From positions 1 to 45,458 of the forward strand of contig JAFGIU010000029.1 in the NCBI GenBank assembly GCA_016929445.1: DNA of 45,458 bases, in the 5' to 3' direction. Source of the stretch: Candidatus Omnitrophota bacterium. Its GTDB lineage: Bacteria; Omnitrophota; Gorgyraeia; JAFGIU01. The notes under the pieces are model-generated. The model searched no databases and was not told where the DNA came from. It worked only from the letters and a program-made list of their open reading frames with translations. The position numbers and the translations under genes are program-made. Positions 1 to 45,458 of the stretch are shown piece by piece (the stretch's first letter is position 1; every line of letters begins with the position of its first letter).

Positions 1-1458
1 CCACTCAGGCCAGGTTCTCTCCTGCTGCCAACGGCCCTGCCAGATCTGCAGGCCCCGGACCAGCTGCCCGAGATCCTCGCATTGGGCCAAACACTGTTTG
101 GCCGACTCCACCCGGCGAAGCACCCACTCCTCCACCGCGTCTCCTTCACTCAAAGCCAGGCGCTCGGTCTGGTCCAGATTCATCCGGGCCCACTCGGGCA
201 AATCGTGTTGCCAGGACCCGGCTCCTCCCAGAATCCCGGCCTCCCGGCTAAAGCGATCCCATTGATCTGCCGCGTGACGCGCCCCGCGGAGTAATGACTC
301 TGTGCGGAAATGCGTGTTGCGCAAAAGTTCCAGAAATGCCTCGCGGGGGAAGTCCTCATCCAAGACCTCAATCAAACGCACAAAGGCCTGGGGCAAGGGC
401 AACCGCATCAAAGGTTGGGAAGCAGTGCTGTGAAAGGGGATGCCCAGCCCGCCCAAAACCGGCTCTAAGTAGGGGGCATAAGGTTCCAGCGAACGCGCCA
501 CAATCCCGATCTCATGCACGGGCACACCCGATTCATTCAAACAGAGAACCCTGCGGGCCGCAGCCTCCAGTTCTCCCCGCGCTCCGACTGCGCTGAGAAT
601 CTGCACCTTGTCGGAGGAAATGGAAGACTCAAAACGCCGGGCCTCCGAATACAATCCGGCAAGACGCTCTCCCAACAATGCGGGCCTCAAAGCTGCCGGC
701 AAGCAATGAAGCCTTCCCTGCTGAACCCAGGCCTGGGACACAAACTGCCGCCCCGGTGTGAAGACCGGAGAGTCGCCCACACCGGGAACCATCAGACGCA
801 GCTCCGTATGCCCGGACAGCTCCCAGAAGAAGTCGATATGGGTCTGGATGAGGTCATAGGCCCCGTAGTGAAAAACCGCGCGCAGGTTTCGCACATATTC
901 GGATTCCCCCACAAAGCGCCGCGCGTAACGGGAGAGTCCGGCTCTATCCGTACGGCCCGTGGTTTCAAACAGTTTTTCGAGCGCCTTCTCAAAGGCGCCG
1001 AAAATCCGGAGAAGTTCCTCTTCTTCGGATGACCGGAGGATAGGGGCGAGCTCGGCATTAGTAAGGCCGGCATCGCGCAACTCGCGGCAGATCCCGAGAA
1101 AGGCAGAAAAAGCGCCGGGGAAACGGCGCAGATAATTGTGCAGTGATCCGTCAGGCATCCCGTCCAACACCCCTGCCAGCAAAGGCCCCAGTACTTCTTT
1201 GCCGATAACGGCCGGGGATTCCAAACAGGCACCTTCCAAAACAGCCCGCGCCAAGCCCGGGTAGGAAAGGAATTCAAACTGCAAGTAGCTCCGGCCGTTC
1301 TCCAAAAAGCGGCGCCGCAAATAGCGCAAAAGGGTTTGGGTGGGAACCACCACAGCGATAGGAGCGAGGGGCTCTTCCTTCTTCAGCGCCTCAATTTGGG
1401 AGAACAGGTTCTGCTCCAGGGCAGAAAAGTCCTGGCTGTGATAGGTGAGCAGAGACAT
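1..1458 (-). CDS. AddB/RecB-family exonuclease-helicase subunit, N-terminal part (runs off window)
   Basis: An open frame of 486 codons runs from ATG at 1458 to the left edge without a stop, so the C-terminal part is missing. The protein starts MSLLTYHSQDFSALEQNL and has a segment near residues 18-45 (PIAVVVPTQTLLRYLRRRF) resembling the degenerate nucleotide-binding start of AddB/RexB-type proteins. Around residues 203-240 it has FHYGAYDLIQTHIDFFWEL followed by LRLMVPG, like the 'FyGFydLTp.Q' block of that family. In that family (AddB/RexB, PD-(D/E)XK superfamily) the protein works with AddA in double-strand break processing; the nuclease motif would lie in the missing part. No AddA is visible. 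The start has no strong ribosome binding site. The family call rests on pattern recognition over half a protein. Confidence 0.6.
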   Translation of the reverse strand, partial: MSLLTYHSQDFSALEQNLFSQIEALKKEEPLAPIAVVVPTQTLLRYLRRRFLENGRSYLQFEFLSYPGLARAVLEGACLESPAVIGKEVLGPLLAGVLDGMPDGSLHNYLRRFPGAFSAFLGICRELRDAGLTNAELAPILRSSEEEELLRIFGAFEKALEKLFETTGRTDRAGLSRYARRFVGESEYVRNLRAVFHYGAYDLIQTHIDFFWELSGHTELRLMVPGVGDSPVFTPGRQFVSQAWVQQGRLHCLPAALRPALLGERLAGLYSEARRFESSISSDKVQILSAVGARGELEAAARRVLCLNESGVPVHEIGIVARSLEPYAPYLEPVLGGLGIPFHSTASQPLMRLPLPQAFVRLIEVLDEDFPREAFLELLRNTHFRTESLLRGARHAADQWDRFSREAGILGGAGSWQHDLPEWARMNLDQTERLALSEGDAVEEWVLRRVESAKQCLAQCEDLGQLVRGLQIWQGRWQQERTWPEW

Positions 1459-1482
1459 GGGAACATGGTACACCGGGGCGCC

Positions 1483-1501
1483 AAAACAGGCGAGATGCCT
1501 G
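1483..1501 (-). terminator. Short intrinsic terminator after the membrane-protein gene
   Basis: On the minus strand CAGGC-ATCTC-GCCTG (1501 to 1487) is followed at once by TTTT (1486-1483). The 5-bp stem and short T-run lie just after the stop of the 1506-1817 gene. This would end the protease/kinase/receiver operon before the exonuclease gene. The T-run is short, so it may be leaky. Confidence 0.5.
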
Positions 1502-1505
1502 CGGA

Positions 1506-1817
1506 CTAGCGGCCGGCGAGCTTAGCTAAGTACGCAATCCCAAAGCGGATATGGGGCACCATTAGAGCATAGGCGCCGGCCAAGGCCAAAGCCATGGCGA
1601 AAATCGCCAAGACCTTGCCTTCCTCGTTGCGGATCAGGGTCCACAGCCCTAATGCACACGTCGCCAAACCAACCAGGCCCACGGCCGAACCATAGGAAGA
1701 AAAGAATTCAACCAAGGGCTGCGCCCCGGGCATATCCCCTGCCATCATCAAGAACTTCCACATGGCGCAGAGCGTGCCGCCGATAAACGCCAAGATAGAA
1801 CTCAGACTGAATCCCAA
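1506..1817 (-). CDS. Small membrane protein, three predicted TM helices, function unknown
   Basis: I do not recognise the family. The frame is open further upstream, but the best start is TTG at 1817, nine bases after a perfect AGGAGG; this gives 103 residues and avoids overlap with the receiver gene at 1840. Three hydrophobic stretches are visible: LGFSLSSILAFIGGTLCAMWKF at the N-terminus, YGSAVGLVGLATCALGLWTLI in the middle, and VLAIFAMALALAGAYALMV near the end, with a short charged RNEEGK loop between the last two. It is the last gene of the M48 protease-kinase-receiver operon and is followed by a terminator-like hairpin. The context suggests a link to that signalling unit, but no function can be assigned. 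Confidence 0.7.
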   Translation of the reverse strand: MGFSLSSILAFIGGTLCAMWKFLMMAGDMPGAQPLVEFFSSYGSAVGLVGLATCALGLWTLIRNEEGKVLAIFAMALALAGAYALMVPHIRFGIAYLAKLAGR

Positions 1818-1839
1818 GATTCGTTCCCTCCTAAAGGTA

Positions 1840-2220
1840 TCAGCTGGTGAATCGCTCGATACAACGCACCAAATCCTCGGTCCCAACCGGCTTTGCCAAA
1901 AAGGGATGTCCCCCAATCCTGCCATCCGGCCCGATTTCTTCCTTGATCACTGTTGCAGTCATAAACACAATGGGAATCCGGCCGATCTCCGAATCCTCCC
2001 GGATCTGAAAAGCCACTTCCGAGCCCTCCAAATCAGGCATCACGATATCCAAAAAGATGATATCCGGCTTAAACTCCTTGGCCGCTGCAAAGGCCTTGGA
2101 TCCAAAGGTCTCCACTTGCACCTCGTACCGTCCGGAGTCTTCAAGATTGAGCCGGATCATCTTGGCCAAGGATTCCTCATCGTCAACGATCAAGACCTTC
2201 TTCTTAACCATTTCCCCCAT
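1840..2220 (-). CDS. Stand-alone response regulator receiver domain
   Basis: A 126-residue CheY-like receiver with no output domain. The acidic pocket is Asp13-Asp14 (VDDEE), the phosphoacceptor is Asp58 in FLDIVMPD, the switch Thr is Thr88 in FMTAT, and the conserved Lys is Lys110 in FLAKPV, so it should be phosphorylatable. It lies 11 bp after the histidine kinase gene, its probable phosphodonor. The start could be the first ATG (2220) or the internal ATG three codons later, which has GGGGG just upstream. With no DNA-binding or enzymatic domain, output must come from protein contact or from phosphotransfer to another protein. Confidence 0.93.
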   Translation of the reverse strand: MGEMVKKKVLIVDDEESLAKMIRLNLEDSGRYEVQVETFGSKAFAAAKEFKPDIIFLDIVMPDLEGSEVAFQIREDSEIGRIPIVFMTATVIKEEIGPDGRIGGHPFLAKPVGTEDLVRCIERFTS

Positions 2221-2231
2221 ATCCCCCCCTG

Positions 2232-4304
2232 CTATGCGGCTTCAGGAATCTTCCCCACCGGAAAAAAAACAGTGGCAACAGCTCCCCCCTCAGGCGCATT
2301 CTCGATTTGGATTTTGCCGTGATGAATTTCTACAATGTTCTTGACGATTGACAGACCCAGCCCGGTCCCGCCCGAATCGAGCCGTGTTGTAAAGAAGGGT
2401 TCGAAAATCCGGTTGAGAACATGTTCCGGGATCCCGACTCCCGAGTCTTGGATCCTGACCAGGATCCTCGCTTCCGCATCCTTGGGACGCTCCCACCGGA
2501 CCTGAATCAGGAGCTTGCCCCCTTCGGGCATGGCCCGGACCGCATTGCCGAAGAGATTGATAAAGACCTGCTCGATACGATTGCGGTCCATCACCACCTC
2601 AGGCAGGTTTTCCTGAATCTCCGTAGTCACCTTAATGCCGTAACGGCTGAAATCGTGTTTAAGCAGTGTGAGGCAATTTTCGAGCACAGGAACCAGGTCC
2701 CCCGGAAGCATCGTGATGGTCGAGGCGCGCGCGAAATCCAACAGACCCAGAATGATCGAGTCCGCGCGCTTTACCGCCACAATCATGTCCTCGAGCATCG
2801 TCTCGATGCCTTCATTGTCGGGATCCGTGGATGTGCGTTCCCGCCGTATGTATTCGGCTCCCATCAGAAGAACAGACAAAGGGTGTTTGACCTCGTGGGC
2901 CAAACCCGCGGCCAACCGGCCGACAAGCTCCAATTTTTCCGCGTCCATTAACTGCAGCTGGGTGTTTTGGAGCTCTTCATTGGTCTGTCCCAAATCAGCC
3001 ATAGTCTGCAGAAGTTTTTTCTCGTTCTCCACGAGCTCCTCGTTCACGGATCTCAGGCGCTCCTCCGCTCTTTCCCGCTCATGCAACGCATCGAGCAATT
3101 CCTTCTGGTTGTCGCGAAGCTCCTCGTTTGCGCGCTTAAGACTCTTCTCCGCCCGCTTGCGCACAGTCATTTCATTCACTAAACCTTGATTGGCCATGGC
3201 CAGCTCAGCCATGCGTTCGGATACAAGCTTCTCGATCTGGCTTGCGCGGCGCATCCCCATAAAAAGATAGGCGCCCAACAGACCCGAAAGCATCAGCCCG
3301 CCCCAAAGAGCAATCCAGGGCTGCACGGACCGGCGCTGGTTTAAGAACTCAGCAGTCGGGGAGCAAGTCAAATACCACTTCCGCCCGCCCACTTTTAGAA
3401 CATTGCGAACCTCGAATTCCTGTGTCCCGGCGGGAATCAATCCCTTTCCCGGAGGAATGGCCAACTTCCCCCGGCCCAACTCAAAAAGCAGGGACTCTCC
3501 GGTCGTGTCTTCCATGCCGGAGAGCAAAACCTGAACACCCCTCAAATTAGTCTGCCCCAAAAGCTCCGTCACCAGATCATCCATCTCCACAAGCCCGATC
3601 ACATAGCCCCTTAGATTGTCCTCCTCCGATAACTCGGCAGCACTCCCGACGCCCCGGCGGACCGGCAAGAAAACCAATAGGCTGAAGGCTCCGGCATTTT
3701 TGATCCCCAGAGCCCGTTGTTCTACGGCAGCCGGAAGTCCCTTGCTTTGGGCCGCTTGCATAGCCAGAGCACAATCGGCATTGGATCCAATATCAAAACC
3801 GATCAACTCAGACGCCTCACGCAAGTCAGGCTCCAAAAAATAAACGGGGTAATAGACCTCCCGGGTCTGAGCGGCCCGGTAGCTGCCGTTCGAATCCTTC
3901 TCCTTGATCATGAATCCGCCCAGATTCTGACGGGCCGAGGTTTCAAAGGCGCTGCGCACAGATTCCTTCACCTGGGGAGCCCAGCCCATGGCGCGTATCT
4001 CGGGTTGGTCGAGCTTGATGCCGAAAACAAATTTTCCAAACTCACGGCTATCCACCGAACTCGTAGCAGCGGAAAAATTACTGGCCGAAAGCAGGGCCGT
4101 CAAGGATTCGTCGACACCCTGCTGGAGGCTCTGGACACAGGCGGCAGACAGGCGTTCAAACTCCAAATGCAATTTTTCGGTCTGCGAGTTTTGCACCCAA
4201 AAAAAAGCCCCCACCACAAGACCGATAGAGAGCAAGACAACGAGTGTCAACTGGAAATAGCGCAGATAGGCCAGAGTCTTATCCTGGGGCACCGGATAAT
4301 TCAT
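2232..4304 (-). CDS. CHASE-domain sensor histidine kinase
   Basis: A 690-residue inner-membrane sensor kinase. The order is: TM helix at about 16-38; extracytoplasmic sensor at about 45-325 with the CHASE-type stretch PEIRAMGWAPQV (101-112); second TM at about 330-350; a long charged coiled coil (about 355-458); dimerisation/phosphoacceptor helix with His470 (GLAHEVKHPLS); and a HATPase with N box (FINLFGNAVRAMPEGG, 581-596), G1 (DSGVGIPE, 620-627), F (FEPFFTT) and G2 (GGTGLGLS, 645-652). All catalytic motifs look intact. CHASE domains sense small molecules outside the cytoplasm; the ligand here is unknown. The ATG overlaps the protease stop as ATGA, with GGAG eight bases upstream. The receiver gene follows 11 bp later. 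Confidence 0.95.
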   Translation of the reverse strand: MNYPVPQDKTLAYLRYFQLTLVVLLSIGLVVGAFFWVQNSQTEKLHLEFERLSAACVQSLQQGVDESLTALLSASNFSAATSSVDSREFGKFVFGIKLDQPEIRAMGWAPQVKESVRSAFETSARQNLGGFMIKEKDSNGSYRAAQTREVYYPVYFLEPDLREASELIGFDIGSNADCALAMQAAQSKGLPAAVEQRALGIKNAGAFSLLVFLPVRRGVGSAAELSEEDNLRGYVIGLVEMDDLVTELLGQTNLRGVQVLLSGMEDTTGESLLFELGRGKLAIPPGKGLIPAGTQEFEVRNVLKVGGRKWYLTCSPTAEFLNQRRSVQPWIALWGGLMLSGLLGAYLFMGMRRASQIEKLVSERMAELAMANQGLVNEMTVRKRAEKSLKRANEELRDNQKELLDALHERERAEERLRSVNEELVENEKKLLQTMADLGQTNEELQNTQLQLMDAEKLELVGRLAAGLAHEVKHPLSVLLMGAEYIRRERTSTDPDNEGIETMLEDMIVAVKRADSIILGLLDFARASTITMLPGDLVPVLENCLTLLKHDFSRYGIKVTTEIQENLPEVVMDRNRIEQVFINLFGNAVRAMPEGGKLLIQVRWERPKDAEARILVRIQDSGVGIPEHVLNRIFEPFFTTRLDSGGTGLGLSIVKNIVEIHHGKIQIENAPEGGAVATVFFPVGKIPEAA

Positions 4305-5407
4305 GATAAGGACTCCGCATAGGCGCGCCCCATGGCCAGGCGTTTGGAAATGGCGGGGTGATCATAGAAGAACCATTCCACAAAAGGATGGGGGGTAGGA
4401 TCCGCCAAGTTCTGCAAGGCCAATTTCTCCATGCAGGAAATGAAATCCTCTGAGCGTCCTGTGAGACTGAGGGCAAATTGATCGGCCTGCCGCTCCAAAA
4501 CCCGCGAAAAACCGTTTTGCAAAGGCATCAAGACCAAACTGAGCCCGGTCAAAATCAAACAGATCAGGGGAAAGGCCGCCACACTGCTGACACTCTCAAC
4601 ACCGGCCACGGACAGCCAAAAGGGTTCGCTCAGATGGATCAAATAAAACCCCCCGAGCGCCGCAGCCGTAGAAAGCACCAGGTGTTGCGCAATATGCCGC
4701 AGTTTGTGATGCCCGAGTTCGTGCGCTAAAACGACTTCAATCTCCTCTGAGCTGAAGTTCTCCAGCAAGGTATCTCCCAAGACAACCCGTCTGGACCGAC
4801 CCACTCCCATGAGCGCCGCGTTTGCCTTGCGGGTCTTGGCCCCCATATCCATCTTAAAGGCATTGATCGCAGTCATACCCGTCTTCTCCACTAAATCCAT
4901 GAGGCGTTTCTTCAGGGACACGTCTTCCAGAGGCGTCAACTTATAGAAGAGTGGGAGGATCAGGACCGGAAAGACACGGGCCAGGAGAACGGTGATCAGC
5001 AACCATCCCACGGCAGCCAGGAACCACCAGCTCCGGGAAAAATAGTGCAGGAGAAAGTAAAGCCCTTGCACCATCGCCCCCACGAGCAGCAGGGATAACA
5101 GGCTGGACTTGAGCTCATCCTTGAACCAATCGCCCGGACTCTGATTCGAAAGATGATACTCATGCTCCAGCTTAAAGGAGCGATACCATCCCAAGGGCAA
5201 GGATACCACCCAGAAAGCCGATGCAAAGACAAGAAAGTAAAGGAAGACCTGGGACCAGAGAAAAAGAGTGTGGGCGTCTGCCCATTGAGCAAGGTCACGG
5301 GAGAATCCCGCGAACTGAAATACGGCCAGGAATACAAAACCGATTACAATTTCAATAAGAGAGAGGCGCAAGCGGATTCTGGCATAGTCCTTGGCTTTGT
5401 CATCCAT
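4301..5407 (-). CDS. M48-family membrane metalloprotease (Ste24/CAAX endopeptidase type)
   Basis: A polytopic zinc protease of 368 residues from ATG 5407. An in-frame TTG at 5434 would add nine residues but overlaps the putative -10 box. The zinc site is HELGH at about residues 229-233 (VLAHELGHHKLRH), with a probable third ligand Glu in RVLERQADQFAL about 75 residues later. The layout of N-terminal helices, loop, HExxH flanked by hydrophobic segments and a C-terminal ERQAD motif matches Ste24-type (M48A) proteases rather than the shorter HtpX. In bacteria such enzymes are thought to act in membrane protein quality control, since prenylated CAAX substrates are not expected. Its stop overlaps the kinase start, so protease and kinase are co-translated. 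Confidence 0.9.
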   Translation of the reverse strand: MDDKAKDYARIRLRLSLIEIVIGFVFLAVFQFAGFSRDLAQWADAHTLFLWSQVFLYFLVFASAFWVVSLPLGWYRSFKLEHEYHLSNQSPGDWFKDELKSSLLSLLLVGAMVQGLYFLLHYFSRSWWFLAAVGWLLITVLLARVFPVLILPLFYKLTPLEDVSLKKRLMDLVEKTGMTAINAFKMDMGAKTRKANAALMGVGRSRRVVLGDTLLENFSSEEIEVVLAHELGHHKLRHIAQHLVLSTAAALGGFYLIHLSEPFWLSVAGVESVSSVAAFPLICLILTGLSLVLMPLQNGFSRVLERQADQFALSLTGRSEDFISCMEKLALQNLADPTPHPFVEWFFYDHPAISKRLAMGRAYAESLS

Positions 5408-5414
5408 ATTTCTT

Positions 5415-5420
5415 ATTATA
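5415..5420 (-). promoter_or_regulatory. Candidate -10 box (TATAAT) for the protease-kinase operon
   Basis: A perfect TATAAT reads on the minus strand eight bases before the ATG at 5407. No good -35 is seen at 16-18 bp. Transcription would start at about 5408, giving a nearly leaderless mRNA, in line with the lack of a Shine-Dalgarno before that ATG. The divergent tolC-like gene starts at 5459, so the 51-bp gap must serve both directions. Confidence 0.4.
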
Positions 5421-5458
5421 TGGGTCTGAAGCAAAATAGGCTACAAACCGATAGAGTG

Positions 5459-6970
5459 ATGAATCGATCCAACACCCGTCCTTCGAATATCTTCTTGATT
5501 GCTCTCCTGAGTCTTGCTTTGGGCAGCGTATCCACTGTCTGCGCCCAGGAACCGGAAGTCCATTCTTTCGCAAAGGCTGGGCTTAGTCTTGATGAGGCCT
5601 TCCGCCTGGCCTTGGCCCACAATTTTCAGGTCCGTGTCGCCCTTCTCGATCAGCAGGACGCCCGGCAAAACCTCATGCAGGCCCGCTCGCGCTATGACAC
5701 CACCCTCAATCTCGGCGTGGACTACAGCATGGATAAGAGGGAGCAATCCAGCGTCATCATGGGCACCAAAAGCACCGCAGGACACCTGAGGATGGGCTTG
5801 TCCAAGGATCTGCCCACCGGCACTACCTTGGGGCTGGATTGGGTCAACACCCGCAGCACCAGCAGCTCCGGTTTTGTGGCTAACCCCGAACTCTATGACG
5901 AACAGCTCAGGCTCTCCGCGCATCAGGACCTGCTGCAGAATTTTGCCGGTATTGTTGACCGGGGGACGGTCCGGCTCACTGAGCTCTCTGTGGATCAGAT
6001 TGATCTAGACACCCTCAACCGGATCGAAAGCACACTCGCCGAGGTCTCCGACCAATACTATGCGTGGGCTGAGGCAGGGCTGGCTGTTGAAATCCAGGAA
6101 ATGGCGCTTCAAAAAGCCGAGGAACTCCTGGAGATCTTCCTTCTCAAGAAGGACCGCGGCGTTGTTGAGGACCGGGATCTGCTCGCCTCCCGGGCCAATG
6201 TGGAGGCCCGGCGCGCAGACCTGCTGCTGACGCGCGCAAAGCTTGAGACTCTGGCAGAGGGCCTGGCCTTTTTGCTGCAAGTCCCCTCTCTGAAGGATTC
6301 TGTCCCTACCGAGGGACTGAACCCGGGAGAAATCGAAATCTCTGCCGGGGAAGCTCTGAAGCGCGCGCTAAAACAAAGACGGGACCTCCGGCAGGCTGAA
6401 CTGGACTTGGAAAAGGAAACTCTCGGCGCGCGCATTGCCCGCAGCGAGCTCCTCCCTCAACTGGATCTTTATGGCGCGGTGTCCGGGAATCGTCTGGATG
6501 AACACTTTGAGAGCGGCCGCAGCCCTCTTTTTACAGACGAACACCCGACTTATGAGGTAGGCATCACAGGCACTTTGCCTTTGGAAAACCGCAGGGAACG
6601 GGCCGCGTTCAAACAAGCCCGGCTGCGCAGGGAAAAAGCTGAACTCGCCTTGGAAGAGCTGCAAAAGAATATTGTTGTGGAGATCGCGGATGCTGTGCGT
6701 CAAGTCGAGACCGCAAAGACAAATTCGAGTCTGCGCGAAAAAATCGCCGACCTTCAAGCCCAAAAACTTAAGGCCGAAGAAAACCAGTTCGAATTAGGAC
6801 GCAGCCGCAGCAAGGACGTAATCGATTTTCAGCAGGATCTCTATACTTCGCAACTCCTGCACAACGCCTCTCTGCTGGCCTACCGCCGGGCGCTAACCAA
6901 GTTACAGCTTACCCAAAACCAACTCCTCGTATATTTTGAGGATGAGATCAAGAAAGAATTCACCCATTGA
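5459..6970 (+). CDS. TolC-family outer membrane efflux protein
   Basis: The 503-residue protein begins with a signal peptide (MNRSNTRPSNIFLIALLSLALGSVSTVCAQ). The open frame extends upstream to 5153, but that part is antisense to the protease gene, so ATG 5459 is preferred. The mature part has the two-fold repeated helical layout of outer membrane efflux proteins: LSLDEAFRLALAHNFQVRVA at the start of repeat one, SAGEALKRALKQRRDLRQAELDLE opening repeat two, and long heptad-rich helices (KAELALEELQKNIVVEIADAVRQVE). It would form the trimeric outer membrane duct. Its stop overlaps the RND gene start, so the two are translationally coupled. No periplasmic adaptor gene is nearby. Confidence 0.92.
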   Translation: MNRSNTRPSNIFLIALLSLALGSVSTVCAQEPEVHSFAKAGLSLDEAFRLALAHNFQVRVALLDQQDARQNLMQARSRYDTTLNLGVDYSMDKREQSSVIMGTKSTAGHLRMGLSKDLPTGTTLGLDWVNTRSTSSSGFVANPELYDEQLRLSAHQDLLQNFAGIVDRGTVRLTELSVDQIDLDTLNRIESTLAEVSDQYYAWAEAGLAVEIQEMALQKAEELLEIFLLKKDRGVVEDRDLLASRANVEARRADLLLTRAKLETLAEGLAFLLQVPSLKDSVPTEGLNPGEIEISAGEALKRALKQRRDLRQAELDLEKETLGARIARSELLPQLDLYGAVSGNRLDEHFESGRSPLFTDEHPTYEVGITGTLPLENRRERAAFKQARLRREKAELALEELQKNIVVEIADAVRQVETAKTNSSLREKIADLQAQKLKAEENQFELGRSRSKDVIDFQQDLYTSQLLHNASLLAYRRALTKLQLTQNQLLVYFEDEIKKEFTH

Positions 6971-9900
6971 ATCCAGCAGAATTTTCCGTAAAGAACAGTC
7001 TCTTCGTTAACCTTTTTGCTGTGTTCCTCATGGTCGCCGGGCTGGCCGCCACCTTTGCCATGAACCGGGAGGCTTTCCCCAACTTCTCCTTTGATATCGT
7101 GGTTGTGCAAACTCTCTATCCTGGCGCGCCTCCGGAGCAGGTAGAAAAGCTGGTCACCATACCCATTGAAAAAGAAATCCGGTCCCTCGACTACATTGAT
7201 GAAATCAACTCAGTCTCCACGGAAAACATCTCTGTCATTACCGTCACGATTGATCCGGATGCCCCGAATGTGGACGACGTTGTAACCAAGATCCAGCAAG
7301 AGGTCAACTCCATCCGGGATCTGCCCGCAGACGTGGAAGACCCTCTGGTCCAGGAAATCACGGCCGGAAATACCCCTGTAATCGAGGTCAATTTGGGCGG
7401 GTGGGTTGAGGAATCCCTGCTCCAGCGCTATGCCTTGATTCTGGAAGACCGCTTGTTGGAACTCCCGGGTATTTCGGCAGTGAGCCGCCGCGGATGGCGC
7501 AACCGCGAGATCCAGATCGAGGTAGACCCCGAACGGATGCTGGGGTCCCATATTGCCCTGGATGAAATCGTCAATGCCCTGGCGCAGCACAATGTCAACG
7601 TGCCAGCCGGAGAGGCTCTTTTAAACGGACGGGAAGTTCTGATCCGCACGGACGGAGAGTTCTTTACGGCAGAAGAGGTGGAACAGGTGATTGTCCGCTC
7701 CAGTGATGTCGGCAACTGGGTCAAGGTCGGCGATGTCGCGACTGTGTACGACACCTTTGAAGACACCGACGTGCTCCTGCGCGCCAAGGGCAAACCCACC
7801 ATCAGTCTTGTGGTCATCAAAAAAGAGGCCGGCGATACCATTGAGATTGTGGATCTTATCAACAAGAAACTGGATCAATTCCGCACGGAACTGCCCGAAG
7901 AGATCGAAATCAGCATTGCCAACGACATCAGCTTCTACGTTAAGCGCCGTCTCAAAGTGTTGCTCAACAACGGTTGGATCGGGCTAAGCCTGGTTTTGAT
8001 CGTGCTCTTTCTCTTCCTGGGGCGCACGGTGGCCCTGATGACTGCGCTGGGCTTGCCGCTGGCTATGATGACGGCCTTGCTGCTCATGTATTTATTCGGA
8101 GCCACGATCAATCTGATTACGATGTTTGCCATGATCATGGTCCTGGGCCTGGTGGTGGATGACGCCATCATTGTGTCTGAAAACGTCCACCGTCATCTTG
8201 AGATGGGGAAGTCTCCCAAGCAGGCTGCAATTGACGGCACGGCCGAAGTTGCCAAGCCGGTCGTGGCCACTGTGCTTACTTCGGTTTCCGCCTTTATACC
8301 GCTGCTGTTCATGAGCGGAATCTTCGGCAAATTCATCTGGTGGATGCCGGTGGTGGTCACCATCGTGTTGACGGCTTCCTTATTGGAATGCCTCTTTGTG
8401 CTTCCTACCCATCTGGCAGACTTTGTGCACCCGCAGACCAACCACAAGCACCGCTCTGAGTCCCGGTGGTTCCAGACGATCCAAGACACCTATGTCTACA
8501 TCCTGCAATCGGCCCTGCGCCTGCGCTACTTGCTTTGGGGCCTGTTCTTCACCCTTCTCGTCGGTGCCTTTCTCCTGGCAAAATCCGTGGTCCCATTTGT
8601 GCTCTTTCCTCACGAGGGAATCGAGGCCTTTATTATCCGCGGCGAAACCCCTGTGGGAACGCCTCTTCAAGCGACCTCGGAATATATGAAACCCATTGAG
8701 GCGATTTTGGACCGATTACCCAAAGAGGATCTGGACACCTATCTGACTCAAATCGGCATACAACAGCAGGAAGCCGACGATCCCGGCACTCAGCGCGGAA
8801 CGCATCTCGGCCAGGTGATGGTTTACCTGACACCGGCCCAGGGAAGAAAGCGCACAGCCGATGACGTCATCGAAGAGCTTCGGGAAAAGGTCAAAGACCT
8901 GCCCGGATGGGAACGGCTGTATTTCGAAAGGATCAATCCGGGTCCTCCCACAGGGAAACCGGTGGCTGTGCGCATTCAGGGTGATCATTTCGAGACATTG
9001 GAAAGAATTGCCCGGGAGTACGAAGCGCGTCTCAAACAGATGCCCGGAGTCGCGGATGTGCGCATTGACTTTGAACGCGGAAAGCTCCAGCGACGTGTTG
9101 CGGTCGACCGGGAATCCGCCTCCATTTCAGGGCTGACCACAGCAGATATTGCCCGAACCGTGCGCACCGCCTACGAAGGCGCCACTGCCACGGAGATCAA
9201 GCCGCTGCGTGCGGAAGAAGCGGTGGACGTCATCGTGCGCCTGCCTGAAAAGGACCGCAATGATCCCGCTACCTTTGACAAACTCCTCATACGCAACCGC
9301 AATGACTTACTGGTGCCGCTGAATAAGGTCGCGAGTTGGACCGAAGAACCCGGGCTTTCCTTTATCAAGCGCCGGGACGGCAAACGCGTGATCACTGTAA
9401 GCGCGGACGTGGACGGAAAGACAGCCACTTCAGTGAGAATCAACACGGCCCTGGCCAAGGAATTCAGCGATGTGGAGCAGCGCTACCTGGGCTATACCGT
9501 GACCTATGGCGGGGAACAGGAGGACACAAATGAGTCCTTGGATAGCCTGTTCCGGGCCTTCGGCCTCGCCGCGCTGCTGATCTTCTTTTTGCTGGCCACA
9601 AATTTCCAATCCTTGCACCAACCGCTCATTGTCATGCTCACCATCCCCTTTGCCATTGTGGGAGTGATCCTCACCTTCTTTATCCACGGCAAACCCTTGA
9701 GCTTTTTGGCGATCCTAGGGCTTATCGGGCTTTGCGGGGTTGTGGTCAACGACTCCATCATTCTGGTCAATTTCATAAACCAGCTCCGTCTCGAAGGCCA
9801 TCAGCGCCGGGAATCCATTATCAGTGCGGGAAAACTCCGTTTGAGGCAGGTGCTCCTGACCACGATCACCACCTGTTTCGGGCTCTTTCCCGTGGCCTAT

Positions 9901-10083
9901 GGCTGGGGAGGCTCGGATCCCTTTCTCAAGCCTATGGCCCTGGCCATTTCCTGGGGACTGGCCTTTTCCACGGTCCTTACGCTGATCCTGGTGCCCGCCA
10001 CCTATGCCATGGTGGATGACGCTGCCGCCTGGGTGCGACGGGTAACCCACCGGCCTCCCGGGCCACTAAACGGACACCATTAG
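6967..10083 (+). CDS. RND-family efflux transporter (AcrB/HAE1-like inner membrane pump)
   Basis: A 1038-residue resistance-nodulation-division permease. TM1 (SLFVNLFAVFLMVAGLAATFAM) is followed by the porter domain opening YPGAPPEQVEKLVTIPIEKEI, then TM2-6 including the proton-relay helix GLVVDDAIIVSENVHRH with the expected Asp-Asp pair. The second half repeats the plan: a second large periplasmic loop, then ILGLIGLCGVVVNDSIILVNFINQL. That helix lacks the Lys found at AcrB position 940 and has Asn-Asp instead, as in many non-proteobacterial RND pumps. Substrate cannot be inferred. The start is TTG at 6967, overlapping the tolC stop as TTGA. An inverted-repeat element begins within the stop codon. 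Confidence 0.93.
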   Translation: MNPAEFSVKNSLFVNLFAVFLMVAGLAATFAMNREAFPNFSFDIVVVQTLYPGAPPEQVEKLVTIPIEKEIRSLDYIDEINSVSTENISVITVTIDPDAPNVDDVVTKIQQEVNSIRDLPADVEDPLVQEITAGNTPVIEVNLGGWVEESLLQRYALILEDRLLELPGISAVSRRGWRNREIQIEVDPERMLGSHIALDEIVNALAQHNVNVPAGEALLNGREVLIRTDGEFFTAEEVEQVIVRSSDVGNWVKVGDVATVYDTFEDTDVLLRAKGKPTISLVVIKKEAGDTIEIVDLINKKLDQFRTELPEEIEISIANDISFYVKRRLKVLLNNGWIGLSLVLIVLFLFLGRTVALMTALGLPLAMMTALLLMYLFGATINLITMFAMIMVLGLVVDDAIIVSENVHRHLEMGKSPKQAAIDGTAEVAKPVVATVLTSVSAFIPLLFMSGIFGKFIWWMPVVVTIVLTASLLECLFVLPTHLADFVHPQTNHKHRSESRWFQTIQDTYVYILQSALRLRYLLWGLFFTLLVGAFLLAKSVVPFVLFPHEGIEAFIIRGETPVGTPLQATSEYMKPIEAILDRLPKEDLDTYLTQIGIQQQEADDPGTQRGTHLGQVMVYLTPAQGRKRTADDVIEELREKVKDLPGWERLYFERINPGPPTGKPVAVRIQGDHFETLERIAREYEARLKQMPGVADVRIDFERGKLQRRVAVDRESASISGLTTADIARTVRTAYEGATATEIKPLRAEEAVDVIVRLPEKDRNDPATFDKLLIRNRNDLLVPLNKVASWTEEPGLSFIKRRDGKRVITVSADVDGKTATSVRINTALAKEFSDVEQRYLGYTVTYGGEQEDTNESLDSLFRAFGLAALLIFFLLATNFQSLHQPLIVMLTIPFAIVGVILTFFIHGKPLSFLAILGLIGLCGVVVNDSIILVNFINQLRLEGHQRRESIISAGKLRLRQVLLTTITTCFGLFPVAYGWGGSDPFLKPMALAISWGLAFSTVLTLILVPATYAMVDDAAAWVRRVTHRPPGPLNGHH

Positions 10084-10137
10084 GGACGGTTCTCGCCTAA
10101 TCCTTATATTTCAACAGGTTACACGAGATCCGTCCCT
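10082..10137. repeat. Inverted-repeat element, copy A of the AGGGACGGTTCTC family
   Basis: Left arm AGGGACGGTTCTCG (10082-10095) and right arm CGAGATCCGTCCCT (10124-10137) pair at 13 of 14 positions around a 28-base loop. The left arm begins inside the RND stop codon. Arms of the same sequence occur at 11617/11744, 31093/31162 and 43232/43276. Confidence 0.85.
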
Positions 10138-10173
10138 GTTGCACCTCGAAGCGCAAATATAGATAAAAATACT

Positions 10174-10179
10174 TATAAT
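10174..10179 (+). promoter_or_regulatory. Candidate -10 box upstream of a putative small RNA
   Basis: TATAAT lies in an A/T-rich patch (10155-10185) that stands out from GC-rich surroundings. No recognisable -35 hexamer sits at 16-18 bp. If used, transcription would start at about 10186 and run into the hairpin/T-run at 10329. Confidence 0.35.
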
Positions 10180-10185
10180 CGATTG

Positions 10186-10329
10186 CTTTTCCCAAATCCA
10201 TATGCTACGCTTTGCATGACAGTTTTTGGGAACTCCCCCAAGCGCTGGAACGACGCAGGACCGTATTCACGCTGTCTGGAGGACGGACGGGTTTGGTTCT
10301 GATAATAAGCGTTCCAGCGCTCTTTTTTT
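10186..10329 (+). ncRNA. Candidate structured small RNA (unclassified)
   Basis: This is a stretch of about 144 nt between a TATAAT and a T7 run. It holds a small hairpin ATGC...GCAT (10202-10217), TTGGG...CCCAA (10226-10241), then a 12-bp perfect stem AGCGCTGGAACG/CGTTCCAGCGCT enclosing 57 nt that contains a GGAGGACGGACGG segment. It does not match SRP RNA (no GGAAGGAAGCAGC core), 6S, tmRNA or RNase P as far as I can tell by eye. The alternative is simply a large-loop terminator for the efflux operon. Confidence 0.35.
10241..10329 (+). terminator. Long-loop intrinsic terminator
   Basis: A perfect 12-bp inverted repeat, AGCGCTGGAACG (10241-10252) with CGTTCCAGCGCT (10310-10321), is followed by C and seven T (10323-10329). 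It lies 158 bp after the RND stop in the same direction. The 57-nt loop is unusually large for a plain terminator. Confidence 0.6.
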
Positions 10330-10339
10330 AGTGAGCACA

Positions 10340-10600
10340 GGGTTATGGAGCGAAGCGACATAACCCGTGGTGCGAACTAACCCTGAGCAACGCAAAGGGT
10401 CTTTGCGGAGTAAGTCTTCCCGATGAGGCCGAAGGCCGATACGGGGATCTTTGTTCCGCAAAGATTGCCGTGCTCCGCTCGCCATGACCTACTCCATCAT
10501 TCGCTTATAGCCAGATTGCTTCATTTCATTCGCAATGACTACCGCATGACGCGAAGGGTTTTTGCGGAGCAAAGATCACCGCGTTGCTCCGCTCCTCATG
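10340..10600. repeat. Cluster of palindromic intergenic repeats
   Basis: Several short palindromes follow each other: GGGTTATG/CATAACCC (10340-10347 with 10359-10366) around a GAGCGAAGCGA loop; GAGGCC-GAA-GGCC near 10425-10438; ATCTTTG-TTCCG-CAAAGAT (10447-10465); ATTGC/GCAAT around TTCATTTCATTC (about 10518-10540); and GGAGCAA/TTGCTCC (10566-10572 with 10584-10590). The last spans the queG stop codon. I see no gene in 10330-10575; open frames here are not protein-like. The 10447 palindrome recurs exactly at 25578. Confidence 0.7.
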
Positions 10601-11634
10601 ATCACAGACTTTGCCCACTCCGCGTGCTCCCGGATCACGGGGTCCTCTTCAAGCTCCAGCAGCTCCTCCAGCACGGGGATAAGAGCGGGATCCCCGAGAT
10701 TCCCTGCAACCACAGCTGCACTGCGCAGAAGCCCCCGGCGCTTGGCGCGCATGAGGGCGGTGCCTGCGAAGGTTTCCAGAAACTCTTCGTCCGTACGAAT
10801 CCTCAGCACCTGGGCCAGATCGAGGGTGGGACCCGCCCGCTGGATCGCCGGACTCATCGCGGGACGCACAAGCCTTTTTCTCTGGTTGTAGGGACAAACC
10901 TCCTGGCAGAGATCGCACCCAAAGACCCAGTCCTGCAAACCCGGCCGCAGGGCATGGGGAATCGGATCGCGGGATTCAATGGTGAGATAGGAGATACACT
11001 TGCGCGCATCCAGTTGATAGGGCTGGGTGAAGGCCTGCGTGGGACAGATATCCAGACACCGGGTGCACGAGCCGCAGGTGCCTGTTAAGGGAGTATCCGG
11101 CTCCAGGTCGAGATCGGTCAGCACTTCGCACACAAAGACCCAGGAACCAAAATCCCGGGTAATGAGCAGAGTGTTCTTGCCAAAAAATCCCAGTCCTGCC
11201 CGGTGCGCCAGGGACCGTTCCAGAATGGGCCCTGTATCCACGTAGTGTCTGGAAGCCACAGGCCTGCCGGCAAGCTCCGGCAAACAGGCTTCCAGGGCCT
11301 TCAGCCGGGTTCTAAGGACCTTGTGGTAGTCCCTTTCCCAGGCATAGCGCGCCACGCGGGCCGAAGGACCTGGCGCCGAAGTTTGGACTTCAGAGGGATA
11401 GGCTGAGACCAAGCTGAGCACACTCTGAGCCCCGGGCAGAAGCTCCTGTAAAGGCCTTCCCTCCGTACGCCGGGCCAAGTACTGCATGTCCCCTGCGTAA
11501 TCTTGGGACACCCACTCCGCGAAACGGGACTGGTCCAGGGCATCTTCACCGACACCGGCAATGCCCACGGCATCAAAACCGAGCTCCAAAGCCTTCAATT
11601 TGATTTGCTGTGCAATAGGGACGGTTCTTGGCAT
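10576..11634 (-). CDS. queG: Epoxyqueuosine reductase
   Basis: A 352-residue cobalamin-dependent Fe-S enzyme that reduces epoxyqueuosine to queuosine in tRNA, the last step of Q synthesis. Visible: the catalytic-type Asp133 in YVDTGPILERSLA; one ferredoxin-like 4Fe-4S motif C187-x2-C190-x2-C193-x3-C197 (CGSCTRCLDICP); the second cluster C240-x2-C243-x3-C247 (CDLCQEVCPYN) with C213; and a HEAT-like C-terminal tail. The ATG at 11634 lies next to a repeat arm, which encodes residues 2-7 (PRTVPI), and has no Shine-Dalgarno, so the true start may be downstream. The last residues (MRSGATR) also come from a palindromic repeat. It is the last gene of the lpx-lgt run. Confidence 0.93.
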   Translation of the reverse strand: MPRTVPIAQQIKLKALELGFDAVGIAGVGEDALDQSRFAEWVSQDYAGDMQYLARRTEGRPLQELLPGAQSVLSLVSAYPSEVQTSAPGPSARVARYAWERDYHKVLRTRLKALEACLPELAGRPVASRHYVDTGPILERSLAHRAGLGFFGKNTLLITRDFGSWVFVCEVLTDLDLEPDTPLTGTCGSCTRCLDICPTQAFTQPYQLDARKCISYLTIESRDPIPHALRPGLQDWVFGCDLCQEVCPYNQRKRLVRPAMSPAIQRAGPTLDLAQVLRIRTDEEFLETFAGTALMRAKRRGLLRSAAVVAGNLGDPALIPVLEELLELEEDPVIREHAEWAKSVIMRSGATR

Positions 11635-11757
11635 CTATTTGCGGCCGCAAGAGTTGTGTAAGGGTCGTCCCTCTAGAAGCATCCGCACGCCAGTTTGGGA
11701 AGGGGACGACCCTTATGTAAGTGTTTGTTTCACTAAAGTTCCACGAGAACCGTCCCT
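11617..11757. repeat. Nested inverted-repeat element, copy B of the AGGGACGGTTCTC family
   Basis: Outer arms AGGGACGGTTCTTG (11617-11630) and CGAGAACCGTCCCT (11744-11757) enclose inner arms TAAGGGTCGTCCCT (11660-11673) and AGGGGACGACCCTTA (11701-11715). The 141-bp element fills almost the whole lgt-queG gap. It begins eight bases after the lgt stop and runs into the start of the queG frame. Both arm pairs share a GGGAC/GTCCC core. Confidence 0.88.
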
Positions 11758-11765
11758 GGTTTGGG

Positions 11766-12521
11766 TTAGGGCTTCTTTCGGCGAGTGAGGATCAACCACA
11801 CCGAGGCAGCCGCCACCATCGAGAGACTCACGATCATGGCCAGACTCAAGCGGGAACCCAGGGTCAACCGGTCCCATCTCAAAGACTCGACCCCAAGCCT
11901 CACCAAACCATAGAGGATCAAATACAGCGCAAAGGTCTCCCCCGGACGCACGCGCTTGCGCACTCCCCAGAGCACACCAAAGATGCCCAGGTCCAGCAGC
12001 GCCTCGTAAAGTTGGGTGGGGTGTAAGGGCAGATTCGGAGGGGCAAAACTTTGAGGGTGGGTGAAGACAACAGCCCAGGGCACATGCGTAATCTTGCCAT
12101 AGCAACAGCCGGCAAAAAAACAACCGACACGGCCCACGGCCTGTCCCAAAGCCAGCGCAGGAGCCGCAGCATCGGCCCAGGTGGCAAACGGAACGCGCGT
12201 CTTGCGCACAGTCCATAGCACCCCCAGAATGCCTCCCAGGACACCTCCGTGGATAGCCAGCCCCCCCTTCCAAAGGGCGGGAAGATCCCAAGGCCGACGC
12301 AGGACCCACAAAAGGTCCACAGCCAGCATATAGTAGAGACGGGCCCCCAAAAGCCCCAGGAGAACCCACAAAATCAGCGCGGAACTCGCTTGCTCTGAAT
12401 CAATACCCACACGCTTTGTCTCTTTGAGGAAGATCCAATAGCCCAGGAGCAGGGCCATGCTGACCAAAACACCATAGGTGCGAAGGGAAAAGGGGCCGAA
12501 TTGGAGGAGAACAGGATACAT
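11766..12521 (-). CDS. lgt: Prolipoprotein diacylglyceryl transferase
   Basis: A 251-residue polytopic inner membrane enzyme that transfers diacylglycerol from phosphatidylglycerol to the lipobox Cys of prolipoproteins, the first step of lipoprotein maturation. Signatures are KGGLAIHGGVLGGILG (substrate-site His), the Lgt block GRVGCFFAGCCYGKIT with its conserved Arg, and HPTQLYEALLDL near residue 165. About seven hydrophobic helices are present; the C-terminus ends in a basic TRRKKP anchor. GAGG precedes the ATG by four bases. A local substrate is likely the TPR lipoprotein at 28340-29836. It lies 13 bp after lpxI in the same operon. Confidence 0.96.
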   Translation of the reverse strand: MYPVLLQFGPFSLRTYGVLVSMALLLGYWIFLKETKRVGIDSEQASSALILWVLLGLLGARLYYMLAVDLLWVLRRPWDLPALWKGGLAIHGGVLGGILGVLWTVRKTRVPFATWADAAAPALALGQAVGRVGCFFAGCCYGKITHVPWAVVFTHPQSFAPPNLPLHPTQLYEALLDLGIFGVLWGVRKRVRPGETFALYLILYGLVRLGVESLRWDRLTLGSRLSLAMIVSLSMVAAASVWLILTRRKKP

Positions 12522-12534
12522 GGGCCCTCGCGGG

Positions 12535-13359
12535 TTAAGAGACTTTAACGCCCATCAGCACAATCCCGGCAGAATCTGCAAGTCGAATAAACCCGGCCCC
12601 GCCGATGAAAAGGGTGCGACCGGTTTCAACGGCCAGGACTGAAGCCTGCGCTTCTTGAAGGGTGCGAAGAGTCGATTCGCCCACCACCGGCACATCGAAG
12701 CGCATGTCTTGCTTGGGTTTGGCAACCTTGACCACCACAGCTCCCGGTCCTCCCAGCTGTCCGCCTCGCCGGATTGCGGCATCCGTACCCTCAATAGCCT
12801 CTACCGCCAAAACCGCCTTGGACCGAACCACGATAGTCTGGCCGATATCTGCGCCGGCAATGACCTTGGCCTGCTGCAGCCCAAACTGAACATCTTCCCG
12901 CTGGGAGTCTGATGGCTGGGCTTGGGTGAGGACCCCTTCGCCTGCGAGGGAATCCTCCAGAAAGAGAGTGGAATTGAGGACCCGGACTCCCTGACTCTCC
13001 AGCATCCGGGCAAAGGTCCCCAACAAAGAATCGGCACGCAGATCCTTAACCTGGTTCAAGGCCTGCGTCAATAAGGAATCCGGGTTCAATCCCTTGGCCA
13101 AAAGCCTTTGAGGCCGCACCTGTCCGGCCATCACCACCTCAACAAGCGCTTCCCGTTTGAGGATCTCGAAAAGCTTGCCCAACTCCCCTACCTGAACCCA
13201 GTGGATGCGGTCCACAATCTGCTCAAGAGCGGGCTCCGTTTCTTCCCGCAGGCCAATGGCAATCACTTCTCTTTCGTGTTTCTTGGCCTCGGCAGCCCAT
13301 ATCAACGGAAAGTGCCCGTTGCCCGCAATGAGTCCGACCTTCTGATGCGTCTCTGCCAT
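12535..13359 (-). CDS. lpxI: UDP-2,3-diacylglucosamine pyrophosphatase, LpxI type
   Basis: A 274-residue protein of the LpxI (DUF1009) family, which hydrolyses UDP-2,3-diacylglucosamine to lipid X and UMP and replaces LpxH in many lineages. Typical features are the N-terminal KVGLIAGNGHFPLIWAAEAK, the middle GQVRPQRLL, and the C-terminal catalytic half with ADIGQTIVVRSKAVLAVEAIEGTDAAIRRGG and KQDMRFDVPVVGESTL. The start has AGGA seven bases upstream, and the gene lies nine bases after lpxA. Its place beside lpxD, lpxC-fabZ and lpxA fits the fourth lipid A step. lpxB and lpxK are not in the window. Confidence 0.94.
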   Translation of the reverse strand: MAETHQKVGLIAGNGHFPLIWAAEAKKHEREVIAIGLREETEPALEQIVDRIHWVQVGELGKLFEILKREALVEVVMAGQVRPQRLLAKGLNPDSLLTQALNQVKDLRADSLLGTFARMLESQGVRVLNSTLFLEDSLAGEGVLTQAQPSDSQREDVQFGLQQAKVIAGADIGQTIVVRSKAVLAVEAIEGTDAAIRRGGQLGGPGAVVVKVAKPKQDMRFDVPVVGESTLRTLQEAQASVLAVETGRTLFIGGAGFIRLADSAGIVLMGVKVS

Positions 13360-13368
13360 ACTGTCTTC

Positions 13369-14169
13369 CTATTCCGGAGTGCCCCGGGCAGGACGCCCGA
13401 TACCGCGTTTGGAGGCGCGGGCAAAGGCAACCAGATTCCTGATTTCTTCAGTGCCGGGGTAAGCCTTTTCAATCGCATCAAGCCGCTCTACGCGAGAACC
13501 GCCGGCAATATCGAAAAGCATGTGAAAGGCCTTGCGCAGCTCGGATCGAACCTCCGCACTCACCCCGCGCCGTTTCAGGCCCTCAATATTCATTCCGCGG
13601 AAACGGGCCGGATGCCCGTCATAAATCGCATAGGGAAGCCCGTCGGAAGCGAGCTTGGACCCGCCTCCCAAAATAGTCCGGGTCCCCACTGTGACAAACT
13701 GGTGCACTGCAGAAAGCCCGCCCAACATGACCTGGTCCGCCACCTCCACATGCCCCCCCAGGGTCGCGGCATTGGCAAAAACACACTCGTTTCCGACAAC
13801 ACAGTCGTGCGCAACATGCACATAAGCCATCAATAAATTATCAGAACCAATCTTCGTCTGCCCGGTCGCGGCCGTTCCACGGTGGATGGTGACATATTCA
13901 CGAATCCGGTTGTTGTTACCGATGATGACCTTCGCAGGTTCGTTCTTATACTTGAGGTCCTGGGAAGCCAATCCAATACTGGCCCCTTGGTAAATCTCGC
14001 AATTGGCGCCGATACTTGTATCCCCGTCGATTACGCAGCTTTGGGCCACGGTCGTGCCGCCCCCGATTTTGACTTTGGCGCCAATGCAAGAAAAAGGGCC
14101 GATGACAACATCATCGGCCAAAACGGCTTCCGGATGGACAATCGCTGTAGGATGGATGGAAACAGTCAT
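13369..14169 (-). CDS. lpxA: Acyl-ACP--UDP-N-acetylglucosamine O-acyltransferase
   Basis: A 266-residue left-handed beta-helix acyltransferase catalysing the first step of lipid A synthesis, 3-O-acylation of UDP-GlcNAc. Hexapeptide repeats fill residues 5-180 (IHPTAIVHPEAVLADDVVIGPFS...), with the catalytic-type His in LLMAYVHVAHDCVVG. The C-terminal helical domain follows GLPYAIYDGHPARFRGMNIEGLKRRGVS, a standard LpxA feature. Length matches the family (about 260). The tail RGIGRPARGTPE is slightly longer than usual. It lies 29 bp after lpxC-fabZ, without a strong ribosome binding site, so it may depend on upstream translation. Confidence 0.96.
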   Translation of the reverse strand: MTVSIHPTAIVHPEAVLADDVVIGPFSCIGAKVKIGGGTTVAQSCVIDGDTSIGANCEIYQGASIGLASQDLKYKNEPAKVIIGNNNRIREYVTIHRGTAATGQTKIGSDNLLMAYVHVAHDCVVGNECVFANAATLGGHVEVADQVMLGGLSAVHQFVTVGTRTILGGGSKLASDGLPYAIYDGHPARFRGMNIEGLKRRGVSAEVRSELRKAFHMLFDIAGGSRVERLDAIEKAYPGTEEIRNLVAFARASKRGIGRPARGTPE

Positions 14170-14198
14170 ATTAGTGTCAGAAAGACCGGAAGAAGGGA

Positions 14199-15533
14199 CT
14201 AGCCATCCACCAGACTAAACATCAGCTCCGCTTCGGCAACGACCTTTCCGTCCACCAGGGCCTTGCCATAAACCAGTCCCGTCCTCGGGCGGATCTTGAG
14301 CACGTCCACCTCCAAGAAAAGCTGATCTCCCGGAACCACGGTCCTTCTGAACTTGCCCTTGGAAACACTCGCAAAGTAAGCAAACTTTTTAGAGTTTTCC
14401 GCGCTATTGAGCAAAAGCACCCCGGCAACCTGAGCCAGTGCTTCGATGATCATGACGCCCGGCATAACCGGACGCCCGGGGAAATGGCCTGCAAAGAAAT
14501 TGTCGTTGATGGTAACGTTCTTGATTCCAACCGCCCGCTTGAGCGGATCGATTTCCGTGATTCTATCTACCAACAAAAAAGGATAGCGGTGCGGCAGAAT
14601 TCGCTTGATCACGTTGATGTCCATGGCCGTGGCGCCCGGCTGCGCCTTACCCGGATACAAAGCAGCATCGCGCGAACGCTTGTGTGCCGAGGCTACTTTC
14701 TGAATAAACTGGATATTGAGCGGATGACCGCTACGGATGGCCACAATATGGCCCACTAGATTGAAGCCCAGCAGGGAAAGGTCGCCCAAAAGATCCAAGA
14801 CCTTGTGACGGGCAAATTCATTTTCAAATCGAAGATTGTTGTCGATAACCCCGTCGTTCCCGAGCACAAGAGTGTTCTCATAAGTTGCGCCCTTGCCCAA
14901 ACCAAGCTTACGCAGCTCATCGGCTTCTCGCTGCAAGCAAAACGTGCGGCTCGGGGCAATATCACTTTCAAAAACACCGTTACTCAGGCCAAAAGAAGCG
15001 TACTGTGCATGCAACAGCGGGTGGTCATAACTCAGCATATACGAAACCCGCAGCTCCGAGCTCGGGAGTACGGCCAAGAAGCACCTGCGTGCCGAGTCCT
15101 CCACCCAAATCGGTTCCCGCGCATAAAAAGTGGTGGCCGGCGCAGTCTGGGGATTGATTCCCGCATCGCGAAGGGCCTGGACAAAGGGCACGGCACTCCC
15201 GTCCATCCCCGGCAATTCCTCTGCGTTGATTTCTACAAAAACATTGTGAATATTGAGCCCCCACAAGCTGGCCATGAGATGCTCAATCGTGTGGATCTCC
15301 ACGCCATTGATCCCCACCGAGGTCCGGCGAGGTGACTGGGAGAGATCAACCAAATTTTCAACCAAGGCAGGGATGACGGGCCGGTTAGGCAAATCCGTAC
15401 GCACAAATTGCACACCGGTTCGGGGAGGCGCCGGCTTCAGGGTCAAAGTGACCTCTTGCCCCGTATGCAGTCCTACACCTTTAATGCTAACCGGCTTATT
15501 GATCGTCTGCTGGTGAGTGACTCTTGTGTTCAA
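14199..15533 (-). CDS. lpxC-fabZ: Fused LpxC deacetylase / FabZ 3-hydroxyacyl-ACP dehydratase
   Basis: A two-domain protein of 444 residues. Residues about 1-290 are LpxC, the zinc-dependent committed step of lipid A synthesis: [15 protein letters not shown] at the start, zinc ligands in HTIEHLMAS and in the [16 protein letters not shown] block, and a late His in HKRSRD. Residues about 300-444 are Fab[15 protein letters not shown], the catalytic His in [24 protein letters not shown], then a hotdog-fold tail. The fusion is known in Bacteroidota and some other diderms. The preferred start is TTG 15533, preceded by AGAAGG eight bases upstream. It overlaps the end of lpxD by 38 nt. The open frame continues upstream to 15665, but that part is antisense-like or out of frame with lpxD coding. 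Confidence 0.95.
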
Positions 15534-16548
15534 GATCGTCGACCTTCTTCTGAAGTTCTTCCAGGTCCCGGGCCAAACGGGGCAAACGTTGGACCATGGC
15601 ATTAATTCGCTTGGCCTGCGCATGTGGTTTGGCCGGATACCCGGAAACAAATTGGTTGGCTTCAATGGATTTTGTTACGCCTGCTTGCGCGGCGATTACA
15701 ACATTATCCCCTATGGTAATGTGTCCCACGATTCCTGATTGCCCGGCAATCGTAACATTCTTACCAATTGTCGTGCTTCCCGAAATACCGGACTGGGAAA
15801 CGATAATAGAATTCTCTCCGATGGTCACATTGTGAGCGATCTGCACAAGATTATCAATCTTGGTCCCCTTGCCGATGAAGGTGACTCCGAAACGCGCACG
15901 GTCAATCGTCACATTGGCCCCGACTTCCACATCATCTTCAATAACCACAGTTCCAATCTGCGGAATTTTGTGGTGTACACCCTTAACTGTTGCGAAACCA
16001 AAACCATCGCTCCCGACAACGGACCCGCTATGGATAATGACGCGATTCCCTATCGAAACACGCTCACGGATTATCACATGCGGATAGACCAATACATCTT
16101 CACCCAACTGCGTGTGGTGCCCTAGGTACACCCCTGTGTAGAGCACACTCCGGTCCCCGATCTCGACATTGTCTTCCACAACCACATAAGCCTGGATAGC
16201 CACATCCTTGCCCAGCTTGACGTTCTTTCCGATCACAGCTGTAGGGTGGATCCCCTGGGGGTGATGCACTTCATTGGGAGCAATCAAACTCACCATCTTG
16301 GCGAATGCCAGAGAAGGATTGTCCGTGCGGATGATCGGCATCGTCGCGGACTCCACCTCCCGCGAAACGATTATCGCAGATGCTTTCGTGTGTTTCATAA
16401 GGGGCCAGTAGCGGGAGTTTGCCACAAAAGTGAGATCTCCCTCTTGGGCCTCCTTAATGCCGCAGATACCGGTAATGACAACCGAGGAATCACCGATTAC
16501 TTCGCCCTCGACGATCTCTGCGACTTCTCTCAAAGTCTTACTTATCAT
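15496..16548 (-). CDS. lpxD: UDP-3-O-acylglucosamine N-acyltransferase
   Basis: A 350-residue enzyme adding the second (N-linked) acyl chain in lipid A synthesis. The N-terminal LpxD domain ([43 protein letters not shown]) is followed by a long left-handed beta-helix of hexapeptide repeats ([25 protein letters not shown]...). The conserved catalytic region lies near [22 protein letters not shown]. The C-terminal helix is charged and coiled ([18 protein letters not shown]). The best start is ATG 16548 (MISKTL), with AAGGA seven bases upstream, rather than the longer frame to 16629. It overlaps the skp stop by 11 nt and lpxC-fabZ by 38 nt, so all three are tightly coupled. Confidence 0.95.
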
Positions 16549-17050
16549 TCTTGTATCCTTCATTGAGAATCTGAAGAACGGGGTCGGTAATATCGTTTGC
16601 CTCTTCGCCAAACAGCAGAACCCGCTCATTGAAAATGAATGCGAATTCCTCTTTCTTAGCGTAGTCGATTACAGCTGCATTGATTTCTTCGAGAATTTCG
16701 CGAACCATCGTGTCGTGCTGTTCACGAAGATCCTGGCGACTCTGATTATCAAATTCCTTCAAAGCCAATAGTCCATTTTCAATTTCCTGCTCTTTGCCTC
16801 GCCGAGCATCCGGAGAAAGAAGCTCGAGCTCGCTTCGCATATCCCGGATCATCTCCACCTGGCCCACTCGCTCATCCGCCTTCTTCTTTGAAAGGGCCTC
16901 CAGAGTCGCCTCCTGGTCCTTAGTCTTTTGGTAATTCTCAAAGGCTCTGCCCACATTCATATAGCCGATCTTGGCCATCGCATAGCCCGGAGAAGCCAAC
17001 CCCAATCCAACCACAAATACCACCAAAGCTGCCAGCCATCTCTGCCGCAT
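16538..17050 (-). CDS. skp: OmpH/Skp-family periplasmic chaperone
   Basis: A 170-residue secreted protein. It has a signal peptide ([24 protein letters not shown]), then [19 protein letters not shown], the usual start of OmpH/Skp proteins, followed by a long charged coiled coil (about 45-125) and a short beta-rich return ([28 protein letters not shown]). Skp trimers hold unfolded outer membrane proteins in the periplasm for delivery to BamA. The position directly after bamA and before lpxD is the classic arrangement. GGGAGG lies six bases before the ATG. Confidence 0.92.
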
Positions 17051-17080
17051 GTTGTTTCCTCCCTAAAGACTTCCCTAGTA

Positions 17081-19411
17081 TTAGAAAAACCCTCTGGACA
17101 TTGAGAAGTGGAACCTTCCGCTGTCATCCTGATTATCGTCCGGATTCAACGGATAACCGTAGTCGAGCTTAACCGGCCCGATAGGGGTCTTGATACGCAC
17201 ACCCAGGCCAGCCGAATACTGATAACCCCCGCTTCCGATCTGATCTGCTTTTTGCCAAACATTACCGGCATCGGTAAAAACCGCCCCCTTCAGATTCTCC
17301 ACCAGCGGGAATGTCATTTCTATACTTCCAAATACAACGGACTCCCCCCCGAGTACATCGCCGGAAACATCCCGGGGGCCGATATCCCGCTCTTGAAAGC
17401 CGCGAACCGTATTGGCCCCACCCAGGAAGAACCGCTCGTAAATCGGGACTGTTTCCGTATTCGAGAAGGCCTGTGTCACTCCGGCACGACCCCGGAATTG
17501 AAAAGTAAACAGATCAAAGAATGTCTTGTAGACCATTCCCGTAGCCTGATACCGGGTAAAATCCTTATCAAACCCAAGAGGGCCGCCTGCCAATCCGGCA
17601 GACCCAAAAAGCATCAGGCCATCTGTTGGATTGAACCGGCTGTCCCGGGTATCCCAAGTCAAACCGACTTCCGCAGCACTGACCCGGTTTTGCCCCTCTT
17701 CGTCCTTAAAGTCTTGTGAAGCGCCGGCAGGAATATCCGAAATCTGAATCTGCTCCAAACGGTAAAGTGTCGAAGCATTCAGGTATTCCCCGATTTCCCG
17801 GCTCAAACGAATATCGCCGCCGCGCCGTTCCTCATCGTAAGCAAAACCTGAAGTGCCGCTTCGAAGCTGAGTCCGGTTATAGAGATCGAATCCGGCTGCA
17901 AGCGGTCGATCCATCAACCAAGGCTCGGTGAAGTTGATCTCAAAATCACTTCGGGTACTGCCCAGTTCCAAACGAAACCGTAAATCCTGCCCCGCTCCGG
18001 TAAAGTTCCCCCAATTCGATATGTCGAAATTCTTCTGGGCAATTTCAGCAAAGCCCACAAAGGCATCGACTGAGCTGAAGCCGGCGCCAAAACTCACCTC
18101 GCCGGTCTTTGTCTCGCGGACTTCTACCTCTAAATCCCGATACTTCGGGTCGTCAGTGGCTGTGGTATCGAAACGGACTTCTTCAAAGAACCCAAGGTTA
18201 TCGAGACGCTGTTTGCTGCGCTCAAGCTTCTTTCCATCAAACCGCTCGCCAGGATTGACACGCAACTCACGCCTAATGACCTTGTCCTTGGTCTTGGTAT
18301 TGCCGTGAATGTTGATTTTGTGAACATAGCTCAATTCCCCTTCCATAACCTGAAAAACAATGTCCACCTGGCCGGTGTCTTCGTTCAGCAGGGTATCCGG
18401 CAGGACCCGCGCAGCGATATATCCCTTTTCGAAAAAGAATCCCTTGATACGGTTGACCTGAACCCGCAAAGAGTCTTCGCTGTAATAGTCTCCCTGCTTT
18501 GCCGCCAGCGTCTCTCTCAATTCTGTTTCAGGAAAGACCTCGTTGCCTGTAATACTCAATTTCCCGTACTGATACCGCCGGCCCTCGATGATATTGATCT
18601 TCGTTACGATCCACTTTCCGGTCGGATCCGGTTCAGAAACAGACTCGGCCTCGGCATCGGCAAATCCCTCAGACCGGTAGAAAGCCTCGATCCTCAGCAG
18701 GTCTTCCTCAAGGGTTTCCTGCTTCAGCACCCCTGAACGGAACCAAGCAGCCTTCCTCGTCTTGATGATTTTCAAAATCTTCTTGTCGGGAAACGTATGG
18801 TTACCGGCGATTTCAATCGCCTTGACCCGCAACCTGACACCTTCGTCGACTAAAACATAAACTGTTGCCTCGTTCGTCGGAGCATTGACCTGATAGTCGT
18901 AAGAAATACTGACATCCGCGTAGCCCTTCTCTATATAATGCTGCTTAATCTGTGCAACATCTTCCTTAAGCTGCTTCAAATTCAAAAATTCGCCGGCCAC
19001 AGAGAGCATCAATTTCTGCAGGCGGGCTGATCGAATCCGCCGGTTACCCTCAAATTGGACTTCCTTCAATACGGGCTTTTCGACAACAAGGAAGGTCACA
19101 TAGACGCCGTCGGTTTCTTCCTTGACGTCAATGCTCACGTCGGTGAAAAAACCCATCGCGTAGATTCGCTTAAGGTCTTCATTCAGAACAGTCTCTGAGA
19201 AGGGAATTCCGCGGCGTGTTTTAACGCGCGCCAGGATCGTATCTGAACTCGTCGCTCTTTGCCCGGAGACAATCACTTCCCGCACGACCGGACCCCCGGA
19301 AGAGTCTCCCGCAGTTTGAGAAAGAGCTTCCGGAATCAGACTGCCAATTGCCAGAAGATAAGCCCCCAGAATAAGTAAACGATAATTCTTCACAAGGATG
19401 GACCTTAGCAT
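17081..19411 (-). CDS. bamA: Outer membrane protein assembly factor BamA
   Basis: A 776-residue Omp85 protein that inserts beta-barrel proteins into the outer membrane. After a signal sequence (to about residue 32, ending PEALSQ) come five POTRA repeats at about 42-425 (for example VREVIVSGQRATSSDTILARVKTRRG, then LKEVQFEGNRRIRSARLQ and VHKINIHGNTKTKDKVIRREL). The barrel includes the NTVRGFQERDIGPRD block, equivalent to the VRGF loop, and ends in Phe (SMSRGFF), the C-terminal insertion signal. The ATG at 19411 has a poor ribosome binding site. An in-frame GTG at 19393 has AAGGT eight bases upstream and gives a more typical signal peptide (MKNYRLLILGAYLL), so it may be the true start. Confidence 0.96.
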   Translation of the reverse strand: MLRSILVKNYRLLILGAYLLAIGSLIPEALSQTAGDSSGGPVVREVIVSGQRATSSDTILARVKTRRGIPFSETVLNEDLKRIYAMGFFTDVSIDVKEETDGVYVTFLVVEKPVLKEVQFEGNRRIRSARLQKLMLSVAGEFLNLKQLKEDVAQIKQHYIEKGYADVSISYDYQVNAPTNEATVYVLVDEGVRLRVKAIEIAGNHTFPDKKILKIIKTRKAAWFRSGVLKQETLEEDLLRIEAFYRSEGFADAEAESVSEPDPTGKWIVTKINIIEGRRYQYGKLSITGNEVFPETELRETLAAKQGDYYSEDSLRVQVNRIKGFFFEKGYIAARVLPDTLLNEDTGQVDIVFQVMEGELSYVHKINIHGNTKTKDKVIRRELRVNPGERFDGKKLERSKQRLDNLGFFEEVRFDTTATDDPKYRDLEVEVRETKTGEVSFGAGFSSVDAFVGFAEIAQKNFDISNWGNFTGAGQDLRFRLELGSTRSDFEINFTEPWLMDRPLAAGFDLYNRTQLRSGTSGFAYDEERRGGDIRLSREIGEYLNASTLYRLEQIQISDIPAGASQDFKDEEGQNRVSAAEVGLTWDTRDSRFNPTDGLMLFGSAGLAGGPLGFDKDFTRYQATGMVYKTFFDLFTFQFRGRAGVTQAFSNTETVPIYERFFLGGANTVRGFQERDIGPRDVSGDVLGGESVVFGSIEMTFPLVENLKGAVFTDAGNVWQKADQIGSGGYQYSAGLGVRIKTPIGPVKLDYGYPLNPDDNQDDSGRFHFSMSRGFF

Positions 19412-19432
19412 GCCTGATCTGTACTGTCAAAC

Positions 19433-20782
19433 TCAGGTAGTTTGAAACGATATGTCTTCAAAACGAGCACATTCCTTTAAGAAAGCCAGTTGAACAGTTC
19501 CCACCGGACCATTTCGCTGTTTGGCGACAATAGCCTCTGCTTTGCCTCTATTCTCTTCGGTCGGATTGTAATATTCTTCCCTCAGAAGCAGGATGACAAC
19601 ATCGGCATCTTGCTCAATGGCGCCGGATTCCCTCAAGTCGGATAGCTGAGGCCTCCTGTCCTGCCTGGACTCCACGGCACGGGAAAGTTGGCTGATGCCA
19701 ATCACAGGCACCCCCAGTTCGCGCGCCAATGCTTTCAAAGACCGGGAGATTTCTGAAATCTCCTGCTGCCTGCTCTCGGCCCTTGCACCGCCCCTCATAA
19801 GCTGGATATAGTCCACCACAATGAGCTCAATCTGATGGCGCGACTGCAAACGCCGGGCCTTGGCCCGGATTTCCAGCCCGCTAACATTGGGTGTATCGTC
19901 AATGAAGATGGGGGCTTCGGAAAGCCGGGTTGCAGCCTGCGTCAGCTTGTACCAGTCCTGTTCGGAAAGAAACCCAGTGCGCACCTTGTGGGCATCTACC
20001 TTCGCCTGGCTGCACAAGAGGCGCTGAACCAGCTGCTCCTTGGACATTTCCAGACTAAAAAGAGCCACAGGACGCTGCAGTTCCACACCCGCATGCTCCG
20101 CAATACTCAGGGCAAAGGCCGTCTTGCCCATCGAAGGACGGCCCGCCACGACAACCAAATCCGACTTTTGAAATCCGGAGGTGATTCCGTCCAGATCCTT
20201 GAAGCCGGTCGCCAGACCTGTGACATAGCTCTTGTTCTGATAGAGATTGTCGATGGTCTCAATACTGTTGCGGATAATGTCCTTGACCGCCACAAAAGTA
20301 CCCTTGACCGAGCTCTTGCTCACGTCAAAGATCATCTGTTCCGCACGGTCCAACAGCTCGCCCACATCCCCGCTTGTCGAAAAACTCTCGTTCACCACCT
20401 GAGTGGCAGTCGAGATCAAAAAGCGCAGGACCTGCTTGTCGCGGACAATTTGCACATATTGATGGCAATTAGCAGCCGTAGGCACAGCTGCGGAGAGTTC
20501 CGCCAAATAGCTCGCCCCGCCGACAGCCTCAACATGGCCCTTCTTCTTGAGTTCATCAACAAGCGTGACCAAATCAATCGGCTTAGAGCGCCTATAGAGC
20601 TCCACCATAGACGCATAAATCCGTTGGTGAGCCGGCAGATAGAAGCTCTTTTCATCCAGAACTTCCACTGCAATAGCAACCGCCTCGTCCGAAAGAAGCA
20701 TCGATCCCAATACAGCAACCTCTGCTTCGACATTCTGAGGCGGTATTCTTTCAACCGCTGATTGTAGGGTCTGTAGGGTCAA
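19433..20782 (-). CDS. dnaB: Replicative DNA helicase DnaB
   Basis: A 449-residue hexameric helicase that unwinds DNA at the replication fork. The N-terminal primase-interaction domain begins RIPPQNVEAEVAVLGSMLL. The RecA-like motor has Walker A GRPSMGKTAFALS, the DnaB block VALFSLEMSKEQLVQRLL, Walker B-type IELIVVDYIQLMRG, and the sensor-like ISQLSRAVESRQDRRPQLSDLRESGAIEQDADVV. Length is standard and there is no intein. It starts one base after the rplI stop, in the common rpsF-ssb-rpsR-rplI-dnaB order. Confidence 0.97.
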   Translation of the reverse strand: MTLQTLQSAVERIPPQNVEAEVAVLGSMLLSDEAVAIAVEVLDEKSFYLPAHQRIYASMVELYRRSKPIDLVTLVDELKKKGHVEAVGGASYLAELSAAVPTAANCHQYVQIVRDKQVLRFLISTATQVVNESFSTSGDVGELLDRAEQMIFDVSKSSVKGTFVAVKDIIRNSIETIDNLYQNKSYVTGLATGFKDLDGITSGFQKSDLVVVAGRPSMGKTAFALSIAEHAGVELQRPVALFSLEMSKEQLVQRLLCSQAKVDAHKVRTGFLSEQDWYKLTQAATRLSEAPIFIDDTPNVSGLEIRAKARRLQSRHQIELIVVDYIQLMRGGARAESRQQEISEISRSLKALARELGVPVIGISQLSRAVESRQDRRPQLSDLRESGAIEQDADVVILLLREEYYNPTEENRGKAEAIVAKQRNGPVGTVQLAFLKECARFEDISFQTT

Positions 20783-20783
20783 A

Positions 20784-21227
20784 TTAAACTCTCACAACCC
20801 AGACTTTGAGGGTTGCAGTCACTTCGGGATGTAATTTCACGGGAACCTGATACACACCCAAGGCCTTGATTGGATCTTCCAGTTCAATCTTGCGCCGATC
20901 CAAAGAAATTCCTTGCTCCGCATACGCCTCAGCAATATCGGCCGCAGTCACGGATCCATAAAGCTTGTCGTCCTCACCGCAGTTGGTTTTGATCGTGCAA
21001 GAAGCATTGGCCAATTCATCAGCCAGCTTCTGCGCCGCCTCAAGTTCCTTCTGCCGTGCGTTCAAAACTTTCTTGCGGCGGCGCTCCGCAACCCGGATAT
21101 TCCCTTCGGTGGCCTTAAGGGCCCATCCACGGGGAATCAGAAAGTTACGCGCATACCCGTCCTTGACAACTGCAACCTCACCTGCCTCACCGAGGTTTTC
21201 TACAGTCTCAGTCAGTACAACTTTCAT
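20784..21227 (-). CDS. rplI: 50S ribosomal protein L9
   Basis: A 147-residue protein with the L9 N-terminal rRNA-binding domain (MKVVLTETVENLGEAGEVAVVKDGYARNFLIPRGWA), a long connecting helix rich in Lys/Arg/Ala (residues about 45-75), and the C-terminal domain ending in VHPEVTATLKVWVVRV-type sequence (here LHPEVTATLKVWVVRV). Length is close to the usual 148. AGGTGAACC precedes the ATG. A 100-bp gap with three palindromes separates it from rpsR upstream, unusual in this otherwise tight operon. Confidence 0.97.
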   Translation of the reverse strand: MKVVLTETVENLGEAGEVAVVKDGYARNFLIPRGWALKATEGNIRVAERRRKKVLNARQKELEAAQKLADELANASCTIKTNCGEDDKLYGSVTAADIAEAYAEQGISLDRRKIELEDPIKALGVYQVPVKLHPEVTATLKVWVVRV

Positions 21228-21249
21228 GGTTCACCTTTGTGTCCTTCGT

Positions 21250-21329
21250 CCGCCACGGTTCATGGCGGAGGAATCTACTTACCCAACCAGATCCCCGCTT
21301 CCGCGGGGATGACAGCTTTGGGCAAAGCT
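21250..21329. repeat. Three consecutive palindromes between rpsR and rplI
   Basis: CCGCCA-CGGTTCA-TGGCGG (21250-21268), ATCCCCGC-TTCC-GCGGGGAT (21291-21310) and AGCTTT-GGGC-AAAGCT (21314-21329) follow one another. The first stem is identical to one at 25604-25622. The last overlaps the 3' end of rpsR by two bases. None has a T-run, so they look like intergenic repeats or attenuating/processing hairpins rather than terminators. Confidence 0.75.
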
Positions 21330-21567
21330 ACACTCTTACGTAGGGCAACAACGCCACTTGCCTGGCACGCTTGATCGCTCGCGTAATCAGCCTCTGCTGC
21401 TTTGCCGGGAGACCGGAAATACGACTGGGGATAATCTTGCCCCGCTCTGTCGTAAATTTTTGCAGCTTGGCCACATCCTTGTAATCAATCTCCTCAACAG
21501 GAAGATTAACCACCTTGCGGCGTCTAGGCCTACGACTAATACGGGCCGTTCGCTTTATTCTTCTCAC
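21328..21567 (-). CDS. rpsR: 30S ribosomal protein S18
   Basis: A 79-residue basic protein with the S18 core: [54 protein letters not shown]. It binds S6 in the small-subunit platform, and rpsF lies two genes upstream. The N-terminus is strongly basic ([17 protein letters not shown]) and has no zinc-binding Cys residues, so it is the zinc-free form. The start is GTG with GGAGG about ten bases upstream. Confidence 0.97.
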
Positions 21568-21601
21568 TGCTGTCTATCCTCCACTTCTCTTAGCCGCTCA
21601 A

Positions 21602-22063
21602 CTAAAACGGCACATCATCGCCGCCGGATTTCCAACCATCATCCGGGGCCTCGGAATAGCTCGCCTCAGTTTCAACAGGGGCGTGTGAGTAATCAGCGCC
21701 GGCGCTATCAGAGCCGGAGCCGTCCTCCCGCCCTCCGGTGCGCCCAAGGAATTGGACCCGGTCGGCGCGCACTTCCAGAGCCGAGCGTTTTTGTCCCTCG
21801 CTCTCCCAAGTGCGGTAAACAAGCCTTCCTTCTACAAAAACCAAGCTACCCTTGTTCAAATACTGGCTGCACGTCTCGGCCTGCCTCCCCCACACAACGA
21901 TACGCACAAAGCACGTATCCTCGCGTTTCTCGCCGGATTGAGTGGTATAAGGCCGGTTAATCGCCATGCCGAAAGTCGCCACGGCCGTACCGCTGCTGAC
22001 ATATCTCAACTCAGGATCACGCGTGAGATTGCCGATCAGGAAGACACGATTCAGATTGGCCAC
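21602..22063 (-). CDS. ssb: Single-stranded DNA-binding protein
   Basis: A 153-residue SSB. The OB fold is clear (NRVFLIGNLTRDPELRYVSSGTAVATFGMAINRPY, then FVRIVVWGRQAETCSQYLNKGSLVFVEGRL). A low-complexity Gly/Ser/Ala/Asp linker follows, and the acidic C-terminal tip DDVPF is the docking site for SSB partners such as recombination and replication proteins. The GTG start at 22063 follows a strong AGGAGG by seven bases. It lies between rpsF and rpsR, as in many bacteria. Confidence 0.97.
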   Translation of the reverse strand: MANLNRVFLIGNLTRDPELRYVSSGTAVATFGMAINRPYTTQSGEKREDTCFVRIVVWGRQAETCSQYLNKGSLVFVEGRLVYRTWESEGQKRSALEVRADRVQFLGRTGGREDGSGSDSAGADYSHAPVETEASYSEAPDDGWKSGGDDVPF

Positions 22064-22081
22064 CTTGATTCCTCCTCAAGC

Positions 22082-22408
22082 TTAAATCGCAGTTTTGCTC
22101 AGCTCATTTTCCGTAGTGACTGTGATCAGTTCACGAATCACGTCTTCGTTCAACTTCACGGCGCGCTTTACTCCAGAAATAATCGAAGTCGGCGCATTGA
22201 AGTAGAACAGCACGTAGACTCCTTCCTTGTGTCGTGCGATGGGGTAGGCCAATTTGCGCTTACCCCACATCCGTGTTTCAACTATTTGTCCACCCGCTTT
22301 GGTCAGATGCTTTTCGACGCCCTTAACGGCCGTCTCGAGCTCTTCCTCAGACAAAGTGGGGCGAAAAATCAGCATGCCCTCATAGAATCGAGTATTCACT
22401 TCGCTCAT
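22082..22408 (-). CDS. rpsF: 30S ribosomal protein S6
   Basis: A 108-residue protein with the S6 pattern: TRFYEGMLIFRPTLSEEELETAVKGVEKHLTKAGGQIVETRMWGKRKLAYPIARHKEGVYVLFYFNAP. It pairs with S18. The frame continues upstream to 22441, but ATG 22408 (MSEVNTRFYEG) has GGAG seven bases before it and begins just after the pth stop at 22413, so it is preferred. There is no Glu-rich C-terminal tail; it ends ENELSKTAI. Confidence 0.96.
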   Translation of the reverse strand: MSEVNTRFYEGMLIFRPTLSEEELETAVKGVEKHLTKAGGQIVETRMWGKRKLAYPIARHKEGVYVLFYFNAPTSIISGVKRAVKLNEDVIRELITVTTENELSKTAI

Positions 22409-22412
22409 AGCC

Positions 22413-22994
22413 TCACTCCGTGTGCCTTTTATTGAACACATTCATTGCCTTATCAATCCCCTCGCTCAACCACATTGAACAAGCCTTTACCGCATCTTCG
22501 ACCTGATCCTGCCAGGACCGGATCCCTTCTGGGCTGACCTGCTGAAGTACAAAATCCTCCAGGGCCAACTCCTCAGGCGCAGGTCCGACACCCAGTCTCA
22601 GACGGGCGAAATTTTCTGTACCCAAATGCTGAATCACCGATGCCAAACCGTTATGGCCGCCGCCCGAACCCTCGGGCCTCAATCGCAAACTTCCGAGTGG
22701 CAGATTCACATCGTCACAGATCACCATGCACTCTTCACTACCGAGTTTGTAGTAGCGAAGGAGAGCTGCCACAGATATCCCCGAAAGATTCATAAAGGTC
22801 TGTGGCTTGACCAGTTTTACTTTCCCGGACTGCCAATGCACGTCCGAGGTTTCCGCTTCGTGTTCGAATCTCCAAGTCCCCCGCTGCTGCGCGGGTACCG
22901 ACTGAAAGATCCGGTCCATCACCATAAAACCAATATTGTGGCGTGTATTCTGGTAACGCCTTCCGGGGTTGCCCAGACCCACGATCATTTTCAC
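22413..22994 (-). CDS. pth: Peptidyl-tRNA hydrolase
   Basis: A 193-residue enzyme that releases peptides from prematurely dropped peptidyl-tRNA. Diagnostic blocks are MIVGLGNPGRRYQNTRHNIGFMVMD (catalytic-type His in NTRHNIG), LVKPQTFMNLSG, and MVICDDVNLPLGSLRLRPEGSGGGHNGLASVIQHLGTENFARLRLGVG. The start is GTG at 22994, sharing one base with the rplY stop (TAGTG). The internal ATG two codons on is an alternative. Coupling with rplY (L25) is common. Confidence 0.97.
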   Translation of the reverse strand: MKMIVGLGNPGRRYQNTRHNIGFMVMDRIFQSVPAQQRGTWRFEHEAETSDVHWQSGKVKLVKPQTFMNLSGISVAALLRYYKLGSEECMVICDDVNLPLGSLRLRPEGSGGGHNGLASVIQHLGTENFARLRLGVGPAPEELALEDFVLQQVSPEGIRSWQDQVEDAVKACSMWLSEGIDKAMNVFNKRHTE

Positions 22995-23665
22995 TACTCT
23001 TTCTCCGAAGCGGCCTCTTCGTCTTCCTTCTTCTCGCCGATGACTTCCGGCTGCTGAAGCTCTTCACCCTCTTCGAGCGGGGCAGCGGCCTCTTCAGCTC
23101 TCGGCGGAACCACCGTCACGACAACCGCATCTGCATCCTCCAGAGACTCAACCCCTTCGGGCATTTTCAAGTCCTTTACATGCAGGGCCTCGTTCATCCC
23201 GAGCTCGGACACATTCACCTGGATTTCTGAAGGAATCGCCGTGGGAAGACACTCGACCTCAATTTCCCACATCACGTGTTCCATCACCCCTCCGTCGCGC
23301 TTCACACCCACAGCCGCACCCTTTATGGCAACCGGAACACTGACCTGAATCTTTTCCTTGAGATCGATCCCCACAAAATCCACATGGAGAATGCCCCCGC
23401 TCACGGGATGCTCCTGGATTTCTTTGACGAGGACATTGTGCTTTTTGGATTTACCGGATTCGGGATAGGCCAACTCAATAATGACATTTTCACCGGCCTC
23501 GGTGCGCAAGGCCCTTTGAAACTCTCGAGTATCCACACTCAAGCCTACTGCCTCATGGTCCTTGCTATAAACAACACAGGGAATCCGCCCCTCCCGTCGC
23601 ATTTTCTTGGCGGGGCCTTTCCCGGCCAAATCTCTCAGACTTGCAGCTAGATCGTATACAGCCAT
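22994..23665 (-). CDS. rplY: 50S ribosomal protein L25/general stress protein Ctc
   Basis: A 223-residue long-form L25 (TL5/Ctc type). The N-terminal 5S rRNA-binding domain runs to about residue 95 (GKGPAKKMRREGRIPCVVYSKDHEAVGLSVDTREFQRAL, then VLVKEIQEHPVSGGILHVDFVGID). The second beta domain follows (VPVAIKGAAVGVKRDGGVMEHVMWEIEVECLPTAIPSEIQVNVSELGMNEALHVKDLKMPEG). It ends in an acidic low-complexity tail rich in Glu, Ala and Lys. Transcribed between prs and pth. GGAG lies before the ATG. Confidence 0.96.
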   Translation of the reverse strand: MAVYDLAASLRDLAGKGPAKKMRREGRIPCVVYSKDHEAVGLSVDTREFQRALRTEAGENVIIELAYPESGKSKKHNVLVKEIQEHPVSGGILHVDFVGIDLKEKIQVSVPVAIKGAAVGVKRDGGVMEHVMWEIEVECLPTAIPSEIQVNVSELGMNEALHVKDLKMPEGVESLEDADAVVVTVVPPRAEEAAAPLEEGEELQQPEVIGEKKEDEEAASEKE

Positions 23666-23680
23666 GATTCTTCTCCTACA

Positions 23681-24622
23681 TCAGTCAAACAGACTACTCA
23701 CTGACTCTTCATTGTGAATTCTATGGATCGCCTCCCCCAAAAGCTGCGCCACTGAAAGCTGCTTGATTTTGGGGTGTTTTCTCTTTTCCTCACTGAGAGG
23801 AATACTATTGGTTACTGCCAGAGACTTAAGAGGAGCTTCATCCAGCCTTTCAAGCGCGTTGCCCGAAAGCACAGGATGAGTAATGGTCGCGTAAATGTCC
23901 CCGGCGCCGTTCTCTTTGAGGGCCTTACAGGCCTCCAACAAAGAACCGGCCGTAGCCACAATATCGTCCACAATCACTACAGGACGCCCCTTGACCTCGC
24001 CTATGAGGTTCATGACCTCCGCCTTTTCCGGACTAAGCCGCCTTTTATCGATTACAGCGAGAGGGGCACTCAGGCGCTTAGCATACGCGCGTGCCATCTT
24101 AATTCCTCCCACATCAGGACTCACCACCACCGGGTTCTTGAGTCCGAGCGTGTGGAGATGTTCCGCAAACACGTTTACCGCATACAGATGGTCCACAGGA
24201 ATATCAAAAAAACCTTGAATCTGCTGAGCGTGTAAGTCCAAGGTCAAAACCCTGGATGCCCCGGCAATGGTAATGAGATTGGCCACCAGCTTTGCAGTAA
24301 TGGGCACGCGGGGCTGGTCTTTGCGGTCTTGACGCGCATAACCGTAATAAGGAATGACTGCGGTAATGCGGCGCGCAGAGGAACGCTTCAGAGCGTCCAT
24401 CATGATCAGCAATTCCATCAGGTTGTCATTGACCGGGCTGCAAGTCGGCTGGACCACAAAGACATCCTTGCCGCGGACGTTTTCGTTGATCTTGAGCCGA
24501 ATCTCCCCTTCGCTAAATCGCCCAACCAATGCATCGGCTGTACTCCCAGCCATGGTCTCGGCAATCTCCATTGCCAGTCCCGGATTGGCACTCCCTGTAA
24601 AGATTGCTAGATCACTGTCCAT
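23681..24622 (-). CDS. prs: Ribose-phosphate pyrophosphokinase
   Basis: A 313-residue PRPP synthetase making the activated ribose used by HisG (29969-30880) and PurF (39537-41000) in this window. Features are the N-terminal ALVGRFSEGEIRLKINENVRGKDVFVVQPTCSPVNDNLMELLIMMDAL, the flexible-loop region GYARQDRKDQPRVPITAKLVANLI, the metal-binding LTLDLHAQQIQGFFDIPVDHL, and the PRPP-binding VVIVDDIVATAGSLLEACKALKENGA. Length fits class I enzymes. It overlaps the glmU stop by 11 nt, with AAGGGG before the ATG. Confidence 0.97.
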   Translation of the reverse strand: MDSDLAIFTGSANPGLAMEIAETMAGSTADALVGRFSEGEIRLKINENVRGKDVFVVQPTCSPVNDNLMELLIMMDALKRSSARRITAVIPYYGYARQDRKDQPRVPITAKLVANLITIAGASRVLTLDLHAQQIQGFFDIPVDHLYAVNVFAEHLHTLGLKNPVVVSPDVGGIKMARAYAKRLSAPLAVIDKRRLSPEKAEVMNLIGEVKGRPVVIVDDIVATAGSLLEACKALKENGAGDIYATITHPVLSGNALERLDEAPLKSLAVTNSIPLSEEKRKHPKIKQLSVAQLLGEAIHRIHNEESVSSLFD

Positions 24623-25367
24623 TTTGCCCCTTCTTGGCCATTTCGTTCCGGGCCTTTTCTAAATCCTCCAGGGAGTTCACCCCAAAGGCCTCCAGCGCGT
24701 CCTTGGATTTCACTGCCTCCACGCATACGCCTTTGCTCCCCAAAATCTCAATCACATCCGTCAAATAGTATTCGCCTTTGCGCGGATTGGCTTTGACCTC
24801 CTGCAAGGCTTCAAAGAGGTCACGGCGCCGGAAACAATAAAGGCCCACATTGATTTCGTGGATATCACGCTGTTCCTCAGTGGCATCGAGTTCCTCCACA
24901 ATCGAGAGAACTCTTCCGTCTTCGGCCCGTACGATTCGCCCGTAGCCCTTGGGATCCGGGTGTTCAACCGTCAACAGAGTGCACGCGGCTCCGGACTCAT
25001 TATGGCGCTCCACAATCCTGGAGATGGTTCCCTCCATAAGGAAAGGCGTATCGCCGTACATGATGATCACATCGCCCTCAAAACCCTCGAAGGCGCTGCG
25101 CGCCGCGTTCACGGCATGGGCGGTGCCCAAGAGCTCCTGTTGCCGGACCACTTCCACATATTCCGGTAAAAAGGGACGCACCACGTCAATCTGATGCCCC
25201 AAAACCACCACCGTGCGCTCTGCCTGGAGTCCCCCGGCCTTTTCAAGAATCTCCTGAATCATGGGCCGGCCCCCGACCTTGGTCAGTACCTTGGGCACGT
25301 CGGTGTTCATACGGGACCCTTTGCCCGCAGCCAAAATCAATACTGCCAGTTTTGATGGATTCGCCAC
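24612..25367 (-). CDS. GlmU-type N-acetylglucosamine-1-phosphate uridylyltransferase, single domain
   Basis: A 251-residue nucleotidyltransferase matching the N-terminal half of GlmU: AVLILAAGKGSRMNTDVPKVLTKVGGRPMIQEIL, QQELLGTAHAVNAA, YGDTPFLMEGTI, DPKGYGRIVRAEDGRVLSIVEELDATEEQRDIHEINVGLYCF and NPRKGEYYLTDVIEIL. The left-handed beta-helix acetyltransferase half of normal GlmU (about 455 residues) is absent, and the frame ends cleanly at MAKKGQNGQ. It should make UDP-GlcNAc from GlcNAc-1-P for lipid A and peptidoglycan, with the acetylation done elsewhere. The start is GTG 25367 with AAGG upstream. A split GlmU is preferred over truncation because the end overlaps prs in an orderly way. Confidence 0.85.
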   Translation of the reverse strand: MANPSKLAVLILAAGKGSRMNTDVPKVLTKVGGRPMIQEILEKAGGLQAERTVVVLGHQIDVVRPFLPEYVEVVRQQELLGTAHAVNAARSAFEGFEGDVIIMYGDTPFLMEGTISRIVERHNESGAACTLLTVEHPDPKGYGRIVRAEDGRVLSIVEELDATEEQRDIHEINVGLYCFRRRDLFEALQEVKANPRKGEYYLTDVIEILGSKGVCVEAVKSKDALEAFGVNSLEDLEKARNEMAKKGQNGQ

Positions 25368-25406
25368 TATTTACCTTCCCGCGTCTGACTTTCAGTCCCG
25401 ATGCAT

Positions 25407-25482
25407 TGGTTGCCCGGCAAGGACTCGAACCTTGGACGTCTGAACCAAAATCAGATGTGTTACCAATTACACCACCGGGCAA
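25407..25482 (-). tRNA. tRNA-Gln (anticodon TTG)
   Basis: The 76-nt cloverleaf reads on the minus strand. The acceptor stem is TTGCCCG/CGGGCAA (25482-25476 with 25416-25410) with an encoded CCA (25409-25407). The anticodon stem TCTGA/TCAGA encloses the loop TTTTGGT, giving anticodon TTG for codon CAA. The T arm has GGTTCGAGTCC. It lies 39 bp upstream of glmU in the same direction and probably shares its transcript. Confidence 0.97.
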
Positions 25483-25493
25483 ATCAATGACAA

Positions 25494-25526
25494 TGTAAGT
25501 TACGAAATGAAATTGCGTAACTTACA
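25494..25526. repeat. Perfect 11-bp inverted repeat just upstream of tRNA-Gln
   Basis: TGTAAGTTACG (25494-25504) and CGTAACTTACA (25516-25526) flank an 11-base A/T-rich loop. It ends 12 bases before the tRNA 5' end in the transcription direction. There is no T-run. It could be a processing hairpin or an operator; no clear promoter is seen in 25483-25637. Confidence 0.6.
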
Positions 25527-25543
25527 ATTGGAATTGATCCTGA

Positions 25544-25630
25544 GCCCTTCTAAGCTTTGCCACGGAAGGGCGAAAGGATCTTTGTTCCGCAAAGATGGCT
25601 TCTCCGCCATAAATAGTGGCGGATCGCCAT
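25544..25630. repeat. Three consecutive palindromes between ispE and tRNA-Gln
   Basis: GCCCTTC/GAAGGGC (25544-25550 with 25565-25571), ATCTTTG-TTCCG-CAAAGAT (25578-25596), and a nested pair ATGGC...GCCAT (25595-25599 with 25626-25630) enclosing CCGCCA-TAAATAG-TGGCGG (25604-25622). The second is identical to 10447-10465, and the inner stem of the third is identical to 21250-21268. Confidence 0.75.
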
Positions 25631-25637
25631 GACGACC

Positions 25638-26510
25638 TCAGCTTCCTAACTGAGTCTGCACTACAAACGCTTGCCCGAGGCCTCTGGACTCAAGGTCCTC
25701 CACCATAGCCCCGACTTTTTCATTCTTTTCAAGCACTGCAAACACGGCTGAACCACTGCCGGACATTCTCGCCTGACTCAAACCCCGGCTTCGCACCCAC
25801 TTCAGGATTTCCGGCACCACACCCTTTTCAGAGATCACCGCGCTTTTCTCCAGATCATTTGCCGCAGTCCTCAAAGTCTGCTCAAGATCCTTCCGGCAAA
25901 GTGCTTCGACAAATTCGGGAGGCACTCTGTCGCGATGAACTCCGGCATCCAGAGCCCCGTATACTTCCGGCGTCGAATGTCCAATCGCCGGCACCACCAA
26001 AAGATGTTTCAGTTCCCACGGCAACTCCAGAGCCTCGATCTCATCACCCCGCCCCCGGCCCAGCGCCCACGGGCTCTCTCGGAGGAAGAAGGGCACGTCC
26101 GCTCCCAGGCCGGCCCCCAAGTTCCAAAGGGCCTCTGCCTTAAGAGGAAATCCCGCCAATTCATTGAGTGCCTTGAGCACAGCGGCCGCATCGGAGGACC
26201 CCCCGCCCAAACCCCTGGCCACAGGAATCCTCTTTTCGAGCTCAATCTCAACCTGCGCTTCGATCCCTGCTGCACTGAGAAAAGCCCCGGCAGCCCGATA
26301 AGCCAAATTCCCAGGGCCTTCCAATTCGGGCGCGCTGCATTGAAGAGCAACCCCCGCTGGACCCAGAGGGTCCAAACCCACCTTCAGGGAATCACACAGA
26401 TCCAGCCGTTCAAAGAGCGTCAAAAGTTCGTGGTACCCGTCCCCGCGCTTTCCGAGGACAAACAAGGCTAAGTTCAACTTTGCCGGGGCATCGAGGCACT
26501 TTGTCCTCAA
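25638..26510 (-). CDS. ispE: 4-diphosphocytidyl-2-C-methyl-D-erythritol kinase
   Basis: A 290-residue GHMP kinase of the MEP isoprenoid pathway, phosphorylating CDP-methylerythritol. Motifs are the N-terminal DAPAKLNLALFVLGKRGDGYHELLTLFERL, the ATP-binding loop RGLGGGSSDAAAVLKALNEL, LGADVPFFLRESPWALGRG, and the C-terminal RMSGSGSAVFAVLE. The start is TTG at 26510, the only reasonable one, with AAGGGG upstream inside the end of the transketolase gene. The operon link with transketolase makes sense, since pentose phosphates feed the pathway's triose precursors. Confidence 0.96.
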   Translation of the reverse strand: MRTKCLDAPAKLNLALFVLGKRGDGYHELLTLFERLDLCDSLKVGLDPLGPAGVALQCSAPELEGPGNLAYRAAGAFLSAAGIEAQVEIELEKRIPVARGLGGGSSDAAAVLKALNELAGFPLKAEALWNLGAGLGADVPFFLRESPWALGRGRGDEIEALELPWELKHLLVVPAIGHSTPEVYGALDAGVHRDRVPPEFVEALCRKDLEQTLRTAANDLEKSAVISEKGVVPEILKWVRSRGLSQARMSGSGSAVFAVLEKNEKVGAMVEDLESRGLGQAFVVQTQLGS

Positions 26511-26515
26511 AACCT

Positions 26516-27490
26516 TTACCCCTTCCGGGCGCAGATCTTGCGGGCCTCTTTCGCAATACTGTCCGGCCCCAAACCGTAGACCTCGACCAATTCTTCAAAT
26601 TCACCGGATTGGCCGAATTTGTCCGGCACGCCCATGATCTTGAAAGGCACGTTCGCGTTCTGGGCCAACCACTCTGCGATCGCACCCCCCAAACCGCCAT
26701 GAATGGTGTGTTCTTCCACGCTCAAGAGAGCCCCGGTTTCTTCCGCAGCAGCGGCCAGAGCCTTTGTATCCAAAGGCTTGATCGTGTGCATATCCAAAAC
26801 CCGGGCTTCGATCCCTTCCCTGCTCAAGACTTCGGCTGCGAGAAGCGCGAAATACACTGTCACACCACAAGCCACAAGGGTGAGGTCCTCACCCTCGCGC
26901 GCCAGGCGCGCCTTACCGATTTCAAACTCTGTCTCCGGATTGGTCAAAACCGGCACCGGGGCCCGGCCACAGCGCAAGTAGGCCGGTCCCACATGATCGC
27001 CCAAAGCCAGGGTGGCCGCTCGCGCCTGTTCCGCATCACAGGGCACGATAACTGTCATGCGGGGGAGAATGCGCATGGCGGCAATATCTTCCAGAGCCTC
27101 TGCAGTCGCGCCGTCCGGGCCCACTGAAAGCCCTCCGTGGGAACCCACAATCTTCACATTCGCATCCATATAGCACACCGATATCCGGATTTGTTCCCAT
27201 GCCCGGCCCGTGATAAAAGCGCTAAAGGAATTGGCAAAAGGGATTTTACCCGTCAGGGCCAAGCCCGCGGCCGTACTCACTAAATTCTGCTCGGCAATTC
27301 CTACCTCAAAAAAACGCTCCGGGTGTTCATCTCCAAACCACTTGGCGCGCGTCGAGTCCCCAAGATCCCCGCTCACGGCCACAACCTCCGGCCGGAGATT
27401 CCCCAGCTCGCGCAGGCCTTCCCCAAATCCGTCCCGCGTCGGCTTCTTGCTCTTTGCTACCGAAGTCTTTGCGGTTGCCGCGTCACCCAT
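26516..27490 (-). CDS. Transketolase, C-terminal subunit
   Basis: A 324-residue protein covering the pyrimidine-binding and C-terminal domains of transketolase: ATAKTSVAKSKKPTRDGFGEGLRELG, VVAVSGDLGDSTRAKWFGDEHPERFFEVGIAEQNLVSTAAGLALTGKIPFANSFSAFITGRAWEQIR (catalytic-type Glu in GIAEQN), then the C-terminal domain with VACGVTVYFALLAAEVLSREGIEARVLDMHTIKPLD. With the N-terminal subunit it transfers two-carbon units between sugar phosphates. The frame extends upstream to 27592, but ATG 27490 is preferred, four bases after the partner's stop. Split transketolases are widespread in archaea and many bacteria. Confidence 0.94.
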   Translation of the reverse strand: MGDAATAKTSVAKSKKPTRDGFGEGLRELGNLRPEVVAVSGDLGDSTRAKWFGDEHPERFFEVGIAEQNLVSTAAGLALTGKIPFANSFSAFITGRAWEQIRISVCYMDANVKIVGSHGGLSVGPDGATAEALEDIAAMRILPRMTVIVPCDAEQARAATLALGDHVGPAYLRCGRAPVPVLTNPETEFEIGKARLAREGEDLTLVACGVTVYFALLAAEVLSREGIEARVLDMHTIKPLDTKALAAAAEETGALLSVEEHTIHGGLGGAIAEWLAQNANVPFKIMGVPDKFGQSGEFEELVEVYGLGPDSIAKEARKICARKG

Positions 27491-27494
27491 TGCC

Positions 27495-28325
27495 TCAGAT
27501 CCCCTTTCCCACTTCAGCAAGCGCCTTTTCCAATTCGTCGTCATTCGGGGCCACCCCGTGCCATTTGTGGTTTCCCGCCATAAAGGAAACACCTTTGCCC
27601 TTGACCGTGCGGGCGATCAGCACCGTGGGTTGCCCCTTGACCTGCATCATTTTTTCGTAGGTGCCGAGGATGAGCTCGATATCGTGCCCGTCGATTTCAA
27701 AGGCCTTCCACCCAAAGGCCTCCCACTTCTGCGCCAAGGGCTCAATATTCATCACATTCTTAACAGGCCCGTTCTGTTGCACACCGTTGGCATCGACGAT
27801 CACATGGAAATGATCGAGCTTGTAGTGCGCCGCAGACATCGCTGTTTCCCAAACCTGGCCTTCCTGCATTTCGCCATCCCCGCAAATACACCAAATGCGC
27901 GTGTCCTTACCGTTGAGACGCTCCCCCAAGGCCATCCCATGAGCCACGGAAACACCCTGGCCCAGAGAACCGGAAACAATCTCCACCCCGGGCAAACCGC
28001 GCTGGGGATGTCCCTGCAAACGCGACCCCAATTTTCTCAGCGTGGCTAATTCCTTGAGCGGAAAGTAACCGCGCAAAGCCAAAATCGCGTAGAGCGCGGG
28101 ACAGCCGTGCCCCTTGGAAAGAATCAGACGATCACGTCCCTCCCATTCGGGATTCTTGGGATCGTACTTCAAAGCGTAATCAAATAAACCCAGAAGGATT
28201 TCGACCATGGAAAGGGAACCGCCCGGGTGCCCTGATCCGGCTTTATTGAGCATACGCAGGATTTCCGTGCGCAGTGCAATGGCTTCCTTCTTTATTTGCT
28301 CCGTCTTCGGCTTGCTCTGTGTCAT
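27495..28325 (-). CDS. Transketolase, N-terminal subunit
   Basis: A 276-residue thiamine-diphosphate-binding subunit: LRTEILRMLNKAGSGHPGGSLSMVEILLGLFDYAL, RDRLILSKGHGCPALYAILALRGYF, VSGSLGQGVSVAHGMAL, and the ThDP/metal motif GDGEMQEGQVWETAMSAAHYKLDHFHVIVDANGVQQNG. ATG 28325 has AGGTGA seven bases upstream. The ATG at 28343 would overlap the TPR stop as ATGA and is a fair alternative. It needs the adjacent C-terminal subunit for activity. Confidence 0.95.
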   Translation of the reverse strand: MTQSKPKTEQIKKEAIALRTEILRMLNKAGSGHPGGSLSMVEILLGLFDYALKYDPKNPEWEGRDRLILSKGHGCPALYAILALRGYFPLKELATLRKLGSRLQGHPQRGLPGVEIVSGSLGQGVSVAHGMALGERLNGKDTRIWCICGDGEMQEGQVWETAMSAAHYKLDHFHVIVDANGVQQNGPVKNVMNIEPLAQKWEAFGWKAFEIDGHDIELILGTYEKMMQVKGQPTVLIARTVKGKGVSFMAGNHKWHGVAPNDDELEKALAEVGKGI

Positions 28326-28339
28326 TTGCGGCTCACCTG

Positions 28340-29836
28340 TCATTCCAAAGGGACTCCAGTATGCATCATGCCCGTGGGCAAAAGCTGCAATTTGTCCCCA
28401 ATGTACGTTAAATTCGGATCCAACTCCAGAGCCCGCATCCAAGCATCTCTGGCCTTGTGCAAACTTCCATAGCCGTAGTAAGCATCGCCCAGATGATCAT
28501 AAATCACCGGGTCCGGCTTCATCCCGGCCGCCCTCTCCAAAAGACTGACGGCCTCCTCGACCTTCCCCTTCTTGAAATACACCCAGCCTAAACTGTCGAC
28601 ATAAGCCCCGTTATTCGGATCCAGCTGCAGGGCCTTTTGCACCAAGACCAGGGCCTCATCCAGCATGACCCCTTGCTCGGCATACATATACCCGAGGTAA
28701 TTCAGGGCATCCGGATCACCGGGATCCAATTCCAGAGAACGGCGCAGAACCTCTTGGGCCTTGTCCATCCGGTTCTGTTTCTCGTAGAGCGCCCCCAAAT
28801 AAAACCACGGTCTGGCCTGAGTCGGATAGCGCTTGGTCAAAAAAAGGTAGGCCTTTTCAGCCTCATCCATATTGCCGAGATCTTCGGCTGCCATGGCCCG
28901 CAGGAGCCAGAGCTCCATGCGGTCTCCCAAAAGCGCCAATCCCTGGCGCGCCAGCTCCTCCACCTTTTGCGGCTCGCCAAGTCTTAAGTAGAGGTAGCTC
29001 AGCTCCAGACGCGTATCCAGGTTGGCCGGGTTCAGGGCCAAGCCCATCTCATAGCTCTGGGCAGCCTTTTCAACCCATCCTTCGTCGTAGTAAATCTGGG
29101 CCACCTGGCGGTAGATCTTGGGATTCAGCGGATCCACCTGAATCGCCTTTTCATAGAGCTCAACTGCTTCGGCTCCTTGCCCTGCCAATTCCAAAGCTGC
29201 AGCCCAACCCAAGTAACCTTCGACCGAGTCGGGCCGGAGCTCCACCACCTTCTGAAAATACCGGATGGCCTCCTCCGGCCGGCCCACCCTGGAGGACAAA
29301 ACCCCCATGTTCAAGTGCAGCGCCTCGGACTTCGGGTGAAATTCGAGGATCTTCTGGTAGTGAGGAAGCGCCTCTTCAAATCGTCCTTGCAGAACCAGAA
29401 GATCCGCCAACGAGGCCAAAGCATTCTCCTCATCGGGGAAGTGATCGATAATTTCCTGGTACATCTGCATGGCCGGTTCCAGCTCCGCTTTGGAAACAAA
29501 CAGCAGAGCCAGGAGATAACGGGAGCGCTTGTCCTTCGGATCCAGACGCGCAGCTTGACGCAGTTCCTTTTCCGCAGCCTCGATCTGACTGGAGCGCAAC
29601 AAGGCGGACCCCAGCCGTGTGCGCAGAGCCGCAGAATCGGGATCCAGACGCAGAGCCTGGCGATAGTAGTCAAGGGCCTGCTCCAGGGATTGGTTCTTCT
29701 CATACAGCAAAGCCTTGGCATACAGGGCATAGGCCGTGGCCTGCTTGTTCCGCCCTGATGTACCCGAGGCACATCCCGGAAGAAGGACTCCTACAAGAAG
29801 GATAGCAACTGCTTTCCCAAAACCCCTCAGAGGCAC
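28340..29836 (-). CDS. TPR-repeat lipoprotein
   Basis: A 498-residue protein with a lipoprotein signal peptide (MPLRGFGKAVAILLVGVLLPGC, lipobox LPGC, Cys22) followed by roughly a dozen tetratricopeptide repeats of 34 residues (for example ALDYYRQALRLDPDSAALRTRLGSALL, ALPHYQKILEFHPKSEALHLNMGVL, AQEVLRRSLELDPGDPDALNYLGYMYAEQG). TPR solenoids bind partner proteins; this one would be membrane-anchored on the periplasmic face or outer membrane after Lgt processing. Specific partners are unknown. The start is GTG 29836 with GGAG eight bases upstream. It lies 16 bp after the tiny COX24-like gene and overlaps or abuts transketolase N. Confidence 0.9.
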   Translation of the reverse strand: MPLRGFGKAVAILLVGVLLPGCASGTSGRNKQATAYALYAKALLYEKNQSLEQALDYYRQALRLDPDSAALRTRLGSALLRSSQIEAAEKELRQAARLDPKDKRSRYLLALLFVSKAELEPAMQMYQEIIDHFPDEENALASLADLLVLQGRFEEALPHYQKILEFHPKSEALHLNMGVLSSRVGRPEEAIRYFQKVVELRPDSVEGYLGWAAALELAGQGAEAVELYEKAIQVDPLNPKIYRQVAQIYYDEGWVEKAAQSYEMGLALNPANLDTRLELSYLYLRLGEPQKVEELARQGLALLGDRMELWLLRAMAAEDLGNMDEAEKAYLFLTKRYPTQARPWFYLGALYEKQNRMDKAQEVLRRSLELDPGDPDALNYLGYMYAEQGVMLDEALVLVQKALQLDPNNGAYVDSLGWVYFKKGKVEEAVSLLERAAGMKPDPVIYDHLGDAYYGYGSLHKARDAWMRALELDPNLTYIGDKLQLLPTGMMHTGVPLE

Positions 29837-29852
29837 TCAGACAACTCCGTGA

Positions 29853-29942
29853 CTAGTTCTTCTTGTGACGGTCCCGACGCAATCTCTTCTTGCGTTTATG
29901 TGTGGCCATCTTGTGACGCTTGCGCTTCTTACCACAAGGCAT
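29853..29942 (-). CDS. 29-residue AURKAIP1/COX24-domain basic protein
   Basis: A very short gene, ATG 29942 to TAG 29853, with AAGGAG ten bases upstream. The product starts MPCGKKRKRHKMATHKRKKR and is about 60 percent Lys, Arg and His. I recognise this as the small bacterial protein annotated with the AURKAIP1/COX24 C-terminal domain (for example in Bacteroidota and PVC genomes), thought to be a ribosome-associated peptide related to mitochondrial mS38. Its good ribosome binding site and tight spacing between hisG and the TPR gene support it as real. Many gene callers would miss it because of its length. Confidence 0.85.
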   Translation of the reverse strand: MPCGKKRKRHKMATHKRKKRLRRDRHKKN

Positions 29943-29968
29943 AAAAAGTTGACTCCTTCACTCTCACG

Positions 29969-30880
29969 TTAATCAATCAGTTTATTGAGCGGATATTCGA
30001 TAATCCCCTCAGCGCCCGCTTCTTTGAGTTGCGGGATAATCTGGCGGGCAATGATCTCTTCCAGTACGGTCTCCACAGCCGCCCACCCGGGTTGTGCCAA
30101 GGAAGAAACCGTGGGGTTTCGCAGGGAGGGCAATAACCCCAGGACCTTTTCCAGGCCCTTCCCCGTGCGCACATTGAGCTTAAGCCCAACCTTGCCCCGC
30201 GCATTGATCGCACCCTGGAGCATCAGAGCCATGCGCTCCACCTTCTTGCGCTTCCAGGAGTCTTTCCAGGCTTGCTTGTTGGCAATGAGCTTGGTATTGG
30301 ACTCCAGGACTGTGTCCACAATGCGCAGCCCATTGGCCCGCAGACTGGCCCCGGTTTCAGTGAGCTCCACGATGGCATCGACCAGGCCGGCCGAAACCTT
30401 GGCTTCTGTGGCTCCCCAGCTAAACTCCACATCGGCGTTCACACTGTGCTTGCGGAGATACTTCTTTGTCACGCCGGCGAGCTCTGTTGCTATCCTCTTG
30501 CCTTGCAATCCTTTAACACTCTTTATGGAGGATGCCCCAGGCACAGCCACCACCCAGCGGACCTTGGTGAAACCCTGCTTGGCATAAATCAGATCTGCCA
30601 CGCGAACCACATCCACTCCGCATTCCTGTACCCAGTCCTCGCCCGTCAACCCGCAGTCCAGCACCCCCTCCTGCACATAGCGGGGAACCTCCTGCGCACG
30701 CAAAAGGACCGGCTCCAGCTCAGCATCGTCTACAGCCGGGAAATAGGAGCGCGAGCGGATGCTGATTTGGTAGCCCGCATTGCGCAACAGCTCCAGAGTC
30801 GAGTCCTGCAAGCTGCCCTTGGGCAGACCGAGCTTGAGCACCTGTGAGGAAACAGGCAGTTTTTTTGTTTTTTTTGCCAT
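29969..30880 (-). CDS. hisG: ATP phosphoribosyltransferase, long form
   Basis: A 303-residue enzyme for the first step of histidine synthesis (ATP + PRPP). The catalytic part has [55 protein letters not shown] and the PRPP-binding-type [28 protein letters not shown]. The C-terminal extension from about residue 225 ([20 protein letters not shown]..., ending [14 protein letters not shown]) is the regulatory ACT-like domain for histidine feedback, so it is the hexameric long form that needs no HisZ. No other his gene is near. The Lys-rich N-terminus ([10 protein letters not shown]) is slightly extended. Confidence 0.95.
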
Positions 30881-30950
30881 AACTCGTTTAATTACTATTA
30901 GTTAGGCCATCAGCGAGGGACGGCTCGGATACGTTGGTCAGACAACGCAC

Positions 30951-31000
30951 CTCCGAATAAAACGGAGGACCGCTAACAGAGGGACATACCCCTAGGTTAG
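30951..31000. repeat. Palindromes in the hisG upstream region
   Basis: CTCCG-AATAAAA-CGGAG (30951-30967) is followed by a nested hairpin: CTAAC (30973-30977), AGGG (30980-30983), loop, CCCT (30990-30993), GTTAG (30996-31000). A lone AGGGACGG half-arm lies at about 30916-30923. They share the GGGAC core of the inverted-repeat family and may be decayed copies. Confidence 0.55.
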
Positions 31001-31092
31001 ACGGGAGATTTTAGCACAGAGGCCTTGGGGTGTCTACTGCCCTTCCCTCCTCGGAAGAGTCACTCGTTCCGGATTGGTTATATAGTCATTAA

Positions 31093-31177
31093 ATCAGGGA
31101 CAGGTCTCGCCGAATTTCAGGGGACATATCTCCTTTGGAGATGTGTCCCCCAATGTGCTTGGAGAACCGTCCCTGAT
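31093..31177. repeat. Nested inverted-repeat element, copy C of the AGGGACGGTTCTC family
   Basis: Outer arms ATCAGGGACAGGTCTC (31093-31108) and GAGAACCGTCCCTGAT (31162-31177) pair at 14 of 16 positions. Inside them GGGGACATATCTCC (31120-31133) and GGAGATGTGTCCCC (31137-31150) form a 14-bp stem with one mismatch and a 3-base loop. The architecture of outer plus inner arms matches copy B at 11617-11757. Confidence 0.88.
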
Positions 31178-31493
31178 GCAGAGACTATGTCCCGCTGGCG
31201 CAGCCGGGGCACCCCAACACCCAAAGGAATCGGTTTGTCCGCACTTGAGGGAGGGCCGACATCTCGCAGAGGAGCTCAAAATCGCTGAAGCCACCGATGT
31301 CTCGCTAGCGTGTGCCCTGCGATTTTGGGCAGCCCCCCGTACTTCAGTATCTGATGCAATGATCACATAAGGCGATCCGGCGCGAGGTGACCGGCCCGAC
31401 CTCGGTACGGAAAGATCGTTCCGCCCCTCTCCCCATGGACAGACAGAGGCATCGGAATATAGAATGGTCATTTATCGCAACAGGGGGAATCTC
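31178..31493. other. Gene-free leader region upstream of the ppiD-like gene
   Basis: No convincing gene. Visible are inverted repeats CAAAATCGC/GCGATTTTG (31277-31285 with 31319-31327), CGAGGT/ACCTCG (31383-31388 with 31399-31404) and CGGAA/TTCCG (31408-31412 with 31419-31423). An A/T-rich patch with GGAATATAGAATGG near 31450 could hold the ppiD promoter (TATAGA-like -10). Open frames here do not resemble proteins. Confidence 0.4.
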
Positions 31494-33290
31494 ATGCTTA
31501 AGTTATTACGACAGAAACACATTGCCAGAAGAATCCTTTGGACCATTGCCTCGCTCATCATTCCGGTCTTTGTACTCTGGGGAGTGAGTTCGGCCATCCA
31601 AACCGGACGGGAGCTGGACACCGCAGGCTATATCTTTGGCAAAAAAGTCTCTATGGACGACTTCCTGGCCAGCCACAAGGCCACGACCACCACACTCCAA
31701 CTCATTTACGGAAATCGCTTCAGCAATTTCGTCACCGGGGATCTCCTGGAACAGCGCGCCTGGGACCGGCTCATCCAGCTTGAGGAAGCCCGCCGCCAAC
31801 ACATCCGTGTAGACAGTGAAGAGGTCGTCAGTTATATCCAGTCCCTCCCCGTGTTCCAGGCCAACGGAGGTTTTGATCTTAGAAACTACGAATACATCTT
31901 GCACTATAGCCTGGGGGTTTCTCCTCAAGACTTTGAAAAGAATATGCGTGAAGATCTGCAGATTGCAAAGCTGCGCCAAGGCATTTTGGCCGATATCACT
32001 CCTTCTGACGCTGAAGTCCGGGACGCCTACCGCCGTGACAATGAAAAAGCCCAAGTCTCTTACATTCTGATCCCGGACAGTGATCTTGCAGACCGGGTAA
32101 GCCTGGACGAATCCGAACTGGAGACCTATTACAGGGAAAATTCCGCGGACTTTCTCACTCCGGCCCAGGTCAATGTTCGTTATGCCGCAATCAAAGCAGA
32201 ATCCCTGATGGATGGCACGGATTATGAGGAAAAGGATATCGAATCTTATTATGACCGCAATGAGGCGGAGTTCCTGGTCAAGGAGCACGTCCGCCGGCTG
32301 GACGACGAACTCAAATCTCAGATACGCCAGTCCCTGGCAGCCGAGCAAAGCATCTCTGCTGAAGAAGTCACCGAGGACGCTGTCAGCGAATACTGGCGCG
32401 GCCATCAAGACGAGTTCCGCGTTGAAGAATACACCCGGCCTCTGGATGAATCCGTGCGTTCTGAAATTGTCCAGGCCCTTCGCCTGGAGCAAGCAAAGAG
32501 GAAGGCCCTAAAGCTCTCCGAACAACTCGAAGACACGATTGCCGAGATGAGCACCCCGGACATGCAGGTTGTGGCGGAAGCCTTTGGGCTTGCCCAGGGT
32601 GAAACGGGGCTTTTTTGGGAGAATAGCCCTATCCCCGTGATCGGATGGTCGCATGAGTTCTCTCAAACAGCTTTTGGATTGGAGGTCGGAGACATCAGCC
32701 AAGCCATTGAAATCGGCGACGACTATTACTTCCTCCAACCGATCGAACGCAAGGAACCGGCCATTCCGCCGCTGGCAGAAGTGCGCGAGCGCGTGGAACG
32801 CCAATTCCGCCGCGAGAAGGCTCATGAGCTTGCCAAGGAAGACGCCGGCGCAAAGTTGAAAACCTTGCTCGACTATATCTCCGAGGGAAAAACCAGCACT
32901 TTCCGTGACGCTGCCCTGGATTTAGGGTATCCCATTGAAGAGACCGAACCCTTTAACCGCAGCGGTTATGTGCCCGGCATCGGCTTAGCCCAAGCTCTTG
33001 CGGATGCCGCCTTTACACTCAGTCCCGGGGATATTCACAACGAAGTTTTGGAAGTCTCCAACGGATGGTGTTTGATCCAGCTGGACCAGCGTCTGCCCAT
33101 CAGCGAAGCCGATTACAAGGGCCAGTACGAAAAGTACTTCAACCAGGTTGCCCAGGAACGGAGTCAAGAAAAGATCGGCGTGTGGTATGAGGATCTGCTG
33201 AAGCGCGCTCAGCTGCGTAATATTATTGCAGAACACCGGGAAGAACAGGCGCGTTTGGCGGAGGAAGATTTCGCAGATTCGGAAAGCTGA
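31494..33290 (+). CDS. PpiD/SurA-like periplasmic peptidyl-prolyl isomerase family protein
   Basis: A 598-residue protein anchored by one N-terminal helix (RRILWTIASLIIPVFVLWGVSSAI, 12-35) with the rest periplasmic. Residues about 50-200 are the SurA_N/PpiD chaperone region (MDDFLASHKATTTT..., RAWDRLIQLEEARRQHIRV). Three related segments follow: 208-230 (LETYYRENSADFLTPAQVNVRY), 248-285 (DIESYYDRNEAEFLVKEHVRRLDDEL...) and 298-333 (SEYWRGHQDEFRVEEYTRPLDESV...). A parvulin-like part lies at about 356-425 and a second PpiC_2-like part at about 465-530. It probably helps fold exported proteins. The start ATG 31494 has AGGGGG six to eight bases upstream; an upstream in-frame ATG at 31464 lacks one. 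It runs convergently into nrdR with a 6-bp gap. Confidence 0.85.
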   Translation: MLKLLRQKHIARRILWTIASLIIPVFVLWGVSSAIQTGRELDTAGYIFGKKVSMDDFLASHKATTTTLQLIYGNRFSNFVTGDLLEQRAWDRLIQLEEARRQHIRVDSEEVVSYIQSLPVFQANGGFDLRNYEYILHYSLGVSPQDFEKNMREDLQIAKLRQGILADITPSDAEVRDAYRRDNEKAQVSYILIPDSDLADRVSLDESELETYYRENSADFLTPAQVNVRYAAIKAESLMDGTDYEEKDIESYYDRNEAEFLVKEHVRRLDDELKSQIRQSLAAEQSISAEEVTEDAVSEYWRGHQDEFRVEEYTRPLDESVRSEIVQALRLEQAKRKALKLSEQLEDTIAEMSTPDMQVVAEAFGLAQGETGLFWENSPIPVIGWSHEFSQTAFGLEVGDISQAIEIGDDYYFLQPIERKEPAIPPLAEVRERVERQFRREKAHELAKEDAGAKLKTLLDYISEGKTSTFRDAALDLGYPIEETEPFNRSGYVPGIGLAQALADAAFTLSPGDIHNEVLEVSNGWCLIQLDQRLPISEADYKGQYEKYFNQVAQERSQEKIGVWYEDLLKRAQLRNIIAEHREEQARLAEEDFADSES

Positions 33291-33296
33291 TGCGGC

Positions 33297-33764
33297 TTAA
33301 GACTGCGGCCGCCCTTGGGCCAGCATATCCTTGAGCTCGATCATGAATTGATTGATGTCTTTGAATTGGCGGTAGACTGAGGCGAAGCGCACGTAAGCCA
33401 CTTCGTCCACGCTTTGCAGGCGTTGCATGACCAGCTCGCCAATCTGGGAGCTGGTCACTTCTTTATCCAGGGTATTCTGCAGGATCCGTTCCACATCGTC
33501 GACGATTTGCTCCACGGTCATGGCACTCACCGGCCGCTTTTGGCAGGCCTTGCGGATCCCGGAAAGGACTTTGGAACGGTCAAAGGCTTCACGCGCGCCG
33601 TCCTTCTTAATCACCATCAAGGACACTTCCTCGACATGCTCATAAGTCGTGAAACGGCGCCCGCAACCCAGACACTCGCGACGGCGCCGGATCGCATCCC
33701 CCGCCTTGCTGGAGCGGGAGTCGATGACCTTGTCTTCCTGGTGTCCGCAATAGGGGCAACGCAT
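33297..33764 (-). CDS. nrdR: Transcriptional repressor NrdR
   Basis: A 155-residue zinc-ribbon/ATP-cone repressor of ribonucleotide reductase genes. The zinc ribbon is C3-x2-C6...C31-x2-C34 ([42 protein letters not shown]). The ATP cone follows ([32 protein letters not shown]...[12 protein letters not shown]), with [26 protein letters not shown] near the end. Length and order are standard. It lies three bases after glyA, a common pairing. No NrdR box or nrd gene is in the window. Confidence 0.97.
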
Positions 33765-33767
33765 AGA

Positions 33768-35009
33768 CTAGACAAGCTCCGGATACAACGGAAACTGCTC
33801 GACGATCTCATTGACCTGCCCAGCGACCTCAGTCACAACCGACTCTTCACCCCGGGCATCCAGGACTTTCCCGATCAGCCCGGCAATCGCCTTCATCTCC
33901 GCCTCTTTCATGCCTCGCGTGGTCAGGGCAGGCGTGCCCAAGCGGATCCCGCTCGTCACCATGGGGCTCTGCGTATCGTAAGGAATGAGATTCTTGTTCA
34001 CCGTAATCTGCGCCTGGCCCAGCCAAACAGTCGCATCCTTACCGGTCAGTCCCTTGACTCCGATATCCACCAGCATCAAGTGATTGTCCGTACCGCCCGC
34101 CACAATTCGGTAGCCCAGAGACTCCAGGCCGGCGGCCAAGGTCTTCGCATTCTTGACCACCTGCTTTTGGTACTGTTTGAACTCCGGACTCTGCGCCTCC
34201 TTGAGGGCCACGGCCTTGGCGGCAATCACATGCATGAGCGGACCGCCCTGAATCCCGGGAAAGACCTCCCGGTTGATTTCTTTTTTGAAAGATTCACCGC
34301 AGAGAATCAGCCCACCCCTGGGGCCGCGCAAAGTCTTGTGGGTGGTTGTGGTCACAAACTCCGAGTAAGGAAGAGGTGACGGGTGTTCTCCCGCAGCGAC
34401 CAAGCCGGCAATATGCGCCATGTCGGTAAAGAGATACGCCCCCACCTCATCGGCGATTTCACGAAAACGCGCAAAATCAATCGTGCGAGGATAGGCCGAA
34501 GCCCCGGCCACAATCATTTTAGGTTTATGTTCCCGGGCCAAAGAAGCAATCTCGTCGTAGTCGAGCTGCTCGGTCTTGCGGTTCACTCCATAAGAGACAA
34601 ACTTGAAAAATTTTCCAGAGACATTCAGAGGATGGCCGTGCGAAAGATGCCCGCCGCAAGCCAAGTCCAGGGCCAAAAGCGTATCCCCCGGCTGAAGCAT
34701 CGCGGTATAGACCGCGGTATTGGCTTGGGTCCCGCTATGAGGCTGCACGTTGGCATGCTCGGCGCCAAAAAGTTCCTTAGCCCGCGCAATAGCCAAACGC
34801 TCCACTACATCCACATACTCGCAACCGCCATACCAACGCGCTGATGGATAGCCTTCGGCGTACTTATTGGTCAGGACCGAGCCCTGGGCTTCCATCACCG
34901 CAAGGGAAGCAAAGTTCTCGCTGGCGATCAGTTCCAGGTGCTGATTCTGTCGCTGAAGTTCGTTGAAAATAGCTACGGATATTTCGGGGTCGATTTGTTG
35001 GATATTCAT
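33768..35009 (-). CDS. glyA: Serine hydroxymethyltransferase
   Basis: A 413-residue PLP enzyme interconverting serine/THF with glycine/5,10-methylene-THF, supplying glycine and one-carbon units to the purine genes upstream. Motifs are [58 protein letters not shown], the PLP-lysine block [19 protein letters not shown], and LMLVDIG...[16 protein letters not shown]. Length matches the family. It belongs to the rpiB-glyA-nrdR end of the purine operon, separated from rpiB by a 131-bp repeat-bearing gap. Confidence 0.97.
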
Positions 35010-35024
35010 AGTACCTCGTTATTC

Positions 35025-35102
35025 CGTCATCCCGAGGAGCGTTAGCGACGTGGGGATCTGTGTTCCCTAAAGGCCCCCGCGGGTTTTGCCCCCGTGGTGA
35101 CG
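35025..35102. repeat. Intergenic palindromic repeat between glyA and rpiB
   Basis: A 78-bp block bounded by CGTCA (35025) and TGACG (35098-35102). It contains ATCCC/GGGAT around a GAGGAGCGTTAGCGACG core and a GC-rich CGGG-TTTT-CCCCG hairpin. The GAGCGnnnGCGAC core resembles that at 10348-10359. The rest of the 131-bp gap (35010-35140) shows nothing else that I recognise. Confidence 0.6.
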
Positions 35103-35140
35103 TTTACACATCAGATTGCCACGCCTCCCTAACAACCGGT

Positions 35141-35602
35141 TCACGATGACAAGTGGATCCGCTTCTCAATTTCTTCGATCATGGCCAGCCGGCGCGCATG
35201 CCGGCCCCCTTCAAACTCCGTTCGGAGCCAGGCGTCCAAGATCTCTACCGCCTGCTCTGCAGGGGTGTGATCCGCTCCCAACACAAGGACATTCGTGTCA
35301 TTATGCTGGCGGCTGTGCGCTGCCGATGCCGCGTCATGACACACACCGGCCCGAACCCCGGGCACACGGTTGGCCACAATGGCAATCCCCACACCGCTCC
35401 TGCAAACCAATACCCCGCGGTCTGCCCGGCCCTCAGCCACGGCCGAAGCCACCTTGTAACCATACTCCGGATAATCACAGGATTCCTCGGAGTACGTCCC
35501 CAAGTCCTCCACCTTATTCTCTTGCTTCCTCAAATAATCCACCAACACGGCCTTGAGCTTAAAGCCGCCGTGGTCCGCACCCAAAGCTATCCGGCAAGAC
35601 AC
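35141..35602 (-). CDS. rpiB: Ribose-5-phosphate isomerase B
   Basis: A 153-residue RpiB/LacAB isomerase interconverting ribose-5-P and ribulose-5-P, feeding PRPP. Motifs are RIALGADHGGFKLKAVLVDYL, VEDLGTYSEESCDYPEYGYKVASAVAEG, the catalytic-type Cys in RGVLVCRSGVGIAIVANRVPGVRA, and HNDTNVLVLGADHT. The best start is GTG 35602, eight bases after GGAGG; it overlaps the phosphatase stop by 16 nt. An in-frame GTG at 35623 would add seven residues. The order tsaC-phosphatase-rpiB-glyA mirrors ywlC...ywlE-ywlF...glyA of Bacillus. Confidence 0.96.
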   Translation of the reverse strand: MSCRIALGADHGGFKLKAVLVDYLRKQENKVEDLGTYSEESCDYPEYGYKVASAVAEGRADRGVLVCRSGVGIAIVANRVPGVRAGVCHDAASAAHSRQHNDTNVLVLGADHTPAEQAVEILDAWLRTEFEGGRHARRLAMIEEIEKRIHLSS

Positions 35603-36069
35603 AATGCGACCCTCCTCACACAAATTTTGATTTGTTCAAAGACTTCCCGGTAAAAATCCAGAGACTTGCCGATCGGATCCAGAATATCCCGGTCAATAGG
35701 CGGAAGTTCCTCTTCGATTCCAAACTCCTTCAACAAAAAGATCTTGTCCTGCATCGCAGGGGCCTTCTCCAACAACGCCCCCTTGTGGTAATTCTCCATA
35801 CACAAAATGAGGTCAGCCTCGTCGAGCATTAAGGGCGTAATAGGCTGGGACCGGTGGCCGCTCAAGTCAATTCCCTCTTCCTCGAGCACCTCCAAGGTCA
35901 TGGCCGACGCAGGCATGCCGGCGATGGCCGCCAGACCCGCGGACAAGACAGTGTAATCACCGTCGCAGTGCTGCAAACACTTGCGCATGTAGCCTTCAGC
36001 CATCACACTGCGGCAGCTATTGCCCGTACAAACAAACAAGATATTCTTAGCTTGCGAATAGTCGCTCAT
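35587..36069 (-). CDS. Low-molecular-weight protein tyrosine/arginine phosphatase (YwlE-like)
   Basis: A 160-residue LMW-PTP fold. The P-loop is C14-TGNSC-R20-S (LFVCTGNSCRSVMAEG) and the general acid is Asp131 in ILDPIGKS. The residue four after the nucleophile, Thr in the arginine phosphatase YwlE and a bulkier aliphatic in tyrosine phosphatases, is Ser18 here. The gene neighbourhood (tsaC upstream, rpiB and glyA downstream) is that of ywlE. Arsenate reductase also has CTGNSCRS, but the paired redox Cys residues of that family are not seen. No McsB-type arginine kinase is in the window, so the substrate is open. Confidence 0.88.
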   Translation of the reverse strand: MSDYSQAKNILFVCTGNSCRSVMAEGYMRKCLQHCDGDYTVLSAGLAAIAGMPASAMTLEVLEEEGIDLSGHRSQPITPLMLDEADLILCMENYHKGALLEKAPAMQDKIFLLKEFGIEEELPPIDRDILDPIGKSLDFYREVFEQIKICVRRVALCLAG

Positions 36070-36680
36070 AGGCCTATGGCTCCGAGGATCTCCGCGACGG
36101 AGATCGCTCCCTCGCGCAAAATGCGCGGTTCCGTACTGCTGGCATCCACCACCGTGGAGGGCCTTCCCAGTCTCGCCGGACCGCCGTCCACCACTAACGG
36201 AATCTCAGTGCTAAAGGTCCGGATCAGATCCCGCGCTGACAAGGCATCCGCGCCCCCGGCCCGGTTCGCGCTTGAGGCCAAAATGGGCTGGCCCAAGAGT
36301 TCAATCAGAGCAAGCACCGCAGGGTGCCTTGGAGCCCTAAAGCCTTGAGTTTCCCCCTTTTCATTGGAGAGCACAAGGGTCAAAGGACCGGGCCACCATC
36401 GGGTCGTCAGGGCTCGAGCCCATGTGGGGAAAGAGTAACCCAGGGCTCTGACTTGATCTTCGGAAGAGATCAAAGCCTGGAAGGGTTTATTCGGATCACG
36501 GCCCTTGAGTCGCGCCAAGGCTGGGGCTGTGCCCGGGCATCCCGCACTTCCACCGATTCCGTACACGGTTTCCGTGGGGAAGGCGATTAACTCACCCCGG
36601 CGCAAAAAGGCAAGCGCTCGATCTAAAATCAAACGCAGGGCCCCGCTGGGACCTACTCGGATAACCTCCGTTGTACCCAT
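36066..36680 (-). CDS. tsaC: L-threonylcarbamoyladenylate synthase
   Basis: A 204-residue YrdC/Sua5 domain enzyme making threonylcarbamoyl-AMP for the t6A37 modification of ANN-decoding tRNAs. Visible are LAFLRRGELIAFPTETVYGIGGSAG, LARLKGRDPNKPFQALISSEDQV, the WPGPLTLVL block, FRAPRHPAVLALIELLGQPILASSANRAGGADALSA, and PRILREGAISVAEIL. It is the short TsaC form without the Sua5 C-terminal domain. It overlaps purE by 28 nt and the phosphatase start by 4 nt. Confidence 0.95.
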   Translation of the reverse strand: MGTTEVIRVGPSGALRLILDRALAFLRRGELIAFPTETVYGIGGSAGCPGTAPALARLKGRDPNKPFQALISSEDQVRALGYSFPTWARALTTRWWPGPLTLVLSNEKGETQGFRAPRHPAVLALIELLGQPILASSANRAGGADALSARDLIRTFSTEIPLVVDGGPARLGRPSTVVDASSTEPRILREGAISVAEILGAIGL

Positions 36681-37183
36681 TGGTCCTTCTGCTTCACGGA
36701 GCGAGCAAGATCGCGCTTGTGCTCCTCGAGTTTGGCGGCAAGATTAGAGTCGGTCAGGGCCAGAATTTGCGCAGCCAAGATGGCTGCATTCTTAGCCCCG
36801 GCACGGCCGATACCCAAAGTCCCCACAGGGATTCCACCGGGCATTTGCACTGTGGACAAAAGCGCGTCCAAACCTTGCAAGGCGCTGGAGTCCACGGGTA
36901 TACCCAAAACAGGCAATGTGGTGTGAGCTGCAACAACACCGGCCAAATGAGCGGCCCCGCCCGCTGCGGCAATAATTATTTTGACTCCACTGGCGCGCGC
37001 ACCAGCGGCAAAACGGGCCGTGGCCTGCGGAGACCGGTGCGCAGAACAGACCTTGAGCTCCCAAGAGATCTCAAATTCCGTGAGTTGCTCCACACAAGGT
37101 TTGACCACAGGCAAATCTGAATCACTGCCCATCAAGATGACGACTTCCGCTTGTTTTTTTGTTTTCTTTGCTGAGCTTACCAT
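36653..37183 (-). CDS. purE: N5-carboxyaminoimidazole ribonucleotide mutase
   Basis: A 176-residue PurE. The conserved core is VVILMGSDSDLPVVKPCVEQL, VCSAHRSPQATARFA (catalytic-type His in SAHR), IIIAAAGGAAHLAGVVAAHTTLPVLGIPV and LLSTVQMPGGIPVGTLGIGRAGAKNAAILAAQIL. The SAHRSP form points to class I, which uses N5-CAIR from PurK, yet no purK is in the window. The N-terminus (MVSSAKKTKKQAE) and C-terminus are basic extensions. GGAGG lies four bases before the ATG. Confidence 0.96.
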   Translation of the reverse strand: MVSSAKKTKKQAEVVILMGSDSDLPVVKPCVEQLTEFEISWELKVCSAHRSPQATARFAAGARASGVKIIIAAAGGAAHLAGVVAAHTTLPVLGIPVDSSALQGLDALLSTVQMPGGIPVGTLGIGRAGAKNAAILAAQILALTDSNLAAKLEEHKRDLARSVKQKDQWVQRRLSE

Positions 37184-37210
37184 AGGTCCTCCACTTTATC
37201 TGGGGTCAGC

Positions 37211-38539
37211 TCATTGTGTCCCCGGAATAAGCTGTTTGAGGGCACGATGCGCGATGTCCTTGCGGTAATGGGCGTCTTTGAACTGGACTTTGGAAACGGC
37301 AGCATAGGCCCGGTCCACAGCCTCTTTCACTGTCTCTCCCAAGGCAGTCACAGCCAACACTCTGCCACCCGAGGTCAGGAATGCCGGTGAACCGTCTGCA
37401 CCCTCCTGACGCCGGGTCCCTGCATGAAAGACCACCACATCGGGATCTTCTTCAGCTTCTTCAAGCCCACTAATCGGGTATCCCGTCTCATAACTGCCCG
37501 GATACCCCCCCGAGGCCATCACCACACCCACACAGGACCGCGGATCCCACTTTAGTTCCAGCTTGGAAAGCTTACCCTCGACCGTGGCTAGGATCAGATC
37601 CACAAGATCTGTTTGAAGACGCGGCACCAGGACTTGAGCCTCCGGATCCCCCATGCGCACATTGAACTCGAGTACCTGCGGCCCCTTCTCGGTGAGCATC
37701 AGACCCAAATAGAGCACGCCCTGATAGACCAGCCCTTGATCTTTGAAACCCTGCCGGATGGGATCCATGATCCGCGCCTTCACTTCATCCAGAATTTGGC
37801 GGGTCACCACAGGGGCCGGAGAGTATGCGCCCATGCCGCCGGTATTCCGCCCCTTGTCTCCGTCCTCGGCGCGCTTATGATCCTGACTGGAATCCAGAAG
37901 AGTCAGAGTTTTGCCGTCACTAAAGCAAAAGAGAGAGGCCTCATTCCCTTCCAGGCATTCCTCAATGATAATGCGCCGGCCCGAAGGACCAAAAATCATG
38001 TCCTCCATCATCAGGCTCACTGCGCCCAAGGCCTCACTCTTGTTCGAGGCGACAATCACGCCCTTGCCTGCGCAGAGCCCATCGGCCTTAATCACCACAG
38101 GTGCACCGTTCAAAGATTCCACGTAGGCCTTGGCCTCTTCGGCCCGGTCAAAAGCCTTGAACTCCGCTGTCGGAATTCCGCACTTGCGCATGAATTCCTT
38201 GGCAAAGACCTTGCTGGATTCCAGCTGGGCGGCCTCGGCTGTCGGGCCAAAAATCGGAATCCCGGCCCGCTGAAAGGTATCCACCACTCCAGCGGCCAAA
38301 GGCCCTTCCGGCCCCACCACGACCAAATCTATCCCTTTGTCTTGAGAAAACTTCAGCAAGCCGGCAATGTCTTCGGCCTGAATATTCACGCACTCCGCAA
38401 CTTGAGAAATACCCCCGTTGCCCGGCGCCGCATACAAACGCCGCACCTTGGGGCTCTGAGCCATTTTCCATGCCAGAGTGTGCTCGCGTCCTCCTGAACC
38501 AATAATCAAAATTTTCAACGTTTCTTGTCCCGAGACCAT
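37211..38539 (-). CDS. purD: Phosphoribosylamine--glycine ligase
   Basis: A 442-residue ATP-grasp ligase (GAR synthetase). Motifs are LKILIIGSGGREHTLAWKMAQSPKV near the start, VVVGPEGPLAAGVVD, FAKEFMRKCGIPTAEF, the ATP-grasp loop VIKADGLCAGKGVIVA, DHKRAEDGDKGRNTGGMGAYSPAPV, and FNVRMGDPEAQVLVPRL. The frame extends to 38590, but ATG 38539 (MVSGQETLK) follows GGGAGG and is preferred; it overlaps the purM stop by 25 nt. It uses glycine, which glyA in the same operon supplies. Confidence 0.96.
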   Translation of the reverse strand: MVSGQETLKILIIGSGGREHTLAWKMAQSPKVRRLYAAPGNGGISQVAECVNIQAEDIAGLLKFSQDKGIDLVVVGPEGPLAAGVVDTFQRAGIPIFGPTAEAAQLESSKVFAKEFMRKCGIPTAEFKAFDRAEEAKAYVESLNGAPVVIKADGLCAGKGVIVASNKSEALGAVSLMMEDMIFGPSGRRIIIEECLEGNEASLFCFSDGKTLTLLDSSQDHKRAEDGDKGRNTGGMGAYSPAPVVTRQILDEVKARIMDPIRQGFKDQGLVYQGVLYLGLMLTEKGPQVLEFNVRMGDPEAQVLVPRLQTDLVDLILATVEGKLSKLELKWDPRSCVGVVMASGGYPGSYETGYPISGLEEAEEDPDVVVFHAGTRRQEGADGSPAFLTSGGRVLAVTALGETVKEAVDRAYAAVSKVQFKDAHYRKDIAHRALKQLIPGTQ

Positions 38540-39531
38540 CGGACCTCCCTGTTCCCCTTCGCTGTCTCCCCGATTATCCACGCGCGGCACCCCAGGCGCT
38601 CGGATGCATTTTTCAGGCCCGCGGCCTTATCCTTGGACACCACCAAAATCATCCCGATGCCCATATTGAATGTGCGGTACATTTCATCCACAGGCACACT
38701 GCCTGCCCGCTGCAAATCCCGGAAAAGCTTCGGCACAGGCCAACTTCGCCGATCAATCACCGCATCCAAACCCGGGGGCAAAATCCGCGGCAATTTTTCT
38801 TCAAAACTGCCACCGGTAATATGGGCAATCCCCTGAACAGTATAGTGCCTTCGCAATTGTTCTATGAGCTTGGCGTAGAGACGGGTGGGTTTCAGGAGTC
38901 TAGGCCCCCAGTCCTTGGAGCCCAGGCGCCGCTCCCCCAGAATCTTGCGCACCAGGGAAAAACCATTGGAGTGAAGGCCCGAAGAAGCCAGCCCCACCAA
39001 CGCAGCATTGCCCCGCACCCGGTGCGCGCCCAGGAGCTCGCTGCGGCGGGCCATCCCCACACAAAAACCAGCCAAGTCATAATCATCGGCCTTGTAGAAG
39101 CCCGGCATCTGGGCCGTTTCACCGCCCACCAAAACGCAACCCGATTCCTTGCACCCCTTCGCGATCCCCTTCACAATATCGACCAGGAGATCCTCATTCC
39201 ATTGGCTTGTGGAGATATAGTCGCAGAAGAACAAGGGTTTGGCGCCGGCAGCCACTACATCGTTAACATTCATTCCGACCAAATCAATCCCTACACTGCG
39301 GTGATTTTTGCAAAGCTGGGCAATGCGCAGCTTGGTACCCACGCCGTCGGCGCTGGAAACCAAAATACAATCCTTGCCCACAAGCCGGCCAAGGTCAAAG
39401 GCCCCGCCAAAATCCCGCACAGAATTGCGCGACGCGCCTGTGTCCTTCAGGATCGAACCCAAACGCTCGGTCCACGCATGAGCCGCAGCCACATCCACTC
39501 CGGATCTCTTGTAACTGAGTTTCTGCGCCAT
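38515..39531 (-). CDS. purM: Phosphoribosylformylglycinamidine cyclo-ligase
   Basis: A 338-residue AIR synthetase of the PurM/PurL/SelD/HypE superfamily. It starts MAQKLSYKRSGVDVAAAHAWTERL and contains VSSADGVGTKLRIAQ, SVGIDLVGMNVNDVVAAGAKPLFFCDYIS, VGGETAQMPGFYKADDYDLAGFCVG and HITGGSFEEKLPRILP. Length is standard. It starts five bases after the purF stop and overlaps purD. It closes the imidazole ring to give AIR, the substrate for PurE chemistry. Confidence 0.97.
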   Translation of the reverse strand: MAQKLSYKRSGVDVAAAHAWTERLGSILKDTGASRNSVRDFGGAFDLGRLVGKDCILVSSADGVGTKLRIAQLCKNHRSVGIDLVGMNVNDVVAAGAKPLFFCDYISTSQWNEDLLVDIVKGIAKGCKESGCVLVGGETAQMPGFYKADDYDLAGFCVGMARRSELLGAHRVRGNAALVGLASSGLHSNGFSLVRKILGERRLGSKDWGPRLLKPTRLYAKLIEQLRRHYTVQGIAHITGGSFEEKLPRILPPGLDAVIDRRSWPVPKLFRDLQRAGSVPVDEMYRTFNMGIGMILVVSKDKAAGLKNASERLGCRAWIIGETAKGNREVRWSRDKKR

Positions 39532-39536
39532 CGGGA

Positions 39537-41000
39537 TTAGCTCCCCGCTCTTTTGACTTCGCCGGTCCGTTTGATGCGCTTCTCGGCGCGGAACTTGTCG
39601 AGCTGCTTCACCGGAATGGGGTATTCCCCACTATAACAAGCTGTGCAATACCCATTTCCGTCCGAACCCACGGCGCGGATCAGTCCCTTCAAACTCAAAT
39701 AGCCCAGGCTCTGCACGCCCAAATACTCGGCAATCTCGTCCACGCTCTTCCGGTGGGCGATCAACTCCTCCTGATTGGGAAAGTCGATCCCGTAATAACA
39801 GGAGTAACGTACCGGAGGACAACTGATCCGCAAGTGAATTTCTTCGGCCCCCGCGGCGCGCAAACTGGCCATGCGGCTGGCACAAGTGGTGCCCCGCACA
39901 ATGGAGTCGTCAATCACCACAACCCTCTTGCCTTCGAGTACCCGGCGCACAGGGTTGAACTTGACCTTGGCCTTAAAGGAGCGCCCGTCGGTGGTAGGCT
40001 GGATAAAAGTGCGCCCGATATAGTGATTCCGGATAATCCCCATATCAAAGGGAATCCCGCTTTCCAGAGAATAGCCCAAGGCGGCCGCGTTGCCGGAGTC
40101 CGGAATGGCCACCACAACATCCGCCTCGGCAGGATATTCCCGGGCCAGATGCCGGCCCATGCGAACGCGCGCCTCGTGTACGGATTGGCCAAAGACAACG
40201 GAATCCGGCCGCGCAAAATAAACATGCTCAAAAATACAAGAACTGCGCGCCACCTTCTCAAAGGGAAAATGGCTTTGGAAACCGTCCTTTGTAATGATGA
40301 GAACCTCGCCCGGCTCGAGCTCACGCTCGCAGCGCGCACCCAAGAGTTCCAGCGCACAGGTTTCAGAGGCGAGTATGTAGGCGTCCTCGAGTTTTCCCAA
40401 TACTAGAGGCCGCCATCCGTGCGGATCGCGAATCCCCACCAACATGTCCGGCATCAGGAGCAACAAACTGAAGGCCCCTTCCAACTGCACGACTGCCTCA
40501 AGCAAACTGTCTTCAAAACTCGGGTGCATGGAACGTGCAATCAGATGCACAATAATTTCACTGTCCGTGGTGGTTTGGAAGATGGCCCCCTGGTCCTCCA
40601 GGCCGTCGCGCAGCTCGGGCGCATTGACTAGATTCCCGTTATGGGCAATGGCCACCTGCCCCTTGGAACAGTTGACCACAATGGGTTGAACATTCTTAGG
40701 AAGGCTGGAGCCGGTCGTCGAATACCGTGTGTGCCCCATGGCCAAATCGCCTTTAAGACGTTGAAGGCGCTCAACGCTAAAAACCTCGCCGACCAGACCC
40801 ATACCCTTTTCAGTATGGCGCCCGCTTTCGTCATAGCTGACAATCCCCGCAGATTCCTCCCCGCGGTGCTGCAGGGCATAGAGTCCCTGGTAGACCATAT
40901 GGCCGGCATTTTCATGATTGAAAACACCAAACAGGCCGCACGCCTCTTTGGGAGAATCGTCTTCTGCAATCTGTAGACTCAAGTCTCTCTCGGAACTCAC
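39537..41000 (-). CDS. purF: Amidophosphoribosyltransferase
   Basis: A 487-residue enzyme for the committed purine step (PRPP + Gln to phosphoribosylamine). A 20-residue propeptide precedes the N-terminal nucleophile Cys21 ([16 protein letters not shown]). The glutaminase part has GHTRYSTTG; the PRPP loop is [14 protein letters not shown]. The late C-x2-C ([15 protein letters not shown]) fits the Bacillus-type oxygen-sensitive 4Fe-4S enzyme. The start is GTG 41000, overlapping the purL stop as GTGA. Only one base pattern is odd: the C-terminus ends in a short basic tail ([14 protein letters not shown]). Confidence 0.97.
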
Positions 41001-43222
41001 GCGCCCAAGGCCTCCTTTAAGGCATTTCCCCAGGTATCCCGCAGCAACTTTAAATCAAGTTGCAGCAAACCGCGGATCTCCAGTTTTGTGCCGCCCACTT
41101 CACCCAACTCCCTGCAGTCAACACCCGCTTCCGCAGCCAACGTCTCGATACGCCCAGCCTGGCCCGGAGAACAACTCATGATAACGCGTGTCGCAGATTC
41201 CCCAAAGAGGAGCTCATCGGCGCGGCTTCCTCCAAGGCCCAGAATTTCCAGGTCCACCACCGCACCCAAATACTGTTTGGATTCCGAAATACAGGACTCG
41301 GTCAGAGCCACGGCCAAACCGCCTTCCGATACATCGTGCATGGAGGAAACCAAACCCTCCTTAGCCAAGTTCACCAGGAGCCTGTGCAACGCCCTTTCAG
41401 CCTTGAGGTCCAAGCGCGCGGGCACGCCTTCCTTGAGACCGCACACCCAACGCAGATACTCGGAGGCACCCAGAACGGGTTTGCCGCTGCCAAGCAAATA
41501 AATGCGGTCCCCTTTATTCCGAAAATGAGAACGCACCGGATCGTAACCCGAGATCACCCCCACGGCAGCAATCATGGGTGTGGGATCGATCGCGCCGACC
41601 GGCGACTCGTTGTAGAAACTGACATTCCCGCCTGTCACGGGAATCTCCCAGGCCTTGCACACGTCCGCAATACCCTGGACACAACCGGAGAACTGCCAAA
41701 AAACTTCCGGGTCTTCGGGATTGCCGAAGTTCAGACAATCCGTGAGCCCCACAGGAACCGCCCCCGCACAAGCCAGGTTGCGCAGGCTTTCAACCGTGGT
41801 CAGACGAGCGCCCTCATAGGGATCTTGAACACAGTAAGTCCCGTTGCCGTCCATGCTCATCGCAAGTTTAATATCCGTGCCCTTGAGCCGAAGCACCGCG
41901 GCATCCGCACCGGGGAGGACCTCTGTATTCGTCTGCACCATATGATCGTACTGCTCCCAGACCCAACGCTTGGAGGCCACGGTCGGACTCTGCAAAAGTT
42001 TCAATAGAGCCTTTCCCGCGTCTTCGGGAAGGGCTAAGGCATCCGGCTTCCAGCGGCGCTTTGCCTCCTGGCCCTTGGGCATTTTGCTCGGACGGTGATA
42101 GACCGGAGCTTCATCCGTAAGGGAGTTGACCGGCACATCCGCCACCAACTCACCGTTCTCAAAAACGCGCATCCGGTTGCCTTCCGTAATCTCGCCGATT
42201 TCCACGGCCTCGAGCCCCCACTTCCGGAAGAGCTCCAGGACCGGGGCTTCCTTGCCGCGCTCCACAATCAAAAGCATCCGTTCCTGGGATTCGGACAACA
42301 GGACTTCATAGGGGGTCATGCCGGTCTCGCGGCGAGGCACCTTGGCCACATCAATTTCCACTCCGCAACCGCCGCGGCTCGCAGTCTCGGAAACCGAACA
42401 AGTCAATCCTGCGGCCCCCATGTCCTGAATGCCCACGACCACGCCGGTGCGCAGAGCCTCGAGTGAGGCCTCAATCAAAAGTTTTTCAGTAAACGGATCT
42501 CCCACTTGCACAGCCGGGCGATCCTCGTGGGATTCCTCGGTGAGTTCGCGCGAAGCAAAGCTCGCCCCGCCCAGGCCGTCGCGTCCCGTGGCAGGCCCCA
42601 CATAGATGAGCGGATTGCCCACCCCGGTGGCTGCGCCGCGCGCCAAGTCCTCGTGCCGCACCAAACCCAGGCAAAAGGCGTTAACCAAGGGATTGCCCTC
42701 ATAGGTCGGATCGCATGCCAGGTCTCCCCCGATGGTGGGGACGCCCACGCAGTTGCCGTAACCGGCAATGCCCGAAACCACGCCCTCCAACAGATGCTGT
42801 GATTGGGAGCTCTTCAAATCCCCGAAGCGTAAGGAATCCATGGCAGCGATCGGACGGGCGCCCATGGTAAAGATGTCGCGGATAATCCCGCCCACGCCTG
42901 TGGCCGCACCTTGGTAAGGCTCGACCGCACTCGGGTGATTGTGGCTTTCCACCTTAAAGACCACAGCCAGGCCATGGCCGATATCCACGGCTCCGGCATT
43001 TTCCTCCCCGGCTTTGATCAAAACTCCGGCGCCTGTGGTTGGGAACTGTCTGAGGAGCACCCGGGAACTTTTGTAAGAGCAGTGCTCGCTCCACATCACA
43101 CTGTACAGTCCAAGCTCGGTGATATTGGGCTCGCGGCCGAGAATCTCGACAATCCGCTCGTATTCGTCGGGAGTCAGACCATGGTCCTTGATGATCTGTG
43201 GAGTAATGGTTTGGGTTTTCAT
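40997..43222 (-). CDS. purL: Phosphoribosylformylglycinamidine synthase subunit PurL
   Basis: A 741-residue small-type PurL, the FGAR amidotransferase subunit that works with PurS and PurQ. It begins [52 protein letters not shown] and contains the ATP-binding [67 protein letters not shown], the second-half [14 protein letters not shown] and [18 protein letters not shown]. Length matches Bacillus PurL. The gap to purQ (43223-43299) is filled by an inverted-repeat element, unlike the overlapping junctions on either side. Confidence 0.97.
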
Positions 43223-43231
43223 TGATTCTTT

Positions 43232-43289
43232 CAGGGACGGTTCTCGCCAACCCTTTTCATCGCAAGTGATTGTGTGAGAACCGTCCCCG
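43232..43289. repeat. Inverted-repeat element, copy D of the AGGGACGGTTCTC family
   Basis: Left arm CAGGGACGGTTCTC (43232-43245) and right arm GAGAACCGTCCCCG (43276-43289) pair at 13 of 14 positions around 30 bases. It fills the 77-bp purQ-purL junction, so it is transcribed within the purine operon. The left arm is followed by GCCAA, as in copy A (GCCTAA) and copy C (GCCGAA). Confidence 0.88.
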
Positions 43290-43299
43290 GCTCCCTGAG

Positions 43300-43974
43300 C
43301 TAAAGTCCCCTAAACAGCGTTTTTCCGTCTGTACCGCCCAATATGGTTTCGGCCATGCGCTCGGGGTGCGGCATCAGTCCCAGCACATTTCCCTCCTTAT
43401 TGCAGATACCCGCAATGGACTCCATCGAACCGTTAGGATTGGCATCCTCGGTCAATTTCCCCTGGGCATCGCAATACCGAAAACAAATCTGATCATTCTT
43501 GTGCAAGCTCTCCAGGGTACCCTTGTCCGCAAAGTAATTGCCCTCGTGGTGGGCAATCGGCATGTTCAGAACCTGCCCTTTCTTGCAAGCCGCGGTAAAG
43601 GGCGAACGCACCGTCTCCACCCGCACACTGACCTCGCGGCAAATAAACTTGAGATCTTTGTTGGGAAGCAGGGCCCCGGGCAAAAGGCCGGCCTCAATCA
43701 AAATCTGGAATCCGTTGCAGATTCCGATCACCAGGCCGCCGCGCGCCGCATGTTCTTTGACAGCGCCGAGAATCGGGGAAAGCGAAGCCATCGCGCCGGT
43801 GCGCAGATAGTCGCCATAACTGAAGCCGCCGGGCAGCACAACCAGATCCGCACCGTTCAGGCTGCGGTCACCATGCCAAACCATGGTCGTGGGCCAACGC
43901 AAAACATTCTGCACCAAGTGTTGACAGTCCGTGTCACAATTGGAACCGGGAAAGACAACAACCGCGCTTTTCAT
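43300..43974 (-). CDS. purQ: Phosphoribosylformylglycinamidine synthase subunit PurQ
   Basis: A 224-residue class I glutamine amidotransferase giving ammonia to PurL. Motifs are [48 protein letters not shown], the nucleophile Cys in [34 protein letters not shown], and the His-x-Glu in GLMPHPERM. The ATG overlaps the purS stop as ATGA. A repeat element separates it from purL. Confidence 0.97.
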
Positions 43975-44252
43975 TGAAAAGTTTTTCCGCCGGGCAAAAC
44001 ATCAATGGTGTAGTCTTCAATCACAGGATTGGCCAGGAGCTTGTCGCACATCTCCTGCACCGTCTTTGAGGCATTTGAGGAGGCCTGGCTGAGTTCAACC
44101 TCAATGAGTTTGCCCACCCGCACCCCTTCGACTCCTTCAAAACCCAGGGTCTTGAGGGCGCGCTGCACTGCCTGGCCCTGAGGGTCTGACACGGAGGGCT
44201 TGAGCCGGACAAGGACCTTGGCCTTCACTGTTTCATTAGCGCTCGCGCACAC
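43971..44252 (-). CDS. purS: Phosphoribosylformylglycinamidine synthase subunit PurS
   Basis: An approximately 93-residue PurS, the small dimeric subunit that bridges PurL and PurQ. The core is VKAKVLVRLKPSVSDPQGQAVQRALKTLGFEGVEGVRVGKLIEVEL. GTG 44252 lies nine bases after AGGAGG and gives an eight-residue extension before the usual start. GTG 44228 would give the normal family N-terminus but lacks a ribosome binding site. The upstream start overlaps purC by 17 nt. The presence of PurS confirms the three-subunit FGAM synthase. Confidence 0.94.
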   Translation of the reverse strand: MCASANETVKAKVLVRLKPSVSDPQGQAVQRALKTLGFEGVEGVRVGKLIEVELSQASSNASKTVQEMCDKLLANPVIEDYTIDVLPGGKTFQ

Positions 44253-44946
44253 GTTTGAGTACCTCCTGATACGCTTCTTCCACCTTGCCGAGATCTCTGC
44301 GAAAGCGATCCTTATCGAGCTTCTCGCCGGTCTTCATGTCCCAAAGCCGGCAGGTATCAGGGGAAATCTCATCGCCTAGATAAATCTTCCCGCTTTTATC
44401 CTTGCCGAACTCTAATTTGTAATCCACGAGCTCCAAGCCTGCCGCCGCAAAAAATTCAATTAATGTCTTGTTCACAATCCACGTAAGGCGCTTGACTTCC
44501 TCAACCTCTTCAGGGGTTGCCAATTTCATGGCCTGAATGTGATCGTCATTCATCAGGGGGTCGCCGCAGGCATCGCTCTTGTAATGCCACTCCAAAACAG
44601 GGGTCTGCAAGACGGTGCCTTCCGGAATATCAAAGGCTTTGGCCATACCCCCGGCCACCCGGTTGCGAACCGTCACTTCAATCAAAAAAATCTCGAGCTT
44701 GCGCGTCAAAAGTTCCCGCGGCCCCTCCAAGCTAAGGAAATGCGTGGGCACGCCCACCTCTTCCAAGAGTTGGAACAGCGCGGCGGAAATTTCAGCATTG
44801 ACCTCGCCCTTGCCCTTAATACTGCCCTTCTTCTGCGCATTAAAGGCCGTGGCATCGTCCTTAAAATACTGAAGCACCGAGTTCGGGTCCTCGGTTGCAT
44901 AAACGATTTTGGCTTTGCCTTCGTAGAGTTTTTCAGCAGTCTTCAT
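44236..44946 (-). CDS. purC: Phosphoribosylaminoimidazole-succinocarboxamide synthase
   Basis: A 236-residue SAICAR synthetase joining CAIR and aspartate. Motifs are KLYEGKAKIVYATEDPNSVLQYFKDDATAFNAQKKG near the start, VRNRVAGGMAKAFDIPEGT, DPLMNDDHI, and the metal/substrate-binding VDYKLEFGKDKSGKIYLGDEISPDTCRLWD. Length is standard for the bacterial short form. It begins directly after the purB stop. Confidence 0.97.
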   Translation of the reverse strand: MKTAEKLYEGKAKIVYATEDPNSVLQYFKDDATAFNAQKKGSIKGKGEVNAEISAALFQLLEEVGVPTHFLSLEGPRELLTRKLEIFLIEVTVRNRVAGGMAKAFDIPEGTVLQTPVLEWHYKSDACGDPLMNDDHIQAMKLATPEEVEEVKRLTWIVNKTLIEFFAAAGLELVDYKLEFGKDKSGKIYLGDEISPDTCRLWDMKTGEKLDKDRFRRDLGKVEEAYQEVLKRVRER

Positions 44947-45458
44947 TCAAGAATCCTCCAAACCGACCTTCTTGAAGATGCGGTTGACGTGACGCAAATG
45001 CGGTTTGAGATCAAAACACTTCTGGACTTCCCGCCGAGTCAAATGCTGGGTAATCTTAGGATCTTCCAACAGTCGCTCGCTCAAGTGGCCACCCTGCTTC
45101 CAAACCCACATCGCACTCTTCTGAACGGTCTTGTAAGCCTCCTGGCGTGACACACCCTTGCCGACCAAGGCCAACATCACTTGCTGGGAAAAGAGTAGCC
45201 CGCGCGTGCGCTCGAGATTGGCAAGCATGTTCCGGGGATAAACCTGCAAACCGCTAATCACGCGAGTGGCCTCGCGCAGCATGCAGTCCAAAGCAATGGT
45301 GCTGTCCGGAAGGATAACGCGCTCCGCGCTGGAATGACTGATATCGCGCTGGTGCCAAAGAGCCTGGTTTTCCAGGGCCACCTGGGCATTGCCGCGCAGG
45401 AGCCGGGCCATCCCGCAGATGCGTTCGCAAGCCACGGGATTGCGCTTGTGGGGCATGG
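44947..45458 (-). CDS. purB: Adenylosuccinate lyase, C-terminal part (runs off window)
   Basis: Only the last 170 or so residues are in the window; the start lies beyond the right edge. The first visible residues, MPHKRNPVACERICGMARLLRG, are the fumarase/aspartase superfamily signature (flexible loop), not a true start. HSSAERVILPDSTIALDCML and the helical C-terminus (VQKSAMWVWKQGGHLSERLLEDPKITQHLTRREVQKCFD) fit PurB. It acts twice in purine synthesis, on SAICAR and on adenylosuccinate, and is the most upstream visible gene of the operon. Confidence 0.95.
   Translation of the reverse strand, partial: MPHKRNPVACERICGMARLLRGNAQVALENQALWHQRDISHSSAERVILPDSTIALDCMLREATRVISGLQVYPRNMLANLERTRGLLFSQQVMLALVGKGVSRQEAYKTVQKSAMWVWKQGGHLSERLLEDPKITQHLTRREVQKCFDLKPHLRHVNRIFKKVGLEDS

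Follow-up and report, generated by a model that had tools for sequence, protein, structure and literature searches.

The closest described counterparts of the gene pair reported here are kinase-receiver pairs of the DivK, CheY and EpsW type, in which the receiver has no output domain. For EpsW of Myxococcus, the reported mode of action is binding to an enzyme (accessible portion of PMC12802240). A second line of comparison concerns proteases: in Sinorhizobium meliloti an M48 protease, JspA, is placed upstream of a two-component kinase, since it lowers ExoR, the restrainer of ExoS-ChvI (accessible portion of PMC10659215). Other M48 peptidases, Ste24 and ZMPSTE24, are related in sequence to the protease treated below. 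Our searches returned no literature joining a CHASE domain, a single-domain response regulator and a histidine kinase.

The window, that is, the whole 45,458-nt stretch of DNA analysed here, is a complete contig (C29) of a 137-contig, 2.43 Mb assembly (97% complete) of a Candidatus Omnitrophota bacterium. On its minus strand lie a Ste24-like protease, a CHASE sensor kinase, a stand-alone receiver and a small membrane protein (Table 1). These four gene types had been named in a preliminary description, and their identities, strand and positions agree with the sequence and with Pfam. Like the DivK/CheY/EpsW-type pairs, the window pair has an intact receiver without an output domain and a kinase gene directly upstream of it; unlike them, its kinase has a CHASE sensor and a histidine at H+4. 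We consider it likely that the kinase and receiver form a recurring cassette which sits here in a lineage-specific neighbourhood, and that the phosphorylated receiver acts by binding another protein.

Table 1. Positions of the genes and features discussed, in the window and at the places compared with it
Feature	Position	Strand	Size and basis
M48 family Ste24-like membrane metalloprotease	4301..5407	-	368 aa; Pfam, Ste24p alignment, hydropathy
CHASE sensor histidine kinase	2232..4304	-	690 aa; Pfam, 18-relative alignment, H+4 tally
Stand-alone DivK-like receiver	1840..2220	-	126 aa; Pfam Response_reg, family alignment, best solved relative
Three-helix membrane protein, family none found	1506..1817	-	103 aa; TTG start, AGGAGGG upstream
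Weak hairpin behind small gene	1485..1503	-	CAGGC/GCCTG stem, TTTT; read from sequence
AddB-like next gene, cut by contig edge	1..1473	-	Exonuc_V_gamma 4.6e-04, AddB 2.4e-06, both under cut-off
TolC-type outer-membrane factor, divergent	5459..6970	+	OEP 1e-28 (Pfam)
RND pump behind TolC-type gene	6967-10083		ACR_tran 6.1e-204 (Pfam)
G126 T2SSE-PilZ ATPase, CHASE-PAS kinase, receiver	L266 599-5191		gene lengths around resemble G086
G086 T2SSE-PilZ ATPase, CHASE-PAS kinase, receiver	L267 6489-11350		T2SSF and T2SSK downstream; ATP synthase genes beside
Own-genome receiver/T2SSE places	C92:9714-11752, C127:22121-24260, C50:1153-3129		C50: 677-aa frame

The kinase possesses CHASE (6.5e-29, residues 83-274), HisKA (7e-09) and HATPase_c (3e-27) domains by Pfam, and two hydrophobic stretches place the CHASE domain between two membrane helices. 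Of 384 genomes, its own counted, 49 contain relatives of this sensor half (E 1e-6 or better), mostly at 22-33% identity. The phosphoacceptor is His470 and the ATP-binding motifs are intact; H470, E471, N587, D620, G622, G624, G646, G648 and G650 are invariant in 19 of 19 aligned kinases. The H-box reads HEVKHPL, so that H+4 is occupied by His474 rather than by the usual Thr, Asn or Glu, a feature which does not define membership of the family. This position governs the phosphatase activity of HisKA kinases, Thr or Asn being usual and Glu nearly as conserved (accessible portion of PMC8292422). All 18 aligned relatives have Asn there, and a tally over 48 distinct kinases gave N 36, T 7, E 2, Q 1, A 1 and H 1, this single histidine belonging to the window kinase itself; the loci for this tally were not chosen by H-box pattern, and kinases with an H-box outside the search expression were dropped. 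The histidine is predicted to alter the phosphatase activity of the kinase. Since its codon, CAC, is one base removed from the Asn codon AAC, residue 474 may also reflect an assembly error or a strain variant.

The receiver was identified through Response_reg (2.2e-19), its best solved relative being DivK (1.8e-15). It contains no further domain, and D13, D14, D58, T88 and K110 are invariant in all 19 aligned sequences; a further ATG, in frame at 2211, agrees equally well with the N-terminus typical of the family. Matches at E 1e-20 or better occur in 111 of 237 genomes (own counted), mostly in frames of approximately 110-180 aa, and of the 32 receiver matches in its own genome, 18 fall within frames no longer than 173 aa. 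A receiver without an output domain is ordinary in this genome. At one place (C106:15889-17043, L106) a single kinase is followed by three consecutive receivers, all from the same subfamily.

From the best 29 receiver places outside the source genome (down to 4.8e-35 in G023) 26 loci were taken (L109-L134), two places on G018 and one on G181 being left out. In 20 of the 26 the receiver gene is immediately preceded by a related kinase gene of the same strand (phmmer 6.6e-39 to 9.3e-75; read by eye), the genes overlapping or being separated by gaps of up to 94 bp. The six loci without such a kinase directly upstream are L114, L115, L126 and L127, together with L121 and L129, which are cut by a contig end. 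The source genome holds three more tandems (C4, which is also CHASE-like, C40 and C106). CHASE-like sensors are present in 3 of 23 tandem kinases (L104, L110, L117), and the CHASE part of the window kinase finds no match in the rest. We aligned 19 tandems: the window pair, 15 of the 20 from other genomes and the three from its own. Over the other 18, identity to the window pair is 38-47% for the kinase cores and 44-58% for the receivers, with invariant catalytic residues. Kinase and receiver distances correlate at r 0.25, a value reached by 412 of 10000 permutations, which lends weak support to possible co-evolution of the two proteins. In named genomes a strong receiver (E < 1e-20) lies directly behind the kinase at 5 of 80 loci among the matches listed, from a kinase scan biased by its use of H-box and F-box patterns; three of these are from Verrucomicrobia (L144-L146), one from Desulfobacteraceae (L149) and one from Omnitrophota (L151). 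The kinase-receiver pair is a recurring cassette with varied sensors and exchanged neighbours, and the earlier observation of an output-less receiver encoded together with a kinase is thereby confirmed, by Pfam and by the tandem counts, as a recurring unit.

Based upon these domains, the CHASE domain would sense something outside the inner membrane, the signal would lead to phosphorylation of His470, and the phosphoryl group would presumably be transferred to Asp58 of the receiver. The phosphorylated receiver would then bind another protein, binding being the expected mode of action because there is no output domain. The receiver would be translated right behind the kinase, and the protease gene precedes the cassette. 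We counted against this explanation the ATGA overlap described below, the modest correlation, the six of 26 loci without an upstream kinase, and the fact that our analysis turned up no target for the receiver. An alternative fate for the phosphoryl group is transfer from the receiver to the stand-alone HPt protein of the genome, or the receiver might restrain its own kinase in the manner of FixT or Osp. One HPt match above the cut-off does exist in the source genome (a 120-aa frame on C127), and single-domain receivers which inhibit kinases have been described (accessible portion of PMC12471899), but the HPt gene adjoins a different receiver (C127:11007-11345) and the window receiver retains its full phosphorylation site. 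Either route we regard as quite unlikely.

For the binding partner of a stand-alone receiver of this family, two relatives offer a candidate. In G126 and G086, both from the same phylum as the source, a CHASE-PAS kinase and a receiver are found directly behind a T2SSE-PilZ ATPase, and by distance the window receiver is closest to that of G126. The two clusters resemble the window in having a CHASE kinase and, right behind it, a receiver from the same subfamily; they differ from it in that the upstream gene specifies the ATPase, not a protease, and in that the kinases carry PAS. The window receiver might, on this analogy, bind a T2SSE-type ATPase encoded elsewhere in the genome and act on a secretion or pilus motor. 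The source genome itself has stand-alone receivers directly before T2SSE genes (C92, C127) and a receiver and T2SSE in one frame (C50), but none of these three receivers belongs to the window receiver's close subfamily, all being absent from its 7 own-genome matches. Moreover, no T2SSE gene was seen near the window pair, and such a target for its receiver is in our opinion unlikely. Because T2SSE adjacency is restricted to 2 of the 26 receiver-anchored loci, the arrangement in G126 and G086 illustrates one use to which the cassette is put and does not reveal what it does in general. The family of output-less kinase-receiver pairs extends over several phyla, and the two members beside a secretion-type ATPase provide a target which can be tested.

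The tight packing of the four genes had led to the proposal of a single signalling module. The stop codon of the protease and the start codon of the kinase share an ATGA (4301-4304), 11 bp separate the kinase stop (2232) from the receiver ATG (2220), and 22 bp separate the receiver stop (1840) from the TTG of the small gene (1817), which is preceded by AGGAGGG; the overlap and short gaps of the preliminary description are thus those of the sequence. The ATGA overlap suggests translational coupling of protease and kinase, which chance neighbours need not have, and the protease probably shares the transcript of the kinase and receiver.

The protease carries Peptidase_M48_N (5.2e-27) and Peptidase_M48 (7.7e-25) domains and five hydrophobic stretches. 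It aligns with Ste24p (4il3; E 2e-31) over residues 52-358, including both zinc motifs, the HEXXH motif being HELGH and the downstream glutamate lying in ERQAD. It shares with Ste24 and ZMPSTE24 the membrane part of the M48_N type, the HEXXH motif and the glutamate ligand, but has 368 residues versus 461 in the Ste24p chain. To our knowledge bacteria would not be expected to contain CAAX substrates. Of the 384 phylum genomes sampled, its own counted, 267 have a relative at E 1e-10 or better.

Neighbourhoods of the protease were collected at 49 loci of other genomes (nine, L135-L143, and 40, L224-L263; median flanks about 3.4 and 3.6 kb). They contain no match to the window kinase and none to the small protein, and a single weak receiver match (7.7e-08) at L237 lies 2.5 kb away from the protease. 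No kinase or receiver was seen adjoining the protease in loci with 1.5 kb flanks, nor, reading by eye among the matches listed, a CHASE-like sensor and the protease on one contig. The 98 immediate neighbours are most often TPR proteins (12), beta-CASP/RMMBL metallo-hydrolases (10), Peptidase_MA_2 (10) and LpxB (8); HisKA, HATPase_c and Response_reg are absent from the 25 commonest neighbour families listed, the smallest of which has 4 members and beyond which lie 107 rarer families. Conversely, neither M48 nor the small protein was found at the 80 named-genome kinase loci among the matches listed. At one of the 49 protease loci (L139) a small membrane gene does follow the protease, encoding 102 aa with two hydrophobic stretches; its sequence does not match that of the window protein.

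Three hydrophobic stretches are present in the small protein, and a single-sequence model gave three helices with low confidence (mean pLDDT 68.4). A fold search in the PDB produced no match better than E 1.6, and no Pfam family was assigned, DUF6114 being weak and under the cut-off (E 0.38). Matches at E 0.1 or better were obtained in 28 of 383 other genomes of the phylum, all between 0.004 and 0.1 and with partial coverage. The 30 rows beyond the window are mostly larger or interrupted frames, few being small (for example a 100-aa frame in G386, E 0.006); their E values are 0.004 or worse and their coverage is partial, and we treated them collectively as presumed chance matches. No convincing homolog was found in the 383 genomes, and the protein is most likely lineage-specific.

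These results bear directly on the idea that the CHASE kinase, a regulator of it or the small protein is a substrate of the Ste24-type protease, with the receiver reporting membrane damage. The short gaps and ATGA overlap speak for such a scheme, and JspA provides a precedent for an M48 protease that feeds into a two-component kinase. JspA differs, however, in being a lipoprotein with a LysM domain and not Ste24-like, its coupling runs through ExoR, and the response regulator ChvI controls genes (accessible portion of PMC10659215). With no kinase at the 49 protease loci, no M48 at the 80 named-genome kinase loci among the matches listed, and no convincing relative of the small protein in the 383 other genomes, we hold proteolytic signalling of this kind to be very unlikely. 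The protease is probably a separate, widespread gene whose product would process membrane proteins.

The preliminary description had named a lack of co-occurrence in relatives as a refutation of its proposal; in the genomes compared the four genes do not co-occur, and the module of protease, kinase, receiver and small protein was not upheld at the level of class or phylum. The nearest comparison genomes share only the class with the source, none belonging to its family or order, so a recent lineage-specific operon of four genes could still exist. A version in which the protease and small protein were recruited to the pair, the kinase losing its phosphatase through the histidine at H+4 and the system being reset by proteolysis of a membrane partner, strikes us as extremely improbable. 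A functional module cannot be claimed from closely overlapping genes in a single metagenome-type assembly, and we retain as the likely reading a kinase-receiver cassette preceded by a separate protease gene.

At the other end of the cluster the small gene had been said to finish in a terminator-like hairpin. A hairpin is present and the region folds well (1440-1520 better than 200 of 200 shuffles, z -3.57), the hairpin sitting inside a longer structure; its role as a terminator found no such backing, for the stem is 5-6 bp with four T only and a terminator scan of the window did not report 1485-1503. The AddB-like gene starts at 1473 or 1458, 33-48 bp past the small gene, and, lying on the same strand, is possibly co-transcribed with the cluster, so that the operon may extend past the small gene. 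A promoter scan of the window found 2 promoters versus 1.9 expected.

Upstream of the cluster (5400-5470) the starts of the protease and TolC-type genes are divergent and about 50 bp apart, with overlapping -10-like boxes, TATAAT and TATTAT; use of the minus-strand box would make the protease mRNA nearly leaderless, and the scan lists the plus-strand box only. No TolC or RND match occurs in the 49 protease loci of relatives. Further along, positions 12535-19411 hold an outer-membrane biogenesis cluster comprising LpxI, an LpxA-like protein, an LpxC-FabZ fusion and a BamA-like protein.
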